A program made the translations under genes and the position numbers. From assembly GCA_016219545.1 (NCBI GenBank), contig JACRMH010000009.1, positions 1 through 64,000 of the forward strand: a DNA stretch of 64,000 nt. The letters are read 5' to 3'. The notes below the pieces were generated by a model, which was given only the letters and a program-made list of their open reading frames with translations, was not told where the DNA came from and ran no database searches. This DNA comes from Chloroflexota bacterium. GTDB taxonomy: Bacteria; Chloroflexota; Anaerolineae; Anaerolineales; Villigracilaceae. This document shows positions 1 through 64,000 of the stretch, piece by piece. How positions within the stretch are numbered: the first letter of the stretch is position 1; every line of letters begins with the position of its first letter.

Positions 1-129
1 GCCTGTATGCGGAAATTCCTGACCATCTTGAATGCAATGATGCGAGATCGAGCTCCATTTAGACAGGCGGCGCTGGTCTAAGATGAATTGGTTTTCCCTT
101 TATGGAGGTTTTTGCTCTTGACTTTCAAG

Positions 130-154
130 ACAGTTGCTGCATGCTTTGTTAGGC
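130..154 (-). mobile_element. Half of an attC-like integron site
   Basis: On the minus strand positions 154-148 read GCCTAAC, matching the attC R'' consensus RYYYAAC, followed by AAAGCATGC, nearly the same as the inner sequence of the complete attC-like site at 2056-2184. It lies just after the 3' end of the DUF262/HNH gene, where a cassette's own attC belongs. The partner arm is not visible and may lie beyond the left edge. The remaining bases 1-129 show no gene. Confidence 0.35.
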
Positions 155-171
155 GTTCTTCTGTTTTAAGA

Positions 172-2010
172 CTACTCTGGGTATTCACCATCACCCCAGA
201 ATGAAAATGCTAATTGCTTTACAGAATTATCTTCTTCTGGCTCGGCACTTACTTTTATCTTTGGTAGGACAATCGATGGCTTTCCTTTTCTTCCATCTTG
301 AATTGGCTTTTTGAAATTGTTGCAAAATGGATGGGTAGGTTTGCCCGTTTCAGGGTCTGTAAATCCGTAAGTTGCAAAATCTTGTGAGTGGTCATATTGT
401 AAGCCTTGCTGAATATTGACTACTCCGCCACATATATGACAACAAATAGAACTTGTAAACATTTCCCTAATATTTATTGTGGTTTTATCTTGCGAACTAT
501 ACAAGCGACTCTTTTTAGCTTTTGACTTTGTACTATACATTAATCCTTTTTTCTGAATCAGGTCACTTACTTCTTCATCAAGTTCTTCTGCTGACTTATT
601 GATGTTGGAGTTGAGCAACAGCATTAAATCTTGGATGAATTCCGTGATTTTTGTTGTCGCTTTTAATCCCGCGCCCGCTTTTAATTGTAGCGATGCTGTA
701 ATTTCGCTTTTGTAGTCGAAGAGAATAGACTCAAATCGGTCTCTATTTGTGGAAAAGATTATTTTCCGATTCTTGATGTCGTCTTCACTTCCTGCCAATA
801 GCCAGTAAACGAAACCATAAAATAAAGCCCTAACAAATTTTCCGTTGTTGTTGTACCAATAGAATAGCGGCACTACCGACAGACTTTTTGAGTTGCCAAT
901 ATCGCTTACAAAATGGTCTAAACTATTTATGACAGCCGTCAAAGTTTTTTCAGCATTGGTAATAATTATATTTGCTGGCTTTTCAAAGTCTTTTTCCATT
1001 AACTCAGTTTGCTTTTCGTCTGTAATTGCAATTGTTCTGTGAGTTAAGAGAGGAAGGATTTCCAGCAAGTATTTATGTTTTTGAAAATATTCGGGAGCCA
1101 CCATAAAAGGGACATTCAAATTAGAAATTGGCTGTTTAAAAGGTGGGACAAATAGTTTCCTGTTAATTTGAGATGCTTTAGCAGAAAAACCTTGAAGTTT
1201 TTCAAGAATATCTGCACTCACATCTTTGCTTGGTGTTGGCCAATAATGCCCGCTTTCGCCGCCGTTGGCGATACTCATGATGCAACGGGCATAACTGCTG
1301 TTTCTATATTCGATTAATGTTGCTTCCCAAGGGTCTAATGCTTGTCCGCTACGATTGATTCGTAAAAATGACTGTTCTGCCGATTCGTAATCACCTTTTT
1401 CCCATTGTACTGAGAGTGTTAGCAAGCCAGAAACAACCCGATTATAAAAAACTGCTTGATGGAAACGCTTTTCAGACATTTCTGTTTTTGGGGCTTTGCC
1501 TTCATCAACAATTTTATTAAATTCAGTATAGGCATGTTTGTAATCATTGAACAACCCTACGGATTCATGCACTAATGTTCGAGTTTCCGACGCAGTATTT
1601 TTGATTGTTTCTATATCTCTTCGTTGATAATAATTTCCTGCCTTATCTCCCCAATCATCCAACATCCAAGCCCGCAAAACAGATAGACGATGAGCGCCAT
1701 CAAGTACATAAACTAAACCGTTTTCTTTATTTAGCCAGAGAATAATGCTTGGAATTATTTTTCCATAAACCACTGTGTCCAAGAAATCTACGCAATCCTT
1801 GGGCGTCCAAGCATTTGTTTCTCTTTGAAAATCGGGTTTACGAATTTGAGTAATCCACCCATCGATTCTCATTAAATCATCGTACCGCAAAGAACGGTCT
1901 TCATTTCCAATTGATGCTTGCTCGGAAAAATCCGATTCGTCTACTTGGGCAAAATACCTGATACTCTGGCGTTTTATTAGATGGTCGAGATGAACTCTTG
2001 AATTTGCCAT
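172..2010 (-). CDS. DUF262/HNH nuclease-like protein
   Basis: A 612-residue protein with a ParB/DUF262-type N-terminal domain carrying the motif DGAHR at residues 104-108 (family form DGxxR), where such proteins are thought to bind or hydrolyse nucleotides. Near the C-terminus is an HNH-like zinc nuclease signature: CHIC at 524-527, DH at 540-541 and HPFCNN around 560. The family includes GmrSD-type and other phage-defence nucleases, so a defence role is plausible but inferred. The start follows an AT-rich leader directly after an attC-like site, and the gene is more AT-rich than the core genes, consistent with a mobile cassette. It has no partner gene on its strand except the membrane protein in the adjoining cassette. 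Confidence 0.8.
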   Translation of the reverse strand: MANSRVHLDHLIKRQSIRYFAQVDESDFSEQASIGNEDRSLRYDDLMRIDGWITQIRKPDFQRETNAWTPKDCVDFLDTVVYGKIIPSIILWLNKENGLVYVLDGAHRLSVLRAWMLDDWGDKAGNYYQRRDIETIKNTASETRTLVHESVGLFNDYKHAYTEFNKIVDEGKAPKTEMSEKRFHQAVFYNRVVSGLLTLSVQWEKGDYESAEQSFLRINRSGQALDPWEATLIEYRNSSYARCIMSIANGGESGHYWPTPSKDVSADILEKLQGFSAKASQINRKLFVPPFKQPISNLNVPFMVAPEYFQKHKYLLEILPLLTHRTIAITDEKQTELMEKDFEKPANIIITNAEKTLTAVINSLDHFVSDIGNSKSLSVVPLFYWYNNNGKFVRALFYGFVYWLLAGSEDDIKNRKIIFSTNRDRFESILFDYKSEITASLQLKAGAGLKATTKITEFIQDLMLLLNSNINKSAEELDEEVSDLIQKKGLMYSTKSKAKKSRLYSSQDKTTINIREMFTSSICCHICGGVVNIQQGLQYDHSQDFATYGFTDPETGKPTHPFCNNFKKPIQDGRKGKPSIVLPKIKVSAEPEEDNSVKQLAFSFWGDGEYPE

Positions 2011-2055
2011 ATTATTCCTATGTATTTTATTGATTGTATGTTGTGCAAGACAAAC

Positions 2056-2184
2056 GCCTAACGGTTTGCGTTACCCGCGTGTGGGTGGGCGTGGACAATG
2101 CTTGGGAGCAGGGAAAACTCGAAGCCAGAAAAATGCTTGTAAATCGCGCAGAATCCCACACGTCGGGTGCATGCTGTGTTAGCC
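2056..2184 (-). mobile_element. attC-like integron recombination site
   Basis: A 129-bp imperfect palindrome. The outer boxes are GCCTAAC (2056-2062) and GTTAGCC (2178-2184), then come about five unpaired bases per side, then an inner stem of 12-13 bp (2074-2085 with 2155-2167) containing one extra unpaired base on one arm. Simple RYYYAAC/GTTRRRY boxes, an unpaired central spacer and an extrahelical base are the hallmarks of attC. It sits immediately after the 3' end of the membrane-protein gene and just before the start of the DUF262 gene, as in a cassette array read on the minus strand. No integrase is in the window. Confidence 0.55.
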
Positions 2185-2194
2185 CCGTTTTTGC

Positions 2195-2740
2195 TTATAA
2201 GGCATTGACGGTTTTGCCTATTTTCTTGCCTTCCAGACTCTTATTTCTGGAAAACATCAGTGCAACAAACAAAATTATAGCCGTTGCGGGGAAAATGAAC
2301 CAGCGACTCCAATCTGCTGTGAAATCAGAACCGGGTAGCCCAAGCAAATAATCATTGAACTGGGGCAACCATACAAGTGGCATGACAATTCCAGTGGCTA
2401 TCTCGAAAACTTTTGCAACAAACAGAGCCATCAGTGAAGTTTCCATAATCTTGACGGTCGGTTGTTGCTTTTGAAAAAACGCCCTATTCGACACGAAGAT
2501 TACCACCCAACAGAACAAACATAAAAAAATAACAAAAGGCAATAATTGCCATAGAATTTCCCGAAGCGATGCAATCGGCAAGTTTGGGTCTGAAGGGTGG
2601 TAGGTGCCGATTAAAAGTTTCAGTGTTCCCGCAGTTCCAATTTCCAGCCAGATTGCCACTCCATTAAGTAAAAGTGACAAAGACACAACCAAGAAAAGAA
2701 TTATCCACTGACGTTTTTGTATTCCAATTTTCATACTCAT
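2195..2740 (-). CDS. Small four-helix membrane protein
   Basis: A 181-residue protein of unknown function. Hydrophobic segments at about residues 11-33, 62-88, 101-125 and 145-163 suggest four transmembrane helices; a charged tail (KSLEGKKIGKT) ends the protein. The start is the ATG at 2740, a few codons after an upstream GTTAGCC box, so the gene lies between attC-like boundaries. The family resembles small hypothetical membrane proteins common in integron cassettes, but I do not recognise it. A plus-strand ORF over the same bases is treated as a shadow. Confidence 0.65.
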   Translation of the reverse strand: MSMKIGIQKRQWIILFLVVSLSLLLNGVAIWLEIGTAGTLKLLIGTYHPSDPNLPIASLREILWQLLPFVIFLCLFCWVVIFVSNRAFFQKQQPTVKIMETSLMALFVAKVFEIATGIVMPLVWLPQFNDYLLGLPGSDFTADWSRWFIFPATAIILFVALMFSRNKSLEGKKIGKTVNAL

Positions 2741-2767
2741 TGAACTTATCTCTTTTTGGAAGGAAGG

Positions 2768-2774
2768 GGCTAAC
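2768..2774 (-). other. Putative cassette boundary box GTTAGCC
   Basis: On the minus strand this reads GTTAGCC, identical to one outer box of the attC-like site at 2056-2184, and lies 28 bp upstream of the membrane-protein start. It could be the boundary of the first cassette. Seven bases alone are weak evidence; position is the main support. Confidence 0.35.
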
Positions 2775-2784
2775 TAGGTATTAC

Positions 2785-2895
2785 ACAGAAACTTTCCATA
2801 TAACCACCCCCTACAGGGTCTTATGCGGAATAACATCTCCCGCACTCATGCCAACTATACAACCAATCAAACCATTTGACAACATTCCCCAAAAA
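2785..2895 (-). repeat. Dispersed leader repeat, copy 1
   Basis: Read on the minus strand this stretch matches 23448-23545 on the plus strand over about 100 bp, sharing TTGGTTGTATAGTTG, AGTGCGGGAGATG and the ending GAAAGTTT. Both copies precede small membrane-protein genes by about 40-100 bp and contain a promoter-like layout. Together with the hairpin before clpC it fills the gene-free interval 2741-3054. Confidence 0.5.
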
Positions 2896-2946
2896 ATCTA
2901 ACACAGCTCTTACGCCGCGCTTATAACCTGTAAATCCGGCATTTGT

Positions 2947-2952
2947 TATAAT
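2947..2952 (+). promoter_or_regulatory. Candidate clpC -10 box
   Basis: TATAAT lies about 100 bp before clpC. No good -35 box is visible at the usual distance. A transcript from here would contain the long inverted repeat at 2968-3031. Confidence 0.4.
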
Positions 2953-2967
2953 GCCTTCCATAGTAAT

Positions 2968-3031
2968 AGACCTGACAGGTCTCCATCAGAATCGGCAGTC
3001 CGCGAGGTTTCTCGTGAGACCTGTCAGGTCT
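2968..3031 (+). repeat. Inverted repeat in the clpC leader
   Basis: Two 15-bp sequences, 2968-2982 and 3017-3031, are exact reverse complements, and each is itself nearly palindromic (AGACCTG-CAGGTCT). They could form one long hairpin or two small ones between the candidate promoter and the ribosome binding site. It is not CIRCE; it may be a dispersed palindromic repeat or a heat-responsive RNA structure. Confidence 0.6.
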
Positions 3032-3054
3032 GAATGGAGAAAGGATAAATTCCC

Positions 3055-5523
3055 ATGATGCGATTTGACAGATTTACCGAAAGAGCGCAGGAAGCCGCTC
3101 AGCGCGCCGCTGAGATCATCCAGCGCTACGGACACAACCAAATAGATACCGAGCACATCCTTCTGGCCCTTATCGAACAGCCGGGTGGAGTGATTCCCCA
3201 GATCCTTGAAAAACTGAACGTCAGCGCCGAAGCGTTGACCGAGCGTCTTGACGCCACCTTGCGAGCCAGCCCAAAGGCTAATATCTTCGGTGGCGGCGCG
3301 GGACAAATTTTCATCACCCCGCGCGTCAAGCGCATTATTGACCTCGCCAACGAGGAAGCCAACCGTCTCAAGGATGAATACATTTCCACCGAGCACATCT
3401 TCCTTGCCATACTCACCGAGCGCAACACTCCCGCCGCGCGGATCCTCGAAAGCGCCGGGCTGAGCCGTGACCGTGTCTATGATGCCATTCAGGATTTGCG
3501 CGGCGGACAGCGAGTCACCGACCCGCAGGCTGAGACAAAATACCGCACCCTCGAAAAATATTCACGTGACCTGACCCAACTGGCGCGCGAAGGCAAACTT
3601 GACCCGGTCATTGGCCGCGACAAGGAAATCCTGCGCCTCATTCAAATCCTCTCCCGCCGCACGAAGAACAATCCCGTGCTAATCGGCGAAGCCGGCGTCG
3701 GCAAAACCGCCATCGCTGAAGGCCTCGCGCAGAAGATCGCCAGTAATGACGTGCCTGAAATCCTCTCCGGCAAAAAAGTGGTCGCTCTCGATCTCGGCGC
3801 CATGATCGCCGGTTCACGCTTCCGCGGCGAATTTGAGGAAAGACTCAAGGCCGTGATGGATGAAGTCCAGCGCTCGAAAGGCGACGTGATCCTGATGATC
3901 GACGAACTGCATACCGTCGTCGGTGCGGGCGCGGCGCAAGGCGCAATGGACGCCAGCAACATGCTCAAGCCGGCTCTCGCGCGCGGTGAACTGCAATGTA
4001 TCGGCGCGACCACTCTCGATGAATTCCACAAACATATTGAAAAAGATGCCGCGCTTGAAAGACGCTTCGCCCCCATTCATGTGGAAGAACCCAGCGTGGA
4101 CGACACCATCAAAATGCTGCGCGGCTTGCGTGACCGGTATGAGGCTCACCACAAAGTACATTTCTCTGACGAAGCGCTGGTCGCTGCCGCGCGTTTGGCT
4201 GATCGCTACGTCACAGACAGACACCTCCCCGACAAAGCCATTGACCTCATTGACGAGGCCGCCGCAAAAGTCCGCGTGGCTTTGTATTCCATGCCTCCCG
4301 ATTTGAAGGGCATGAAGACCGACGTGGATCGTCTGCGCGCCGAGGAAGAACAAGCCGGCTTGGAACGCGACTACGAACGTGCCGCGCAAAAGAAAGCCGA
4401 ACGCTTGCGCCTTGAAACTGAATATTTAGAAAAACGCGAGAAATGGGAAACTGAACATCAACTCGATGAAGTGGTGGATGTGGATGATATTGCATCTGTC
4501 GTGCATCAGTGGACGGGCATCCCGGTCAATCAAATGCTTGAAACGGAATCGGAAAAACTTCTGCACATGGAAGCGCGTTTGCACGAGCGCATCATTGGGC
4601 AGGAAGAGGCCATTCATGCCATCTCCGACGCCATTCGCCGCGCACGCTCCGGGCTGAAAGATCCATCCCGACCGATCGGCTCCTTTATTTTTATCGGCCC
4701 CTCCGGCGTCGGAAAGACCGAGCTGGCAAAAGCCCTCGCGTGGTTCATGTTCGATGATGAGGAAGCTCTCGTCCGCATTGATATGTCTGAATATCGTGAA
4801 CAGCATACGGTCAGCCGTTTGTTCGGCGCGCCTCCCGGATACGTCGGTTATGAAGAAGGCGGTCAACTCACTGAGGCAGTCCGCCGCCGCCCGTATCGCG
4901 TTGTGCTGTTTGATGAAATCGAAAAGGCGCATCCCGAAGTGTGGAATGCCCTGCTGCAAATTTTGGATGACGGCCGCTTGACGGATGGTCAGGGCAAAGT
5001 GGTTGACTTCCGCAACACGGTCTTGATCATGACCTCGAACCTGGGTACTGAATATGTGACAAAGGGTGGCACCTTGGGTTTCCTCACCCAAAAAGCCAGC
5101 GATGATGAACGCGCCATGCACGATAAGATCGAGAAGGCGCTCAAAGGCGCTTTCCGCCCAGAGTTCATCAACCGCGTGGATGAGACCATTATGTTCTCGC
5201 CGCTGACCATTGAGCAAATGGAAGAGATCGTGGTTCTGCAAATGAAGGAAGTACAGGACCGCCTGAACGAGCATGACATCACCGTCCAAATGACGGATGC
5301 CGCCCGCGTGTGGCTTGCCAAGGAAGGCTTTGACCCCGCCTTCGGCGCGCGTCCGTTGCGCAGGGCTATCCAGAAATATGTCGAGAGTCCGCTCTCCGTG
5401 GAATTGCTCGGCGGAAAATTCAAAGATGGCGTGGTGGTAACGGTGGATGTGAAAGATAACAAGATCGTCTTTCAAACCGAAGCCGCGAAGACGAAAAAGT
5501 CAAAGCAGAAAGTGGAAGCGTAA
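3055..5523 (+). CDS. clpC: ATP-dependent Clp protease ATPase subunit ClpC
   Basis: An 822-residue HSP100 unfoldase that feeds proteins to the ClpP protease in the cytoplasm. It has a double Clp_N repeat (residues about 1-145), a first AAA domain with Walker A GEAGVGKT at 211-218 and Walker [10 protein letters not shown], a coiled-coil middle region (about 415-480) as in ClpC, a second AAA domain with Walker A GPSGVGKT at 548-555, and a C-terminal D2-small domain. Length and order are normal. The start is the first ATG of ATGATG at 3055; the second gives MRFDRF and is equally possible. It has its own leader and a strong terminator, so it is probably monocistronic. No ctsR or mcsAB genes are adjacent. 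Confidence 0.97.
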
Positions 5524-5534
5524 TTCAAGAAAGA

Positions 5535-5571
5535 AAAAAGAGGAAAGATGACAATCATCTTTCCTCTTTTT
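5535..5571 (+). terminator. clpC terminator
   Basis: A perfect 17-bp stem (5535-5551 with 5555-5571) with a 3-base loop and flanking A and T runs. It is symmetrical and may also stop transcription arriving from the minus-strand operon. Confidence 0.9.
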
Positions 5572-5577
5572 GATTCT

Positions 5578-5603
5578 GTAGCGCGACATTAATGTCGCGT
5601 TAC
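5578..5603. repeat. Palindromic repeat GCGACATT-AATGTCGC
   Basis: A near-perfect 26-bp palindrome sharing the core GCGACAT/ATGTCGC with the larger element at 52690-52744. It overlaps the end of the tandem ATPase gene and provides its TAA stop codon. Confidence 0.75.
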
Positions 5604-7123
5604 TTCTTTTTATGCGGACTTGTTTTACTGGCCTTCATCACACGACGATAAGGCGGCATGTCAATCACAACGATTTGGGACATAGTGGGGTCGAGCAGCT
5701 TGTTCCATAAATTGGAATAGCTCAACGCAAAGGAATCCGCCCGCATGGTGGAAGTGATGACCGTGGGCAAATGCGCGTTATAGCGATAATTCAAAACGCT
5801 GTACAACTTATCCTCCGCCCAAACGGAACTTGATCCGCTTTCTTTCAGGTCATCGAGGATCAATAAGGGCGTGGTGCGAATTTCATGGAAGCGCCTGTCA
5901 AACGGCACTTCGGAGCTGGGGCGAAAAGTTTGGCGCAGATAATCGAGCAAGGCAGAAACTTCCACTAAAAGCGCCTGTCCGCCGAGGCCGATGCGATAAT
6001 TTCCAATTGCTGATGCAAGATGAGTCTTGCCGCAGAAGGATTGTCCCAAAAGCACCAACCAGCCATGCGGTTCTTCCGCAAAACGAGCCGCCGCGCCAAA
6101 GGCTTCGTGTAAAGTCTTTACATCTTCCTTCGTCACTTTGACACGCGTGATCTCTTTGTCCTTGTATTTATTTCCGAATTTATCCTGCTTCTCGGTAATG
6201 GTGGTTGTGATGGCTTCCTTGCCAATCTCATCTTCACGCATCTGGAACTTCTCAAAGGTCATCACTTTCATTTCTGGCAGGGACAGCATCGAGATGCCGG
6301 GATTACTGGTCTCTTCAGGACGGCGATAATCCGGCGCGCTGATCTTTACATACTTTACGAAGTCATCATCCTGCAAACGCGAGCGGATGCGTCCTTCGAT
6401 CTCATCCAGCATCAAATTGGTCGTGATGACAGTTGCCAGCTTATTGATGTAACGATAATTGATGATCTGAAATAATTTTTCCTGCGCCCAGGCGGTTGCG
6501 TTCTGGGTTCCAAAGTCATCGAGGATCAACAAGTCGGCGCTGCGGATCTCGTCAAAGCGCTGCTCAAAAGTTGTTTCAGGGTCGGCGTATGCAAAACGTA
6601 ATGAATCCAACAAGTCTGGCACGGTAATAAAAAGCGTCGGTATTCCTTTGCCAACTGCATCATTTGCAATCGCCGCCGCGAGATGGGTTTTCCCACAGCC
6701 ATATCCGCCTTCGAGGAGTACCCAGCCAGTATGCAGCCGCGAAAATTCCTCGCAGGTTTCGAATGCCTTATATAGATTTTCCTTTTCCTGCGGCGTCATG
6801 AACTTTGCTTTTTCATTCCCCGAAGCCTTGAAGTTATCAAAGCGTAAATGGCTCAAGCGGTCCAGGTTGCTTAAAGCAAATAAACGATTGCGCGCGCTCT
6901 GCGCCACATCTTTTGCGCGGCACACGCACGATTCGAGTTTGCCAAATTTCTCATGCCCGAGCGGCAGGTCCATGCGGACATAACCCACTCCCCCGCAGTG
7001 CGGGCAGTTCGGGTCACCCAGAGTTTTTATCAAACCCTCAATCTCGGTTGATGAACTCGGAGAACTCGCTGTCCGTGTATCTATCGGCATCTTTGATAAT
7101 GTCTTGTTGATCTTTTCTTTCAT
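5600..7123 (-). CDS. Tandem DnaI/DnaC-like helicase-loader ATPase
   Basis: A 507-residue protein made of two DnaC/IstB-type AAA+ domains in one chain; ordinary loaders have one. An N-terminal zinc-binding region (CPHCGG at 40-45, CVC at 66-68) resembles DnaI. Domain 1 has Walker A GGYGCGKTH (139-147), Walker B LLILDDFG (198-205) and the arginine-rich GRIRSRL (244-250). Domain 2 has Walker A GQSFCGKTH (360-368) and Walker B LLILDDL (420-426) but lacks the RIRSRL-type motif. The DnaD-like gene overlaps its start by 86 bp and dnaB lies upstream, so it probably loads DnaB. A good Shine-Dalgarno (AAAGGG) precedes the ATG at 7123. The last codon and stop lie at a palindromic repeat. Confidence 0.85.
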   Translation of the reverse strand: MKEKINKTLSKMPIDTRTASSPSSSTEIEGLIKTLGDPNCPHCGGVGYVRMDLPLGHEKFGKLESCVCRAKDVAQSARNRLFALSNLDRLSHLRFDNFKASGNEKAKFMTPQEKENLYKAFETCEEFSRLHTGWVLLEGGYGCGKTHLAAAIANDAVGKGIPTLFITVPDLLDSLRFAYADPETTFEQRFDEIRSADLLILDDFGTQNATAWAQEKLFQIINYRYINKLATVITTNLMLDEIEGRIRSRLQDDDFVKYVKISAPDYRRPEETSNPGISMLSLPEMKVMTFEKFQMREDEIGKEAITTTITEKQDKFGNKYKDKEITRVKVTKEDVKTLHEAFGAAARFAEEPHGWLVLLGQSFCGKTHLASAIGNYRIGLGGQALLVEVSALLDYLRQTFRPSSEVPFDRRFHEIRTTPLLILDDLKESGSSSVWAEDKLYSVLNYRYNAHLPTVITSTMRADSFALSYSNLWNKLLDPTMSQIVVIDMPPYRRVMKASKTSPHKKK

Positions 7124-7694
7124 CTTTCCCTTTTTCCTTCCAGCGCGTCAAAATGGCTTCCACATATTTCCAATTGCGAATGTTCCTGCTGACGGCAATT
7201 TCAAACGCCTCTTCAAACCATGCGCTTGGATAATTTTTTTCCGCTTCACGCAGCATGTCCGACAATAAGGGCGTGAGCGCTCCAATATTTTCTTCGTACA
7301 ACTTAAAGATATTCGACTTGCTTCTCGGTTCTGACATGATCCTTGCGGATTCACGCCAATTACCTTTTGCGAACGCCTCAGCAGCGAGCCTTCCACGCGG
7401 AGAGTTGAGAAAATAAAAGACATCCGCTTCATGCTGTGACCTGAGCATGGTCCCGCGCTCGACGGATTTTCTCAGCCCAGTTTGGATATCATTAAGACTC
7501 ATCCCAAGCGACTCAGTCTCGAAATCAGTCTCACACATCGCGCGGAAATGTCCCTCGATGTGCTCGATACGCCAGATGGCATAAAGAGTCACCTTCAATT
7601 CTGAAACATCATCTATTTCTTTTAAAAGATGAATCAATGAATCAGGTAATTGAGTGAACGTTTCAGAGGAGGTAAAGCCGGAAAATTTATCCAT
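7038..7694 (-). CDS. DnaD-like replication initiation protein
   Basis: A 218-residue protein whose C-terminal half contains a DnaD/DnaB2-type domain (FKLYEENIGALTPLLSDML, then WFEEAFEIAV and NWKYVEAILTRWKEKG). In Firmicutes DnaD acts with DnaB and DnaI to bring the replicative helicase to origins and stalled forks; the same role is inferred here because dnaB lies directly upstream and the loader-like ATPase overlaps its 3' end. The N-terminal part fits a winged-helix fold but is divergent. A palindromic repeat separates it from dnaB, so it may have partly independent expression. Confidence 0.85.
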   Translation of the reverse strand: MDKFSGFTSSETFTQLPDSLIHLLKEIDDVSELKVTLYAIWRIEHIEGHFRAMCETDFETESLGMSLNDIQTGLRKSVERGTMLRSQHEADVFYFLNSPRGRLAAEAFAKGNWRESARIMSEPRSKSNIFKLYEENIGALTPLLSDMLREAEKNYPSAWFEEAFEIAVSRNIRNWKYVEAILTRWKEKGKDERKDQQDIIKDADRYTDSEFSEFINRD

Positions 7695-7701
7695 ATTGTT
7701 A

Positions 7702-7731
7702 TGTAGGGGCGCGATATATCGCGCCCCTACA
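7702..7731. repeat. Palindromic repeat, GTAGGGGCG family
   Basis: A perfect 30-bp palindrome (TGTAGGGGCGCGATA and its complement), 5 bp beyond the dnaB stop codon. Related elements occur at 17901, 20127, 26956, 45350 and 61523. Confidence 0.9.
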
Positions 7732-7736
7732 TTAAA

Positions 7737-9116
7737 TTATTCGTTCGGTCGAAACACCTTCGTGGCGGCGTTCTCGAATTTCGCCAGCGCACTGCGGAAG
7801 ATCAACTCCACGCTGCCGACAGGTCCATTACGATGCTTGGCAATGATGATCTCGGCAATGTTCTGCTTATCGGTATCCTTCTCGTATTGGTCAGGACGAT
7901 AGATGAACATGACGATATCGGCATCCTGTTCCAATGAACCCGATTCACGTAAATCGGAAAGCACAGGTTTTTTGTCGGTGCGTTGTTCCACGGCGCGGGA
8001 TAACTGTGCGGCGGTCAGCACAGGGACATTCAACTCACGGGCCAGCACCTTCAAACTGCGCGAGATATGTGAGACTTCCTGCACACGGTTGTCGTTGCGC
8101 GAGTCACCGCCCATGAGCTGAAGATAATCAATGATGACAAGGTCAATGCCGGACTCCATATGCAGGCGGCGGCATTTGGTCCGCAACTGCAAAGGCGTGA
8201 TGGCGGGTGTATCGTCCAGATAAATATGGGTATCAGAAAATACTTCAACGGCGTGCGTGAAAAGCGGCCATTCACTTTCCGCTAACTTGCCATTACGCAG
8301 GCGCTGGGAGTCAATGCCTGTCTCTTGAGCGATCAGACGCTGCACCACCTGCTCATTGGACATTTCCAGTGAAAAGATGGCGACATGTTTTTTATGGGTC
8401 AGCGCGGCATTCTTGGCAATCGAAAGCAGAAAACCTGTTTTACCCTGACCAGGACGACCCGCAATAATGAGCAAGTCAGAAGGCTGTAGACCGGTCAACA
8501 TTCTGTCGAGGTCAATGAAACCTGTCGGCACTCCATGAATATCATCGGGATGTTTGGCGAGTTCATCAATCCGGTCATAGTAGTCGCTTAAGACGGCAGA
8601 GATCGGTTGCAGGTCATGTTTGAGTCTGCGCTCGCTGACGTTGAACACGGCCTTTTCAGCTTCGTTCATCACATCGTCCACCGTTGACGATTCGTTATAA
8701 GCGATGGATGCGATCTTGTTCGCGGCCGTGATCATCTTGCGGCGGATGGAATGTCCCTCAACGATGCGTCCATATGATTCAGCATTCAATGAGGATGGCA
8801 CTTGATTAATGAGCGAGGTGATATAAGACGATCCGCCCACGTCTGCCAGCAGATTGGAACGATCCAGTTCTTCAGATAAGGTCAGCAGGTCAACGGGGAT
8901 GCGCTGTTCGTGAAGGCGTGTGAACGCCTCCCAGATCCATTTGTTGCGGTGGATGTAAAAATCATCCGCCGAGAGGAACTGGGCGACATCGTAATAGACT
9001 TCGGGATTAATCAGCACCGCCCCTACGACGGCTTCTTCGGCTTCTCGGCTGTGCGGTACTGCCGATGGTGTTTGGCTGGCGGGGGCGGAGTCTGTATCGG
9101 GAAAATAATCTGTCAT
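7737..9116 (-). CDS. dnaB: Replicative DNA helicase DnaB
   Basis: A 459-residue hexameric helicase that unwinds DNA at the replication fork. An N-terminal DnaB domain (residues about 20-125) is followed by a RecA-like helicase domain with Walker A GRPGQGKT (220-227), the Walker B region DLVIIDYLQLM and the DnaB motif AAQLSRAVEQR. No intein is present and length is standard. Its ATG overlaps the stop of the upstream BFN gene (ATGA), and the DnaD-like and loader-like genes follow, forming a replication operon read right to left. Confidence 0.97.
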   Translation of the reverse strand: MTDYFPDTDSAPASQTPSAVPHSREAEEAVVGAVLINPEVYYDVAQFLSADDFYIHRNKWIWEAFTRLHEQRIPVDLLTLSEELDRSNLLADVGGSSYITSLINQVPSSLNAESYGRIVEGHSIRRKMITAANKIASIAYNESSTVDDVMNEAEKAVFNVSERRLKHDLQPISAVLSDYYDRIDELAKHPDDIHGVPTGFIDLDRMLTGLQPSDLLIIAGRPGQGKTGFLLSIAKNAALTHKKHVAIFSLEMSNEQVVQRLIAQETGIDSQRLRNGKLAESEWPLFTHAVEVFSDTHIYLDDTPAITPLQLRTKCRRLHMESGIDLVIIDYLQLMGGDSRNDNRVQEVSHISRSLKVLARELNVPVLTAAQLSRAVEQRTDKKPVLSDLRESGSLEQDADIVMFIYRPDQYEKDTDKQNIAEIIIAKHRNGPVGSVELIFRSALAKFENAATKVFRPNE

Positions 9117-9670
9117 TGGGGTGAATCGGGTTTGTCATCAGGTTTATCAATATCCAGTTTATCTATAAAATCCTTGAATACTGATAACCTGTCGTTTCCT
9201 TCATCGGTCAAAGGGGCAGGTGGAGTTTTTTTGGCGGGAGCGGCCGCTTCGGGCAAATCCTCTTCGGGGAACTGTCCGGCGGTTTCCATCACATCCTTAT
9301 GGACAAGGATCGGCACATGCGCGCGGACTGCAATGGCAATGGCATCCGAGGGACGTGAGTCAATGTTGAGTTCAATGCCGTTCACTTCGGCTACGATATT
9401 TCCATAGAAGATGTTATCCTGCACGTTGACGATCTCAACCCGTGTTATCCGCGCATCAAAAGTTGTAAAAATATTTTTCATCAGGTCATGCGTAAGCGGA
9501 CGCGACATTTCCACTTCCTGCAAGGCAACAGTGATGGCTTCCGCTTCGTAAGGACCCACCCAGATGGCGAGGTAGCGCTCTGAGTTGATCTGCCGCAAAA
9601 CTACAACGCGTTGAGGGGTCATCAAGTGGACGCGGATGCTATCAATTATTACTTCAATCATATCTGACAT
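9113..9670 (-). CDS. Bifunctional nuclease family (BFN/DUF151) protein
   Basis: A 185-residue protein with a BFN domain in residues 1-135 (YLAIWVGPYEAEAI, RPLTHDLM, RPSDAIAIAVR are family hallmarks). Characterised members degrade RNA and DNA or act in stress responses; the substrate here is unknown. A Pro/Lys/Asp-rich, probably disordered tail (about 140-185) follows. It is the first gene of the dnaB operon, with a 4-bp overlap. Confidence 0.9.
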   Translation of the reverse strand: MSDMIEVIIDSIRVHLMTPQRVVVLRQINSERYLAIWVGPYEAEAITVALQEVEMSRPLTHDLMKNIFTTFDARITRVEIVNVQDNIFYGNIVAEVNGIELNIDSRPSDAIAIAVRAHVPILVHKDVMETAGQFPEEDLPEAAAPAKKTPPAPLTDEGNDRLSVFKDFIDKLDIDKPDDKPDSPQ

Positions 9671-9720
9671 GGGGTGACTCCAGTGCGTCTATTTTAGCAT
9701 AAATAAATCTTCTATTTCAT

Positions 9721-9749
9721 TTGCCAGAATGATGAAAGACGGCTATAAT
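9721..9749 (+). promoter_or_regulatory. tRNA-Pro promoter
   Basis: TTGCCA (9721-9726), 17 bp, TATAAT (9744-9749). The expected start site is just before the tRNA at 9765. Confidence 0.75.
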
Positions 9750-9764
9750 CCGCCTCGCTCAAAT

Positions 9765-9839
<75 letters not shown>

Positions 9840-9847
9840 CACTTTCT

Positions 9848-9872
9848 AAAGACACAGGTGCCCTGTGTCTTT
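9848..9872 (+). terminator. Terminator after tRNA-Pro
   Basis: An 11-bp stem (9848-9858 with 9862-9872) directly downstream of the tRNA; it ends in TTT rather than a long T run. Confidence 0.7.
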
Positions 9873-9916
9873 ATGATTTAAAGCCGTCTGTGCTAAAATT
9901 GCGTGAGAGGAAAACT

Positions 9917-10219
9917 ATGGGCAAAAAAATTGACGGTGTGATCGAAGCAGTCCGCTATAAAAATGGACAGATCCTTCTTATGCGGGCTTATGAACGGCGC
10001 GGGGCTACATTTTCAGACTGCGTACTATTGGACCGGAAAACACTTTTGGAGCGCCTGCAAAAAGGCGCAAATTATATGACCGGCGCTCGTAAAGAGTTAC
10101 GCGCCAGCACATTTACACTTGGCAAGCCTGTATTGGTCTTGAAACAGGCCGACCGCGAGTTGCTTGCTACAGATGCAAATACAACCCGCGATGAGCTGGA
10201 GAATGTCCCCGCTTTCTAA
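9917..10219 (+). CDS. Conserved hypothetical protein, 100 residues
   Basis: A 100-residue soluble protein, basic at the N-terminus (MGKKIDGVIEAVRY), with no recognised domain. The start was set at the ATG 9917, which has GAGAGG about 7 bp upstream; the longer open frame would run back through the tRNA. The stop is 12 bp before the NERD-like gene, so the two are probably co-transcribed. Function unknown. Confidence 0.7.
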   Translation: MGKKIDGVIEAVRYKNGQILLMRAYERRGATFSDCVLLDRKTLLERLQKGANYMTGARKELRASTFTLGKPVLVLKQADRELLATDANTTRDELENVPAF

Positions 10220-10231
10220 AAGTGACCCGCC

Positions 10232-11149
10232 ATGAAGATCATTGATAAAACCCCATTTCAGGATGCCGATGGCAAGATCAGCATCATCGGACGTATTCAG
10301 GGAACATTGCAATACGGCTTTCACTGGTTCTCCGAGTTGGAAGCCCAAAAAGCTGTGATCGCACAACTGGAACGTTCGCTTGAAAAAGGCTTCGTACTGA
10401 TCCGCAACTTTACCCTGCCAAACATTGAAGTTGTGGTCCCGCTCATTCTGATCGGACCGGGCGGGGTTTACGTGATTCATGTTACACCCATCAAAGGACA
10501 GTTCGAAGCAAGGGGCGATCAATGGGAAGTTGTCAACTATGGACGTTCACAACCTGCCAGCATTAATTTGATCGAACTCGTGATGCGGCGTGCCCGCGTG
10601 GTGCAAAAATATTTGGAATTCCAAAAAGTGAGTCTTTCCGCGCCTGTGGAAGGCATCCTGATCGCAAGCGATCCCGGCGCACATATTGATTCTCTCCGAC
10701 CCGTTGTCCGCGTGGTCATGAGCGATGCGATCAAACAATTGGCCAGTTCTTTGCAGCAAGCGCGTCCTGTCTGGCAATCCACCTACATTTATGATCTTGC
10801 AGATCGGATCGTTGACCCTCCTCCACCCCAGGAAGTCAAACCTGCCGTACCGGAAGTTCAAGCTCAACCCGCAGAACGCGCCAGGGCAATTTTCAATTCG
10901 ACTGATTCAGCGCCAGCTTTCAACCCCAGCGACTTCGACTTCGCGCTTAATGAAGACGGGGCACAACACATCCCGCAGGGCCTGCGCGAAACAAACCCAT
11001 CCCGCCAATTGCCGTCCAGAAAAACAGCTGCAAACAACGGCAAGTTCTTTGGGCTGACCAATAAACAACTTTTTTTACTGGCTGGCATGGCCGTCATTGA
11101 GTGTCTTGTTATTGTTGGTTTTGGCGTCATCCTATATTTGAATTTGTAA
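10232..11149 (+). CDS. NERD-like domain protein with C-terminal membrane anchor
   Basis: A 305-residue protein. Residues about 30-180 resemble a nuclease-related NERD domain (VPLILIGPGGVYVIHVTPIKG; typical members have a P-G-x-F/Y-V-I-x-V core). A Pro/Ala-rich linker follows (about 190-260), then one transmembrane helix at about 283-303 (LFLLAGMAVIECLVIVGFGV). The NERD domain would face the cytoplasm. The conserved lysine usually following the V-I-E-V strand is not obvious, so nuclease activity is uncertain. It lies in a run of plus-strand genes up to the Nudix gene. Confidence 0.6.
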   Translation: MKIIDKTPFQDADGKISIIGRIQGTLQYGFHWFSELEAQKAVIAQLERSLEKGFVLIRNFTLPNIEVVVPLILIGPGGVYVIHVTPIKGQFEARGDQWEVVNYGRSQPASINLIELVMRRARVVQKYLEFQKVSLSAPVEGILIASDPGAHIDSLRPVVRVVMSDAIKQLASSLQQARPVWQSTYIYDLADRIVDPPPPQEVKPAVPEVQAQPAERARAIFNSTDSAPAFNPSDFDFALNEDGAQHIPQGLRETNPSRQLPSRKTAANNGKFFGLTNKQLFLLAGMAVIECLVIVGFGVILYLNL

Positions 11150-11155
11150 TTCACC

Positions 11156-11887
11156 TTGAACTCTCCGTTTCTATCCATCATCATTCCGGCTTATAACGAA
11201 GAAAAACGTCTGCCCCGTACGCTGGGGCAGATTTTTACGTTTCTTGAAAAACAATCCTATTCTTCGGAAATAATTCTCGTAGAAAATGGAAGCTCAGACC
11301 GCACCCTGGGACTGGCGCAGGATTTTGCGTCCACTCATCCAACTCTGATCGTCATCCACGAAAACAAAAGCGGAAAAGGCAATGCCGTGCGGCGCGGCAT
11401 GTTGGAAGCGCATGGCGCATATCGCTTTATCTGTGACGCCGACCTTTCGATGCCAATAGAGGAAGTGGAAAAATTTCTTCCACCCGCACTCGATAACTAT
11501 GACCTCGTCATTGCATCACGTGAGGCCCGGGGATCGGTCCGCTACAATGAACCGACTTATCGTCATTGGGGTGGGCGCGCCATTAACCTGGTTATCCGCG
11601 CATTGATCCTGCCGGGATTGAAAGATACACAATGCGGTTTCAAATGTTTTCGCGCTGAAGTCGCCGACAAATTATTCCGTCAACAAACACTCATGGGATG
11701 GTCATTTGACATCGAGCTTCTGTACATTGCGCGCCGAAAAAAAATGCGGATCAAGGAAATTCCCATTCAGTGGTATTACGGCACAGACAGTAAAGTCAAC
11801 GCAGTGCGCGATGCCCTGCGTATGATCGGCGATATCTTCCGCATTCACATCAACGCCTGGCGCGGCCGATATGATCTCAAACCCTGA
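11156..11887 (+). CDS. Family 2 glycosyltransferase
   Basis: A 243-residue GT-A enzyme of the polyprenyl-phosphate glucosyl/mannosyltransferase type. It has the N-terminal nucleotide-binding strand LSIIIPAYNEEKRLP, the metal-binding DAD in FICDADLSMP and the acceptor region TQCGFKCFR. Such enzymes transfer a sugar from a nucleotide sugar to a lipid carrier on the inner face of the membrane. It appears to start at TTG (11156), 6 bp after the NERD-like gene, and its end overlaps rnhB by 17 bp. No membrane segment is visible. Confidence 0.85.
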   Translation: MNSPFLSIIIPAYNEEKRLPRTLGQIFTFLEKQSYSSEIILVENGSSDRTLGLAQDFASTHPTLIVIHENKSGKGNAVRRGMLEAHGAYRFICDADLSMPIEEVEKFLPPALDNYDLVIASREARGSVRYNEPTYRHWGGRAINLVIRALILPGLKDTQCGFKCFRAEVADKLFRQQTLMGWSFDIELLYIARRKKMRIKEIPIQWYYGTDSKVNAVRDALRMIGDIFRIHINAWRGRYDLKP

Positions 11888-12488
11888 TCTTTTCCACGAA
11901 CAAAAAATTTGGACGGCCTATAAACACATTGCCGGATTGGATGAAGCCGGGCGCGGTGCACTCGCTGGCCCGGTTTGTGTGGGAGCAGTGATCTTTCCAA
12001 ATAAAGATTCGCATCTGACTCAAACCTTGAGCGGAGTGCGCGACTCCAAACAGTTGACTCCCCGTAAGCGCCACCTGTTAGCTCCGCTCATCAAAGAGTC
12101 TGTTTATTCATGGGGTGTTGGTTTCTCATCCGCTGATGAGATCGACGCACTTGGAATTGTCCCTGCCACACGGCTTGCCGCAGGCCGTGCATTGGAAATG
12201 CTTGCATGCTTTCCAAATTTTTTGCTGACAGACTTTCGCCTCGAACTCCCCGAACTTGACATTCCCCAGGCCGCACTTGTCAAAGGCGACCAACTCTGCC
12301 TGAGCATCGCCGCCGCATCCATCCTCGCCAAGACCGCGCGTGATGACTTGATGTGCGAATATGATGTGCAATATCCCAAATATGAATTCTCCCGTCACAA
12401 AGGATATGGCACATTATTTCATCGAGAGAAGATCACGTCCTTAGGTTACTCCCCCATTCACCGAAAAACGTTCAAGTTGAAGAAATAA
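11871..12488 (+). CDS. rnhB: Ribonuclease HII
   Basis: A 205-residue enzyme that removes ribonucleotides and RNA from RNA/DNA hybrids. The catalytic motif DEAGRG begins at residue 24, followed by AGPV. Further acidic residues lie in TDFRLELPE and KGDQLCLSIAAASILAK, and the C-terminal YEFSRHKGYGT is typical. Length is normal. It overlaps the glycosyltransferase by 17 bp, indicating translational coupling. Confidence 0.95.
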   Translation: MISNPDLFHEQKIWTAYKHIAGLDEAGRGALAGPVCVGAVIFPNKDSHLTQTLSGVRDSKQLTPRKRHLLAPLIKESVYSWGVGFSSADEIDALGIVPATRLAAGRALEMLACFPNFLLTDFRLELPELDIPQAALVKGDQLCLSIAAASILAKTARDDLMCEYDVQYPKYEFSRHKGYGTLFHREKITSLGYSPIHRKTFKLKK

Positions 12489-12509
12489 TTAGCGGGTAAA
12501 ATAGTCTCC

Positions 12510-13118
12510 ATGGACGAAACTGCGCTTGTAAACTCTGCACAACACGGCGATCTTGATTCTTTCAACACGCTTATCCTGCATTATCAGGACTCCATTTTTC
12601 ATACCGCGCTTCGCATCATTGGCGATGAAGACCTTGCTCAGGACGCGACCCAGGAAGCCTTTATCTCCGCGTTCCGAAATATCTCCTCTTTTCGCGGCGG
12701 CTCTTTCAAGGCCTGGCTGATGCGCATGGTGACGAATGCCTGCTATGATGAATTCCGCCGGCAGAAACGCCGCCCCACGACTCCGCTCGAACCCGATACA
12801 GCCGATGGCGAAGAAATAGATTCTCCGCGCTGGTTGGCCGACAAAAATATGACGCCCGCTGAAAAGGCTGAAGCCGATGAATTGGAACATGCCATCCAAC
12901 ATTGCCTCGATGCTCTCCCAACAGATTTCCGCACCGCTGTTGTATTGGCCGATATTCAAGGCATGGATTACAGCGAAGTGGCAACTGCGTCGCGCGTTCC
13001 GCTTGGCACTATCAAGAGTCGGCTTGCACGTGCGCGTTTGCGCCTGCGTGAGTGCCTGCGAGGCTTCGAGGAACTTTTACCCTCATCCTTTCGTCTGGAG
13101 GGAGAGCGTAACTCATGA
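12510..13118 (+). CDS. ECF RNA polymerase sigma factor
   Basis: A 202-residue sigma-70 family ECF factor. Region 2 spans about 10-80 (DLAQDATQEAFISAFRNISSFRG, with FKAWLMRMVTNACYDEFRRQ). Region 4 spans about 128-185 with the helix-turn-helix YSEVATASRVPLGTIKSRLARARLRLR. The acidic linker between the regions is longer than usual. The downstream gene overlaps by 4 bp and encodes a membrane anti-sigma factor, so the sigma is probably held inactive until an envelope signal arrives. Confidence 0.93.
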   Translation: MDETALVNSAQHGDLDSFNTLILHYQDSIFHTALRIIGDEDLAQDATQEAFISAFRNISSFRGGSFKAWLMRMVTNACYDEFRRQKRRPTTPLEPDTADGEEIDSPRWLADKNMTPAEKAEADELEHAIQHCLDALPTDFRTAVVLADIQGMDYSEVATASRVPLGTIKSRLARARLRLRECLRGFEELLPSSFRLEGERNS

Positions 13119-13843
13119 AAAATTTCCGTGATATTGAATTGCTTTCTTCGTATCTGGATGGACAACTCAGCCCATCCGATTCTGCACGTCTTGAGTCACG
13201 CATCTCTTCTGACCTTGAACTGGCTTCTGCTTTAGACGATCTGCGCGCCGCCCAAAGTATTCTCCGCAAATTGCCTGCGCGCAAAGCACCCCGCAACTTC
13301 ACATTAACCCGCAAGATGGTTGGACTCAAACCGCCATTACCACGCTCGTACTCCATATTCCGTTTTTCAACCGCTTTTGCAACATTTCTTTTGATGCTGA
13401 CCTTTGCAGCCAACTCAATACTGCCTCGCATAAGCTTTGGTGCCGCAAAACCGATGGCAGAAGCCTATGGCATGGGAGGAGGCGGTGGTGGATGTGACCA
13501 ACCTTGTTTACCCGCAATGGCTGCTGCCACAGAAGCACCTGTCGCGACGGAAGCGCCAGTCGCAACAGAAGCTCCTGCGCTGTCGCCAATGGCCGCTATT
13601 GCGCCGACTTCTACTGAAGCATCCGTTGCAAACCAAGATTCGACCCGTATGGCAGAAACGCCAACACCGGACGGTCAAACGCCCAAAGCGGCAGAAACTG
13701 AATCAGCATTACAGAACCAGCCTCAAAGTCAGAATGAAGCGCCGATCCCCCCCATCTGGCAGAGCAGTTTATCCATCATCATTTTGCTCAGTGCATTGAT
13801 CATGTTCTTGTTGCGTCGATCTGCAATAAGCAAGTGGAAATGA
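13115..13843 (+). CDS. Membrane anti-sigma factor
   Basis: A 242-residue protein. The N-terminal 70 residues form a small helical cytoplasmic domain like anti-sigma N-termini (LLSSYLDGQLSPSDSARLESR) but lack the HxxxCxxC zinc motif. Transmembrane segments are predicted at about 87-110 and 216-233. Between them lies a low-complexity region with three tandem ATEAP repeats (near 13531-13580) and a glycine run next to two cysteines. ATGA coupling to the ECF sigma gene supports the role. Confidence 0.8.
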   Translation: MKNFRDIELLSSYLDGQLSPSDSARLESRISSDLELASALDDLRAAQSILRKLPARKAPRNFTLTRKMVGLKPPLPRSYSIFRFSTAFATFLLMLTFAANSILPRISFGAAKPMAEAYGMGGGGGGCDQPCLPAMAAATEAPVATEAPVATEAPALSPMAAIAPTSTEASVANQDSTRMAETPTPDGQTPKAAETESALQNQPQSQNEAPIPPIWQSSLSIIILLSALIMFLLRRSAISKWK

Positions 13844-13846
13844 TAA

Positions 13847-14335
13847 ATGGCGGGCGATGACCACATCAACTTTTGTTCGCGCTGTGGGACGCAGGTGATC
13901 CGCGAAGATAAATTTGGAAAAGTGCGTCCGTTTTGCCCGCAATGCGGGTGGATTTATTTTATTGACCCGAAAGTTGCCGCGGCCGTCCTCGTTGAAGTGG
14001 ACGGCCGCGTTTTGCTTGTGCGGCGCGCCAACGAACCCTTTCGCGGATTGTGGACTTTGCCCGCAGGTTTTGTGAATGGCGGAGAAGACCCGGCTGAAGC
14101 CGCCACTCGTGAATGTTTGGAAGAGACCGGTCTGAGTGTGCGTGTTCTGCGGGTGCTGGAGATTATCTCGGGGCGTGAACATAAACGCGGCGCAGACTTT
14201 GTGATCGTTTATATCGCTGAATTGATCGGCGGCGATCTGCTCCCCGCCGATGACGCCGACGCAGCAGAGTGGTTCCCGCGCGATAACCTCCCGCCTTTGG
14301 CTTTTAAAGCAACTCAAAAGATATTAACCTATTGA
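13847..14335 (+). CDS. Nudix hydrolase with N-terminal zinc ribbon
   Basis: A 162-residue protein. A zinc ribbon (Cys 10, 13, 30 and 33) precedes a Nudix domain whose box runs from G74 to L96 with the pattern GX5EX7REXXEETG. The layout resembles NudC-like or ADP-ribose-type pyrophosphatases, but substrate cannot be assigned. It starts 3 bp after the anti-sigma stop, so it belongs to that transcript. Confidence 0.9.
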   Translation: MAGDDHINFCSRCGTQVIREDKFGKVRPFCPQCGWIYFIDPKVAAAVLVEVDGRVLLVRRANEPFRGLWTLPAGFVNGGEDPAEAATRECLEETGLSVRVLRVLEIISGREHKRGADFVIVYIAELIGGDLLPADDADAAEWFPRDNLPPLAFKATQKILTY

Positions 14336-14400
14336 TGTTTTGAAGTTTCGTTTCCATTTTCATTTCCCCTGCTCTGGGCTAACAAATTCTAACAAATCTC

Positions 14401-14429
14401 TTGACATAATTCAGCCGCTGAATTATGAT
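14401..14429 (+). promoter_or_regulatory. Rrf2 gene promoter with overlapping operator
   Basis: A near-consensus promoter: TTGACA (14401-14406), 17 bp, TATGAT (14424-14429). Its spacer is filled by a perfect palindrome at 14405-14427 (arms CATAATTCAGC and complement around one central base). Such a site between the -35 and -10 boxes would block polymerase when bound, so autorepression by the Rrf2 protein is likely. Confidence 0.8.
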
Positions 14430-14479
14430 GCTGTCCATAAAGTCTATTGCTTTACTAGGAGTTAGACAAAAAGAGAACC

Positions 14480-14935
14480 ATGAGACTTTCAAAACGCGGT
14501 GAGTACGGTTTACGAGCCATGATCATTCTGGCGGAACCCGTCGAGAAGAACGCCATGCCTGTGGTGCAGATCAAGGAGATCGCAGAACGCGAGAAGATCT
14601 CCGCCAAATTCCTTGAGCAGATATTACTTGCGCTTAAGAATGCGGGCATGCTTCACAGCAAAATGGGCGTCGGCGGCGGGTACTACCTGGCCAGGTCAGC
14701 CAGTGAGATCACCCTTGGACAAATCTTCCGCGTATTGGACGGTCCCATTGCTCCCATCAACTGTGTCAGCCAGATGTCGTATGAACCCTGTGGCTGTCCT
14801 GATGAGCAGACTTGTGGCTTGCGGCTGGTGATGGGCGATGTGCGAAATGCCATTGCCGATATCCTCGATAACACCAGCCTTGCCGATGTCACCAAGCGGC
14901 AGAACACTGTCCGCAAAAAACTCGGCATAAAATAA
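14480..14935 (+). CDS. Rrf2-family transcriptional regulator
   Basis: A 151-residue winged-helix regulator (MRLSKRGEYGLRAMIILA start, EIAEREKISAKFLEQIL recognition region, VGGGYYLAR wing). It carries four cysteines (95, 104, 106, 112) in the region where IscR-type proteins bind an Fe-S cluster, spaced C-x8-C-x-C-x5-C, so redox, iron or sulfur sensing is plausible. It precedes the divergent Pst-type transporter by about 100 bp in the same direction and may regulate it as well as itself. Confidence 0.92.
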   Translation: MRLSKRGEYGLRAMIILAEPVEKNAMPVVQIKEIAEREKISAKFLEQILLALKNAGMLHSKMGVGGGYYLARSASEITLGQIFRVLDGPIAPINCVSQMSYEPCGCPDEQTCGLRLVMGDVRNAIADILDNTSLADVTKRQNTVRKKLGIK

Positions 14936-14938
14936 ATT

Positions 14939-14966
14939 GGTGAGACCGGCGGGTCTTTACCATTTT
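14939..14966 (+). terminator. Weak terminator-like hairpin after the Rrf2 gene
   Basis: Imperfect stem GGTGAGACC/GGTCTTTACC followed by ATTTTTATT. Confidence 0.4.
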
Positions 14967-14969
14967 TAT

Positions 14970-15007
14970 TTGCCCTAAAAGACTACTACTACTATAGACT
15001 TTATAAT
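14970..15007 (+). promoter_or_regulatory. Candidate promoter of the first Pst-type operon
   Basis: TTGCCC at 14970 pairs with TATAGA at 14994; an alternative -10, TATAAT, lies at 15002-15007 about 26 bp before the start codon. The spacer contains four CTA triplets in tandem. Confidence 0.5.
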
Positions 15008-15032
15008 ATACTAAACAAATCGGAGACACATT

Positions 15033-16049
15033 ATGCGAAAATTTACTTTAACACTGACATCCCTGCTTGTTGGGCTTTCGCTCCTTCTGGCAGCGTGTGG
15101 TGCCAGTACGCCCGAACCTGCCTCAGTCGAGTCAACTGAAGCGCCCGCAGGGCAATCCACTGCCGCCCCCACAGAAGACCCACTCAGCGGCACCATTGCC
15201 GTATCCGGCGCATTTGCACTCTACCCCATGATGACCGTTTGGGCAGATGAATTCACGAAACTTCATCCCAATGTTCAATTTGATGTTCAAGGCGGCGGCG
15301 CAGGTAAAGGTATGACTGATACCATCGCCGGCGCAGTGGACATTGGTATGATCTCACGCTCCATTAAGGATGAGGAAACTGCTCAGGGAATATTCTGGGT
15401 ATCCGTCACCAAGGATGCGGTCTTCCCCATCATCAGCTCTGAAAACCCGGTTGCTGAAAAAATTCTTGCCAATGGCATTTCACAGGAAATTTTCAACAAG
15501 ATCTACATCACCGGAGAAATCACAACCTGGGGACAAGTTGTTGGCGACCCAACCATCACAGATGAGATCCATGTCTTCACCCGCTCGGATGCGGCTGGCG
15601 CGGCCGAACAATGGTCGAAGTTTGCCGGCGGTAAGGCTCAGGAAGATCTGAAAGGCATTGGCGTCAATGGCGAACCGTCCATTTTGGATACCGTGATCAA
15701 AGATCCGTTCGGAATTGGCTATGGAAATTTGAACAGCATCTTCGACCTTTCCACTGGGAACACGGTTCCGGGCATCGTCATTCCACCCATTGATATTGAT
15801 TTGAACGGCAAGGCAGATGCGATTGAAACCTATAAAGTAAAGGAGGATGCGTTCAACGCTGTTGCAAATGGCACATATCCATCACCCCCATCCCGCTTCG
15901 AAAACCTTGCCACATTGGGCAAGCCGGAAGGACTAACCTTGGAATTCATAAAATGGATTCTCTCGGATGGACAGCAATATCTTGAAGCCGCCGGATTCGT
16001 GCCGCTCACTCCGGAGCAACAAGCTGAATCGCTTGCAAAACTAAAATGA
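15033..16049 (+). CDS. PstS-like binding lipoprotein, divergent ligand site
   Basis: A 338-residue periplasmic-binding-protein-like lipoprotein with a signal peptide, lipobox LLAAC (Cys 22) and a Thr/Glu/Pro-rich linker. The fold matches PstS, but residues that hold phosphate in known PstS proteins are changed: SGAFALYP (58-65) lacks the usual hydroxyl residue, and RSDAAGAAE (184-192) replaces the normal RxxxSGT with A-G-A. The other two PstS proteins in this window keep SGT. The ligand may therefore be another anion or phosphonate-like compound; this is inference. Its stop overlaps the permease start (ATGA). Confidence 0.85.
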   Translation: MRKFTLTLTSLLVGLSLLLAACGASTPEPASVESTEAPAGQSTAAPTEDPLSGTIAVSGAFALYPMMTVWADEFTKLHPNVQFDVQGGGAGKGMTDTIAGAVDIGMISRSIKDEETAQGIFWVSVTKDAVFPIISSENPVAEKILANGISQEIFNKIYITGEITTWGQVVGDPTITDEIHVFTRSDAAGAAEQWSKFAGGKAQEDLKGIGVNGEPSILDTVIKDPFGIGYGNLNSIFDLSTGNTVPGIVIPPIDIDLNGKADAIETYKVKEDAFNAVANGTYPSPPSRFENLATLGKPEGLTLEFIKWILSDGQQYLEAAGFVPLTPEQQAESLAKLK

Positions 16050-17044
16050 ATCAAATAGAACAAATCGATATTCCTCAGGTAATTGAAAAAATGACAGGCC
16101 GGACAACCCGGCCTGTCACCACGTCCCGCGCCCGGCAGGACAATTTCGCACGCCGCACTTTTTTTGTGTTCACACTCCTGCCGGTACTTCTGATTCTCAT
16201 CGTCACCATTGCGTTGCTCGCCCGCTCGTGGCCGATCCTAAAGGCTTATCCATTAAGCGACCTGCTCTTCGGCACAGTTTGGAAACCAACCAACGGGCAG
16301 TTCGGTTTCTGGCCGTTTATCCTCGGCACATTCTGGGTTACGGCCGTTGGCGTCCTGCTTGCAGTGCCGCCCTGTATCTTGACTTCGATCTATCTGGCAG
16401 AATATGCCCATACGAAACTTCGGTCAACGGCAAAGCCAATTCTAGATTTGCTCGCCGCGATCCCGCCTGTCGTCTACGGCGTATGGGGACTATTGGCCAT
16501 TGTCCCATTTGTGGATAAAGTACTCGCGCCTCTTTCTGACCGTTGGCTGGGCTCCGTTTCGATATTCAGTGTCAACCAGCCGACAGGGTTTGGCATCCTC
16601 GCGGCCGGGATCGTGCTGGCGGTCATGATCGCCCCGCTGATCATTTCGGTCATGTACGAGATATTCTCCACAGTGCCCAATGACTTGCGTCATGCATCCC
16701 TCGCCGTCGGTGCCACACAATGGCAGACCATTCGCAACATCGTTCTGCCGCAGGTCGCACCGGGTATTCTGGCCGCCATTGTCCTCGGTGCATCGCGCGC
16801 CCTCGGCGAGACCATCGCAGTATTGATGGTGGTGGGCAACATCCCGCAATCGCCAACTTCGATCTTTGATTCAGCCTATCCCCTGCCGGCATTGATCGCC
16901 AACAACTACGGCGAGATGATGTCCATTCCATTATATGATTCTGCTTTATTGAGCGCCGCACTTGTCTTATTGGTTATTATCCTTATCTTTAATATTCTTT
17001 CCATCCTTATTATCCAAAGAATGCTGAGGCGAAAATGGTCTTAA
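16046..17044 (+). CDS. PstC-type permease
   Basis: A 332-residue inner-membrane permease with six or more transmembrane helices and the ABC EAA loop (ASLAVGATQWQTIRNIVLPQVAPGI). The cytoplasmic N-terminus is longer than usual. It is coupled by 4 bp to the binding protein and by 10 bp to the second permease. It forms the channel with the PstA-type protein. Confidence 0.9.
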   Translation: MNQIEQIDIPQVIEKMTGRTTRPVTTSRARQDNFARRTFFVFTLLPVLLILIVTIALLARSWPILKAYPLSDLLFGTVWKPTNGQFGFWPFILGTFWVTAVGVLLAVPPCILTSIYLAEYAHTKLRSTAKPILDLLAAIPPVVYGVWGLLAIVPFVDKVLAPLSDRWLGSVSIFSVNQPTGFGILAAGIVLAVMIAPLIISVMYEIFSTVPNDLRHASLAVGATQWQTIRNIVLPQVAPGILAAIVLGASRALGETIAVLMVVGNIPQSPTSIFDSAYPLPALIANNYGEMMSIPLYDSALLSAALVLLVIILIFNILSILIIQRMLRRKWS

Positions 17045-17904
17045 TGAAAAAGAAGTGGCAAAGACGCCACATTGTGGAAGCAGTTATAAAATCCGTAATG
17101 CAATTCTCGCTGGTCGTTGTAGCAGGCGCGCTTGGATTAATTCTCTGGACCATCATCTCACGCGGCCTGCCCGCCCTCAGTTGGGACATGGTCACGAAAA
17201 TCCCTGAAGGCGGATATTACATGGGCAAGGGCGGCGGCATCTTGAACGCCATCCTCGGCTCTTTGTATCTGGCCGCGGGCGGGACATTTCTAGCAATGGT
17301 CTTCAGTGTTCCTATTGCGATGTATCTTAAAACCTATTTAGGTGAATCAAAATGGGGGAATTACGTGCGCCTTTCATTGGATGTGCTTTGGGGCATTCCA
17401 TCCATTGTCTATGGCGCATTCGGATTTACCGTGATGATCGCACTCGGAATGCGAGCATCACTTTTAGCGGGCATCATCATTCTGGCATTGATCGAACTCC
17501 CCATCATGACCCGCGCTATGGATGAAGTCATCCGCCGCATGCCCGTTGACCTGGAACATGCCGCGCTTGCACTAGGTTCTACAAAATTTGAAGTAGCCCT
17601 GCGCGTGGTTACACGCCAGATGTTGCCCGGCATTACCACAGCGATCTTGTTGGGCTTTGGCCGCGGCATCGGCGATGCGGCCTCAGTATTGTTCACCGCA
17701 GGTTACACAGACCGCATCCCCACTTCATTGATGCGGCCAACTGCATCACTGCCTTTGGCAGTTTTCTTTCAACTCGGTTCGCCATATCCCGAAGTGCAGC
17801 AGCGCGGATATGCCGCCGCTTTGATCCTTACGGTTATCGTTTTGGTCATCAGCCTCGGCTCACGCTGGCTTTCTTCGCGATTGAATAAATACACGATCAA
17901 GTAG
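17035..17904 (+). CDS. PstA-type permease
   Basis: A 289-residue permease with about six transmembrane helices and the EAA loop (AALALGSTKFEVALRVVTRQMLPGI). The start is ATG 17035 or, equally, ATG 17044. Its TAG stop codon (17902-17904) is the second to fourth base of a GTAGGGGCG palindromic repeat. Confidence 0.9.
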   Translation: MVLMKKKWQRRHIVEAVIKSVMQFSLVVVAGALGLILWTIISRGLPALSWDMVTKIPEGGYYMGKGGGILNAILGSLYLAAGGTFLAMVFSVPIAMYLKTYLGESKWGNYVRLSLDVLWGIPSIVYGAFGFTVMIALGMRASLLAGIIILALIELPIMTRAMDEVIRRMPVDLEHAALALGSTKFEVALRVVTRQMLPGITTAILLGFGRGIGDAASVLFTAGYTDRIPTSLMRPTASLPLAVFFQLGSPYPEVQQRGYAAALILTVIVLVISLGSRWLSSRLNKYTIK

Positions 17905-17941
17905 GGGCGCAACATGCTGCACTCCTACAGCGCGCCCCAAC
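17901..17941. repeat. Degenerate GTAGGGGCG palindrome
   Basis: Starts with GTAGGGGCGC and ends with GCGCGCCCCAAC; the centre is disturbed by a second inverted segment (GTGCACTCCTAC-like). It supplies the pstA-type stop codon. Confidence 0.6.
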
Positions 17942-17952
17942 AAGGACAAATC

Positions 17953-18708
17953 ATGGACTCACATATTCAAGTAAAAAATCTCAACGTCTATTACGGCAAG
18001 CAACAGGCCTTGAAAAATATCAACATCGAAATCCCGAAGAACCAGATCACCGTAATTATGGGTCCTTCGGGCTGCGGCAAGACAACTTTGCTGAAAAGCC
18101 TGAATCGTTTTCTTGAACTTAATGACGGCACTCAAATTGACGGTGAAGTATTGGTGGATGGACAAAATATCTACGACCGGGATGTGGATGTGACCGAAGT
18201 CCGCAAGGTGGTGGGGCTGCTCGCACAGCGTCCTTCGCCATTGCCCATGTCAATTTATGATAATGTCGTCTATGGAATGAACATTCACCGGATGAAGAGT
18301 GACCGCAAGGAATATAAAGCCGCTGTCCGCCATTATCTGGAAATCGCCGGGCTGTGGGAGGAAGTCCACAAACGCTTGCATGATCCCGCCACCAGCCTTT
18401 CGATTGGACAACAGCAGCGCCTCTGTCTCGCCCGCGGATTGGCCGTCGAACCGGAGATCATCCTCGGTGACGAACCGACCTCCGCCCTTGACCCGATCTC
18501 TTCGCAAAATATCGAAAGCCGTTTGATCGAATTAAAACAGCAATACACAACGGTGATCGTCACACACACATTAAGACAAGCCAAACGCCTCGCGGACTAT
18601 GTCATTTATATGTATCTGGGTGAAGTGATCGAAGCTGGACCTGCAAAAGAAGTATTTGGAAATCCCCAACACGAGCGGACGAGAGCTTATCTTGAAGGAC
18701 AGATTTAG
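17953..18708 (+). CDS. PstB-type ATP-binding protein
   Basis: A 251-residue ABC ATPase. Walker A is GPSGCGKT, the signature is LSIGQQQR and Walker B reads EIILGDEP, with Gly where most PstB proteins have Met. The start was placed at ATG 17953, after AAGGACA; the longer frame from 17914 begins inside a palindromic repeat. It is the last gene of the four-gene transporter operon. Confidence 0.9.
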   Translation: MDSHIQVKNLNVYYGKQQALKNINIEIPKNQITVIMGPSGCGKTTLLKSLNRFLELNDGTQIDGEVLVDGQNIYDRDVDVTEVRKVVGLLAQRPSPLPMSIYDNVVYGMNIHRMKSDRKEYKAAVRHYLEIAGLWEEVHKRLHDPATSLSIGQQQRLCLARGLAVEPEIILGDEPTSALDPISSQNIESRLIELKQQYTTVIVTHTLRQAKRLADYVIYMYLGEVIEAGPAKEVFGNPQHERTRAYLEGQI

Positions 18709-18720
18709 TGAATACAGGTA

Positions 18721-18777
18721 ATTAGGTGAATAGGCGATCAAGAGTTACCACCTAAACCTATTCCCTAATCACCTAAT
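18721..18777. repeat. Inverted repeat between pstB-type gene and nfeD
   Basis: ATTAGGTGAATAGG-like and CCTATT...TCACCTAAT arms separated by about 21 bp. It could form a hairpin at the end of the transporter transcript but lacks a T run. Confidence 0.55.
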
Positions 18778-18814
18778 CCCTAATCTCTGCCTTTTCACGT
18801 TTATAATCCCTCGT

Positions 18815-20119
18815 ATGAAACAAATCCGCTTAATACTTTTGGCTCTTACTGTGCTGGCTTTCTTTTCATCTGTCCGCGCGCAAAGTGACGCGCCGCTTGT
18901 GGTGGTCATGAAAGCGGAAGGTCCCATTATTCCGATCATGGAAGACTATATCAAACGAGGCATTCTGACAGCGGAACAAAAAAATGCCGAAGCGTTGATC
19001 ATTGAGCTGAACACCCCAGGCGGTGAGATCATCACCATGAAAAACATCGTTGCCGAGATCCGCGCCAGCAGTGTGCCTGTCATCATTTATGTCAGTCCGC
19101 GCGGGGCATGGGCGGCATCGGCGGGCGCAATCATCACCATGTCGGGCCACGCCTCCGCCATGGCGCCCGAAACATCCATCGGCGCTGCCAGCCCTGTAGA
19201 TGGCAGCGGACAAGACCTCGGCGAGACGATGAAAGCCAAAGAGATGGAAGCGCTTAAGGCAATCGTCCGCACGCTGACGGAACGGCGCGGCGAAAAGGCC
19301 GTCGAATTGGCCGAGTCCATGGTGGATAGTGCCAAAGCCGTCACAGTGACCGAAGCCCTTGATGCGGATCTAATTGACATCATCGCCAAAGACACCAATG
19401 ACCTATTAATTCAACTGGACGGTTTCAAAGTGGAAACCTCCACCGGTGTGATCACCCTGCACACAAAGAATGCAGAGATTCAACCTCTTAACATCAGCTT
19501 CATTGAACAATTACTTTTCCTATTGACCGACTCCAACATAGCATTTCTTTTGCTCGCAATTGGCGTGCAAGCCATCCTGATCGAGATCTCAAATCCCGGC
19601 GGATGGGCGGCGGGTTTCATTGGCGTCATCTGCCTCACGCTTGCCGTTTATGGCATGGGCGTGCTAACCGTCAACTGGTTCGGGTTGATCTTTCTCATCA
19701 TGGCCTTTGCCTTGTTCATACTCGATATTAAAGCCCCCACCCATGGCGCATTGACCACGGCCGGCGTGGCTTCATTTATTGTCGGTGCGCTGGTCTTGTT
19801 CAACTCACCGGGCACGCCGCAATTCCAACGTGTGTCTGTTCCGCTGGTGGTGGGCATGGGCATTTTCCTGGGACTGTTGTTCTTTGGGATTCTGTTGATC
19901 GCCATACGCGTGCAGCATAGCCCGATCCAAACCGGAAGTGAGAGTCTCTTTGGGAAAACAGGAACAGCTAAAATCTTCGAAGGTGAAGCGGGGCAAGTCC
20001 AATTGGGAAGCGAATTATGGAGCGCGGAAAAATCCGCTGAGTCAGAATCCATCCGTAAGGGCGATTCAGTTCAAGTCGTCGAAGTACGCGGATTGAGATT
20101 GATCGTTAAAAAGAAATGA
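18815..20119 (+). CDS. NfeD-family membrane serine protease
   Basis: A 434-residue long-form NfeD/STOPP protein. A signal peptide (1-22) precedes a ClpP-like protease domain (about 27-200) with the probable catalytic Ser 102 in AWAASAGA and a lysine near 140-142 (MKAKE). Four to five transmembrane helices (about 225-365) and a C-terminal OB-fold NfeD domain (about 375-434) follow. Known members cleave stomatin-like partners; no stomatin gene is adjacent here. It seems to be transcribed alone. Confidence 0.93.
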   Translation: MKQIRLILLALTVLAFFSSVRAQSDAPLVVVMKAEGPIIPIMEDYIKRGILTAEQKNAEALIIELNTPGGEIITMKNIVAEIRASSVPVIIYVSPRGAWAASAGAIITMSGHASAMAPETSIGAASPVDGSGQDLGETMKAKEMEALKAIVRTLTERRGEKAVELAESMVDSAKAVTVTEALDADLIDIIAKDTNDLLIQLDGFKVETSTGVITLHTKNAEIQPLNISFIEQLLFLLTDSNIAFLLLAIGVQAILIEISNPGGWAAGFIGVICLTLAVYGMGVLTVNWFGLIFLIMAFALFILDIKAPTHGALTTAGVASFIVGALVLFNSPGTPQFQRVSVPLVVGMGIFLGLLFFGILLIAIRVQHSPIQTGSESLFGKTGTAKIFEGEAGQVQLGSELWSAEKSAESESIRKGDSVQVVEVRGLRLIVKKK

Positions 20120-20126
20120 TGTTGAT

Positions 20127-20155
20127 GTAGGGACGCAGCAATGCCTCGCTCCTAC
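20127..20155. repeat. GTAGGG palindrome between nfeD and lipA
   Basis: Imperfect palindrome from GTAGGGACGC to GCTCCTAC, 8 bp after the nfeD stop, a diverged member of the 7702 family. Confidence 0.7.
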
Positions 20156-20172
20156 GGATCAAAAAGGACCTT

Positions 20173-21111
20173 ATGCCTGCTACCCCTACGAGAGATAGAG
20201 TCTCCCCTCAAACAGAGTCACGCCCCTTGCGCCGCCCGGAATGGATCAAGGTGCGCGCGCCGTCGGGCGAGACCTTTGAAAAATTACAAGTATTGATGCG
20301 CTCGAAAGAGCTGCATACAGTTTGCGAAGAAGCAATGTGCCCGAACCTCGGCGAATGTTGGGGCAGCGGCACAGCGACCTTCCTGATGCTCGGTGACGTA
20401 TGCACACGCACCTGCGCCTTCTGTGACATCAAACACGGCAAGCCCGCATTGATGGACTGGGGTGAAGCCGAACGCGTGGCGCAAGCCGTGAAATCCATGG
20501 AGTTGAAACACGCGGTCATCACATCGGTAAACCGCGACGAACGCCGTGACGGCGGTGCGCCGATCTTTGCAATGGTGATCCGACGCATTCGCGAAGTCCT
20601 GCCGGGTTGTTCCATTGAAGTGTTGATCCCTGATTTCAAAGGCTCTGCGGAAGCGTTGAAGATCGTCATGGATGCGCGCCCTGAAATTTTGAACCATAAT
20701 GTAGAGACAGTACCGCGTTTGTTCAAGTCCGTTCAACCGCAGGATAATTATGAATGGGCCGCGGCGACCTTATCCAATGCCAAAAAACTTGACCCCGAAG
20801 TGTTGACCAAATCAGGCATTATGCTTGGGCTTGGCGAGACTATGGACGAGGTCAAAGCCGTGATGCGTGACCAGCGCTCCTGGGGCGTGGACATTCTGAC
20901 CATCGGTCAATATCTGCAACCGAGCAAGAAGCATCTGGCGATGGAACGCTATTACACCATGGAAGAATTCGCCGAATTGAAAGCCTTTGGCATGGAGATC
21001 GGCTTCAAGTGGGTCGAGTCGAATCCGCTGGTGAGGTCTTCTTATCACGCCGCAGAGCAGGTCCGCGCGTTGAGCGTGGTGCATCGGAAGTTGTATGGGG
21101 ATGTTCAGTAA
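20173..21111 (+). CDS. lipA: Lipoyl synthase
   Basis: A 312-residue radical-SAM enzyme that inserts two sulfur atoms into protein-bound octanoyl groups. The auxiliary cluster motif [12 protein letters not shown] uses Cys 51, 56 and 62, and the radical-SAM motif CTRTCAFC uses Cys 77, 81 and 84; the C-terminal RSSYHA provides the auxiliary-cluster serine. The active-site sequence [11 protein letters not shown] is a mild variant. No lipB neighbour is present. The last 36-74 bp of the gene recur at 22664-22699 and 24051-24124. Confidence 0.96.
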
Positions 21112-21218
21112 TTCCCTATGGGGACGATGTCAGTGATCAGTGGACAGTGATCAGTTTCAGCGAGTACAAAGAGAAAACAATAGATTTCTTGCAAAAGTCA
21201 AATTGTCTTGATTTCGAA

Positions 21219-21242
21219 AGCGGACGTTAGAGAACGTCCGCT
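21219..21242. repeat. Perfect palindrome downstream of lipA
   Basis: Ten-base arms AGCGGACGTT and complement around AGAG. More short inverted repeats (TACACA...TGTGTA and GTGCGC...GCGCAC) follow before the next gene. Confidence 0.7.
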
Positions 21243-21303
21243 ACACAAAATCATATTTTATGTGTAGTGGTGCGCTCTCTTGCGCACTTATGCAAGAGGT
21301 TTA

Positions 21304-22653
21304 ATGAAAAAACTTGTGAGACTTATTTTTATTTGCCTGATTATGGTGTTGGCATCATGCCAAGCATCGCCAATAACACAGCCAACCGTTACAAATTCCC
21401 CAGATACACCTAGTCCATCTTCAACCCCAAAGCCTACTATAACGCCGTCACCAACACCCGATCCGCTTGCAAAATACGAAGGGGAGTGCGTATTTTGTTT
21501 TATTGGAGGCAACAATAAGTTTGAGCCGGTCTGGAATGCTTCTGCAAAAGGATTTACTCATCACAGTGATGACCCCAGAGAAATAATTACCATAGATGAA
21601 AATTTCAGGATTAAAGCGGGCGAACAGATTACCTTTGAAAACAAAATTGTTTTAATAAAGCCAACTCGAAGAAAAGATATTGAGATTTTCGGCACGTTGA
21701 CCATAAAGGATTCTTATTTAATATGGGAACAGACAGAATACCAACAGACCAGGCTGCGCGTCAAAAGAGGCGGCTCGCTAATAATCACTGATTCCTTTTC
21801 CTTTCAAAGCAATCAGTATTGGGTAAACTGGGAATTTGAAGACGGCTCAACAATTCAATACGATCATTTTGTCGGCGATCCGTGGACATCAATACGCGGT
21901 TCTGTTAATTACACTGCCATAAACTACTCTACAGTCAAAATCACTTTTTTCGACGACGTCCACGACTCTACAGTTAAAATATTAAACGCTCATCACGTTT
22001 GGTTTGAGCTATATCCCGGCGAAGGGACACGCAGCCTTACATTCCCCGCAAAGCGTCAATGGGCTGATTGGAATATTAATGACCTTTGGCCAGACACGGC
22101 CATAGAAGTAACCGATTCGTATATCTATGAAAGGGATATTAGCATAGGCAACAATACTCATATAACCATTCAAGATGTTCCGAGTGGGTTTAGTTTGGGG
22201 TGGTCGGTTAATAAGGACAGCCCTGGCTATGTCAATTGCGAACTTAAAAATTTGGGGGAGCCGGGGAACAACAAGGGAGTCTTTTATGAAGATACGACCT
22301 GGGATCTGCCTTGTAACAACTCATCACTGACCGTAAGAAATTCACTCCTCCAGACAGCCTGGCCCGTTACATCGGGATATATCCATTTGAAGATCTTCAA
22401 TTCAAATCTAGCTGATACAAGAAATTATGGCTCTCACGCCACAATGGAAATATACAATTCCTCCATAGGTATTGTTGCAGCTTACAACGGGGGGCTTGTT
22501 TATGTTGAAAATTCCACGATCAAAGATGCCATCGAAATAAAAGATCCGCATTCATTCATCTATGGCTATGGAGTTACTGGAGGGTTTGAAACCCTGGAAT
22601 CGGATGGAGGTACCTATATTGAATTGGATAAGGCGGGTCTTCCATGGGAATAA
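21304..22653 (+). CDS. Beta-helix-like surface lipoprotein
   Basis: A 449-residue predicted lipoprotein: signal peptide, lipobox LASC, a Ser/Thr/Pro-rich linker (about 28-62), then a long domain with irregular short beta-strand repeats (GTLTIKDSYLIW, GGSLIITDSF, NGGLVYVENSTIKD), as in right-handed parallel beta-helix proteins that bind or cleave polysaccharides. No catalytic motif is recognisable. The start is ATG 21304, preceded by AGAGG. The gene is AT-richer than lipA and is followed 10 bp later by a copy of the lipA tail, so it is probably an acquired cargo gene. Confidence 0.75.
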   Translation: MKKLVRLIFICLIMVLASCQASPITQPTVTNSPDTPSPSSTPKPTITPSPTPDPLAKYEGECVFCFIGGNNKFEPVWNASAKGFTHHSDDPREIITIDENFRIKAGEQITFENKIVLIKPTRRKDIEIFGTLTIKDSYLIWEQTEYQQTRLRVKRGGSLIITDSFSFQSNQYWVNWEFEDGSTIQYDHFVGDPWTSIRGSVNYTAINYSTVKITFFDDVHDSTVKILNAHHVWFELYPGEGTRSLTFPAKRQWADWNINDLWPDTAIEVTDSYIYERDISIGNNTHITIQDVPSGFSLGWSVNKDSPGYVNCELKNLGEPGNNKGVFYEDTTWDLPCNNSSLTVRNSLLQTAWPVTSGYIHLKIFNSNLADTRNYGSHATMEIYNSSIGIVAAYNGGLVYVENSTIKDAIEIKDPHSFIYGYGVTGGFETLESDGGTYIELDKAGLPWE

Positions 22654-22663
22654 TATTGGCAAT

Positions 22664-22699
22664 GTAGTGTATCGCAAGTTGTATGGGGATATTCAGTGA
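22664..22699 (+). repeat. Second copy of the lipA gene tail
   Basis: Aligns with the final 36 bp of lipA (21076-21111), including AAGTTGTATGGGGAT and the last codons, and ends in TGA instead of TAA. The next bases (CAGTGGACAGTGAT) also match the region just after lipA. Confidence 0.8.
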
Positions 22700-22719
22700 T
22701 CAGTGGACAGTGATTAGTG

Positions 22720-22752
22720 AATCCCTTCTGCCGTTTGGTGGGAGGGATTTTT
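22720..22752 (+). terminator. Terminator, repeated type, copy 1
   Basis: Stem AATCCCT/AGGGATT with inner TGCC/GGTGG pairing, then TTTTT. Near-identical hairpins occur at 23411 and 24148. Confidence 0.85.
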
Positions 22753-22886
22753 GTTGTCAAATGGTCAGATTTGTATATTTTTGCGTGGGTTAAACACAGG
22801 GGACTTGTATATCTATCGTAAAGAAATGGGCTGATTATCTATGGTATTAATATGAAACAAAAATTTTTCTCAAAAGGACATTCAAC

Positions 22887-23381
22887 ATGAAATCCATAGT
22901 AACCATATTTGTTTCAGTGATGCTGCTCAGCCTGTCTGCTTGTATACAGCCGCGGACTCCCCCTTCTGCAGCGACAGAAATCGAGGCTTCGAGTACTCCC
23001 GCACCAGAGAGTAATATTGCCCAACCTGTGGTGAAAACCTCGATGGGTGATTTTGTCATTGTTTCGGCTCGCTTCGCCGATGAGGTTCATGGAGAGAAGC
23101 CTGCGGCTGGAGAGAAAATCCTTTTGGTGATCCTGTCACAACCCGGGCTGGAGCGCCTGGACCCGGGGACGTTTTCTCTTGAGGCTTTTGGAAATATGAC
23201 ACACGAAACTTCCAAGGGAGAGATCTACATTCTCGGTGACGATGGCTCGCGGACAATTTCCACCATGGGGGGCTGGGTTGATGAAGATTTCGCCTTGGGG
23301 TTTAGACTACCCGCCGCAGTAAAGACGTATACTTTGTTTTGGCAGGATACCCCCCCGCTTGAGATTGTTGTCAGTGAGTAA
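22887..23381 (+). CDS. Small lipoprotein of unknown function
   Basis: A 164-residue protein with a signal peptide and lipobox LSAC (Cys about 19), a short Pro/Ser/Thr linker and a compact domain of about 110 residues that looks beta-rich (VKTSMGDFVIVSARFADEV, TYTLFWQDTPPLEIVV), like DUF4352-type or immunoglobulin-like lipoproteins. The preceding AAAAGGA is a good ribosome binding site. It sits inside the lipA 3'-end insertion hotspot. Confidence 0.75.
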   Translation: MKSIVTIFVSVMLLSLSACIQPRTPPSAATEIEASSTPAPESNIAQPVVKTSMGDFVIVSARFADEVHGEKPAAGEKILLVILSQPGLERLDPGTFSLEAFGNMTHETSKGEIYILGDDGSRTISTMGGWVDEDFALGFRLPAAVKTYTLFWQDTPPLEIVVSE

Positions 23382-23410
23382 AGGGAAGTGAGAAGTAAAA
23401 AGTGAGAAGT

Positions 23411-23443
23411 AAATCCCTTCTGCCGTTTGGCGGGAGGGATTTT
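23411..23443 (+). terminator. Terminator, repeated type, copy 2
   Basis: Stem AAATCCC/GGGATTT with inner TGCCG/CGG pairing, then T residues; nearly identical to copies 1 and 3. Confidence 0.85.
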
Positions 23444-23447
23444 GTTG

Positions 23448-23545
23448 TCAAATGATTGGATTGGTTGTATAGTTGACGTTAGTGCGGGAGATGGTTATAC
23501 AGAATAACTCCCCACACAGGTATATTTTATTTATAGAAAGTTTAC
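23448..23545 (+). repeat. Dispersed leader repeat, copy 2, with promoter
   Basis: Matches 2785-2895 (minus strand). Contains TTGACG (23473-23478), 17 bp, TATACA (23496-23501), a plausible promoter for the following membrane gene. The segment 22757-22850 before the lipoprotein gene is a weaker relative beginning with the same TTGTTGTCAAATGG. Confidence 0.55.
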
Positions 23546-23626
23546 TTCCCTTACACCTAAACAAGAGGCTATCCGTATAATACTGGTCGAGCATTTAAAC
23601 ATCCATAACATGATAAGGAGTTTAAC

Positions 23627-24017
23627 ATGAACAAAAATGATCTTTCCAAATCACCGAAAAAGACCAATAACAAAGATGAGCAGAATAAACCCAATGCCAT
23701 GGTGCGGGGACTGCCGGGCTATCGAACCAGAGATGGTCGTTCTGGATACGATCCAATAGATACCCGGGCCGAGGCAGCCCATTCGGCCGGCACTATCATT
23801 CAAAAGCTATTTACCGGGCGTACTAGAAATCCTTTCCACCTATTTCTTTTGGGTGCATTGGGACTGGCGCTTATCACCCCCCCTCATTCTTGCAATTTCA
23901 GAAATGCTGAATGGAAATCAGTTTCCGTTGAATGCATGGGCAATCTTTTTGGTTACAGGCGCTGTTGGAGTTGGAATACTGATCAACTTCATTAAGAACC
24001 TAATTACCAAACCTTAG
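23627..24017 (+). pseudogene. Two-helix membrane protein, frameshifted at a C7 run
   Basis: The intact-looking N-terminus (KKTNNKDEQNKPN, then a basic/Gly stretch and a first transmembrane helix FLLGALGLALIT) runs into an unlikely tail after seven C residues at 23877-23883. With one C removed, the frame continues ITPLILAISEMLNG, forms a second helix (WAIFLVTGAVGVGILINF) and stops at 24015-24017, giving 129 residues. A strong AAGGAG site precedes the ATG. The frameshift could be a sequencing error, a recent mutation or phase variation. Function unknown. Confidence 0.75.
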
Positions 24018-24050
24018 TTGGTGACCCAAGTTTTTTCTGCTTGTGAGTTG

Positions 24051-24124
24051 AGTTCACGCCTGCCGCAGAGCAGGTCCGCACTTTGAGCGTGGCACATCGG
24101 AAGTTGTTTTGGGATGGCGAGTAA
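24051..24124 (+). repeat. Third copy of the lipA gene tail
   Basis: Aligns with lipA 21039-21111 (shared GCCGCAGAGCAGGTCCGC, TTGAGCGTGG and CATCGGAAGTTGT) and ends with a TAA at 24122-24124. One extra base near the start breaks the frame. Confidence 0.85.
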
Positions 24125-24147
24125 GTAAAAAGTAAATAGCAATTGGT

Positions 24148-24181
24148 AAATCCCTTCTGCCGTTTGGCGGGAGGGATTTTT
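24148..24181 (+). terminator. Terminator, repeated type, copy 3
   Basis: Same hairpin as copies 1 and 2, directly after a lipA tail copy, suggesting that tail and native lipA terminator moved together. Confidence 0.85.
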
Positions 24182-24239
24182 GTTGAATCAGACTTATAAT
24201 TTACCCATCGTAATTTCATCAGCCAGCAGGGATTTGACC

Positions 24240-27200
24240 ATGTCCATTCAGCTTATACAACAATACTATACAAAAGTGGAGCAGATCATTCGTTATGGCG
24301 GGAGCCGTAACGAGTCTTCGTTACGCAAGCCGTTTCAGGATTTGTTGGAGGGGTATGCGCGTTCGAAGAATTTGGTTCTCGTTGCGGAAGTTGAAATGGA
24401 GTCGAAGCGCGGAACGCGGATTCGTCCTGATGGGGTGTTGAAGGATGCGCTGCGGCAGGATTGGGGATTTTGGGAAAGCAAAGACGAGAAAGATAAAATC
24501 GAAGATGAGATAAAAGCAAAGTTTAATAAGGGTTATCCGTCGTTCAATATTTTGTTTGAGGATACGCAGGTGGCTGTGCTGTTTCAGGGCGGGGAGCGGG
24601 TGATGGAATCCGCTTTCAGCGACGCACAAGGCTTGGACAGGCTGATCAGCCGCTTCGTCGGGTATGAGCCGAAGGAAGTCGCCGAATTCCACAAGGCGAT
24701 TGAACTCTTTAGCGCGGAAGTGGGAGGGTTGGCGGAGGTTCTGAGGGAGGTAATTGGTAATCAGGTAAATAGTAATTCGTCATTCAAAGAGGCGTTGGAT
24801 CAATTTTTGGAGTTGGCGAAGAAGGCGATCAATCCGAAGATCGAAATGGCGGACGTGCGCGAGATGATCATCCAGCATGTGCTGACGGAAGATATTTTCA
24901 TGCGCGTGTTCGATGAGGCAGAGTTTCATCGCGAGAATGTGATCGCGCGCAAACTGGCGGAAGTGGCTGGGACGTTTTACAAGGGCGAGACGAAGCGCAA
25001 CATCCATGCCAAGATCGCGCCGTATTACGAGACGATCAACGCGCGGGCGTCGCAGATCAGTGACCATCACGAGAAGCAGAAATTTTTGAAGGCGTTGTAC
25101 GAAAGTTTTTACAAGGCGTATAACCCGAAGGCGGCGGACAGACTCGGAATCGTGTACACGCCCGATGAGATCGTGCGCTTTATGATCGAGAGCGCTGACC
25201 ATTTGACGTTCAAGCATTTCGGCAAGACGCTGGGCGATAAGGGCGTGGAGATTCTGGACCCCGCCACGGGCACGGGGACGTTCATCACCGAGTTGATCGA
25301 ATACCTGCCGCCCGCGCAGTTGGAATACAAATATGACCATGAACTGCACTGCAATGAAGTTTCGATATTGCCGTATTACATCGCCAATTTGAACATCGAA
25401 TATACGTACAAGCAGAAGACGGGCAAGTTCAATGAGTTCGAGAATATCTGCTTTGTGGATACGCTCGATAATATGGGATTTACATCTGCTGGACAAGAAC
25501 AGATGAATTTCTTTGGGATTGTGGATGCGAATATTGAAAGAATTGGTCGTCAAAATGGACGCAAGATTTCAGTTGTAATCGGCAATCCGCCTTATAACGC
25601 CAAACAGCAAAACTATAATTACCAAAACTCGAACCGTGCCTATCCTGATATTGACCAACGAATTAAAGATACATATATCAAGCAAGGCACAGCACAAAAC
25701 CAAATCGTTGTTTACGATATGTACACGCGCTTCATTCGTTGGGCGAGCGACAGACTTGATAAGAACGGCATGATTGCTTTTATCTCGAACAATTCATTTG
25801 TGGACGGAAAAGCCTTTGATGGGTTTAGAAAAGTAATTGCCAAAGAGTTCAACGAAGTTTACATAATCAATATGAAAGGCAATGCCCACGCAAGCGGCGA
25901 AGAACGCAAAAGACAGGCGGGCAATGTTTTCAATGACCAAATTCGTGTGGGTGTTGCAATTTACTTCTTTGTTCGCAAGGTAGGCGAAAAAGGTTGTCGC
26001 ATTTTCTACAATGAAGTTCCTGATTTCACTTCTGCTCATGAGAAATTGACTTATTTACGTGAACAAAAACTCTCCGACATAAAATTTGAACGCATTACTC
26101 CAGATATAAAGAATAACTGGTTAAACAAATCTGAAAATGATTTTGATAGCTTTATCCCTCTTATTTCAAAAGATGTAAAAGCGGGATTGAGTGAAAAGGC
26201 AATCTTCAGGTTGTTTTCTGGCGGCGTAAAATCTCAGAGAGACGAATGGGTTTATGATTTTTCAAGAGAAAATCTTGAAAATAAGGTGAGATTCTTGGTA
26301 GATATTTATCAAAAATCTATCACCGACAAAAAATTCTCTGGCAAGATGGACATAAAATGGGATCGAGAACTTTCGAAATATGCTGCAAGAGAAATACATA
26401 AAGAGTTTCGCTCAGAACAAATTACCGACAGTTTGTATCGTCCATTTTTCAAACTACGCTCATATTTTGACAGACACTTCAACGGTGTCATTTACCAATG
26501 GGATAATATTTACTCGCCAAAAGAAAAAAATTTAGTCATCGCTTTCAATGTTGGTTCTGCTGAGTTTGTCACAATTGCTTCTGATGTTTTGGTTTGCCAG
26601 GGAACATTACTCGTTGGTGGTGGCACTACGCAATGTGCTCCACTCTACCGTTACAGCGAGTCGGGCGAGCGCGTGGAGAATGTCACCGATTGGGCGTTGG
26701 GTCAATTCCAAAAGAAATACAAAGACAAGAAAATCTCGAAAGAGGATATTTTCCATTATGTTTACGCCGTCCTGCATCACCCCGCGTATCGGTCGAAGTA
26801 TGAGATCAATTTGAAGCGCGAGTTTCCGAGGATTCCGTTTTATGAGGACACTTCGACTTCGCTCAGTGCAAGTTTCTGGAAGTGGGCGGGTTGGGGGAAG
26901 AAGTTGATGGAGTTGCATTTGGGGTATGAGACGGTGGAGCCGTATGCGTTGGAACGTAGGGGCGCGGTCCCCGCGCCCGCTGACGGCGTGGCGCAAATAA
27001 CAGGGCGGGGAGACCCCGCCCCTACCGTGCGCTTGATGGCGAGAAAAGAACGAGGCGAGATTGAGATTGATTCGCAGACCATTTTGCGCGGCGTCCCTGC
27101 GGAGGCGTGGGAGTATCGGCTGGGGACATATTCCGCGCTGGAATGGGTTTTGGAACGCTACAAAGAGAAGAAGCCCAAAGACCCGACGATTGCGGAGAAG

Positions 27201-27311
27201 TTCAACACATATCAGTTCGCGGAGTACAAGGAGTCTGTGATTGAGTTGTTGGGGCGCGTGTGTACGGTCAGCGTGGAGACGATGAAGATCGTGAAGGAAA
27301 TGCCTGAGTGA
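24240..27311 (+). CDS. Fused restriction-modification enzyme (Type ISP/IIG-like)
   Basis: A 1023-residue single-chain enzyme. The N-terminal nuclease domain has a PD-(D/E)XK pattern: PDG with Asp 64, and ESKD with Glu 79 and Lys 81. A helical spacer follows. The methyltransferase domain has the SAM motif DPATGTGTF (from residue 340) and the adenine N6 motif NPPY (449-452). The C-terminal half should be the target-recognition region; no clear helicase motifs were seen, so the ISP label is tentative. The start is ATG 24240; the longer TTG frame overlaps a terminator. Residues about 906-929 are encoded by an inserted palindromic repeat. The gene tail is duplicated at 27781-27849. Confidence 0.88.
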   Translation: MSIQLIQQYYTKVEQIIRYGGSRNESSLRKPFQDLLEGYARSKNLVLVAEVEMESKRGTRIRPDGVLKDALRQDWGFWESKDEKDKIEDEIKAKFNKGYPSFNILFEDTQVAVLFQGGERVMESAFSDAQGLDRLISRFVGYEPKEVAEFHKAIELFSAEVGGLAEVLREVIGNQVNSNSSFKEALDQFLELAKKAINPKIEMADVREMIIQHVLTEDIFMRVFDEAEFHRENVIARKLAEVAGTFYKGETKRNIHAKIAPYYETINARASQISDHHEKQKFLKALYESFYKAYNPKAADRLGIVYTPDEIVRFMIESADHLTFKHFGKTLGDKGVEILDPATGTGTFITELIEYLPPAQLEYKYDHELHCNEVSILPYYIANLNIEYTYKQKTGKFNEFENICFVDTLDNMGFTSAGQEQMNFFGIVDANIERIGRQNGRKISVVIGNPPYNAKQQNYNYQNSNRAYPDIDQRIKDTYIKQGTAQNQIVVYDMYTRFIRWASDRLDKNGMIAFISNNSFVDGKAFDGFRKVIAKEFNEVYIINMKGNAHASGEERKRQAGNVFNDQIRVGVAIYFFVRKVGEKGCRIFYNEVPDFTSAHEKLTYLREQKLSDIKFERITPDIKNNWLNKSENDFDSFIPLISKDVKAGLSEKAIFRLFSGGVKSQRDEWVYDFSRENLENKVRFLVDIYQKSITDKKFSGKMDIKWDRELSKYAAREIHKEFRSEQITDSLYRPFFKLRSYFDRHFNGVIYQWDNIYSPKEKNLVIAFNVGSAEFVTIASDVLVCQGTLLVGGGTTQCAPLYRYSESGERVENVTDWALGQFQKKYKDKKISKEDIFHYVYAVLHHPAYRSKYEINLKREFPRIPFYEDTSTSLSASFWKWAGWGKKLMELHLGYETVEPYALERRGAVPAPADGVAQITGRGDPAPTVRLMARKERGEIEIDSQTILRGVPAEAWEYRLGTYSALEWVLERYKEKKPKDPTIAEKFNTYQFAEYKESVIELLGRVCTVSVETMKIVKEMPE
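26956..27025. repeat. Palindromic repeat inserted in frame in a coding region
   Basis: A 70-bp element starting GTAGGGGCGCGGTCCCC and ending GGGGAGACCCCGCCCCTAC, i.e. two GTAGGGGCG-family arms around a 30-bp centre. It is read through as RGAVPAPADGV...GRGDPAPT, a low-complexity Gly/Pro/Ala insert. Confidence 0.85.
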
Positions 27312-27315
27312 TAGA

Positions 27316-27413
27316 TGTCATTGCGAGCGATAGCGAAGCAATCTCCTGTTATAAAAAATGTGTCTCACAAACAGGGGATTGCTGCGTCGCAACAACCGCT
27401 CCTCGCAATGACA
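27316..27413. repeat. Long imperfect palindrome, TGTCATTGCGAG family
   Basis: Outer arms TGTCATTGCGAG and CTCGCAATGACA are exact complements; inner GAAGCAATCTCCTGTT pairs with AACAGGGGATTGC. A related element lies at 58939-59026. Confidence 0.85.
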
Positions 27414-27422
27414 TAGGAAATT

Positions 27423-27785
27423 ATGGACACCAATAACCCCGTCATCCAACTCTGTATGAAAGGCACGCGCGCTGAATTCGAGCATCGCGTCGAAGATGCG
27501 CGCGTCCTTTACGGACAAGCCTGGGATGCGCGCACAGATGATTACGAAGCCTGCATCGCCGCGCATTATGTGGCGCGCTTTCAGGACTCGGCGGAAGAAT
27601 CACTGCTTTGGAATCAAATCGCATTGGAACATGCCAATGCAGTTATTGATGAAAAGGTCAAAGACTTCTATCCCTCTCTTTACCTGAGTTTGGGACATGC
27701 TTATGAAATTTTTGGCAATCAGGTTGAAGCACAGAGATATTACGACCTTGCCGCCGATTTAGGCTTTATCCATCAGCGCAATTGA
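27423..27785 (+). CDS. Tetratricopeptide-like small protein
   Basis: A 120-residue helical protein with TPR-like pairs (ARVLYGQAWDARTDDYEACIAAHYVARF, then SLYLSLGHAYEIFGNQVEAQRYYDLAADLG). Small proteins of this kind are common in Chloroflexota accessory regions; the function is unknown. Its final codon and stop overlap the first bases of the duplicated restriction-modification gene tail at 27781, so the junction of the insertion coincides with the stop codon. Confidence 0.75.
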   Translation: MDTNNPVIQLCMKGTRAEFEHRVEDARVLYGQAWDARTDDYEACIAAHYVARFQDSAEESLLWNQIALEHANAVIDEKVKDFYPSLYLSLGHAYEIFGNQVEAQRYYDLAADLGFIHQRN

Positions 27786-27849
27786 GTTGTTGGGGCGCGT
27801 GTGTACGGTCAGCGTGGAGACGATGAAGATAATAAAAGGTATACCATAA
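27781..27849 (+). repeat. Copy of the restriction-modification gene tail
   Basis: Positions 27781-27830 are identical to 27240-27289 over 50 bp. The next codons (K-I-I-K-G-I-P-stop) correspond to K-I-V-K-E-M-P-E-stop of the intact gene, so the copy runs to its own TAA at 27847-27849, which overlaps the next ATG. Confidence 0.93.
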
Positions 27850-28094
27850 TGAAAACAAGAGATAATTCAAACACCCAACCTCTGGAACAACAAACCATTG
27901 AACTGATCGTTGATGTGCTGACATTTATCCATGCTGGCAAGGCTGGTTACGAGCAATTTGTCAGCGAACAAGTAGTCAATGAGGCTGCTACAATTCGAAA
28001 GCGTTACCAAGCCTTGAAAAAGCAAGGCGTTCCTGGCATCGAGGCTGTCAGGCAGGCAAAAGTGGAATGGATCCTAAAATTGCATAGCGGCTAA
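27849..28094 (+). CDS. Small hypothetical protein before a LuxR-type regulator
   Basis: An 81-residue helical, charged protein (TIELIVDVLTFIHAGKAGYEQFVSEQ, then RKRYQALKKQG). The ATG at 27849 overlaps the TAA of the duplicated tail. The stop is 37 bp before the LuxR-type gene, suggesting one operon and a possible accessory role. No recognised domain. Confidence 0.6.
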   Translation: MKTRDNSNTQPLEQQTIELIVDVLTFIHAGKAGYEQFVSEQVVNEAATIRKRYQALKKQGVPGIEAVRQAKVEWILKLHSG

Positions 28095-28131
28095 CTGGAA
28101 GTTGGACAAAAGTCCTAAAAAGGAAAATCAA

Positions 28132-28953
28132 ATGGCACAGTTCAATCAATTGACCAAGCGTGAATGGGAAGTTGTAAAACTTCTTCTGCAAGGCAAAAGC
28201 AATAAGTTAATTGCTTCATCTCTGGGCATTTCCACTCGCACGGTTGAATTTCATTTGAAAAACATTTACGCCAAGTATCAAGTGAGTTCCAGAATAGAGT
28301 TGGTTTTGAAACTAGGGAACACCACAGGTAAGGTCGAAACCGAAAAACTGGGGGTTTCCACAGTTGATAGGATGGGAAAAACCGCCGAGAATAGAAGCGA
28401 GCGCAGTTCACAAATGAATTGGGCCGCATTCTTCAGAGAAACCGTCTCTATGATCGGTAAGGAGTCAGAAATGAAAAATCTTTTGAATACAAAGCATGTG
28501 CCTGTGGGAGTGATCGCAGCATTTTTCGCGGGTTTCGTGTGGTTGGCTATGTTGATATATTCCGGGGACATGCCAACTGTCCGCGAAGTAAGCGTCCCCA
28601 TGATCGTCATCCTGCCAATGATGGGAATAGTAATTGGGATTGTCGGAAAACAAAACGGCAGTACGCTCCAAAAAGTATTTTTCAGCACGTTATTGAGTGT
28701 GGCTTTGAGTCCATTTGGGATCATTCCGCTTATGATGGCTGTGGTGATACCTCTCGGAAGACTCGCCGCACAAGTTGGAATCATTAACCCTTCAACAATG
28801 CCGGGTGGTCTTGCGACCTTGTGGGCAACGATCATCATGACAGGTATATGGCTTGTTGCTGGAATAACCATTGGGACCACGCTGCTATTCATGATGACCA
28901 AAAGATCACAGCGAATGAATGGTCAAATACAGGCATCAGAACATGGCTTGTAA
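28132..28953 (+). CDS. LuxR-type DNA-binding domain fused to a membrane domain
   Basis: A 273-residue protein. Residues about 4-65 form a LuxR-type helix-turn-helix (LTKREWEVVKLLLQGKSNKLI, ISTRTVEFHLKNIYAKYQV). A charged linker with several Ser/Arg/Glu (about 75-115) follows, then four or five transmembrane helices (about 125-260; e.g. GVIAAFFAGFVWLAMLIY). Regulators of this shape bind DNA while anchored in the membrane. The start is ATG 28132 with AAAGGA upstream, not the upstream TTG. Signal and targets unknown. Confidence 0.8.
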   Translation: MAQFNQLTKREWEVVKLLLQGKSNKLIASSLGISTRTVEFHLKNIYAKYQVSSRIELVLKLGNTTGKVETEKLGVSTVDRMGKTAENRSERSSQMNWAAFFRETVSMIGKESEMKNLLNTKHVPVGVIAAFFAGFVWLAMLIYSGDMPTVREVSVPMIVILPMMGIVIGIVGKQNGSTLQKVFFSTLLSVALSPFGIIPLMMAVVIPLGRLAAQVGIINPSTMPGGLATLWATIIMTGIWLVAGITIGTTLLFMMTKRSQRMNGQIQASEHGL

Positions 28954-29035
28954 CAAGTAAAGATATTATGGGCTATTTAGGAATCGCCGTGATAGGCCAG
29001 CACATCTGGCGGTTCGGCGTAAGTCGGATTGCCAA

Positions 29036-29064
29036 CACCGCACTGGCGTCGCGGCGCAAGTGTC
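29036..29064. repeat. Dispersed repeat CACCGCACTGGCGT
   Basis: Shares CACCGCACTGGCGT and GGCGCAAGTGTC with 56087-56114. The surrounding 28954-29110 interval is a larger imperfect palindrome without a gene. Confidence 0.6.
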
Positions 29065-29116
29065 CGACCTACATGTGGCGATGCATCACGGCAACTCTCA
29101 GAGAACCATATTATGC

Positions 29117-29162
29117 AAACAAAAACAGGAACTGATAAAAGCCAGTTCCTGTTTTTGTTTGG
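29117..29162. terminator. Strong terminator
   Basis: A perfect 19-bp stem (29117-29135 with 29144-29162), A-rich on one side and T-rich on the other, so it can act in both directions; it ends the LuxR-type transcript. Confidence 0.88.
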
Positions 29163-29205
29163 GGTATGATTGCCAAAACTTCCCCACTCAAAGGCCAAAT
29201 CCTCC

Positions 29206-29715
29206 ATGAACATCATTGAAACAGAACGATTGATCCTCCGCAAACTGTCCACGGAGGATTCTGCATTTATGCTGGGTTTGTTAAATCAACCCGCATTCAT
29301 CCAAAACATCGGAGACCGGGGCGTGAGGACTCTGCCTGAGGCGGGGGAATATATTTCGAGCAGAGTCATTCCCAGTTACGAAAGATTCGGCTTTGGTATG
29401 TATCTGACTCTCTTGAAGGAGGGCGAAGTCCCCATCGGCATTTGCGGACTGGTCAAACGGGAAACATTGGATGATGCGGACATCGGCTATGCCTTCCTGC
29501 CGCAATATGGATCAAAGGGATATGCATCTGAGTCTGCATCCGCTGTGCTGGCTTATGCAAGGAATACTTTGGGATTAAAACGAATCCTCGGAATTACAGC
29601 ACAGGATAATAAAGGCTCGATCCGCGTTCTCGAAAAATTAGGAATGAAATTCATAAAGATGGTGAAATTATCTGAAGATGACGTGGAGCTTAAGTTGTTC
29701 TCATCAGACGGATAG
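29206..29715 (+). CDS. GNAT acetyltransferase (RimJ/RimL type)
   Basis: A 169-residue N-acetyltransferase with the characteristic start TERLILRKL, the acetyl-CoA loop region QYGSKGYASESASAVL and the helix NKGSIRVLEKLGMK. Members acetylate ribosomal protein N-termini, aminoglycosides or small metabolites; the substrate cannot be told. The start was moved to ATG 29206, where the family's first strand begins. It converges on the HD-GYP gene 13 bp away. Confidence 0.88.
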   Translation: MNIIETERLILRKLSTEDSAFMLGLLNQPAFIQNIGDRGVRTLPEAGEYISSRVIPSYERFGFGMYLTLLKEGEVPIGICGLVKRETLDDADIGYAFLPQYGSKGYASESASAVLAYARNTLGLKRILGITAQDNKGSIRVLEKLGMKFIKMVKLSEDDVELKLFSSDG

Positions 29716-29728
29716 TTTTTTTAGCGCA

Positions 29729-31417
29729 TCAAACTGATCTCTTCAAATACAACTCATCTTTATGACTGCGTTGTTGAATAACTTCCCCTATAACTCTTTC
29801 ACGGAGCAGATCCCATTCATCGGCAGGGATGGCGAGAAAGGCCGCAACACCCTGCGGGTCAAACTGTTTGCCGGATTCTTTTTCAATAACCTCGCGTGCA
29901 ATTTGATACGGACGTCCCTTGCGGTACGGGCGGTCGGATGTCAGCGCATCGAATGTATCTGCAATCGCGAACAGGCGCGCGCCAAGGGGAATCTGCTCGC
30001 CGCGCAGACCGAATGGATACCCTGTCCCATCCCATTTTTCATGATGATAAACAACGATCTTGATCTCCTCCGCTAAATAGGGGATGCCCGTCAAGATAAA
30101 ATGTCCAACCCGCGGATGGCGTTCCATGACCTTGCGCTCTTCCTTGCTGAGAGAATCAGGCTTGTTCAGCACGGCATCCGGCACGCCGATCTTGCCAATG
30201 TCATGGATGAGCGCCCCGCGACGGATTTCATTTATGCTCTGTTTACCCAGCCCGACCTGCTCGGCCAGACGGGCAGTATATTCCACCACACGGCGCGAAT
30301 GTCCCTCGGTTTCGCGGTCACGCAGGTCGAGGGCCGAGGAGAGCGCTTCGAGGGTCATGTCATAACTATTCTGCAGGTCGGCCATCAGCTGGGCATTATT
30401 GACTGCAAGCACGGCGCTATCTGCAATGGAGCGGAACAGGTCGAGATCATCCTGATTGAAAAACTTCCCGCCTTGTTTATTAACCGCCTGGATCGCCCCA
30501 ATGGACCTATCCTTTAATACCAATGGAACCGTCATCAAAGAGTGAGTGGTGAAGCCTGTCTTCTCATCCACTGACCGCGCGCGGCGCGGGTCTTTTTGAG
30601 CATCCTTGATAATGATGGACTTTTTCTTTAAAACACTCGTACCCACAATGCTTGGCGTATCGAGGGAAATGGTAAGCCCCTCAATGATCCAGGCTTCGGG
30701 GCCGGTGGTGAAATGACATTTGATCGTGCAAGCTTCTTCATCCACCAGCCAGATGGACTGGGCTTCGGCGTGAATGGCTTTGTTTACTTCTGCAAAAATA
30801 CGCGGGATGAGGGTATCAATATCAAGGGTTTGATGCAGGTGATTGCTGATCTGGTTAAGCAGTTTTTGATGTTCGCTGGTTTGGTTCTGCCGCTCATAAA
30901 GCTGCGTGTTTTGGATCGCAGTCGCGATCTGCGCTGACAACTGATGGAGTAGTCCACGCTCCTGGCTGGAAAAAGCGTCCGTGCCGGCCTGCCGGGTGGC
31001 AATGAGAGCGCCCAGCAACTCGCCGCGCGCCATGAGAGAAACAACAATAACGTTGCGCGCATCCATATTGAAATGCTCATGGATCATACCGGCAGGCATC
31101 CACATGGAAAGGCTTACGTCATTAACTTGAATTTTTTTTACTATTTGGGGACGATGGGTTGAAATAAATTTTCTGGCATTCGTTGAAATCCCCAACATCT
31201 TCGCCGCCTGCACCCCCAGGGCATGTGTACATTCAAGCTCGGTCCCGGCTTCATTGAGCAGCCAGATCGAGATTCCCGTTCCGTTGATACCCGTCAACGC
31301 CTGCTTGAACACCGCAGGGATCACCATGTCAAGGTCAAGCATGGAACGATATGCCCGCCCCAATTCAAATAGCAGGGATGAAGAAATGAGCGAGTCCGAA
31401 GAACGAGTCATTTTCAT
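29729..31417 (-). CDS. Double-GAF HD-GYP phosphodiesterase
   Basis: A 562-residue cytoplasmic sensor enzyme. Two GAF domains (about 20-165 and 185-335) sense a small ligand or redox state. The HD-GYP domain (about 350-545) has HDIGKIG and the hallmark DGTGYPFGLRGEQIP, then FDALTSDRPYRKG. Such enzymes hydrolyse cyclic di-GMP. No transmembrane segment is present. It is divergent from the SRP RNA gene upstream. Confidence 0.93.
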   Translation of the reverse strand: MKMTRSSDSLISSSLLFELGRAYRSMLDLDMVIPAVFKQALTGINGTGISIWLLNEAGTELECTHALGVQAAKMLGISTNARKFISTHRPQIVKKIQVNDVSLSMWMPAGMIHEHFNMDARNVIVVSLMARGELLGALIATRQAGTDAFSSQERGLLHQLSAQIATAIQNTQLYERQNQTSEHQKLLNQISNHLHQTLDIDTLIPRIFAEVNKAIHAEAQSIWLVDEEACTIKCHFTTGPEAWIIEGLTISLDTPSIVGTSVLKKKSIIIKDAQKDPRRARSVDEKTGFTTHSLMTVPLVLKDRSIGAIQAVNKQGGKFFNQDDLDLFRSIADSAVLAVNNAQLMADLQNSYDMTLEALSSALDLRDRETEGHSRRVVEYTARLAEQVGLGKQSINEIRRGALIHDIGKIGVPDAVLNKPDSLSKEERKVMERHPRVGHFILTGIPYLAEEIKIVVYHHEKWDGTGYPFGLRGEQIPLGARLFAIADTFDALTSDRPYRKGRPYQIAREVIEKESGKQFDPQGVAAFLAIPADEWDLLRERVIGEVIQQRSHKDELYLKRSV

Positions 31418-31486
31418 TGGGAAAAGATGCTGTGTGTTTTCAGTATACTGCGTATCATATCAAATAAAAAGAAATTGAATGTCAAG

Positions 31487-31515
31487 TTGACACCCCCCCA
31501 CACATCGGGTATCCT
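31487..31515 (+). promoter_or_regulatory. SRP RNA promoter
   Basis: TTGACA (31487-31492), 17 bp including a C7 run, TATCCT (31510-31515); the start would fall about 8 bp later, at the first base of the RNA helix. Confidence 0.8.
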
Positions 31516-31523
31516 TGCACGCG

Positions 31524-31625
31524 TCCGGGCAGGCCCGGCGCGGCGCAGCCTTTCGAACCCCGCCAGGATCGAAAGATAGCAACGGTAAGGAAGTGTCTGC
31601 GGGTGCCGCCGGTTGCCTGTCCGGA
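31524..31625 (+). ncRNA. ffs: Signal recognition particle RNA (small type)
   Basis: The conserved helix-8 motif CAGG-NN-C-GAAA-G-NN-AGCAAC lies at 31564-31582 with a GAAA tetraloop, followed by GGTAAGG. The ends pair: TCCGGGCAGG (31524-31533) with CCTGTCCGGA (31616-31625), and CCCGGCG-type inner pairing with GCCGCCGG. With Ffh this RNA targets nascent membrane proteins. About 100 nt, as in many Gram-negative SRP RNAs; exact ends are estimates. Confidence 0.88.
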
Positions 31626-31661
31626 TATTTTGTTAAGTAATCGTGAGAGTATAATCTCCCC

Positions 31662-32021
31662 ATGACCCAATCAAACTGGATCAAGATCGTCATCGCCGCA
31701 TTTCTCGGCATCGCACTCGGACTCATCTATGGCTGGGTCATTGATCCGATCCAATATACCGACATCACCCCCAATCTTTTGCGTCAGGATTATCGCGCCG
31801 ACTACGTGCTCATGGTGGCCGAAGCGCATCAAACCGACCAGGATACAGAGACTGCCGCGCGCCGACTCGCCATCTTCGGAAGTGACTCGCCCGCACAGAT
31901 CGTCGCATCCACTTTGGTTTACGCCAACGCCAACAACTTCACCGAAAACGAGATCATCATCCTGCAAGGCCTGCTCACCGCCATGCAGACTTATCAACCG
32001 CAGGGGGCTAGCGTTCCATGA
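31662..32021 (+). CDS. Short membrane-anchored protein, paralog of next gene
   Basis: A 119-residue protein with one N-terminal transmembrane helix (WIKIVIAAFLGIALGLIYGWV) and an outward domain with P-x-x-Y-x-D-x-x-P-x-x-LR-x-D-x-x-x-x-Y, which recurs in the next gene. The outward part is helical. The stop overlaps the next start (ATGA). Function unknown. Confidence 0.75.
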   Translation: MTQSNWIKIVIAAFLGIALGLIYGWVIDPIQYTDITPNLLRQDYRADYVLMVAEAHQTDQDTETAARRLAIFGSDSPAQIVASTLVYANANNFTENEIIILQGLLTAMQTYQPQGASVP

Positions 32022-32959
32022 GACAACTCCTACGCAACCAGATTTTCCAACTCCTTCTCGCGCTTTTTATCGGACTTGGGCTTGGTCTGGCGTACTCGTG
32101 GCGAGTCTCCCCTGTTACATACGTGGACGCCAACCCTGCCATCCTGCGCGCCGACTTCAAGGATCAATATCGAGTCGTCATTGCCGCATCCTATGCATCC
32201 ACGCACAACTTGGAACGTGCGCGCGCCCGCCTTCAATTACTTGGCGATACGGATATGGTCAGCGAGTTAAGCGCACAGGCTCAACGCATGGTGGCGCGAG
32301 GGGAATTGCTCGAACACATCAAACCCGTTGCTCAATTGGCAACCGACTTGCAGAACGGCGTCGCAAGCCTTCCCCCCACTCAGATTCCATCCACAATCGT
32401 ATCGTACGTAAGCACGCCGTTCACAAATAATAACAACCTTCCCTTTACACTCACTCCCGTCACCGAGATTCCAACTGAAGAACTATCGGCGACAGAAACA
32501 CAATCAACACCTGAGGACAAACCACTCAAGTCAACGCCAACGACAACATTCAAACAAACTGCCCTTGTGCCGGTGACGGCATCCACTTTTGTGCCGCGCC
32601 CAACCTTCACGCCGATTCCTTTGCCGGGTGCGCCATTTATCCTTGTCGGTCAGGATCAGGTCTGCAAATCTGGCACACAGCCCGGCTTATTACAGTTCAT
32701 TCTCACAGATAGATACCATAAACAAATTGCAGGGATCGAGATCATCATCACGTCGCTTCAGGGGGAGGACCACTCCTTTACCGGATTCAAGCCCGAGTTA
32801 GGAAACGGATACGCAGATTTCGTCATGCAGGCCGATACCGTTTACAGCATCCGTGTGGCAGGCGGGGCCTTCGTCCCGGATATTTCCGCTCCGATGTGTA
32901 AAGACTCAAATGGAGCGAGTTATCTCGGCGGCTTGTTGTTGACTTTCCAACAGCCCTAA
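32018..32959 (+). CDS. Membrane-anchored protein with extracellular tail
   Basis: A 313-residue protein. An N-terminal helix (FQLLLALFIGLGLGLAYSW) and the following domain (to about 110) are homologous to the preceding gene. A Pro/Thr/Glu-rich linker (about 125-205) leads to a C-terminal domain (about 208-300) with a carboxypeptidase-regulatory or Ig-like beta pattern (CKSGTQPGLLQFILTDRYHKQIAGIEIII) and two cysteines. Probably cell-surface. Function unknown. Confidence 0.75.
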   Translation: MRQLLRNQIFQLLLALFIGLGLGLAYSWRVSPVTYVDANPAILRADFKDQYRVVIAASYASTHNLERARARLQLLGDTDMVSELSAQAQRMVARGELLEHIKPVAQLATDLQNGVASLPPTQIPSTIVSYVSTPFTNNNNLPFTLTPVTEIPTEELSATETQSTPEDKPLKSTPTTTFKQTALVPVTASTFVPRPTFTPIPLPGAPFILVGQDQVCKSGTQPGLLQFILTDRYHKQIAGIEIIITSLQGEDHSFTGFKPELGNGYADFVMQADTVYSIRVAGGAFVPDISAPMCKDSNGASYLGGLLLTFQQP

Positions 32960-33018
32960 TTTGCAACCAATTCCCCCCTCATTCGTTATAACTAGCATAA
33001 AAAAACAAGGAGTAACGA

Positions 33019-33534
33019 ATGAACACGAATCAAAATAAACCCGGATTATTCACAGCCATCGCGGTGATGACACTCACCAGCGGCATTATCAATCTCTTTT
33101 GGGGATTTATCGCATCTGCTACAGCTCTTGGAACCATTATTGGAATTATTTGTCTACCAATTATCTTGCCAATAGCTATTGCCCCCACCATTCTCGGTAT
33201 CTTCGAGATCATCTATGCTGCCAAACTTTTGAGCGCACAGCCCGAACCTGTCAAACCTTCACAATCCCTTGCAGTCTTTCAGATATTGACCTTATTCTTA
33301 GGCAATGTTTTCTCAATGGTGGTCGGCATTCTGACTTTGATCTTCTATAACGATGTGACGGTAAGACAATACTTCGCGGAAATTAACGGAACTGTTGTTA
33401 TGCCGCCCGCTCCCGTACAACCTGCGCCAGTGGAAGAACCCGAGTTGCTCCCCACCCCTGATGAACCAGCGATGCCTAATGCAGTGGAAGAACCCGCCAA
33501 ACCAAAGCGCGTCCGTAAAATAGCCGGAAAGTAA
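33019..33534 (+). CDS. Membrane protein with Pro/Glu-rich tail
   Basis: A 171-residue protein with three or four transmembrane helices (about 10-35, 38-62, 82-108) and a Pro/Glu/Ala-rich cytoplasmic tail (about 128-171) ending in KPKRVRKIAGK. The pattern resembles small DUF4064-like or SHOCT-neighbour membrane proteins, but I cannot name the family. AAGGAG precedes the ATG, and a strong terminator follows. Confidence 0.75.
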   Translation: MNTNQNKPGLFTAIAVMTLTSGIINLFWGFIASATALGTIIGIICLPIILPIAIAPTILGIFEIIYAAKLLSAQPEPVKPSQSLAVFQILTLFLGNVFSMVVGILTLIFYNDVTVRQYFAEINGTVVMPPAPVQPAPVEEPELLPTPDEPAMPNAVEEPAKPKRVRKIAGK

Positions 33535-33554
33535 GTTACGAATTTCATCCATCC

Positions 33555-33592
33555 AAAACATTGTCAGCCCTAATTTGAGCTGACAATGTTTT
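33555..33592 (+). terminator. Terminator
   Basis: Fourteen-base stem (33555-33568 with 33579-33592) followed by TATTTTTTC. Confidence 0.9.
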
Positions 33593-33643
33593 TATTTTTT
33601 CTATTTTCCCCATTACAATTGCCAATCATTCAGGAGGTTCTCC

Positions 33644-34495
33644 ATGCTCAATAAAACGATTGCATTCATCGGACCTGGCGTGATGGCAGAAGCCATGATC
33701 GCAGGTCTATTGCGCCAGAAACTCGCCAGCCCAAAGAATATCATTGCTTCCGGTCCGCGTGAAGAACGGGGCGAGGAATTACACAAAAAATATGGGATCA
33801 AATCAACAACCGATAACGCATCCGCTGTGCATAACGCGGACGTGATCGTGCTCTCCGTCAAGCCGCAGAGACTCAGCGAAGTGATGAAGGGACTTAAAGG
33901 GATTCGCAGTGATGCCCTTGTCCTGTCCATCATTGCCGGGGCTACCATGAAGAAGATCGGCACAGGATTGAAACATAAGTCCATTGTGCGCTCCATGCCG
34001 AACACGCCCGGTCAGATCGGCGAAGGCATCACGGTTTGGGCGGCATCCAAAGATGTGACCGATGAACAACAAAAAATGGCGCGCGCCATTCTCAGCGCAA
34101 TGGGCGAGGAAGTATTCGTGGAGGATGAAAGCTATCTCGATATGGCGACTGCATTATCAGGCTCGGGACCCGCTTACGTCTTTCTCTTCACCGAAGCCTT
34201 GATAGATGCCGGCGTTCACATGGGATTTCCGCGCCGCATCGCCGAGCAACTCGTCCTGCAGACCATCAAAGGCTCGGCATCGTATTATCAGGGCGCGAGC
34301 AGGCATCCTGCCACCTTGCGGAATCAGGTCACCTCCCCCGGAGGGACATCTGCCGAAGCTTTGTATTATTTGGAAAAGGCCGGCTTCCGCACAGCGATCT
34401 CCCGCGCAGTGTGGGCGGCGTATCAACGCTCATTGGAGTTGGGCAAGGAGAAGCCCGGTCACATTGCGGATGTCAATGACGAACAAGAGAAATAA
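33644..34495 (+). CDS. proC: Pyrroline-5-carboxylate reductase
   Basis: A 283-residue NAD(P)H-dependent enzyme making proline from pyrroline-5-carboxylate. The Rossmann motif is IAFIGPGVMAEAMIAGLL, in which Pro replaces one glycine of the usual GxGxMG. The C-terminal signature DMATALSGSGPAYVF and TSPGGTSAEALYYLE are present. Length is standard. AGGAGG-type ribosome site precedes the ATG. The final 84 bp are duplicated at 36004-36087. Confidence 0.95.
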   Translation: MLNKTIAFIGPGVMAEAMIAGLLRQKLASPKNIIASGPREERGEELHKKYGIKSTTDNASAVHNADVIVLSVKPQRLSEVMKGLKGIRSDALVLSIIAGATMKKIGTGLKHKSIVRSMPNTPGQIGEGITVWAASKDVTDEQQKMARAILSAMGEEVFVEDESYLDMATALSGSGPAYVFLFTEALIDAGVHMGFPRRIAEQLVLQTIKGSASYYQGASRHPATLRNQVTSPGGTSAEALYYLEKAGFRTAISRAVWAAYQRSLELGKEKPGHIADVNDEQEK

Positions 34496-34522
34496 CATCC
34501 CTTTTTTCAGCGAGTAAATATC

Positions 34523-35677
34523 TTGCGCATCCGCTTTCAACTTATTATCTTCATGTTTCTACGCACCATCCTGAATACTGCCCACAGGATGGTGTATCCA
34601 TTTCTGCCTGTTTTCGCACGCGGACTCGGCGTAGACATTTCCACCATGTCCCTGTTGATGACAGTTCGCTCATTGATCGGTACAACCAGCCCATTATTCG
34701 CGCCCATCGCAGATCGGCGCGGACGAAAATTCGGTATGTTACTTGGCGCAATCATTTTCACGCTGGGTGTTGGGTTGGTTGCCATCTACCCAAACATCTG
34801 GACTCTCGCCATCGCACTGATCCTGGCTGTGATCGGCAAGTATATGTTCGACCCATCCATGCAAGCCTATTTTGGCGACCGCATCCCCTACGAACAACGA
34901 GGCACGGCTCTGGCCGTTACCGAGGTTGCATGGTCAATGGCATTTATTGTGGGTGTTCCCATCGTCGGATTCCTCATTGATAAATTTGGCTGGTCTGCGC
35001 CTTTCCCCTTTTTCACTATTCTTGGGTTGGTTATTTTCTTTGTGGTCTGGCGAGTCGTCCCTGCTGAAGATTCACATCATGAGTTGACCAATGATTCACG
35101 TGCTGGCTATCGCGCAGTGCTCACATCCATTCCCGCGCTGGCAGGGATATCCATTGCCATGTTTGCAAGCGCAGGCAATGAACTGGTCAGCGTGATCTTT
35201 GGCGTTTGGCTGGAAGATTCGTTTGGATTAAGGATCGCTGCCCTCGCGGGAGCATCTGCTGTGATCGGCATTTCAGAACTAAGCGGGGAGGGATTGGTTG
35301 CCTTCACAACAGATAAACTTGGCAAGCCGCTCGCACTGACCATTGGGCTGGTCGGCAATGCCCTGGCTGCGATCCTGCTCCCATTCATTGGGCAAACACA
35401 AATCGGCGCGCTGATTGGGCTGTTCCTTTTCTACATCACCTTTGAATACATCATGGTCAGCCACATACCGTTGATGACCGAACTTGTCCCCTCGGCTCGT
35501 GCCACGATGCTTTCCATAAATGTAACAGGCCATTCCATAGGGCGTGCGCTTGGTGCATTTTTAGCTGCCATCATTTATCAACATTTTGGATTTTTATTTG
35601 TTGCGTTTTTGACAGCTGTGTTTAACCTCGCAGGACTGCTGGCGCTAAGAATTATGCAGCGAAAGAAAACAAGTTGA
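34523..35677 (+). CDS. Major facilitator superfamily transporter
   Basis: A 384-residue protein with about twelve transmembrane helices and the MFS loop motif APIADRRGRKFGM between helices 2 and 3. Substrate unknown; it resembles drug/H+ antiporters. It starts with TTG at 34523 or ATG at 34553, 27 bp after proC, and lies between the two copies of the proC tail, so it is a candidate cargo gene. Confidence 0.85.
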   Translation: MRIRFQLIIFMFLRTILNTAHRMVYPFLPVFARGLGVDISTMSLLMTVRSLIGTTSPLFAPIADRRGRKFGMLLGAIIFTLGVGLVAIYPNIWTLAIALILAVIGKYMFDPSMQAYFGDRIPYEQRGTALAVTEVAWSMAFIVGVPIVGFLIDKFGWSAPFPFFTILGLVIFFVVWRVVPAEDSHHELTNDSRAGYRAVLTSIPALAGISIAMFASAGNELVSVIFGVWLEDSFGLRIAALAGASAVIGISELSGEGLVAFTTDKLGKPLALTIGLVGNALAAILLPFIGQTQIGALIGLFLFYITFEYIMVSHIPLMTELVPSARATMLSINVTGHSIGRALGAFLAAIIYQHFGFLFVAFLTAVFNLAGLLALRIMQRKKTS

Positions 35678-35720
35678 CATCCAATGATCGACTCAATACG
35701 AACCAAGAGGAGTATTCGTT

Positions 35721-36071
35721 ATGATATTTCCTGATTTTCTTGCCAAACCGATTTTCCATATTCTTTATCTTATCGAACGCCGCTCGGATGGAGCTACACA
35801 GCCGCCGATTCGCCGCAAGATTCAGCCTGTGGCGGATGAGCAGCGTATTGCTTTTGACCATTTGCTTGATGCAGCTTTACGTAACGGCATTAGCGCACTC
35901 ATTCACTACAGTCTCCCCTATCCCAAGGCGGATTTTCTGAATTACATCTGCGATTGGCGCGGATTTGTTGCACATGGCTTCCCCATACACGAATTGGAAA
36001 CTTTGGGCGGCGTATCAACGCTCTTTGGAATTGGGCAAGGAGAAACCCGGTCATATTGCGGATGTCAATGA
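35721..36071 (+). pseudogene. Truncated gene fused out of frame to a proC tail
   Basis: The first 94 or so residues look genuine (MIFPDFLAKPIFHILYLIERRSDG, then FLNYICDWRGFVAHG) and follow AAGAGGAG. From 36004 the frame enters the duplicated proC tail out of phase and ends after 21 unrelated residues. So this is the N-terminal remnant of a longer gene cut at the duplication junction. The original family is not recognised. Confidence 0.6.
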
Positions 36072-36087
36072 CGATGAAGAAAAATAA
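36004..36087 (+). repeat. Copy of the proC gene tail
   Basis: Aligns without gaps to proC 34412-34495 (84 bp) with seven differences, five of which are synonymous in the proC frame; both end in TAA. Confidence 0.95.
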
Positions 36088-36126
36088 CTCCTGCAACAAA
36101 ACCCGGTTGACTCTTGTACTACCTGC

Positions 36127-36858
36127 ATGAGATATTTCACTTCTGCCAACCTGATCCGTGTTTTGGCTTTTTGGGTGGTTCTTTCACAGATCATCCTTGC
36201 ACTGATCTTCACCCTTTTTACAGGGACTAATCCGCGCGCCGTCATGCTGATGGCAACAGGATTGATGGGGATATGGATCATTGTGGGCGGGGCATTGATG
36301 TGGAGGTTCAGAAATTCGATCCGCACCTATATGCTGAAGATTCAAATCCCACGAGCTATTAAGTTCATTCTTTTTTGCACTCTCCTCGCATTGATCGAAG
36401 AAGCTGTTGCTGTTCTGATGACCAATTTGGCTCCCCTGTTTGGCGTTCCGATCGGCTCTGCCTATATCACTGCTTCCGCGAATTATTTTGATGTTGTCAC
36501 ATTTCACAGTGTGGTAGTGTTTATCCCTATGTTTATAGTCTGGGCATTCCTCCTCTTGCATTGGGATTTTTCACCCACTGCGGTCTTTCTCCTCTTTGGA
36601 TTAACGGGCTTTTTCTCAGAAGCCATCTTTGCAGGGACGTTCGATCTGACTCGTGCGCCGTTTTGGATATTCATCTATGGGCTGATGATATGGCTGCCTG
36701 CCTACTGCATCCCCCCGAGAACTGGCGTAAAACTTCCGCGTTGGTGGATGGTTCCGCTTGCGATATTTGCTCCATATCTCCTTGCCGTTCCCGTTGCTCT
36801 GGTTGTCAGTACACTCCACCCAGTCAGTATTCATTTTCCACCCATTGTGTCAAATTAA
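36127..36858 (+). CDS. Polytopic membrane protein of unknown function
   Basis: A 243-residue protein with seven or so transmembrane helices. The segment LLALIEEAVAVLMTN contains a Glu pair inside a helix, which recalls CPBP-type intramembrane proteases, but the rest of that family's motifs are not evident. It probably followed proC directly before the insertion at 34496-36003, since the displaced proC tail is next to it. Confidence 0.7.
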   Translation: MRYFTSANLIRVLAFWVVLSQIILALIFTLFTGTNPRAVMLMATGLMGIWIIVGGALMWRFRNSIRTYMLKIQIPRAIKFILFCTLLALIEEAVAVLMTNLAPLFGVPIGSAYITASANYFDVVTFHSVVVFIPMFIVWAFLLLHWDFSPTAVFLLFGLTGFFSEAIFAGTFDLTRAPFWIFIYGLMIWLPAYCIPPRTGVKLPRWWMVPLAIFAPYLLAVPVALVVSTLHPVSIHFPPIVSN

Positions 36859-36893
36859 GATCACTCCAATAAGGGGTAAGTAAAAAACATAAA

Positions 36894-36990
36894 TGTGTCG
36901 CCCTGAGGGAGCGTGCTCTTCGCGACCGAAGGGTCTCTAAGCGAGATAAGAGATGCTTCGCGCCTGAAAAGCGGCGCTCAGCAAGACACA
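36894..36990. repeat. Imperfect palindrome, TGTGTC family
   Basis: Outer TGTGTC and GACACA pair, with inner GAGCG/CGCTC and AGGGTCTCT/AGAGAT segments. It takes up most of the interval between the membrane gene and the ABC-F gene, which holds no other feature except a promoter box. Confidence 0.65.
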
Positions 36991-37052
36991 GAAACGTTAT
37001 CCATTATTCACGTTAGATTAAGATCGAAAAGCATTCATCAATCCTTTCCGCT

Positions 37053-37058
37053 TATAAT
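37053..37058 (+). promoter_or_regulatory. Candidate ABC-F gene -10 box
   Basis: TATAAT 33 bp before the start codon; no clear -35 box. Confidence 0.45.
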
Positions 37059-37090
37059 ACGGGGCGTTCAAATCTAGAAGCTGGAAAATC

Positions 37091-39088
37091 ATGTCACTCA
37101 TCACTGTAAATTCTCTCTCCAAATCATACGGCCCCACTGATATTTTCAGCGGGGTATCTTTCACGGTCGCCAAAGGCGCGCGCTTGGCCGTAGTTGGTCC
37201 CAATGGAATCGGCAAGACATCCCTCATGCGAATCCTTGTCGGCGTGGATGAAGCCACCTCGGGAACAGTATCCCGCTCACGCGGACTCCGGATCGGATAT
37301 CTGTCGCAGGAAGCAGATTTCCAAATGACAGGCACTCTCTGGGATGCCTGCGAATCCGTCTTTAGTCATTTCAAAGTTGAGCAGGAAGAACTTCACCGCC
37401 TTGAAGCGTTGATGTCTGACCCCGCGCAATTTGAAGAGGTGATGGAACGCTACGGAAAATTGCAGGAAGATTTCGAGCGGCGCGGCGGGTACACCTACAT
37501 GACGAAGATCCGTCAGGTGTTGACCGGGTTGGGATTCAGCGAAGCCGATTATCAACTTGACCTTGACCATCTTTCCGGCGGACAACGCACGCGCGGTTTC
37601 CTTGCACGATTATTACTCGAAGACCCCGACCTGCTCTTGCTCGATGAACCCACCAATCACCTGGACATTGCAGCCGTTGAATGGCTCGAAGGATATTTGA
37701 GTCAATGGGAAGGCGCGGCCATCATCATTTCGCATGACCGTTTCTTTTTGGATAAAGCCAGCAATGTGATCCTGGAAATGTTCCCCGGTGCAACAGAAAT
37801 ATATCGCGGCAATTACAGCGCGTACCTTAAACAACGCGTTGAACGCATGACCCGCCGTCAGGAAGTTTTCGATAGCGAAAAAGAAAAACTTCAAAAGGAA
37901 ATGGAATACATCCGCAAAAATGTGGCGGGACAAAATGTATTGCAAGCCAAAGGCAAACTCAAGCGCCTCTCGCGCATCATTCAAGCCATCGAACAGATCG
38001 GCATGGAAGCTGCGCTCAAACAAAAATGGAGCGAGACCGCTGCTGAAGTCTCCGTCACCACATCCATCCTCAGCGTGGAAGAAGCGGGTCGCCGCATCAA
38101 CGCATTGCAATCGCCTGTGCGCCAACTTCCCAATTTACATTTGCGTCTCAATCAGGCCGCGCGCTCCGGCGATATGGTCATCCGCACTGAAAATCTCAAA
38201 GTGGGATTCTCTGACAAGTTTTTATTTTCATCTCCAAATATTGATCTGCGACGCGGCGACTGTGCAGCCTTAATCGGACCGAACGGCGCGGGCAAATCAA
38301 CTTTTCTAAAAACGATCCTCGGTCAGATCCCGCCGTTGGCTGGTGAGGTGACTCTGGGGGAGAGTCTGCACATTGGGTACTTTGCCCAGGCTCACGAAAG
38401 CCTTGACCCAAAGAAAAGCGTAATTGATGAGATCATTCATGCTACAAATTGGCTTCCGCAAAAGGCGCGTGAGTATCTCGGCAAATATTTATTCTCCGGA
38501 GACGACGCCTTCAAGATGGTATCCATGCTCTCCGGCGGTGAGCGCGGACGTTTGGCGCTGGCCAAACTTGCTTTGCAGGATACAAATTTATTATTGCTTG
38601 ACGAACCCACCAACCATTTGGATATCCCCTCGCAGGAAATCCTCGAAGCCGTGTTGGATGATTATCAAGGCACGATCCTCCTCGTCACCCATGACCGTTA
38701 TCTCGTGGATGCAGTTGCGACCCAGATCTGGGAGATCGACACAGACGAATCCCATCTCATCATCTTCAAGGGTATCTATTCCCAGTTGAAGGAAGAAAGA
38801 GAAAAGGATTTGGCGCGGCGTGCGGCAGCGCAGGCTGAAGTTACAGTTGTGACTGAACCCCGCAAGGCAAAGTCAGTGAGCACAAAAGAAGACAGAAGAA
38901 AGAACGCGAAGAAGCAGGAACTTGAAAACAAGATCGCCGCGCTTGAAGCAGAACTTGGCGAAATTGGGAATAAGCTGGCTAATCCACCCAGGGATGCGGG
39001 CGAAGTAATAAAACTGGCCAAAGATTACGACCGCGTTCAAAAAGAGATGGATGAGAAGATGGAGGAGTGGGAAGGATTGCAGGGATGA
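37091..39088 (+). CDS. ABC-F family ATPase
   Basis: A 665-residue cytoplasmic protein with two ABC domains and no membrane part. Domain 1 has Walker A GPNGIGKT, signature LSGGQRTRG and LLLDEPTNHLD; domain 2 has GPNGAGKST, LSGGERGRL and LLLDEPTNHLD. The interdomain linker (about 245-345) is helical and a C-terminal coiled coil (about 590-665) follows, as in Uup-like members that act on ribosomes or branched DNA. The last 90 bp are duplicated at 41593-41682. Confidence 0.93.
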   Translation: MSLITVNSLSKSYGPTDIFSGVSFTVAKGARLAVVGPNGIGKTSLMRILVGVDEATSGTVSRSRGLRIGYLSQEADFQMTGTLWDACESVFSHFKVEQEELHRLEALMSDPAQFEEVMERYGKLQEDFERRGGYTYMTKIRQVLTGLGFSEADYQLDLDHLSGGQRTRGFLARLLLEDPDLLLLDEPTNHLDIAAVEWLEGYLSQWEGAAIIISHDRFFLDKASNVILEMFPGATEIYRGNYSAYLKQRVERMTRRQEVFDSEKEKLQKEMEYIRKNVAGQNVLQAKGKLKRLSRIIQAIEQIGMEAALKQKWSETAAEVSVTTSILSVEEAGRRINALQSPVRQLPNLHLRLNQAARSGDMVIRTENLKVGFSDKFLFSSPNIDLRRGDCAALIGPNGAGKSTFLKTILGQIPPLAGEVTLGESLHIGYFAQAHESLDPKKSVIDEIIHATNWLPQKAREYLGKYLFSGDDAFKMVSMLSGGERGRLALAKLALQDTNLLLLDEPTNHLDIPSQEILEAVLDDYQGTILLVTHDRYLVDAVATQIWEIDTDESHLIIFKGIYSQLKEEREKDLARRAAAQAEVTVVTEPRKAKSVSTKEDRRKNAKKQELENKIAALEAELGEIGNKLANPPRDAGEVIKLAKDYDRVQKEMDEKMEEWEGLQG

Positions 39089-41568
39089 TACAAAAGTCCA
39101 TTCGCGTTTTTTCAGTATTAACTTTTTGTAGCGGGGTGGCAGCAATATCGTATCTCGCATATCTTCCCGGGGATGCCCAACACAATCTCTCGCCATACCG
39201 CATGGTTTCCCTGGCTGGGATATTTGCGCTACTTTATCTAAGTGCCATCATTTTCTTCAGGTATAAATCCAGTGAGAGCGCGGACAGGCTTACAGAACGA
39301 ATTAAGGGGTTTAAATCAGTTGATCTATTTTCCTTCATGTTGTTCGCCGTTTCCCTAACAGCGTGGGTTGCATTTCTTTACAGGGATTTATGGACAGATC
39401 ATTTCAGCGACTTGATTTATGTCAGGCTTGCCCCGATCATGCTCATAGGCTCGCTGGTATCCATGCAGGCCGGAATCGTTTTACTGCTGCCACATTTCGA
39501 CTTTAAACAATTTATCAATCCAGTTAAGACTATCTGGAGAACATCGCTGGTCGTTTTGGGCGGGTTCGCTGGAATAGCGATATTTATATCCTTTACAGGA
39601 ATTGGATTCTCAGAAGACAACGTTGGGCTCAATTGGGGGATCGCAGGTGTTCCACTGACATTTGCCCAGGTTAATCTCGTCCTATCCATCGGTTTCCTTT
39701 TGTCATTTTTGATCCATATTATTCGTTCAAGGACAACAGGAAAACACCTCCGCTGGTCGTTAATATTTGATATTGGTGTTTTTATTATATTGTGGGGATC
39801 GTCCGTAATTCTCTGGTCAAACCAAACCATGGATCCGTCACATTTTTCGCCGAAGCCAACCGCACCAAATTATGAATACTATCCATCTTCAGATGCCCTT
39901 TTATTCGACAAAATGTCGTATCACCTGTCTGCCGGCGTTGGGTTCTCAGAAACCCTGGTGCGCAGGCCTTTGTATGTTGGTCTGGTCTCACTATTTCATA
40001 AGATCGGCGGGGTTTCCTATGACCGTACTGTCTTTGTTCAAATCCTCTTTCTTGCCCTGATCCCCGCTTTTATCTACCTATTAACTACAAAGTTGCCCAA
40101 CCGTTTGGCGGGTTTTGTTGCAGGTGGTCTTTTAATTTTACGTGAAACAAATGCGATTGACCTATCTGGAAAAATTACAACATCACATGCAAAACTAATA
40201 ATGAGTGATCTGCCGGCAACCCTGGGGGTTGTGGTTTTTGTATATGCATGTATTATTTTGTTCACAAAGCCTAAACATGACAAATGGCTGCTATTAATCA
40301 TTGGAACAATTTTAGGATTAATAGCATTGGTGCGGGCGCAAGTCTTGATCCTTACTCCATTGATTCTCCTGTTTACCATATTTCCGAAACAAAACAAAAA
40401 TAAACCGTTCATTAGTTCAGGGATTATTCTTATCGGCCTCATTCTGGTGATAACTCCCTGGGCGTGGCGAAATTGGGATATTAGCGGAACTTTTACGCTT
40501 GGTGATACTGGCGAGACCATGCTTATGGCCAGGAATTATTCGTTAAATCCAATAAAATATCCGCAACCATTAGCAGGGGAAACGGTTGCCGATTATTCAA
40601 AACGGCTTTCCCATGATATATCTTCGTTCATCTTTGAATACCCGGGGAATGCGGCGTTTTTCATTTCCAATCATTTCATACACAGTCTTGCCACAAGTGC
40701 AGTGTACATCGCCCCTTTATACACTAACGACTCGCCTAAAACCCTCATCAGCAAACTGCCCTTCTGGGATATCCGGAACGTCTGGGATGGGGCATCGCCC
40801 AGGGGGACTCTTCTTCCCTTGCTATGCAACCTTGTCATTCTCGCAATTGGGATAGGGCTGGCGCGGGCAGAAAATAAAGAGATAGGACTGTATCCATTGA
40901 TGGTCTTTGTTGTTTATCAAGCCGGAAATGCACTTGTCCGCACCTCCGGATGGAGGTTTGCGCTCCCAGTGGATTGGATCATCTTAATGTATTATTCCAT
41001 TGCACTATCCTATGCGCCTTCTAAAGTCGGCTTATTAATTACATCCAATCCCTTGACTACCCCCAGTAATGATTCATCGAAAAAAACAAACCCGGTTTAT
41101 CCATTAATATTTATATTATTATTTATTGTGGGTATTTCCGTTCTTCTTGCAGAAAAAACGATCCCTGAGCAAAAATTCGATTATTTAATAGATGCGAGCA
41201 GGAATAAACTGGTTCGGGAAAATATATTGACATCTGACCAGCTCACAAAATACCTTCAACAAAAGAATGCAGTCCTCATCTCTGGCATCGCACTCTATCC
41301 TCGCTATTTCAAGCCAAACGGGGCGCTTTACTCGGAAAATCTGCCCTCAGATTTTAAATATTTACATTTCTGGTTGATCAATAAAGGCGATACACAAATT
41401 GTACTGCCACTTCAAAAGCCACCAGTTTTTTTCCCACATGCATCCACCGTTTCGGTGCTCGGATGCGATCATGGTGACTACGTTACAGCCTGGGCTGTAT
41501 TTATCCAGAAAGATAATAGGGAAGAGGTCATTCTTCGAGAGCCTTCCTCAATGTTTGTTTGTCCATAA
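39085..41568 (+). CDS. GT-C-like polytopic glycosyltransferase
   Basis: An 827-residue protein with more than twelve transmembrane helices. The centre has the ArnT/PMT-like features of lipid-linked sugar transferases: an extracytoplasmic loop with SSDALLFDKMSYHLS and RRPLYVGL, and ALVRAQVLILTPL. No exact family can be given. The chosen ATG (39085) overlaps the TGA of the ABC-F gene; a GTG at 39067 is possible. It is AT-richer than its neighbours and lies between two copies of the ABC-F tail, so it is probably acquired. Confidence 0.7.
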   Translation: MIQKSIRVFSVLTFCSGVAAISYLAYLPGDAQHNLSPYRMVSLAGIFALLYLSAIIFFRYKSSESADRLTERIKGFKSVDLFSFMLFAVSLTAWVAFLYRDLWTDHFSDLIYVRLAPIMLIGSLVSMQAGIVLLLPHFDFKQFINPVKTIWRTSLVVLGGFAGIAIFISFTGIGFSEDNVGLNWGIAGVPLTFAQVNLVLSIGFLLSFLIHIIRSRTTGKHLRWSLIFDIGVFIILWGSSVILWSNQTMDPSHFSPKPTAPNYEYYPSSDALLFDKMSYHLSAGVGFSETLVRRPLYVGLVSLFHKIGGVSYDRTVFVQILFLALIPAFIYLLTTKLPNRLAGFVAGGLLILRETNAIDLSGKITTSHAKLIMSDLPATLGVVVFVYACIILFTKPKHDKWLLLIIGTILGLIALVRAQVLILTPLILLFTIFPKQNKNKPFISSGIILIGLILVITPWAWRNWDISGTFTLGDTGETMLMARNYSLNPIKYPQPLAGETVADYSKRLSHDISSFIFEYPGNAAFFISNHFIHSLATSAVYIAPLYTNDSPKTLISKLPFWDIRNVWDGASPRGTLLPLLCNLVILAIGIGLARAENKEIGLYPLMVFVVYQAGNALVRTSGWRFALPVDWIILMYYSIALSYAPSKVGLLITSNPLTTPSNDSSKKTNPVYPLIFILLFIVGISVLLAEKTIPEQKFDYLIDASRNKLVRENILTSDQLTKYLQQKNAVLISGIALYPRYFKPNGALYSENLPSDFKYLHFWLINKGDTQIVLPLQKPPVFFPHASTVSVLGCDHGDYVTAWAVFIQKDNREEVILREPSSMFVCP

Positions 41569-41592
41569 AAAAGCTCACCTGCCCAGAGAGCA

Positions 41593-41682
41593 AATGAAGT
41601 GATAAAGCTGGCCAAAGACTACGACCGCGTGCAAAAAGAAATGGATGAGAAGATAGTCGAGTGTGAAGGGTTACAGGGATAA
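41593..41682 (+). repeat. Copy of the ABC-F gene tail
   Basis: Aligns without gaps to 38999-39088 (90 bp) with about 15 differences, most at third codon positions, and ends in TAA instead of TGA. Confidence 0.93.
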
Positions 41683-41685
41683 AGT

Positions 41686-41724
41686 ATCCGCACTATTGGG
41701 GACTTAGCCCCCAATAGTGCGGAT
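41686..41724. terminator. Hairpin between converging genes
   Basis: A perfect 16-bp stem (41686-41701 with 41709-41724) between the plus-strand tail copy and the minus-strand CDF gene. No long T run, but it is well placed as a bidirectional terminator. Confidence 0.7.
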
Positions 41725-41727
41725 TGC

Positions 41728-42651
41728 TCATTTATCGTGAATATCATTGATGGAAATTTCATCATCCATTGGTTCGAGGTGGGTATGGACGATGGCATCG
41801 CTGAGTTGGCTGCGGACATCCCCTTCAAAGTCCTCGGCAACATGGTGCGCATCGTGGACAGTCCACTCACCCGGAACAAGCATGTGTACAGAGACAAACC
41901 GTCTAGCCGCAGACTGGCGCGTGCGTAAGGCATGGAATTGCACGCCGCGCTCGCGATATTTGGCAATCACTTTCTCAACAAGTTGATGTTCTTCGATTGG
42001 AAGCGACGCATCCATAAATCCCGCGACGGATCGCTTTAGCAGTTTTACACCGGTCCAGATGATGTTAAGCGCCACGGCAATGGCAAGGATGGGGTCAAGG
42101 ATATTCCAATTCGTAACTGCAACAATGGCGACGCCGCCGATCACTCCGACCGAAGTCCAGACATCGGTCATCAGATGCTGTCCATCCGCTTCAAGGGTGA
42201 TCGAGTTGCGCTTCTTCCCGGTTGCGATCAGAAGGCGCGCCGCTGCAAAATTGACAAGTGATGCCACAATGGATACGGCCAACCCCACGCCAAGTTTTTC
42301 CAGCGGGCGGGGTGAAAGGAGTCTTTCAATGGCTGTCCACAAGATGCCGCCGGCCGCAAACAGAATGAGTAACCCTTCGGCACTGCTGGCAAAATATTCA
42401 GCCTTGCTGTGACCATACATGTGGCTGTCATCCGGCGGAAGGGCTGCGATGATCAGCATGGACAATGCAATGACGGCGCTGACCAGATTAACGATGGACT
42501 CCATCGCATCAGATAACAGACCAACGGAACCCGTCAACAGATAAGCAATCGTTTTTAAAGCAATGGTAATACATGCCGCGCCGATCGAAAGCCAGGCGTA
42601 GCGTGTAAGGGATACATTTTTATTATCGTTTAGTGCGTGGGTAGCAGACAT
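41728..42651 (-). CDS. Cation diffusion facilitator transporter
   Basis: A 307-residue CDF metal/proton antiporter with six transmembrane helices. The metal site is seen in SDAMES (helix 2) and DGQHLMTDV (helix 5, HxxxD); the cytoplasmic C-terminal domain contains HDAHHV. Likely exports Zn, Co, Fe or Mn. The start was set at ATG 42651 after GAGGAA. The interval 42694-42827 holds no recognised feature. Confidence 0.9.
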   Translation of the reverse strand: MSATHALNDNKNVSLTRYAWLSIGAACITIALKTIAYLLTGSVGLLSDAMESIVNLVSAVIALSMLIIAALPPDDSHMYGHSKAEYFASSAEGLLILFAAGGILWTAIERLLSPRPLEKLGVGLAVSIVASLVNFAAARLLIATGKKRNSITLEADGQHLMTDVWTSVGVIGGVAIVAVTNWNILDPILAIAVALNIIWTGVKLLKRSVAGFMDASLPIEEHQLVEKVIAKYRERGVQFHALRTRQSAARRFVSVHMLVPGEWTVHDAHHVAEDFEGDVRSQLSDAIVHTHLEPMDDEISINDIHDK

Positions 42652-42827
42652 GGTTTCCTCAATTATGAATGAGGCTGCCTGTCGTAATTTCAATTAGACC
42701 GCTTGGTGGGGATTAGTCGCGGCTACGACTTTGATATTCTGGCGCCGAGGTCAAAATAATACTCTTATATCTGAAAATTCATAAGGGATGAATGTCACAA
42801 AACCATTTCAACATGGCTTGGGACTGT

Positions 42828-43586
42828 TTACCCAAATCTTCCCATGATGTAATCTTCTGTTTTCTTTTGTTTGGGATTGGTGAACAAAGTTTTTCCATCA
42901 CCGTACTCGATGAGCTCGCCCGTCAAAAAGAAAGCGGCATGGTCGGCAGTACGCGCAGCCTGTTGAACGGAATGCGGCACGAGGATAACCGTGAATTCTT
43001 TTTTCAATTCCAGCAACGCGCCTTCCACCTTACCGGTTGAAATTGGGTCAAGTCCCGAAGTGGGTTCATCGAGCAAAATAATTTCAGGTTGAAGCGCCAG
43101 CACGCGCGCAAGACAGACGCGCTGCTGCTGTCCGCCTGAAAGCGCAACTGCCGGGTCATTCAAACGGTCTTTCACTTCATCCCAAACCGCAGAGAGTTTC
43201 AAACTTCGCTCAACGGCTTCATCCAATTTGGATTTTCGTTTTTCACCCGCCAACTCCAACCCATAAATAATATTTTCGCGGATGCTCATTGGCAATGGAA
43301 CAGGGCGGGCAAAGACCATGCCCACTTTTCGACGCAACGCGATCACATCCGTTTTTGGGTCGAGGATATTTTCACCGTCTATGAGGATTCGTCCCGAACT
43401 GGCTTTAACCTCAGTGAGATCGTTCAAGCGATTAAGACATCGCAATAAAGTGGATTTCCCGCCTCCTGCCGGGCCGAATAAAACTGTCACAGCGTTCTGA
43501 CGGATTCCCATGCTGACGTTACGCAGTGACTCCGTGCCGTCGGAGTATTGTAAAGAAAGATTTTCTATGATTATTTTGTCTACCAT
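42828..43586 (-). CDS. pstB: Phosphate ABC transporter ATPase PstB (system 2)
   Basis: A 252-residue ABC ATPase. Walker A is GPAGGGKST (Ala-Gly-Gly, where most PstB have Ser-Gly-Cys), the signature ALSGGQQQR and Walker B ILLDEPTSGLDP. The Q-loop region reads ARPVPLP, unlike QKPNPFP of the other two phosphate PstBs here. It overlaps the permease gene by 7 bp and ends the pstSCAB operon. Confidence 0.9.
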   Translation of the reverse strand: MVDKIIIENLSLQYSDGTESLRNVSMGIRQNAVTVLFGPAGGGKSTLLRCLNRLNDLTEVKASSGRILIDGENILDPKTDVIALRRKVGMVFARPVPLPMSIRENIIYGLELAGEKRKSKLDEAVERSLKLSAVWDEVKDRLNDPAVALSGGQQQRVCLARVLALQPEIILLDEPTSGLDPISTGKVEGALLELKKEFTVILVPHSVQQAARTADHAAFFLTGELIEYGDGKTLFTNPKQKKTEDYIMGRFG

Positions 43587-44446
43587 TGTCTTCTCGCCCT
43601 TGCCCTAGACCGAATCACCGTTGCAATAACATTCATAGTTAATACAAAGACAAGTAATACCAGCGCCGTCCCATATTGGATCTGGATGGGCATCTCAGGC
43701 ACCTGGGTGGAGATAACGAACAAATGATAGGGCAAAGCCATGGTCGCGTCAAAAACTGAATGGGGAAGCCGCGGCAGGAAGAATGCTGCACCTGTGAATA
43801 AGATCGGAGCCGTCTCCCCTGCGGCACGTTCCAATCCCAAAATAACTCCGGTGAGAATACCGGGCAAGGCTTCCTTCAAAATAATGCGGCTGATCGTCTG
43901 CCAGCGGGTTGCGCCAAGGGAAATGCTCACCGTGCGGAAGGACTGCGGCACAGCCCGCAGCGCTTCTTCCGCTGTGCTGATGATGACAGGCAGGGTCATG
44001 ATCGAAAGCGTTAAAGATGCGGCGAGAATGGATGTGCCAAATTTCAGGAACAACACGAACAATCCCAGCCCAAACAATCCATACACGACTGAAGGAATGC
44101 CTGCCAGATTGATGATGGCAAGGCGAATGAGTCGGGTCACTTGGTTATCTTTGGCGTACTCAGAAAGGTAAATGGCAGCGGCAATTCCCAACGGGACGGA
44201 GAAGACTGCTGTGCCAAGTGTCAGATAAAGCGTGCCGATAATGGCAGGCAGGATTCCGCCAGCACGCATTCCGTCATGCGGAAAGCCCGAGAGAAATTCC
44301 AACGAAATGGCGGAACCGCCTTTTACAAGTATGAAGACGATCGTGCCAATGATCGGTATGATGGTAACGATCACCACCATTGTGATGGCGATGAATCCAA
44401 GCCGCTGGACGGTGTGACGGTTGCGGGAGAGGAATTTGGTCATCAT
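43580..44446 (-). CDS. pstA: Phosphate permease PstA (system 2)
   Basis: A 288-residue permease with six transmembrane helices; EAA loop VSISLGATRWQTISRIILKEALPGI. It overlaps pstC by 4 bp and pstB by 7 bp. Normal length. Confidence 0.92.
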   Translation of the reverse strand: MMTKFLSRNRHTVQRLGFIAITMVVIVTIIPIIGTIVFILVKGGSAISLEFLSGFPHDGMRAGGILPAIIGTLYLTLGTAVFSVPLGIAAAIYLSEYAKDNQVTRLIRLAIINLAGIPSVVYGLFGLGLFVLFLKFGTSILAASLTLSIMTLPVIISTAEEALRAVPQSFRTVSISLGATRWQTISRIILKEALPGILTGVILGLERAAGETAPILFTGAAFFLPRLPHSVFDATMALPYHLFVISTQVPEMPIQIQYGTALVLLVFVLTMNVIATVIRSRARARRQW

Positions 44447-45339
44447 GACAATATTCTCTCTGCGCGTTTCTTCGCTCGGAAGACAACAGATGATGCAATG
44501 ATGTTTACAACCAACGAGATGATGAACAACACCATTCCGATAAAGAACAGGACATGATAGTGCGTGCTACCGTTTGCCACCTCACCCATTTCTGCGGCGA
44601 TGGTGGCGGTCATCGTGCGGACGGGAGAGAAGAGACTGCCAAGCCCAGTTGCCAATACAGGCGCATTGCCTGTGACCATCATGACGGTCATGGTCTCGCC
44701 GATGGCACGTCCCACACCTAGCATGACGGCAGTCAGCACACCGGACTTTGCGGCGGGCAATGTTACACGCCAAATGGTCTGCCATTTGGTTGCACCCAAT
44801 GCCCATGCGCCTTCACGATATGCACGCGGAACTGAGTCCAGCGCATCCTCGGCCACGGACACGACAGTAGGCACGGCAATCCCTCCCAAAAGCAGGGAAC
44901 CTGTCAGGGCTGTCAGACCAGTTGGCAGATTAAGAAAGACGCGTAAAAATGGGGCGAGCACTAAAATCCCAAGAAATCCCAATACAACGGAGGGGAGTCC
45001 GCCAAGCAATTCCACCAATGGCTTTAAGATTTCACGCATCCAGCGTGGAGCGATCTCTGAGATGTAAACGGCTGTGCCGATCCCAAATGGGACGGCGATA
45101 AGCGCCGCGCCGAGAGTTACAACCAGTGAGCCGCTAATGAGCGGCAGAATTCCAACATGGCTCTCGAGGGGATACCAGCGAATGTTGAGCAGGGAACTTG
45201 CATCCACTTCACTGAGCGCGGGCAGTCCTTCGCGCAGGAGGAAGAAAAAGATAAGCCCAACAAATAAGATGGCCGAATACCCAGATGCCTGGATCAATCT
45301 GGTGATGATGAATTCACGCCATGATAAAGATTTTTCCAT
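44443..45339 (-). CDS. pstC: Phosphate permease PstC (system 2)
   Basis: A 298-residue permease with six transmembrane helices; EAA loop GAWALGATKWQTIWRVTLPAAKSGV. It follows pstS with a palindromic repeat between them. Confidence 0.92.
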   Translation of the reverse strand: MEKSLSWREFIITRLIQASGYSAILFVGLIFFFLLREGLPALSEVDASSLLNIRWYPLESHVGILPLISGSLVVTLGAALIAVPFGIGTAVYISEIAPRWMREILKPLVELLGGLPSVVLGFLGILVLAPFLRVFLNLPTGLTALTGSLLLGGIAVPTVVSVAEDALDSVPRAYREGAWALGATKWQTIWRVTLPAAKSGVLTAVMLGVGRAIGETMTVMMVTGNAPVLATGLGSLFSPVRTMTATIAAEMGEVANGSTHYHVLFFIGMVLFIISLVVNIIASSVVFRAKKRAERILS

Positions 45340-45349
45340 AGGTCTCCTG

Positions 45350-45380
45350 TGTAGGGGCGCAGCAATGCTGCGCCCCTACA
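45350..45380. repeat. GTAGGGGCG palindrome between pstS and pstC
   Basis: A perfect 31-bp palindrome 4 bp after the pstS stop; same family as 7702-7731. It may stabilise the pstS transcript end. Confidence 0.9.
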
Positions 45381-45384
45381 AGAA

Positions 45385-46260
45385 TTATTTTAATACAGGT
45401 ACAAAACCCAAATCTGCGACGATCTGCTGAGCTTCATCGGAAAGGATCCAATCGAGATATTCCTTGACGATGCCAGTCGGCTCGCCGTTGGTGTACATAT
45501 ACAAGTCACGCGCGATGGCATAGGATTTATCATTGACCGTTTCAATGGACGGCAGAACATACAGTTCGCCATCCTTTTGGGCAATGGCAATCATCTTCAG
45601 GTCTTTAGGTACATAACCGAGTCCGTCATAACCGATCGCATTCGGGTTATCGCGCACTTCTGAAATGATCCCTTCTGATGAGGGAAGTAATAATGTGTTC
45701 ATCGAGAAAAGCGTTTTATCTTCCTTGCTTCCCAATCGCAAAACGGTTTCTAAAAAATAAACGTGCGTGCCTGAATTCGTTTCGCGTGAAAGCCGCACAA
45801 TGGGACGGTCTTCCCCACCCACTTCCTTCCAGTTCGTAAATTTTCCGCTGTAAATATCCGAGATCTGTTGCAGCGTTAATTCACTGACCGGATTATTGGG
45901 GTTGACGATCACCGCAATCGCATCGCGGGCGATGATATGTTCAACGGGTTCGACTCCGTTTTTTTGAGCTTCTACGATCTCTTCATCTTTGATCTTGCGG
46001 GACGCATTGGCAATGTCCACTGTGCCATTGACCAGGGCCGCGATCCCCGTCCCTGACCCGCCGCCTGTTACTGATATGCGGACATCGGGGTGGTCGCCCT
46101 GATATTTCTCCGCCCAGGCCAGCGCCAGGTTGACGATGGTATCCGAGCCTTTATTCTCGATGTAATTCGCAGGGGAATTTGAATTGGATGAGTTGTTTGA
46201 GGTGCCACAAGAGGTGAGGAAGAAAGAGAAAAGAAGAAAGAGGATGGTGAGGTGTTTCAT
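45385..46260 (-). CDS. pstS: Phosphate-binding lipoprotein PstS (system 2)
   Basis: A 291-residue lipoprotein with lipobox LTSC and an Asn/Ser-rich linker. Ligand motifs are standard: GSDTIVNLA, GGGSGTGIAAL, ANASRKIK and SRETNSGTHVYF. It heads the minus-strand operon and is divergent from the lone pstB. Confidence 0.92.
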   Translation of the reverse strand: MKHLTILFLLFSFFLTSCGTSNNSSNSNSPANYIENKGSDTIVNLALAWAEKYQGDHPDVRISVTGGGSGTGIAALVNGTVDIANASRKIKDEEIVEAQKNGVEPVEHIIARDAIAVIVNPNNPVSELTLQQISDIYSGKFTNWKEVGGEDRPIVRLSRETNSGTHVYFLETVLRLGSKEDKTLFSMNTLLLPSSEGIISEVRDNPNAIGYDGLGYVPKDLKMIAIAQKDGELYVLPSIETVNDKSYAIARDLYMYTNGEPTGIVKEYLDWILSDEAQQIVADLGFVPVLK

Positions 46261-46365
46261 CGGGCAGAATTATAGTCGGAGGTAGACACGGAAACAAGTA
46301 AACAGGTAAAGTCATTTCATCCTTTATCCTTCTTAATTTATCCTTTCTTTTGATACAATCACCCC

Positions 46366-47124
46366 ATGACTACAGAACAACCCGCCTTTTCCGTCCAACA
46401 ACTTGATTTTTATTACGGCAAATCCAAAGCGCTTTCAGAGATCAACCTTGAGATTCTTCCGCAAAAAGTGACCGCCTTGATCGGGCCGTCGGGTTGCGGC
46501 AAGTCTACGTTTTTGCGATGCCTGAACCGCATGAACGATACCATCGCGGATACGCGTGTGGATGGAAAGATATTGCTGAATGGTGAAGATATTTATAGCG
46601 AGAAAATGGATGTGGTCAATCTTCGTCAACGCGTGGGCATGGTCTTTCAAAAACCGAATCCATTCCCTCAATCCATTTATGACAACGTGGCTTTCGGTCC
46701 GCGTGTGATGGGGATGGACGTCAACATGGATGAAGTGGTACAGCGCAGCCTGGAACGCGCCGCATTATGGGACGAAGTAAAAGACGACTTGAAAACCGAC
46801 GCCTTGGGATTGTCCCTCGGCCAACAGCAAAGATTATGCATCGCTCGTGTGGTGGCCGTCCAGCCTGAAGTGATCCTCATGGATGAATCCACCTCGGCGC
46901 TTGACCCCATCGCCACCCTGCGCGTGGAAGAATTGATCGCGGAATTAAAGAAGGATTACACCATCGTCATTGTGACTCACAATATGCAGCAAGCCGCCCG
47001 CGTATCCGACCACACCGGGTTGTTCTGGCTTGGAAAGTTAGTGGAGTTCTCCCCCACCAGTGAAATGTTCACCCATCCAAAAGAAGAATTGACAGAAGCT
47101 TATATTACGGGCAGGATGGGGTAG
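46366..47124 (+). CDS. pstB: Lone PstB ATPase
   Basis: A 252-residue PstB with Walker [25 protein letters not shown], signature LSLGQQQR and Walker [13 protein letters not shown], where the usual DEP is DES. It has no permeases on its strand; it may serve one of the flanking Pst systems. A single-gene transcript is suggested by the divergent upstream region and the terminator. Confidence 0.9.
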
Positions 47125-47172
47125 GTTAGGTAGTCGCATGGTTGGTTAGTCTCCTAGTTAGCTAGTCAAACA

Positions 47173-47209
47173 AAAAAGATGGACACAGAAAATCTGTGTC
47201 CATCTTTTT
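47173..47209. terminator. Bidirectional terminator between pstB and phoU
   Basis: A perfect 17-bp stem (47173-47189 with 47193-47209) with A and T runs on the outer ends. Confidence 0.92.
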
Positions 47210-47231
47210 ACTTCTCACCTATTACTCGTCA

Positions 47232-47912
47232 TTATTTTGTCTGAAACTCGTCATCCGTCCCTTTGATCTCAGACATCTCGCCTGTGGCAATGAAGATCGT
47301 CCGTTCACAGATGTTGGTCACACGGTCAGCGACACGCTCAAGGTTATGCGCCACCCAGAGAAGCCAGTTGGCGCGCTCGATGGTCTTGGGATCCTGGATA
47401 ATAAACAACATCAATTCACGGTAGACCTGATTATAGAGCCCATCCACTTCATCATCTTCAGCGGGGATGGCCTTTGCGGCTTCCACATCTTCTTTGACAA
47501 AAGCCGTCAATGAACGGTGGAGCATGTCCGCGCCGATCTGCGCCATGCGCGGGATGTCGATCAGCGGCTTGAGCAAAGTCTCTTCGCCCATGCGGACGTT
47601 GATGCTGGCAATGCCCTTGGCGTAATCACCCATGCGTTCCAACTCGGAGATGATCTCCATGGTGGACGCCAACAGGCGCAGGTCATGCGCCATCGGCTGC
47701 TGGGTGGCGATCAGGATCATCAACTGATTTTCGATGGCAAATCGTTTTTTATTGATCTCGATATCTTCGGTGATGATCTTTTCCGCGCCTTTGATATCGC
47801 GTTTCTTTAGAGTTTCCACCGACGTAATGATGGCATGTTCCACCATACTGCCTAATAGAAGCACTTCATCTTTTACATGTTGTATTTCGTGTTCAAATGT
47901 TTTTCGGATCAT
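47232..47912 (-). CDS. phoU: Phosphate signalling protein PhoU
   Basis: A 226-residue protein of two three-helix bundles. Metal-binding motifs have the family E/DxxxD pattern (ELERMGDYAKGI and NLERVADRVTNI). PhoU links Pst transport to the PhoR kinase and keeps the regulon off when phosphate is plentiful. The start was set at ATG 47912 after GAGGTC; the longer frame runs into the upstream gene. Confidence 0.93.
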   Translation of the reverse strand: MIRKTFEHEIQHVKDEVLLLGSMVEHAIITSVETLKKRDIKGAEKIITEDIEINKKRFAIENQLMILIATQQPMAHDLRLLASTMEIISELERMGDYAKGIASINVRMGEETLLKPLIDIPRMAQIGADMLHRSLTAFVKEDVEAAKAIPAEDDEVDGLYNQVYRELMLFIIQDPKTIERANWLLWVAHNLERVADRVTNICERTIFIATGEMSEIKGTDDEFQTK

Positions 47913-47943
47913 AAGACCTCTACTCGTTTTAGGTATTGTACTA

Positions 47944-48387
47944 TTAACGATACTCTTTCGGCGTAATGTTTTGTGAATCAAGCCAAAGGCGCAGGCGCTG
48001 CTCAATTTGGTCGCGCACGCGTCGGGTGGATTCGATGCGCTGCAGTTCATCAAATTTGGCGGGGTCATCAAAAGGCCAATGTTCATGCGTCCCCATGTTC
48101 AAAAATACAGCGGGACAATTTTCCTCGGCATCCGCGCAGACTGTGATGACATATCCGAAGTTGACCTTGCCCAGATATTCCATGACTGATTTCGACCACT
48201 GACTCGAAATGTCGATCCCGACTTCGCGCATCACCACTTCGACCTCGGGCAGGATCCTGCCCTTTGGCTCTGTGCCTGCGCTGAAAACTTCAAACTGCTC
48301 CCCCGCCAACGCACGCAGGAGTCCCTCCGCCATCTGGCTACGCGCCGAGTTGCCTGTGCAAAGAAAAAGTACTTTTGGTTTATTCAT
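47944..48387 (-). CDS. arsC: Arsenate reductase, low-molecular-weight phosphatase type
   Basis: A 147-residue enzyme with the P-loop CTGNSARS (Cys 10-Arg 16) and, at about 83-90, the second cysteine pair area VCADAEENC, then HEHWPFDDPA, as in thioredoxin-coupled ArsC. It would reduce arsenate to arsenite; arsenate enters by Pst transporters, which fits the context. No arsR, arsB or acr3 gene is nearby. Confidence 0.88.
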   Translation of the reverse strand: MNKPKVLFLCTGNSARSQMAEGLLRALAGEQFEVFSAGTEPKGRILPEVEVVMREVGIDISSQWSKSVMEYLGKVNFGYVITVCADAEENCPAVFLNMGTHEHWPFDDPAKFDELQRIESTRRVRDQIEQRLRLWLDSQNITPKEYR

Positions 48388-48408
48388 GGTGTTCTCGCTT
48401 TAATGTAG

Positions 48409-48454
48409 ACATGTAAACAAGTAGACAGGAAGACATGTGTACTTGTTTACATGT
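48409..48454. repeat. Inverted repeat between pstB and arsC
   Basis: Fifteen-base exact arms (48409-48423 with 48440-48454) based on ACATGTAAACAAGTA. It would form a hairpin after pstB (system 3). Confidence 0.8.
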
Positions 48455-48470
48455 CTTCCTATTTACCTTC

Positions 48471-49256
48471 CTATCCAAATCTTCCGGTCACATAATCTTC
48501 GGTGCGTTTGTCTTTGGGATTTGTGAATATCCTCTTTGTTTCGGAGAACTCGATCACCGTGCCGGAGCGTGAACCATCTTTTTCCAGCATCATCATGGCG
48601 GTGTAATCGGATACGCGTGCGGCCTGCTGCATGTTATGCGTGACGATGATGATGGTGTAGTTCTGCTTAAGTTCTTGCATCAGTTCTTCGATGCGGAGGG
48701 TGGAGATCGGATCAAGCGCGGAGGCCGGTTCGTCCATCAAAATGATCTCCGGTTGAATGGCGATGGTGCGCGCAATGCAGAGACGCTGCTGTTGTCCGCC
48801 GGATAGTTCATAGGCGCTCTTCTTAAGTTTATCCTTTACTTCATCCCAAAGCGCCGCACCACGCAATGACTGTTCGACGAGTTCATCCATGTTTCCTTTA
48901 AAACCGTTGATCTTCGCGCCCCAGGAAATATTTTCGTAAATGGATTTCGGGAACGGATTTGGCTTTTGAAAGACCATGCCGATCTTGCGCCTTACTTCCA
49001 CGGGATCAATATTTTTACTGTATAAGTTCTGTCCCTGCAAAAGGATCTCGCCTGTGACATAACTGCTGGGCACAAAATCGTTCATGCGGTTGAAGGCGCG
49101 CAAGAGCGTGGACTTGCCGCATCCGGACGGGCCAATGATGGCGGTCACCTTTTGTTTTTCGATCTTGATATTCACTTCACTGACTGCGGCAAAACTGCCA
49201 TAGAAAATGAAGAGGTTTTTTGTTTCAATTGCGATCTCTGGTTGGTTGTTTTGCAT
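48471..49256 (-). CDS. pstB: Phosphate ABC transporter ATPase PstB (system 3)
   Basis: A 261-residue ATPase: [27 protein letters not shown] and [12 protein letters not shown]. The start was set at ATG 49256, preceded by AAAGGAAG; the upstream frame begins inside a palindromic repeat. Confidence 0.93.
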
Positions 49257-49272
49257 GTTTACTTCCTTTACA

Positions 49273-49331
49273 GACGATAGACGGTAGACCGCAGACCATT
49301 TCCCATGGTCCACCGTCTGTGGTCTATCGTC
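49273..49331. repeat. Imperfect palindrome between pstA and pstB (system 3)
   Basis: GACGATAGAC (49273) pairs with GTCTATCGTC (to 49331); inner GCAGAC and GTCTGT also pair. Confidence 0.75.
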
Positions 49332-49336
49332 AAGAA

Positions 49337-50569
49337 CTAATACTTCCTTTGCACGCGGTTGCGTAATAACACTGCCGTGGCGTTCAATGTCAATAACAAA
49401 ATGAGCAGGACAATGATGGCGCTGGCCGCAATGGAATGGAATTCAGATTGCGCGCGGGTTGTCCATTGGTAGATCTGGATCGGCAGTGCGGTGAACTTTG
49501 AGAAGGGCCCGCTCGGGTCAACGCTGATGAAGGTGGAGGCTCCCACCACAATGAGAGGCGCAGTTTCCCCAATGGCACGCGAGACTGCCAGAATACTACC
49601 TGTCAGAATTCCGGGCAGGGCATTCGGCAAAACGTGATGCCAGACCGTCTGCCAGCGGGTCGCGCCGACGCCAAATGCGGCTTGACGAAGCGAATCCGGC
49701 ACCGCCTTGATGGCTTCCTGCGCGTTGATGATGATGAGCGGCAGGACGAGTGTGCCCATCGTCAGCCCGGCGGATAAGACGGTACGTCCATTGGAATCGG
49801 TGACGCCGAACATGCTTCCGCTTGTAAAGCCTTCAAAGGTCCGCACAAAGATCGCGAGACCGAGCATTCCATACACAATACTTGGCACACCTGCCAGGTT
49901 ATTGATGTTGGTTTGAATAATGCGGTTAATGAAATTTTTATCCGCATACTCTTGAAGGTAAATAGCCGCGCCTGTGCCAATGGGCAGAGCGAACAAAATG
50001 GCAATGCCCACCATCCATAACGAACCGAGGATAGCAGTACGTACCCCTGCGAATTCTGCTTTGGATGACATGGGTGTAGTCAGGAACACGGGTGTCAGCC
50101 AGGAGCGGAATTCAAGTATTGCCTTCGGGTATTTATCTGCAACCTCAGCTTTTATATCATTTGAGTGCAGGATCGAATCCGTCATGGACCAGGTTTGTTT
50201 GGTGTCAATTTGAAAAAGGCGCTCAAGCACCAGTGTAACCAACACTGACTTGGAACGCTCCCCCATCGGCTTATCATTATCCAGTTTTTTATATGCGCCG
50301 GAGGAGAGGTTGGTCTTGAGAAGTTCCAGTAATTCCTGTTTATTGAGTTGGTCTAATGGTTTGGCGGTGAATTCTGATGGAGCATGTTTGTATTCATAAG
50401 CCACATAGCCGAAGGCTCCGTCTACCACGTTGTAGAGCAGGGCGACGAGACTTAAGATGGCGATCACCAGGGCGGAGAAGAATAGTCCCTGCCAGAGGTT
50501 TGCAATGCGGTACCGTCCGTTTAGTGATACACGGAAGGAATCATCTTTGGGATAATGGCTGTGATTCAT
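49337..50569 (-). CDS. pstA: Phosphate permease PstA (system 3), extended
   Basis: A 410-residue permease, about 110 residues longer than usual. The extra sequence lies between the first and second transmembrane helices (residues about 48-165) and is hydrophilic and helical ([16 protein letters not shown]); it should face outside. The EAA loop [25 protein letters not shown] and the remaining helices are standard. It overlaps pstC by 4 bp. Confidence 0.9.
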
Positions 50570-51471
50570 TCATACCTCTGACGAAACCTGTTGATGACTG
50601 CCTGACTGACGAGATTTAAGACCAACGTCACCAGAAACAACATCAAAGCAATGGCGAAGAGACTGGTGTAATCAATCGAGTTGTAGCTCAGGTCTCCGCC
50701 GCTGATGCGGGCGATGTGGCCTGTCATGGTCTCTGCGGCTTTGAATGGATTGAAGGTGAAGTTGGGTCCGGAACCGGCTGCGATGGCCACGATCATCGTC
50801 TCACCGACAGCGCGGGAAATGCCGATGATAAGAGCCGCACCGATGCCCGATAACGCGGCCGGCAAGACAACTTGAATGCTGGTCTCAAATTTCGTCGCAC
50901 CCATGGCGTATGCACCTTCACGCAGAGCACGCGGCACTGCGCTGAGTGCGTCTTCACTCATGGAGGAGATCAGCGGCAGGATCATGATGCCCATGACGAT
51001 GCCGGCTGATGCCATGTTGTACACACCCACACCTTCGCCGAAGATCTTTTGCAAAAGCGGTGTCATGAAGAGCAGGGCGAAGTATCCATACACAACTGTT
51101 GGGATCCCAGCGAGGATCTCGAGGATGGGCTTTAACGCTGACCGAGCTTTCGGGGAGGCATATTCACTTAGATACAGAGCCACTGCCAGTCCGAGGGGAA
51201 GCGAGACTACCATCGCGATCAGGCTTGTGATCAGAGTCGAGGTCACCAATGGCCAAATTCCGAAATGTCCAATTCCTGGCTGCCATGTGGTGGTGCCGAA
51301 AAACTTTGCGAAGGTTACATCTGGATTCCCAAAGAAGAGCCAGGCTTCCTTGCCCAATTCATAGACGATGGCAAGTGTGATGAAAATGGATAAAAACCCT
51401 GCCAGAAATAGCAGGGCTTGAATCAAACTTTCGCCGGGGCGGAATTTTTTAGATAGATCGAGTTGATTCAT
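50566..51471 (-). CDS. pstC: Phosphate permease PstC (system 3)
   Basis: A 301-residue permease with six transmembrane helices; EAA loop GAYAMGATKFETSIQVVLPAALSGI. The start is probably ATG 51471; the longer frame from 51492 begins in a palindrome and neither site has a strong ribosome binding site. Confidence 0.9.
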   Translation of the reverse strand: MNQLDLSKKFRPGESLIQALLFLAGFLSIFITLAIVYELGKEAWLFFGNPDVTFAKFFGTTTWQPGIGHFGIWPLVTSTLITSLIAMVVSLPLGLAVALYLSEYASPKARSALKPILEILAGIPTVVYGYFALLFMTPLLQKIFGEGVGVYNMASAGIVMGIMILPLISSMSEDALSAVPRALREGAYAMGATKFETSIQVVLPAALSGIGAALIIGISRAVGETMIVAIAAGSGPNFTFNPFKAAETMTGHIARISGGDLSYNSIDYTSLFAIALMLFLVTLVLNLVSQAVINRFRQRYE

Positions 51472-51482
51472 TTTAGATGCAA

Positions 51483-51511
51483 TGTAGGTCACGTCTGAGA
51501 CGTGACCTACA
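51483..51511. repeat. Palindrome between pstS and pstC (system 3)
   Basis: Exact 13-base arms TGTAGGTCACGTC and complement around TGA, 13 bp after the pstS stop. Confidence 0.85.
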
Positions 51512-51523
51512 AGTGATGATTGA

Positions 51524-52597
51524 TTACTGACCGACTGCGGCCTTCCAAGCGTCGAGAGATGCCTGAAGGTCAGCGGCGGGAGCGGGGAAGTAACCTACAT
51601 CAGAGATGTTGTCGTTGACGTTGCTCAGGTAGAAATAGATGAAAGCGGCAACCTGTGGTTTCTCTTTGAGGATGGTGGCATCCGAGTACAGGAAGAGCGG
51701 GCGGGAGATGGGGTATGTGCCGTCATCCACGGTAACCTGTGAAGGTTCAACGCCTTCAACGGCAACAGCCTTCAAAGCGCCTGAGTTTTCGGAGAAGTAA
51801 GCGAAGCCGAAATAACCGATGGCGTACTTGGAGCCTTCAACACCCTGAACGAGTACATTGTCATCTTCAGAGAACTGAGCGCTAACGACACCGAGCAAGG
51901 CAGCCTTGCCAGCTTCAATATCGGGCTTGCCATCCGCATTGGGATAAAGAGGAGCGACAATCACTTCGTTGAAGTAATCGAAGGTACCGCTGTCCGCGCC
52001 GGGACCGTAGACCAGAATGGTTTCGGCGGGGAAAGCAGGATCAACTTCATTCCATTTGGTGACTTGAGCGGTGAAGATCTTGCCGAGCTGTTCCTTGGAA
52101 AGAGCCGTGACGAAATCATTTTCTGCGCTTACAACGACCGTGAGGGCATCCGTGCCAACGCGGAAGGCGATGGGTTCGCGAGCGGGAGTAAGAGCTTTGC
52201 AGAGTTCGACTTCGGCATCCTTGATCTTGCGGGAAGCATTCGCAACATCGGTCTCGCCGGTCTTGCAGAAGCGCTCGAAGCCAGCGCCGGAACCGATGCT
52301 GTCCACGGTGATATTTCCAGTGTAACCTTCCTGTTGGAAGAGCTCAGCCATGCGCTCGGAAAGCGGGAAGACGGTGGATGAACCCGCAGTGATAATGTCA
52401 CCGGTGACAGCGTCAGGGGCAAACATCGCCATCGGGTCTTCTGTCGGCGCGACAGTGGGTTCAACAACAACGGGGACTTCGGTGGCTGTGGGTTCCACAA
52501 CAGCCTGGGTCGGGGTGGCGGTAGGTGCGCCACATGCGGCGAGCAACAGGCTCATAACCGCGGCAACAAAAATAATTGAACGAACAGTTTTGGACAT
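51524..52597 (-). CDS. pstS: Phosphate-binding lipoprotein PstS (system 3)
   Basis: A 357-residue lipoprotein with lipobox LAAC and a Pro/Thr/Val-rich linker (about 24-55). Phosphate motifs are standard: GSSTVFPLS, IGSGAGFERF, ANASRKIK and ADSGTFDYF. First gene of pstSCAB; a PhoP-like box lies about 70 bp upstream. Confidence 0.94.
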   Translation of the reverse strand: MSKTVRSIIFVAAVMSLLLAACGAPTATPTQAVVEPTATEVPVVVEPTVAPTEDPMAMFAPDAVTGDIITAGSSTVFPLSERMAELFQQEGYTGNITVDSIGSGAGFERFCKTGETDVANASRKIKDAEVELCKALTPAREPIAFRVGTDALTVVVSAENDFVTALSKEQLGKIFTAQVTKWNEVDPAFPAETILVYGPGADSGTFDYFNEVIVAPLYPNADGKPDIEAGKAALLGVVSAQFSEDDNVLVQGVEGSKYAIGYFGFAYFSENSGALKAVAVEGVEPSQVTVDDGTYPISRPLFLYSDATILKEKPQVAAFIYFYLSNVNDNISDVGYFPAPAADLQASLDAWKAAVGQ

Positions 52598-52667
52598 TTC
52601 TTTTCTCCTTTTGTTTTATATAACGATGAGATGATAAAGGTTTGCTCTTAATGACAATGGAAGAACA

Positions 52668-52684
52668 GGTTAACGTCTTGTTAA
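52668..52684 (-). promoter_or_regulatory. PhoP-like box upstream of pstS (system 3)
   Basis: On the minus strand TTAACA, 5 bp, TTAACC: the TTAACA direct-repeat form with 11-bp period known for Bacillus PhoP. Confidence 0.6.
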
Positions 52685-52689
52685 GGCCT

Positions 52690-52744
52690 GTACCGCGACA
52701 TTTATGTCGCTCGGCAATGCAGGGCGACATAAATGTCGCGGTAC
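52690..52744. repeat. Large palindrome, GCGACATT-ATGTCGC family
   Basis: Exact 21-base arms (52690-52710 with 52724-52744) with a 13-base loop; the arms themselves contain the palindromic core also seen at 5578-5603. Confidence 0.9.
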
Positions 52745-52777
52745 TAAAAAAACTGCCCGTCATTTCTGGCGGGCAGT
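52745..52777 (-). terminator. surE terminator
   Basis: Eight-base stem (52752-52759 with 52770-52777), then seven T residues on the minus strand. Confidence 0.88.
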
Positions 52778-52821
52778 GTCTCTATGGATAGAGACAGAAG
52801 GAGGAGAAGAATAAACGTTGA

Positions 52822-53646
52822 TCATTTTTCTGCTGCAACAGCAGAGTTTGTAAGCAACGACAATTCATAAGGTTGGGAATGCCAGTTCCAGGTATTCAGA
52901 TCAGAAATGGCACGGTATGCGGTCAAGTCAAGTTGGATGGGCGTGACCGAGACAAAGCCGGACTCTAAAGCGCCGACATCCGTCCCGGATTCTGGCACGC
53001 CCGTGGGTGCATCGCCGCCGATCCAATAATAGGGTCGTCCGCGCGGATCAGTCCGTTCATCAAGGCGGCTGTGATAAACGCGCAGTCCCTGGCGTGTGAT
53101 GCGAAAGCCATGAATTTCGTCCAATTTCAGAAATGGCACGTTGACATTCAACAACGTATCCATGGGCAGACCGTGGGCAATCACATTTCGGACGGCGATC
53201 CCAGCGGCGTAAGCAGCGGGTAGGAAATCAATCGGTCCGGCATGTCCTTCAGGCACTTCGAGGGAGACAGCAACACTTGGAATGCCCGCAATGACCGCTT
53301 CCATTGCGGCGGTGACGGTTCCTGAATAAGTGACATCATGCCCAAGGTTTGCACCGACATTGATGCCGGAGACGACCAGGTCAAATTTCTCTTTGAAATA
53401 TCCGAGCGTTGCAAGAGCAACACAATCCGAAGGCGCGCCGTCACTTGCAAAGGCCTGAGTCCCGTCTTCAAGATGGAACTCACGCAGGCGCAAGGCGCGG
53501 TCTAATGTTTTGACATGTCCGCTGCCAGACCAGTTGCGGTCCGGTGCGAGGATGGTGACCTTGCCAATATTCCGCATTTCCTGCACAAGGGCCAAAAGCC
53601 CGGGAGCCAGGACACCATCATCATTTGTTACTAAAATATTTTTCAT
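52822..53646 (-). CDS. surE: 5'/3'-nucleotidase SurE
   Basis: A 274-residue metal-dependent phosphatase acting on nucleoside monophosphates. Metal ligands Asp 9 and Asp 10 lie in TNDDG; WSGSGH, SGINVGANLG and YSGTVTAAMEA are typical. It is located between the PhoR/PhoB pair and pstS, in line with phosphate scavenging from nucleotides. Confidence 0.94.
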   Translation of the reverse strand: MKNILVTNDDGVLAPGLLALVQEMRNIGKVTILAPDRNWSGSGHVKTLDRALRLREFHLEDGTQAFASDGAPSDCVALATLGYFKEKFDLVVSGINVGANLGHDVTYSGTVTAAMEAVIAGIPSVAVSLEVPEGHAGPIDFLPAAYAAGIAVRNVIAHGLPMDTLLNVNVPFLKLDEIHGFRITRQGLRVYHSRLDERTDPRGRPYYWIGGDAPTGVPESGTDVGALESGFVSVTPIQLDLTAYRAISDLNTWNWHSQPYELSLLTNSAVAAEK

Positions 53647-53815
53647 TGTGTTAATTTTTTCCTTTTTATATCTTGTAGGTCAGGCTTCCAGCCTGACAGT
53701 ATTCGATCTCTTGAGTCCGTGATGCGGTATCTTATCTTTTCTTTTTTCGCCACAAATTACACGAATGTTCACGGATAGTTTTCTCCTTGTTTCAACCATA
53801 AGTCTAGCCCCCGGT

Positions 53816-53832
53816 TGTTAAGGACATGTGAA
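53816..53832 (-). promoter_or_regulatory. PhoP-like box between phoR and surE
   Basis: On the minus strand TTCACA, 5 bp, TTAACA; same spacing as the other two boxes. About 170 bp upstream of surE. Confidence 0.5.
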
Positions 53833-53861
53833 GATGAGTTTAAGAGATTGTACGGGTTCTG

Positions 53862-55094
53862 TTAACGTTCGCGTTCATTGGGAATTACAAAGTAAAACGA
53901 ACTCCCCTGTCCTTCTTTGCTTTCCGCCCAAATTTTTCCGCCGTGCGCTTCGATAATGTGTTTTGATATGGACAACCCCAGCCCTGTGCCTGAACCTGTG
54001 CGGGATGAGTCCACGCGATAGAATCTTTCAAAGATGCGGGAGAGACTCTCCACCGGGATTCCGACTCCTGAATCCCGCACAGCGAATCTCACATAACCGG
54101 AAGTTGATTCAGCCTCGAGTGAAATTTCCCCCCCGGGCTTTGTGAACTTGACCGCGTTATGGATCAGATTCACAAGCACCTGCTCCAACCGCGATCTGTC
54201 CGCACGGATATTTTGCAGCCCATCCCCACACTTGACCGTCAACTTCAAACCAGCGCGTTCCGCTTGCATCTTCATTCTGTCAGCGGCGGAGGTGACTAAA
54301 CTCTTCGGCGCAAGCGGCGCAAGGATCAATTCAACCTGACCCGATTCAATGCGCGAAAGGTCGAGCAGTTCCTGTGCCATCTGGGTCAGTGCATCCACTT
54401 CGGTGCTGATCCTGCCTAGGAAACGCGGACCAGCATCCGGGTCGGCAAGAGCGCCGCCCTGCAATGTCTCGGTCAATGCTTTGAGCGAGGCAAGTGGTGT
54501 CCGCAATTCGTGTGATACGTTTGAGATAAAGTCCCGCCGCACAGTTTCGAGTCGGCGTACGCGAGTCAGGTCTTGTATGAGAAGAAGACTGCCACCAGCG
54601 TGAGAATCCGGAATGGCAATGATCTGTAAAAATTGACGATGCGCGGGCAGTTCAACCGACTCACTTTGTATTTCACTCGTTTGCTGACAGCGCCGCCACG
54701 CATCCACGAGTTGATGATGACGCACAACTTCGGTAATACTGCGTCCGATCGCATCGGGTGTTTCAAAGAGTTTTCGCGCAGCGGGGTTCGCAAATTGGAT
54801 CAACCCGTTCGCATCTGCAATGATGACACCATCGGTGAGTTGTTCGAGCACTGTGGCGAGGCGGGCGGTCTCTGAGCTTAAAGTTGAAAGTTGCAGGTTG
54901 AAGGTTGAATGTAATGAAGCGATTGCATTGGATAGATTTTCAATACCTTTAATATCAGTGGGAAGGTTCTGATCTTGCTTGCGGATTTCAGTGGCGTACA
55001 GGTCAAGCCGTTGCTTTAAATCATAATATCGCCACCCAAACCACGCGGCGAGAAAAAACAGAAAAACAACAATCGCCCATGCAAGCGAATTCAT
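53862..55094 (-). CDS. phoR: PhoR-like sensor histidine kinase
   Basis: A 410-residue kinase with one N-terminal transmembrane helix (about 4-22), a PAS domain (about 82-190), the HisKA H-box FISNVSHELRTPLASLKALT (His phosphorylation site about 200) and a HATPase domain with NLIHNAVKFT, DSGVGIP and GSGTGLGL. The single-helix, no-periplasmic-loop form is typical of PhoR controlled by Pst/PhoU. It follows the PhoB-like gene by 30 bp. Confidence 0.92.
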   Translation of the reverse strand: MNSLAWAIVVFLFFLAAWFGWRYYDLKQRLDLYATEIRKQDQNLPTDIKGIENLSNAIASLHSTFNLQLSTLSSETARLATVLEQLTDGVIIADANGLIQFANPAARKLFETPDAIGRSITEVVRHHQLVDAWRRCQQTSEIQSESVELPAHRQFLQIIAIPDSHAGGSLLLIQDLTRVRRLETVRRDFISNVSHELRTPLASLKALTETLQGGALADPDAGPRFLGRISTEVDALTQMAQELLDLSRIESGQVELILAPLAPKSLVTSAADRMKMQAERAGLKLTVKCGDGLQNIRADRSRLEQVLVNLIHNAVKFTKPGGEISLEAESTSGYVRFAVRDSGVGIPVESLSRIFERFYRVDSSRTGSGTGLGLSISKHIIEAHGGKIWAESKEGQGSSFYFVIPNERER

Positions 55095-55124
55095 CCTTCA
55101 TCCTTCATAATTCATCCTTTTACC

Positions 55125-55835
55125 TCATCCCTCGAATCTGTATCCCCCACCCCTCACCGTGACAATGCGTACGGGAACTGCCGAGTCTTTCTCTATCTTC
55201 TGCCTCAACCAGCGGACATGTACATCCACAGTGCGGCTGTCGCCGATGAAGTCCCAGCCCCAAACGCGTTCAAGGATAAATTCGCGCGAAAGCATTTGGC
55301 GGCGATGTTCAGCAAGAAACAACAATAATTCATATTCCTTTGGTTTGAGGGGAACCACGCCACCATCCAAAGTGACCTCGCGGCGGGTCAGGTCAATGAT
55401 GAGATCATCAAAGGTCAATTTTTCATGCGGCTGGATACTGTCTTTGGATTTCCCCATTTCTTCACGCAATAGACGGGCGCGCCTAAGCTGTGCCTTGACC
55501 CTAGCCATCAACTCGCGCATGGAGAAGGGCTTGGTCAGGTAATCGTCCGCGCCGACTTCGAGACCCACCACACGGTCAATTTCATCGTCACGGGCCGTGA
55601 GCATCAAAATGGCAGTGGACATTTCCTTGCGGAGAATACGCGCCACTTCAAAACCGTCCATTTCAGGGAGCATGATGTCGAGCACGATCAGGTCAGGTTT
55701 CAAGCGCCACGCAGATTCGAGGGCAGAACGTCCATCCCCAACGGTTTCCACCGTATAACCTTCTTTTTTCAGGTTATACGCCAGGGTCTCTTGTAAAGAG
55801 ATTTCATCTTCAACGATCAGAATAGTTTCACTCAT
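55125..55835 (-). CDS. phoB: PhoB/PhoP-like response regulator
   Basis: A 236-residue OmpR-family regulator: receiver domain with the phosphorylated Asp in [13 protein letters not shown] and Lys in LTKPFSMRE, and a winged-helix domain (about 135-235) with [15 protein letters not shown]. Its own promoter carries a TTAACA direct repeat, so it is probably autoregulated. Confidence 0.94.
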
Positions 55836-55869
55836 TGGTTAAGAATATACCATAAAGGAAACTCCTGTC

Positions 55870-55886
55870 TGTTAATGGGATGTTAA
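55870..55886 (-). promoter_or_regulatory. PhoP-like box upstream of phoB
   Basis: On the minus strand two exact TTAACA repeats separated by 5 bp, about 35 bp before the phoB start; TATGGT and TATATT follow as possible -10 boxes. Confidence 0.7.
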
Positions 55887-55902
55887 AGCTGTTTCCCGCT
55901 TA

Positions 55903-55960
55903 AACACTGAACCGCCTCTGACTTGCCCAAGTCATCGGCGGTTCTATAGGGGAGAATGTA
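55903..55960 (-). ncRNA. Candidate small RNA 1 (C-rich loop)
   Basis: On the minus strand: TATAAT (55972-55967), a likely start near 55960, then ACATTCTCCCC and a hairpin of AACCGCC with GGCGGTT (55937-55943 with 55910-55916) around a conserved GACTT-GGGC-AAGTC tip. The layout matches a short sRNA with a terminator hairpin. A second copy lies at 56164-56232. Confidence 0.5.
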
Positions 55961-56086
55961 ATGCCTATTATATGCAGCGACTTAATAGAAACCTGAAGCT
56001 TCATTAAGAGTTGGATGAGAGAAAATTAGATCGAGTTCAAAAATCCTGACACCCCTTAGCAATCTCAGTTCCTCGAGGAGATTGCT

Positions 56087-56114
56087 CACCGCACTGGCGT
56101 ACGGCGCAAGTGTC
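56087..56114. repeat. Dispersed repeat CACCGCACTGGCGT, copy 2
   Basis: Matches 29036-29064. It sits in a larger GC-rich palindromic stretch (about 56040-56155) separating the two small RNA candidates. Confidence 0.6.
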
Positions 56115-56163
56115 GCCACCAAAGGGCAAAGGCGGCGGCTCGCAATGACGGATATACGGTAGA

Positions 56164-56232
56164 GAATTAAAACTCAAACCCCGCTTCAGACTTGCCCAAG
56201 TCTGTCACGGGGTTTGTTGAGGGGAGAATGTA
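56164..56232 (-). ncRNA. Candidate small RNA 2 (C-rich loop)
   Basis: Paralog of candidate 1: TATAAT (56244-56239), ACATTCTCCCC, then a hairpin whose outer stem is AAACCCCG/CGGGGTTT (56208-56215 with 56176-56183) instead of AACCGCC/GGCGGTT, while the inner GACTT...AAGTC tip is unchanged. The paired changes keep the stem, and a T-rich stretch follows. Confidence 0.55.
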
Positions 56233-56300
56233 TTCATTATTATATGCAGCGACTTTAACGCAACCTGAGTAAAACTTAAAAGGAATATGAGAGTTTTTGT

Positions 56301-56906
56301 CTAAAAAAGGGTCATCAGATCATCTAATGAAATCGGACCTTCGCGCAATATCAATGGACTTGGCCCAGTGCAATCCACCAAAGTAGACGGGACTCCGCCT
56401 CTCGTTTTGCCCCCGTCTAAAATTAATGGAATGCGACCCTTGAGTTGGTCGTACACTTCCTGCGCGGTGGATGGATTCGCTCCGCCTGAAATGTTTGCGG
56501 ATGTCACTGCCATTGGCCCCGCAGCGCGTAACAAGGCACACACATCGGCATGATCTGGGATGCGGACAGCGACGGTAGCTGTGGCAGAAACTGCCAATGG
56601 GAGAGTCAGCTTTTTGGGGATGATGCAGGTAAGAGGTCCAGGCCAGAAGCGCGCAGCAAAACGGAGAGCCATGTCTGGGACGTTGTCTCCCACTTTTTCG
56701 AGGTCGCTCATGTCCCCGATCAAAACAGGAATGGCTTTTTCAATGGGACGGTTCTTTGCGGTGTAAATACTTTCGATGGCCGTGTTATCAAAGGCGAGTG
56801 CGCCAAGCCCGTAGACAGTATCGGTGGGAAAAGCGACGATGCCGCCTTTATTTAATATATCCAGTGCGGTTTGGATTTCACTGGCGGGAATGATCTCTGT
56901 TTTCAT
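56301..56906 (-). CDS. tsaC: Threonylcarbamoyl-AMP synthase (Sua5/YciO/YrdC)
   Basis: A 201-residue YrdC-domain enzyme that makes threonylcarbamoyl-AMP for the t6A37 modification of tRNAs. KGGIVAFPTDTVYGLG, KNRPIEKAIPVLI and AVTSANISGGA are family motifs. It overlaps prmC by 4 bp; the long Sua5 C-terminal domain is absent. Confidence 0.94.
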   Translation of the reverse strand: MKTEIIPASEIQTALDILNKGGIVAFPTDTVYGLGALAFDNTAIESIYTAKNRPIEKAIPVLIGDMSDLEKVGDNVPDMALRFAARFWPGPLTCIIPKKLTLPLAVSATATVAVRIPDHADVCALLRAAGPMAVTSANISGGANPSTAQEVYDQLKGRIPLILDGGKTRGGVPSTLVDCTGPSPLILREGPISLDDLMTLF

Positions 56907-57757
56907 GGGAGCATGATCTCGAGCAGACGGTCTCTGCCGGCGAGATCCTGGTGCATATGGATGCTGACACTGGCGAATGAATCATAGGCGAGGCTGAGGG
57001 CTTGAACGCCCAGCGTGGATTCTATTTCAAGCAGCATCATGCCGCGCGGAGCAAGCCAGTTTGGCGCAAGCTTAAACAGGCGGCGATAGATTTCGAGACC
57101 ATCTTCTCCGCCATCGAGGGCGAGCGTGGGTTCTTTTCCATAAACGGGAAGCCGATGTAATGTTTCGGTAGGAATGTAAGGAAGGTTGGCGCAGATAATG
57201 TCGAAAGTCGAAAGTCGAAGGTCAACATTCGACTTCGGGAACAAGTCACATTCGATAAATTCTATTCGATCCTGTACGCTGAATTTTTTTGCATTATGTT
57301 TTGCGATTTGAAGGGCATTGGGAGAAATATCGGTCGCCAGAATGCGGGTATCGGGAATCTGTGTGGCGACGGAAATTGCGATGGCGCCTGAGCCTGTACC
57401 GATGTCGGCAACGGCACGGCGTTCGGGTGAAGCTTTCAGCCATGAGATCGTTTTCTCGACCAGCAGTTCAGTTTCAGGGCGCGGGATGAGGACATCGCTT
57501 GTAATATCGAATTCAAGTCCGAAGAATTCCCATTTCCCCAATATATATGGAAGCGGCTCGCCCGCTTCCATTTTTTTTATTGCATCATCAAGCCGGGTTT
57601 GTTGAGCTTTTGTTACAACCTGTTCAGGATGTGCCATGACCCAGGTGCGCGGTTTTTGAACGATATGCGCAAGCAGGACTTGTGCATCTAGCTGGGGAGT
57701 ATCGCCAAATAATTCAAGGCGGGTGGCCATTGTTTCAAGCAGGTTTTTGATTTTCAT
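56903..57757 (-). CDS. prmC: Release factor glutamine methyltransferase
   Basis: A 284-residue SAM-dependent enzyme that methylates the Gln of the GGQ motif in release factors. The SAM motif is VADIGTGSGAIAIS; the active site NPPY is here NLPY (CANLPYIPTE). It lies directly downstream of prfA, whose product is its substrate, and is coupled to tsaC. Confidence 0.94.
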   Translation of the reverse strand: MKIKNLLETMATRLELFGDTPQLDAQVLLAHIVQKPRTWVMAHPEQVVTKAQQTRLDDAIKKMEAGEPLPYILGKWEFFGLEFDITSDVLIPRPETELLVEKTISWLKASPERRAVADIGTGSGAIAISVATQIPDTRILATDISPNALQIAKHNAKKFSVQDRIEFIECDLFPKSNVDLRLSTFDIICANLPYIPTETLHRLPVYGKEPTLALDGGEDGLEIYRRLFKLAPNWLAPRGMMLLEIESTLGVQALSLAYDSFASVSIHMHQDLAGRDRLLEIMLP

Positions 57758-57766
57758 ACAACACTA

Positions 57767-57799
57767 AAGTGACAGTCACCTGCGAGGTGACTGTCACTT
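57767..57799. repeat. Palindrome between prfA and prmC
   Basis: Exact 14-base arms AAGTGACAGTCACC and complement with a 5-base loop, 11 bp after the prfA stop. Confidence 0.85.
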
Positions 57800-57810
57800 C
57801 GTAATCATTT

Positions 57811-58887
57811 TTATTCGTCATCATCCGAACCCGTTGCGGCAAGACGTTCTGATTCGTCGCGGGTGGAGAGTTCATCAATGAACTGGTCTATCGCGCCGTC
57901 CATTACCGAAGGCAGGTTGTAACTGGACATTCCAACGCGATGGTCTGTGACACGGTTTTGCGGATAATTATAGGTGCGTATCTTTTCCGAACGATCCCCC
58001 GAACCGACCTGTGAGCGGCGGTCGGCTTCGAGTTCGGCACGGCGTTTCTGTTCTTCCATTTCATATAAACGCGCGCGCAGGATGCTGATGGCGCGTAATT
58101 TATTCTGCAATTGCGAGCGTTCATCCTGACAGGTAATGATCATACCTGTGGGTTTGTGATACAGGCGCACGGCGGTTGAGTTCTTCTGCACATTCTGTCC
58201 GCCCGCACCGGAGGAACGATAGACTTCGATCACAAGGTCGCTTTCGGGAATATCCACTTCCACATCGTCCACTTCTGCGAGCACGGTCACAGTGGCTGTG
58301 GATGTATGAATGCGTCCCTGCGATTCAGTGCTCGGCACGCGCTGTACGCGATGTACCCCTGACTCGTATTTCAGTTTTGAGTATGCGCCCTTGCCTTTGA
58401 TCTCAAAGATCACTTCTTTATACCCGCCGACGCCGATGGCGCTCTCAGACATGGCTTCTATCTTCCAGCGTTTGCCTTCCGCATAACGGGTATACATGCG
58501 GAACAAGTCCGCCGCGAAAATGGCGGCTTCATCACCGCCCGCGCCCGCACGAATTTCAAAGATGACATTCCTGTCATCGCGCGGGTCTTTGGGGATGAGC
58601 AATCCCTTGATCTCTTTTTCAAGGATGACGATCTTTGGATTGAGTTCATCCACATCGGCTTTTGCCAGCGCGATCAGTTCCGAGTCATTTTCGTTGATGA
58701 TGATTAACCTGGCTTCCTCGAGGCTTTTCATAGCCTGACGGTATTCGCGCGCCTTCGCGATCAGCGGCTCCAGGTCCACGCGCTCCTTGTTGATCTCACC
58801 CGCGCGTTGATAGTTACTGCCCACTTCAAGCAGTTCGCTGCCTAATTGTTCAAAACGTTCTTCGATGGCTTGTAATTTATCGAGCAT
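57811..58887 (-). CDS. prfA: Peptide chain release factor 1
   Basis: A 358-residue factor releasing peptides at UAA and UAG. The catalytic GGQ is in SSGAGGQNVQKNSTAVR; RVPSTESQGRIHTS is in the recognition domain area. No frameshift site, as expected for RF1. First of prfA-prmC-tsaC. Confidence 0.95.
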   Translation of the reverse strand: MLDKLQAIEERFEQLGSELLEVGSNYQRAGEINKERVDLEPLIAKAREYRQAMKSLEEARLIIINENDSELIALAKADVDELNPKIVILEKEIKGLLIPKDPRDDRNVIFEIRAGAGGDEAAIFAADLFRMYTRYAEGKRWKIEAMSESAIGVGGYKEVIFEIKGKGAYSKLKYESGVHRVQRVPSTESQGRIHTSTATVTVLAEVDDVEVDIPESDLVIEVYRSSGAGGQNVQKNSTAVRLYHKPTGMIITCQDERSQLQNKLRAISILRARLYEMEEQKRRAELEADRRSQVGSGDRSEKIRTYNYPQNRVTDHRVGMSSYNLPSVMDGAIDQFIDELSTRDESERLAATGSDDDE

Positions 58888-58938
58888 GGAATTTCCTTAA
58901 CAATCTTATGTCACACCGCACTTGCACGCGGGGTAAGT

Positions 58939-59026
58939 ATTGCGAGGGTGCTCTTGTTTTTTGCCCGAAGCAATCTTCAACAAGCGGGAGATTGCTTCGT
59001 TCGCAACGAACGCTCACTCGCAACGA
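58939..59026. repeat. Long imperfect palindrome, GCGAG family, copy 2
   Basis: Outer ATTGCGAG/CTCGCAAC and inner CGAAGCAATCT/AGATTGCTTCG pair; related to 27316-27413. It occupies the gap between prfA and the uvrC operon. Confidence 0.8.
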
Positions 59027-59050
59027 CATCATTAAATTTTTACGAAATAA

Positions 59051-59071
59051 AGCGCGGCACAAAGGCCGCGC
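59051..59071 (-). terminator. Terminator of the uvrC operon
   Basis: Stem GCGCGGC/GCCGCGC followed on the minus strand by TTTATTTCG. Confidence 0.75.
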
Positions 59072-59097
59072 GTGAAGGCAAATCGAATTAAAGTACG

Positions 59098-59223
59098 CTA
59101 GAAATTTGTAACTGCCGAAAGCACCATTGAAACGATCAGGATGACCGCAAACACAGCGAAGAGGATCTGCGCCGAGCGGTTGGATTTGGGTTGTTTTTTG
59201 TTCTTTGAAATTTTTCCGTTCAT
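59098..59223 (-). CDS. 41-residue single-helix membrane protein
   Basis: A short ORF with a basic N-terminus (MNGKISKNKKQPKSNRSAQ) and one strong transmembrane helix (ILFAVFAVILIVSMVLSAV), ending in TNF. It begins 11 bp after the response-regulator stop and is followed by a terminator, so it is the third gene of the uvrC operon. Only a weak GTGAG ribosome site precedes it. Function unknown. Confidence 0.65.
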   Translation of the reverse strand: MNGKISKNKKQPKSNRSAQILFAVFAVILIVSMVLSAVTNF

Positions 59224-59234
59224 TTTCTACTCAC

Positions 59235-59612
59235 TTATAGGATATGTTTGTAAAAGGCTTGAGACATTACCTTTTCAAGTTCTTCAATTGTAACAGGCTT
59301 CATCACGTATCCGTCCGCGCCGATCTGCAGGGCCTTGTCCACGGTCACATCCGCGGCTTCGGAGGAAAGCATAATGATCGGCAGGTCCTTCCATTCATTA
59401 CGGCGGCGCAGGAATTCCAGCAAATCCAGCCCGCTGACCTCCGGCATGTTAATGTCCAATATCATCATGTCCGGTCTGCCACCGGCAAGCAAGGCCTGTG
59501 CAGCAAGGCGCGCATGAAGGAAATGCTTTGTTTCGCATTCCAGCAATTGCAGCATCAGACTGACTGCGTGCCCCATCTCATGGTCATCATCTACGATCCA
59601 GACTTTTTTCAT
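59235..59612 (-). CDS. Single-domain response regulator
   Basis: A 125-residue CheY-like receiver with the acidic pair in VDDDHE, phospho-Asp in MMILDINMPEVSG, and Lys in VMKPVTIEE. No output domain. Its ATG overlaps the uvrC stop by 4 bp, an unusual pairing with a DNA repair gene. No kinase is adjacent. Confidence 0.92.
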   Translation of the reverse strand: MKKVWIVDDDHEMGHAVSLMLQLLECETKHFLHARLAAQALLAGGRPDMMILDINMPEVSGLDLLEFLRRRNEWKDLPIIMLSSEAADVTVDKALQIGADGYVMKPVTIEELEKVMSQAFYKHIL

Positions 59613-61486
59613 TCCAAATGCGCCTTAATACTTTCCGCCGCGCTGGTGTTCATGCCTTTCACGGCAGACAACTCTTCAACGCTGGCTTGCTTAATCTTAT
59701 CCATAGAACCGAAATGTTTCAAGAGTGCTTTCCGGCGCGCAGGACCAATACTTGGAATTGAATCCAACTGCGAAGCAAGTCCCTGTTTCGAGCGGCGTGC
59801 GCGATGCGCCGTGATTCCAAATCTATGCGCCTCATCGCGGATCCTCTGCACAAGGTAAAGTCCCTGCGAATGACGCGGCAGGATCAACGGCTGGCTATTA
59901 TAAGGGAAGAAAATTTCCTCTTCCTGTTTCGCCAATCCAACCACAGGCACTTTATTGAACAGGTCAAATTGCTCGAGGACTTTGACTACGCGGCCGAGTT
60001 GACCTTTGCCGCCATCAATAATGATCAAGTCTGGGAGGAAGGAAAAAGACGCGTCTTTTTTCGCACCTGGATTTGATTCGGTTTCTTCGGCAGACCGCCA
60101 CCTTTTGAATCTGCGCATCAGCATTTCTTCCATGGACGCAAAATCGTCGGGTGCGCCGATGCTGGTGCTGTCAATGTTGAATTTTCTATAAAGGTTCTTG
60201 GCGGGTGTTCCCTGCTCGAACACGATCATCGCGCCGACAGTTGCCACGCCCTGCGTATGGCTGACATCATAACATTCAATGCGGTTGGGCGGCGCGGACA
60301 ATTGCAAAGCAGTTTGCAATTCAGCAAGTGCCGTTTCTTGTTTGTGGGCATCCGCCTGCCATTGAGCGCGTAACGCCTGCAAGGTTTCAGAGGCGTTCTC
60401 TGCGGCCATCTCAACCAGTTCATGCGGCTGACCGTCCTTCGGCACGAACAACTCCACCTTCTTCCCGCCGCGTTTGGACTTGAGCCATTGGCTGATGATG
60501 CTGGCTTCTTCCATCTTTATTTCTTCCGGGATCATCACCTGCTCGGGGATATTCGCGGCTTCCGTATAGAACTGCTTGACGAATTCCGTCATCACTTCCT
60601 GATTATTTGTGTCTTCGGTGCCTTCGAGAATGAAGTACTCGCGTCCGATCAACTTGCCGCCGCGAATGAAGAAGATCTGCACACAAGCCTCACCATCTGA
60701 ACGCGCCATGGCAAGAACATCCGAGTCTTTGTAATCGGTGGCGAAGACAATTTTCTGCCGCTCAATAATTGAACTGACAGCCTTCAATTGGTCACGCAAT
60801 GCAGCGGCCTTTTCAAAACGCATTTCATCGGATGCTTTTTGCATTTGCATCTGCAAATGATCGACAATGTTTTCACTGTGTCCGCTGAGGAACTCCATCA
60901 GGTCGGAGATCATTTGGCGGTATCCTGTCTGAGAGACCGCCCCAATACAGGGGGCAGTACACAGCTTGATGTCAAGATAAAGACACGCGCGCTTGTCGAG
61001 GCCGGTAATCTCACGGTCACATGTCAGGTAGGGGAAGATTCGGCGTAGCGCTTCAAGCGTTTGATAGACTGCCCATGCTGAAGTGTAAGGACCGAAATAG
61101 CGCGAGCCGTCCTCATCCATTTGCCGCGTGACGGTCACTTTGGGGAAAGGTTCGTTCCAGTGGATTTTTATGTAGGGATAACGCTTGTCATCTTTAAGGC
61201 GAATATTGTATTTGGGGCGGTGCTTTTTGATGAGGTTCATCTCAAGGATGAGCGCCTCTAGCTCCGAGCCGACCACGATCCATTCAATGTCCACGATGTC
61301 GCGTACCAGCCGGCGGGTCTTGGCATCGTGACTCGAGTCTGAATGGAAATAAGACCGCACACGGTTCTTCAGGCTGATGGCTTTGCCGACGTAAATGATC
61401 GTCCCCTCAGCGTTGTGGTAGATATAACAGCCCGGTTTGGCGGGCAGTGTGGCAAGGATACCTTGCAGTTTCTCAGAGATTTCCAT
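59609..61486 (-). CDS. uvrC: UvrABC excinuclease subunit C
   Basis: A 625-residue nuclease making both incisions in nucleotide excision repair. N-terminal GIY-YIG domain (GCYIYHNAEGTIIYVGKA), UVR motif (about 205-240), RNase H-like domain with the DxxxD-type residues in CYDVSHTQG and LIIIDGGKGQL, and C-terminal helix-hairpin-helix pair (SIPSIGPARRKALLKHFGS, VKGMNTSAAESI). Normal length. It heads a three-gene operon. Confidence 0.96.
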   Translation of the reverse strand: MEISEKLQGILATLPAKPGCYIYHNAEGTIIYVGKAISLKNRVRSYFHSDSSHDAKTRRLVRDIVDIEWIVVGSELEALILEMNLIKKHRPKYNIRLKDDKRYPYIKIHWNEPFPKVTVTRQMDEDGSRYFGPYTSAWAVYQTLEALRRIFPYLTCDREITGLDKRACLYLDIKLCTAPCIGAVSQTGYRQMISDLMEFLSGHSENIVDHLQMQMQKASDEMRFEKAAALRDQLKAVSSIIERQKIVFATDYKDSDVLAMARSDGEACVQIFFIRGGKLIGREYFILEGTEDTNNQEVMTEFVKQFYTEAANIPEQVMIPEEIKMEEASIISQWLKSKRGGKKVELFVPKDGQPHELVEMAAENASETLQALRAQWQADAHKQETALAELQTALQLSAPPNRIECYDVSHTQGVATVGAMIVFEQGTPAKNLYRKFNIDSTSIGAPDDFASMEEMLMRRFKRWRSAEETESNPGAKKDASFSFLPDLIIIDGGKGQLGRVVKVLEQFDLFNKVPVVGLAKQEEEIFFPYNSQPLILPRHSQGLYLVQRIRDEAHRFGITAHRARRSKQGLASQLDSIPSIGPARRKALLKHFGSMDKIKQASVEELSAVKGMNTSAAESIKAHLE

Positions 61487-61522
61487 CGCGGGGCAATTCT
61501 AATATGGATTTTGATTAATTAT

Positions 61523-61553
61523 TGTAGGGGCGACCCAATGGGTCGCCCCTACA
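61523..61553. repeat. GTAGGGGCG palindrome before uvrC
   Basis: A perfect 31-bp palindrome; on the minus strand its first TAG is the stop codon of the acetyltransferase gene (61549-61551). Confidence 0.9.
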
Positions 61554-62667
61554 ACAGAATCCTCTTTTTATAAAAGCGATAACGCTTATAAACTTCCGCG
61601 CCCATGTGATGGGCGAGATCATAGGTATCAGGGTTGTCCTCTCCTGTCAGAGACAAGTCCGCCCATTCATATCCCTTCGCGATGGCACGCTGTGCCATTT
61701 CAGCGAATAATAGAATGGCCGCGCCTGTATCCCAATATTCAGGCAGGACAGCCACACTCTTGACCGAAAGACATTTTGGTTTCAAGTTTTTGTATCTCAA
61801 AGCGCGGACATAATCCCACGGATAGCGCAGACCATTGAGGTGGATCAATATTTCGTTCAAGTTTTGAATGGCAGGGAACCAGCCAACAGATTTTCCATCG
61901 GCTTCAACGAAGAGCACAAGATCAGGGTCAGCCAAATCTTTGAGCGGAAGCATCATTGCTGAAATGGCTTCAAGAGTATATGGCACATATCCATCCAAAT
62001 GTTCCAAGGCACGGTTTTGCAAAAGCAAGACCCGCTCCAGCTCATCGTTCAGGTCGTTCATGTTCACAGTGCGGATGGTGAAATTCTTACGCTTCCGCAC
62101 CACTTCAGCCAGCCGATATAACCTTTGTATCTTTGGGTTGTTTGGGTCGAGCTTGGCTGCGTAAGCCAAGCCATCGTCATGGCGTTTTCCGAATCTGAAG
62201 CGCTCGAAGAAACCGCCATAGTAAGGCGGGTTATGTCCGCACAACACCACGGGCGGACGGTCATATCCTTCAACGAGAATCCCGCGCGCATCTTCACGGT
62301 CAAGGTTATATGTGCCGCAAACCATCATCAGTTCATGCCCGCGCGCCCAAGATTCGGCGTGTTTGAACATCGCTTCGGCGACCGTGTAATCATCAATACA
62401 TTCAAAAAATCCAATCGAACACTCAGTTGGGTCGCCGCCGATTTCATGGGAACAACAAATAGTTCCGGCAGGCTGTCCATCTTTCCACGCGATGAAAAAG
62501 TCAGCGTAGCCGCTCTTGAAGAACGCGCCCGTCTTCGGGTCAGTGGCTTTGATGCGCTCCGACAAAATAGGCGGAACCCAAAGCGGATCATCTCTATAGA
62601 TGCGCCACGGAAATGTTAAAAAGATATGTTTATCACGACCTGAATTTGCTGGACGGATTTCGATCAT
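61549..62667 (-). CDS. GNAT-like acetyltransferase (YghO-like)
   Basis: A 372-residue protein with two GNAT-like halves: IEIRPANSGRDKHIFLTFPWRIYRDDPLWVPP at the start, GRISCSHE-like core strands, and a C-terminal half with SVKSVAVLPEYWDTGAAILLF, then YEWADLSLTGEDN. It resembles the YghO-type family of uncharacterised acetyltransferases. The stop codon is provided by a palindromic repeat. Confidence 0.8.
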   Translation of the reverse strand: MIEIRPANSGRDKHIFLTFPWRIYRDDPLWVPPILSERIKATDPKTGAFFKSGYADFFIAWKDGQPAGTICCSHEIGGDPTECSIGFFECIDDYTVAEAMFKHAESWARGHELMMVCGTYNLDREDARGILVEGYDRPPVVLCGHNPPYYGGFFERFRFGKRHDDGLAYAAKLDPNNPKIQRLYRLAEVVRKRKNFTIRTVNMNDLNDELERVLLLQNRALEHLDGYVPYTLEAISAMMLPLKDLADPDLVLFVEADGKSVGWFPAIQNLNEILIHLNGLRYPWDYVRALRYKNLKPKCLSVKSVAVLPEYWDTGAAILLFAEMAQRAIAKGYEWADLSLTGEDNPDTYDLAHHMGAEVYKRYRFYKKRILL

Positions 62668-62679
62668 ACAAGTTCCTCA

Positions 62680-62723
62680 GCCACAGAGTCACCGAAAATC
62701 TCAAAACTCCGTGACTCTGTGGC
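62680..62723. repeat. Inverted repeat between MFS and acetyltransferase genes
   Basis: Exact 13-base arms GCCACAGAGTCAC and complement with an 18-base loop; likely a transcript-end hairpin. Confidence 0.8.
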
Positions 62724-62735
62724 AAGTATTTAAAC

Positions 62736-64000
62736 TTAAGATTTTTCTTTCGCTTCGCGCCGCGCTTTGAGTTGATCAGTGATCTCTTTATAGTTTTCAC
62801 GCCCAAGCGGGAAAAGCAAAGTGAACAGAATGCCCATGCACAAAGTAAAAGCAGGGATCGGTCCCGCGACCATGCGGATTCCAAAGATGGCGCTGGCAGG
62901 CTGTGATGTGCTATTAGACATATATCCGCTGGCTTGCAAGATCAGCAAGGCCCCCGGCACAGCAATGGAGGATGCGATTTTCTGAGCCAATGTGATCAGA
63001 CTATAGAACATGCCTTCCTGACGCTCACCCGTTTTCCATTCTCCATATTCAATCGCATCCGGGATGATGGCCCACGGCATGACGTGCATGGCTGAAACGC
63101 CAATTCCCGCCAGAACACACAGCACCATGATGAAGGTCATGCCGGTTTGGGCTGTCAATGAAGATAAGATCAACAGGACGACAGCCAGAAATGCGATGCC
63201 ACTGATATATGCCCAGCGCTTATTGAACTTGTGCGAGATCCATTCCCACAACGGCAGGGCAAGCATCGCCACGACAAAGATGGTTGCCATGATCATGTCA
63301 CTTTGCGCCTCGCGCAGAACAACGTATTTGACGTAATAAAGCAAAATCACCTGAATAATGCTCATCGTCACGCCGTTGAAAAGGAACATGGTCAGCCCAA
63401 AAACAAAGGGTTTATTCTGCCACGTCATCTTTATGGAATCTCTTACGCCGACAGTTGGTTCTTTGTTCATAAACTCAGGGCGTTCGCGTGTGCCGAAGAA
63501 AACTAATAACAATGGCAATGCAGAAACGATCCCAAATAATGCGCCCATCATCAATACGCGACCGGCATGTTCAGGATGAAATCCATTCACCACCCAAAGC
63601 GGAAGCGTGAACGCCAGCAAACTTCCCAAAATGGAAAAGAACATGCGCGTGGAGGTCAACCCGGTGCGTTCATCATAGTCATCGGTAAGTTCGGGAGTTA
63701 GCGCAAAGTAGGGCATGTAAACGAAGGTCGCGGCAGTGTCATAAAGCGCAAAGACAATGGAATAATAGACCGCCAGCGCAACCGAACTTTCGAGCGGCGG
63801 CTTCCACCACAACAATGTAAATGTGAGGGCAAATGGCAACGCGCCAAAAAGAAGAAATGGACGCCTTCTCCCCCAGCGTGTATGAGTGCGGTCCGAAATA
63901 TATCCAACAAGGGGGTCGTTCACATAATCCCAAGTGCTTCCCACGAAGATCGCAATCGCGGCAATGGCTGGTTTCACCCCCACAACATCCGTCAAAAAAA
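62736..64000 (-). CDS. GPH-family sugar/cation symporter (partial)
   Basis: At least 419 residues of an MFS-type transporter of the glycoside-pentoside-hexuronide family, cut off at the window edge: the first transmembrane helix expected before TDVVGVKPA is missing, so the true start lies beyond 64000. DYVNDPLVGYISDRTHTRWGRRRPFLLFG is the characteristic loop. About eleven helices are visible. Substrate probably a sugar or glycoside; some members carry nucleosides or drugs. Confidence 0.88.
   Translation of the reverse strand, partial: FLTDVVGVKPAIAAIAIFVGSTWDYVNDPLVGYISDRTHTRWGRRRPFLLFGALPFALTFTLLWWKPPLESSVALAVYYSIVFALYDTAATFVYMPYFALTPELTDDYDERTGLTSTRMFFSILGSLLAFTLPLWVVNGFHPEHAGRVLMMGALFGIVSALPLLLVFFGTRERPEFMNKEPTVGVRDSIKMTWQNKPFVFGLTMFLFNGVTMSIIQVILLYYVKYVVLREAQSDMIMATIFVVAMLALPLWEWISHKFNKRWAYISGIAFLAVVLLILSSLTAQTGMTFIMVLCVLAGIGVSAMHVMPWAIIPDAIEYGEWKTGERQEGMFYSLITLAQKIASSIAVPGALLILQASGYMSNSTSQPASAIFGIRMVAGPIPAFTLCMGILFTLLFPLGRENYKEITDQLKARREAKEKS

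Follow-up and report, generated by a model that had tools for sequence, protein, structure and literature searches.

The LhrC family of Listeria consists of multicopy small RNAs controlled by a two-component system, in which C-rich sites pair with ribosome-binding sites. The RNAs described here are likewise multicopy and carry a C-rich site, but they come from another phylum and are shorter than the LhrC RNAs, each of which has several UCCC sites. In the csRNAs of Streptococcus, which belong to the CiaRH regulon, several siblings per genome are controlled by a response regulator through NTTAAG-N5-TTTAAG upstream of TATAAT; the part of PMC3091779 that deals with them describes RNAs that end in a terminator, some with the terminator hairpin alone, and that present an unpaired sequence complementary to the Shine-Dalgarno site and AUG. 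The csRNA neighbour gene given in PMC4211561 is ruvB. The same source describes OmrA and OmrB of enterobacteria, encoded in tandem and controlled by EnvZ/OmpR, as twins that agree almost completely over the first 21 nt and diverge in the middle; they are 88 and 82 nt long and interact with Hfq (PMC4211561).

Two head-to-tail units on the minus strand were found between sua5 and a response-regulator gene (Table 1) in the window, i.e. the whole stretch of 64 000 nucleotides that was analysed. We consider it fairly probable that they encode two tandem sibling trans-acting small RNAs that are switched on via an OmpR-family response regulator and block ribosome-binding sites without Hfq. The predicted gene model is strong for both RNA genes: four T-x-A repeats at 11-bp spacing, TATAAT, a purine start 7 nt on, CAUUCUCC at the RNA 5′ end, a hairpin and a T-run. 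In each unit, promoter-like sequence and TATAAT accompany the conserved ACATTCTCCCC and a hairpin. The preliminary description, made from the letters of this DNA, had proposed twin small RNAs here. This proposal is upheld by the twin recovered with BLAST, by covarying stems and by relatives with the same unit, and the elements that it named all lie on the minus strand. As far as the published accounts go, the csRNAs are closest in layout and OmrA/OmrB closest in tandem arrangement. With the csRNAs the units share direct repeats upstream of TATAAT (the 11-bp repeats of all 50 aligned promoters, to which a regulator would bind) and an unpaired sequence complementary to Shine-Dalgarno/AUG together with a terminator hairpin. 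They differ in phylum, in having four repeat units of which units 1 and 3 depart from TTTAAG, in the position of CAUUCUCC at the extreme 5′ end and in their neighbours (sua5/tsaD instead of ruvB), and the likeness is one of layout. The tandem twin arrangement recalls OmrA/OmrB, but the RNAs predicted here are ~60 nt long and Hfq was not found in 57 genomes.

Table 1. Positions in the window of the two predicted small-RNA genes, their elements and the flanking genes
Feature	Position	Strand	Basis
Copy A promoter box, T-x-A repeated four times every 11 bp, overlapping with the -35 region	56253..56291	-	Promoter alignment, letters checked
Copy A -10 element TATAAT	56239..56244	-	Sequence and promoter alignment
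Copy A predicted RNA, ~63 nt, 5'-ACAUUCUCCCC...	56169..56231	-	Family rule (purine 7 nt past TATAAT); RNA model R1, which refound copy A but has it in its training set
Copy A 5' segment CAUUCUCCC, complementary to GGGAGAAUG	56222..56230	-	CATTCTCC conserved in alignments A2 and A4
Copy A terminator-like hairpin, GGGC loop, then TTTT run	56175..56216	-	Fold, covariation, T-run
Copy B promoter box, T-x-A repeated four times every 11 bp	55981..56019	-	Promoter alignment, letters checked
Copy B -10 element TATAAT	55967..55972	-	Sequence and promoter alignment
Copy B predicted RNA, ~58 nt	55902..55959	-	RNA model R1, family start rule
Copy B 5' segment CAUUCUCCC	55950..55958	-	Alignment A2, letters checked
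Copy B terminator-like hairpin, GGGC loop, weak T-run	55909..55944	-	Fold, covariation
sua5/tsaC, conserved upstream neighbour	56301..56906	-	Pfam PF01300
OmpR-family response-regulator gene (phoB of the preliminary description), adjoining the RNAs only in this genome	55125..55835	-	Pfam, NCBIfam

A whole-genome BLAST search with copy A recovered copy B (E 1.9e-12), and the source genome (88 % complete) yielded two copies only. Neither promoter and no terminator was listed for either unit by a simple consensus scan, which missed both because of the short T-runs and the absence of a good -35 from the promoters. The neighbouring products were assigned by Pfam and NCBIfam to Sua5 (PF01300), PrmC, RF-1, a Response_reg/Trans_reg_C protein, a histidine kinase, SurE and a PstS-family protein. 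A TTAACA-N5-TTAACA repeat is present 5′ of the response-regulator gene (55836-55890, minus strand), downstream of the copy B terminator. Elsewhere in the window, Rfam matches comprised a bacterial small SRP RNA (31527-31625, plus strand) and a tRNA (9765-9839). No Rfam family matched the RNAs above its gathering threshold; seven matches were obtained up to E 10, the best at E 0.15 and all to unrelated families. The Chloroflexi-1 motif (RF01698), which is listed in PMC2864571, was absent from these Rfam matches, and a search of the literature with an open licence gave no such RNA in Chloroflexota among the matches listed. The RNA family is conserved and, apparently, undescribed.

Both copies have the hairpin tip GACTTGGGCAAGTC in common, with outer stems of AAACCCCG/CGGGGTTT in one and AACCGCC/GGCGGTT in the other. 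On the RNA strand the two segments folded with z = -4.08 and -3.90, and in either case 0 of 200 shuffles folded as well. Two-sided changes were present in 17 of 18 stem pairs of alignment A4 (61 distinct rows), in which 93.1 % of cells were pairing and the covariation score was 0.733, a value that fell to 0.207 in shuffles and did not exceed 0.108 on sliding; as A4 was fitted to the model, the structure is favoured by construction, and one row in this count is a reverse-strand hairpin match (L017:1481-1540:+), excluded from the T-run, start, promoter and motif counts (n=60 copies). The stems are likewise present in the MAFFT alignment A2. The compensating changes that had been read from the two copies extend to the relatives. 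The true loop is GGGC (57/60 copies), and the earlier placement of UCUCCCC in a hairpin loop has to be corrected, as it lies in an unpaired segment at the presumed 5′ end. The hairpin portion looks different in family f13 (L281).

Of 60 copies, 54 have a run of at least three T after the stem on the RNA strand, and 6 have one on the opposite strand; the run of copy B is weak (GTTT). Because the T-run comes after it and is largely confined to the RNA strand, the hairpin looks like a one-way terminator, and the alignments show a covarying, strand-specific structure of terminator-like form. The hairpins are palindromic and in many relatives lie between convergent genes, as would be the case for mere bidirectional terminators between sua5 and tsaD or for a mobile palindromic repeat. 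However, the T-run is one-stranded, each hairpin has a dedicated promoter upstream, the genome holds only the two copies and synteny is held across families, and we regard this explanation as extremely improbable.

The promoters share a layout: all 50 that were aligned have T-x-A at columns 6, 17, 28 and 39, at intervals of exactly 11 bp, with TATAAT 13 bp past the last T of the series; alignment A5, on which this rests, omits 10 of 60 promoters, most of them out of register. The four units read about YTCATC/YTTAAK/TTCAGG/TTTAAG, and comparable periodicity arose in 27 of 200 000 random placements. Eight distant promoters fitted all four T-x-A units at the best of 15 offsets. At the -35 position there is no good hexamer, and the 11-bp direct repeats stand in its place. 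A purine precedes CATTCTCC in 59 of 59 copies, and the spacing from the -10 element to this purine is 7 nt in 52 of 57. This four-unit repeat layout is that of OmpR/PhoB-family activator sites, from which we infer binding of such a regulator. When the promoters of RNA copies were used to train a promoter-only model, its 33 matches with E below 1e-6 (37 genomes searched) all fell at RNA copies; eight were in genomes outside the training set (G004, G009 (twice), G014, G015, G017, G018 and G020). In these 37 genomes no other gene had a convincing score, the next best matches being weak (E 0.002 and above). One weak RNA-promoter match (L389, G016:C35:95464-95502, E 0.0068) has an OmpR-family regulator gene on one side and a histidine-kinase gene on the other; this regulator is a candidate, as a lead only.

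Among 61 genomes (the source genome, 36 others of the genus and 24 of the order), BLAST with copy A gave matches in 20, and the relatives found carry the same promoter-RNA unit with covarying stems. An RNA model (R1) built from the RNA part only of 32 copies found the family in 53 of the 57 genomes of the genus (E≤0.1) and in 52 at E≤1e-4, with at least two such copies in 18 of the 52 and two copies within 300 nt on one contig in 12; copies may be missed in these counts, since searches over 40 genomes have stricter filters. In an even draw of the order, R1 matched 41 of 151 genomes (E≤0.1). Several reverse-strand matches of the palindromic hairpin were dropped from the genus and order tables. 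Inspection of 26 order-level loci (L068-L093) identified 18 with a promoter and a CATTCTCC-type segment, while eight (L080, L085-L088, L090, L092 and L093) were without promoter or motif and were dropped. Among these 18, seven belong to other families (f7, f8 and f14), five of them with sua5 beside the RNA, and a further diverged copy adjoins sua5 in family f6 (L265). As judged from these matches, the RNA family extends to other genera and to three or more additional families of the order. With promoter and RNA combined in one model (R3, E≤0.01), wider draws gave matches in 16 of 298 genomes from the class and in 20 of 350 from the phylum, all 20 in the order of the source genome. L241/L264 (G046, family f11) had a promoter-like match but no RNA part and was rejected, and two weak matches (L284, f49; L400, f4) were set aside. 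In family f36, three loci (L282, L288 and L283) combine the promoter layout of the RNA family with a different, C/U-rich start, CAACTTCCTTCCTCC, and a hairpin that contains GGCAAG, with two units in tandem in G283; the neighbours, read by eye, are a pseudouridine-5′-phosphate glycosidase gene and a PDZ-like gene. The two f36 genomes, obtained at class level, differ in neighbourhood and hold possible relatives of the RNA family.

The upstream neighbour is conserved. Among the relatives, 53 loci were fetched otherwise than through Sua5, and 40 of these have sua5 adjoining the RNA; the synteny set consisted of 60 relative loci, some overlapping, with flanks of ~1.5 kb or more except at contig ends. 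For 21 Sua5 loci of named genomes (mostly with Anaerolineales or Chloroflexi labels, some Anaerolinea, Brevefilum or Herpetosiphon and one Pelagibacteraceae), a strong R3 match was located just downstream in 17 (E≤1.2e-18) and a weak one (31 bits) at L096; R3 found nothing at L102, L109 and L113 (Pelagibacteraceae record). A TsaD homologue faced the RNAs from the opposite strand in 13 of 20 larger regions fetched, a set that includes one region without the RNA (L264) and in which one TsaD member was confirmed as TsaD. The units share their strand with the response-regulator gene and run from promoter to hairpin, which would suit a leader or attenuator of that downstream gene in place of separate small RNAs. 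Two complete promoter-terminator units in succession, a downstream gene that is not conserved and the facing TsaD homologue argue against a leader, which we consider very unlikely.

The adjacency of the supposed phoBR had led to the proposal of a role in the phosphate response, in which the neighbouring PhoB-like regulator would activate the RNAs at low phosphate. The box is of OmpR/PhoB type with an 11-bp period, the sites of E. coli PhoB in PMC10294691 contain, in our reading, T-C-A repeats of the same period, and a PstS-family gene (51524-52597) is present in the window in addition to the adjacent regulator gene. The product of this regulator gene remained below the NCBIfam cut-offs both for PhoB (221 versus 296 bits) and for YycF (251 versus 340 bits). 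However, this neighbour is not conserved, no PhoB match being among those listed for the 60 relative loci. Upstream of pstS, TTAAC-N6-TTAAC was present in 30 of 30 genus regions examined, compared with 0 of 60 RNA promoters, which therefore do not share with pstS the box that would mark a Pho regulon in the genus. A common register was rejected, as the putative -10 of pstS sits 15 nt from the last unit in the 30 upstream regions versus 13 nt in the RNA promoters, and the RNA-promoter matrix gave a negative best window on every one of the 30 pstS regions. The pstS box of the window itself (52610-52685, minus strand) has four 11-bp units, TTAAC/TTAAC/TTCCA/TTAAG, followed by a TANCAT-type -10. 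Across the genus, PstS was matched in 43 of 57 genomes (E≤1e-60). The four genomes without any RNA match (G005, G066, G069 and G075) are also without a PstS match at this threshold, which counts in favour of a phosphate link, but completeness is only 53 % and 66 % in two of them, and an RNA match is present in 10 of the 14 genomes in which PstS was not matched (weak in G006). Membership of the phosphate regulon is, on balance, doubtful, and the role proposed from the adjacent regulator finds no support.

The 5′ segment is conserved. CATTCTCC did not vary among the 32 copies of alignment A2 and occurs in 59 of 60 distinct A4 copies, with a 5′ consensus of RCAUUCUCCY. Outside the family, loci judged real keep the segment or nearly so (TATTCTCC in L083 and CATCCTCC in L265). 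The complementarity to Shine-Dalgarno sites suggested at the outset is confirmed and goes further, as the segment is the exact complement of a Shine-Dalgarno site plus AAUG. A leader peptide on the plus strand, raised earlier as an alternative, is contradicted by a stop right after the ATG of GGAGAATG in 36 of 59 copies; 20 further frames stop within 14 codons and three are open over the stretch examined.

The complement of the segment, GGAGAAUG, was found at ribosome-binding sites of several genes, in searches with RGGAGAATG in this genome and AGGAGAATGT in six relatives. Over the seven genomes, one orthologous group had a site in four and seven groups had one in three, at least one of the seven being a spurious frame; common sites may reflect shared descent of ribosome-binding sites. 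RGGAGAATG had 74 sites in this genome, two of them the RNA genes themselves, versus 16 for the reversed pattern. An enrichment reading of this difference was rejected, as sister 10-mers with the same Shine-Dalgarno part were about as common: AGGAGAATGT had 16 sites, AGGAGAATTT 16, AGGAGAAAGT 14 and the letter-matched AGGAGAAGTT 8; the full tally of letters after AGGAG, these included, is AATGT 16, AATTT 16, AAAGT 14, AAATT 11, AAGTT 8 and AAGGT 8. Although AGGAGAATGT outnumbers AGGAGAAGTT, its count is close to those of AGGAGAATTT and AGGAGAAAGT, so that genome-wide target selection is not clearly visible. In a local sample, small and rich in pstS orthologues, AATG followed 0 of 53 AGGAG sites.

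The lack of clear enrichment of perfect target sites, the position of the segment at the presumed start site and the GGGC loop as a potential protein site would be compatible with a segment conserved for initial transcription or protein binding, for example as a decoy for an RNA-binding protein, and not for mRNA pairing. The exact complementarity to a Shine-Dalgarno site plus AAUG and the near-invariance of CATTCTCC, kept or nearly kept outside the family, argue against this explanation, which we judge unlikely. The RNAs probably act by pairing with ribosome-binding sites of mRNAs, as we infer from this complementarity. The Hfq model PF17209 matched in 0 of 57 genomes, with the control positive in 5 of 14.

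In the proposed mechanism of trans-acting sibling RNAs with a putative regulator and putative mRNA targets, an OmpR-family response regulator would bind the T-x-A repeats and turn on the ~60-nt RNAs under some stress. The free 5′ segment would then pair with AGGAGAAUG-type ribosome-binding sites and block translation of several mRNAs independently of Hfq. The covarying stem would serve as terminator and stabiliser, and its tip, which within this genus is a nearly constant CUUGGGCAAG, could provide another site of contact. A broader and more tentative possibility is an ancient small-RNA regulon of the Anaerolineales, in which a response regulator would induce short sibling RNAs with a 5′ end resembling the 16S anti-Shine-Dalgarno; these would repress a set of surface, transport and electron-transfer genes without Hfq. 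The RNA family would be a compact test case for Hfq-free small-RNA control under a response regulator, and its dozens of natural variants would show which RNA bases are free and which are fixed.
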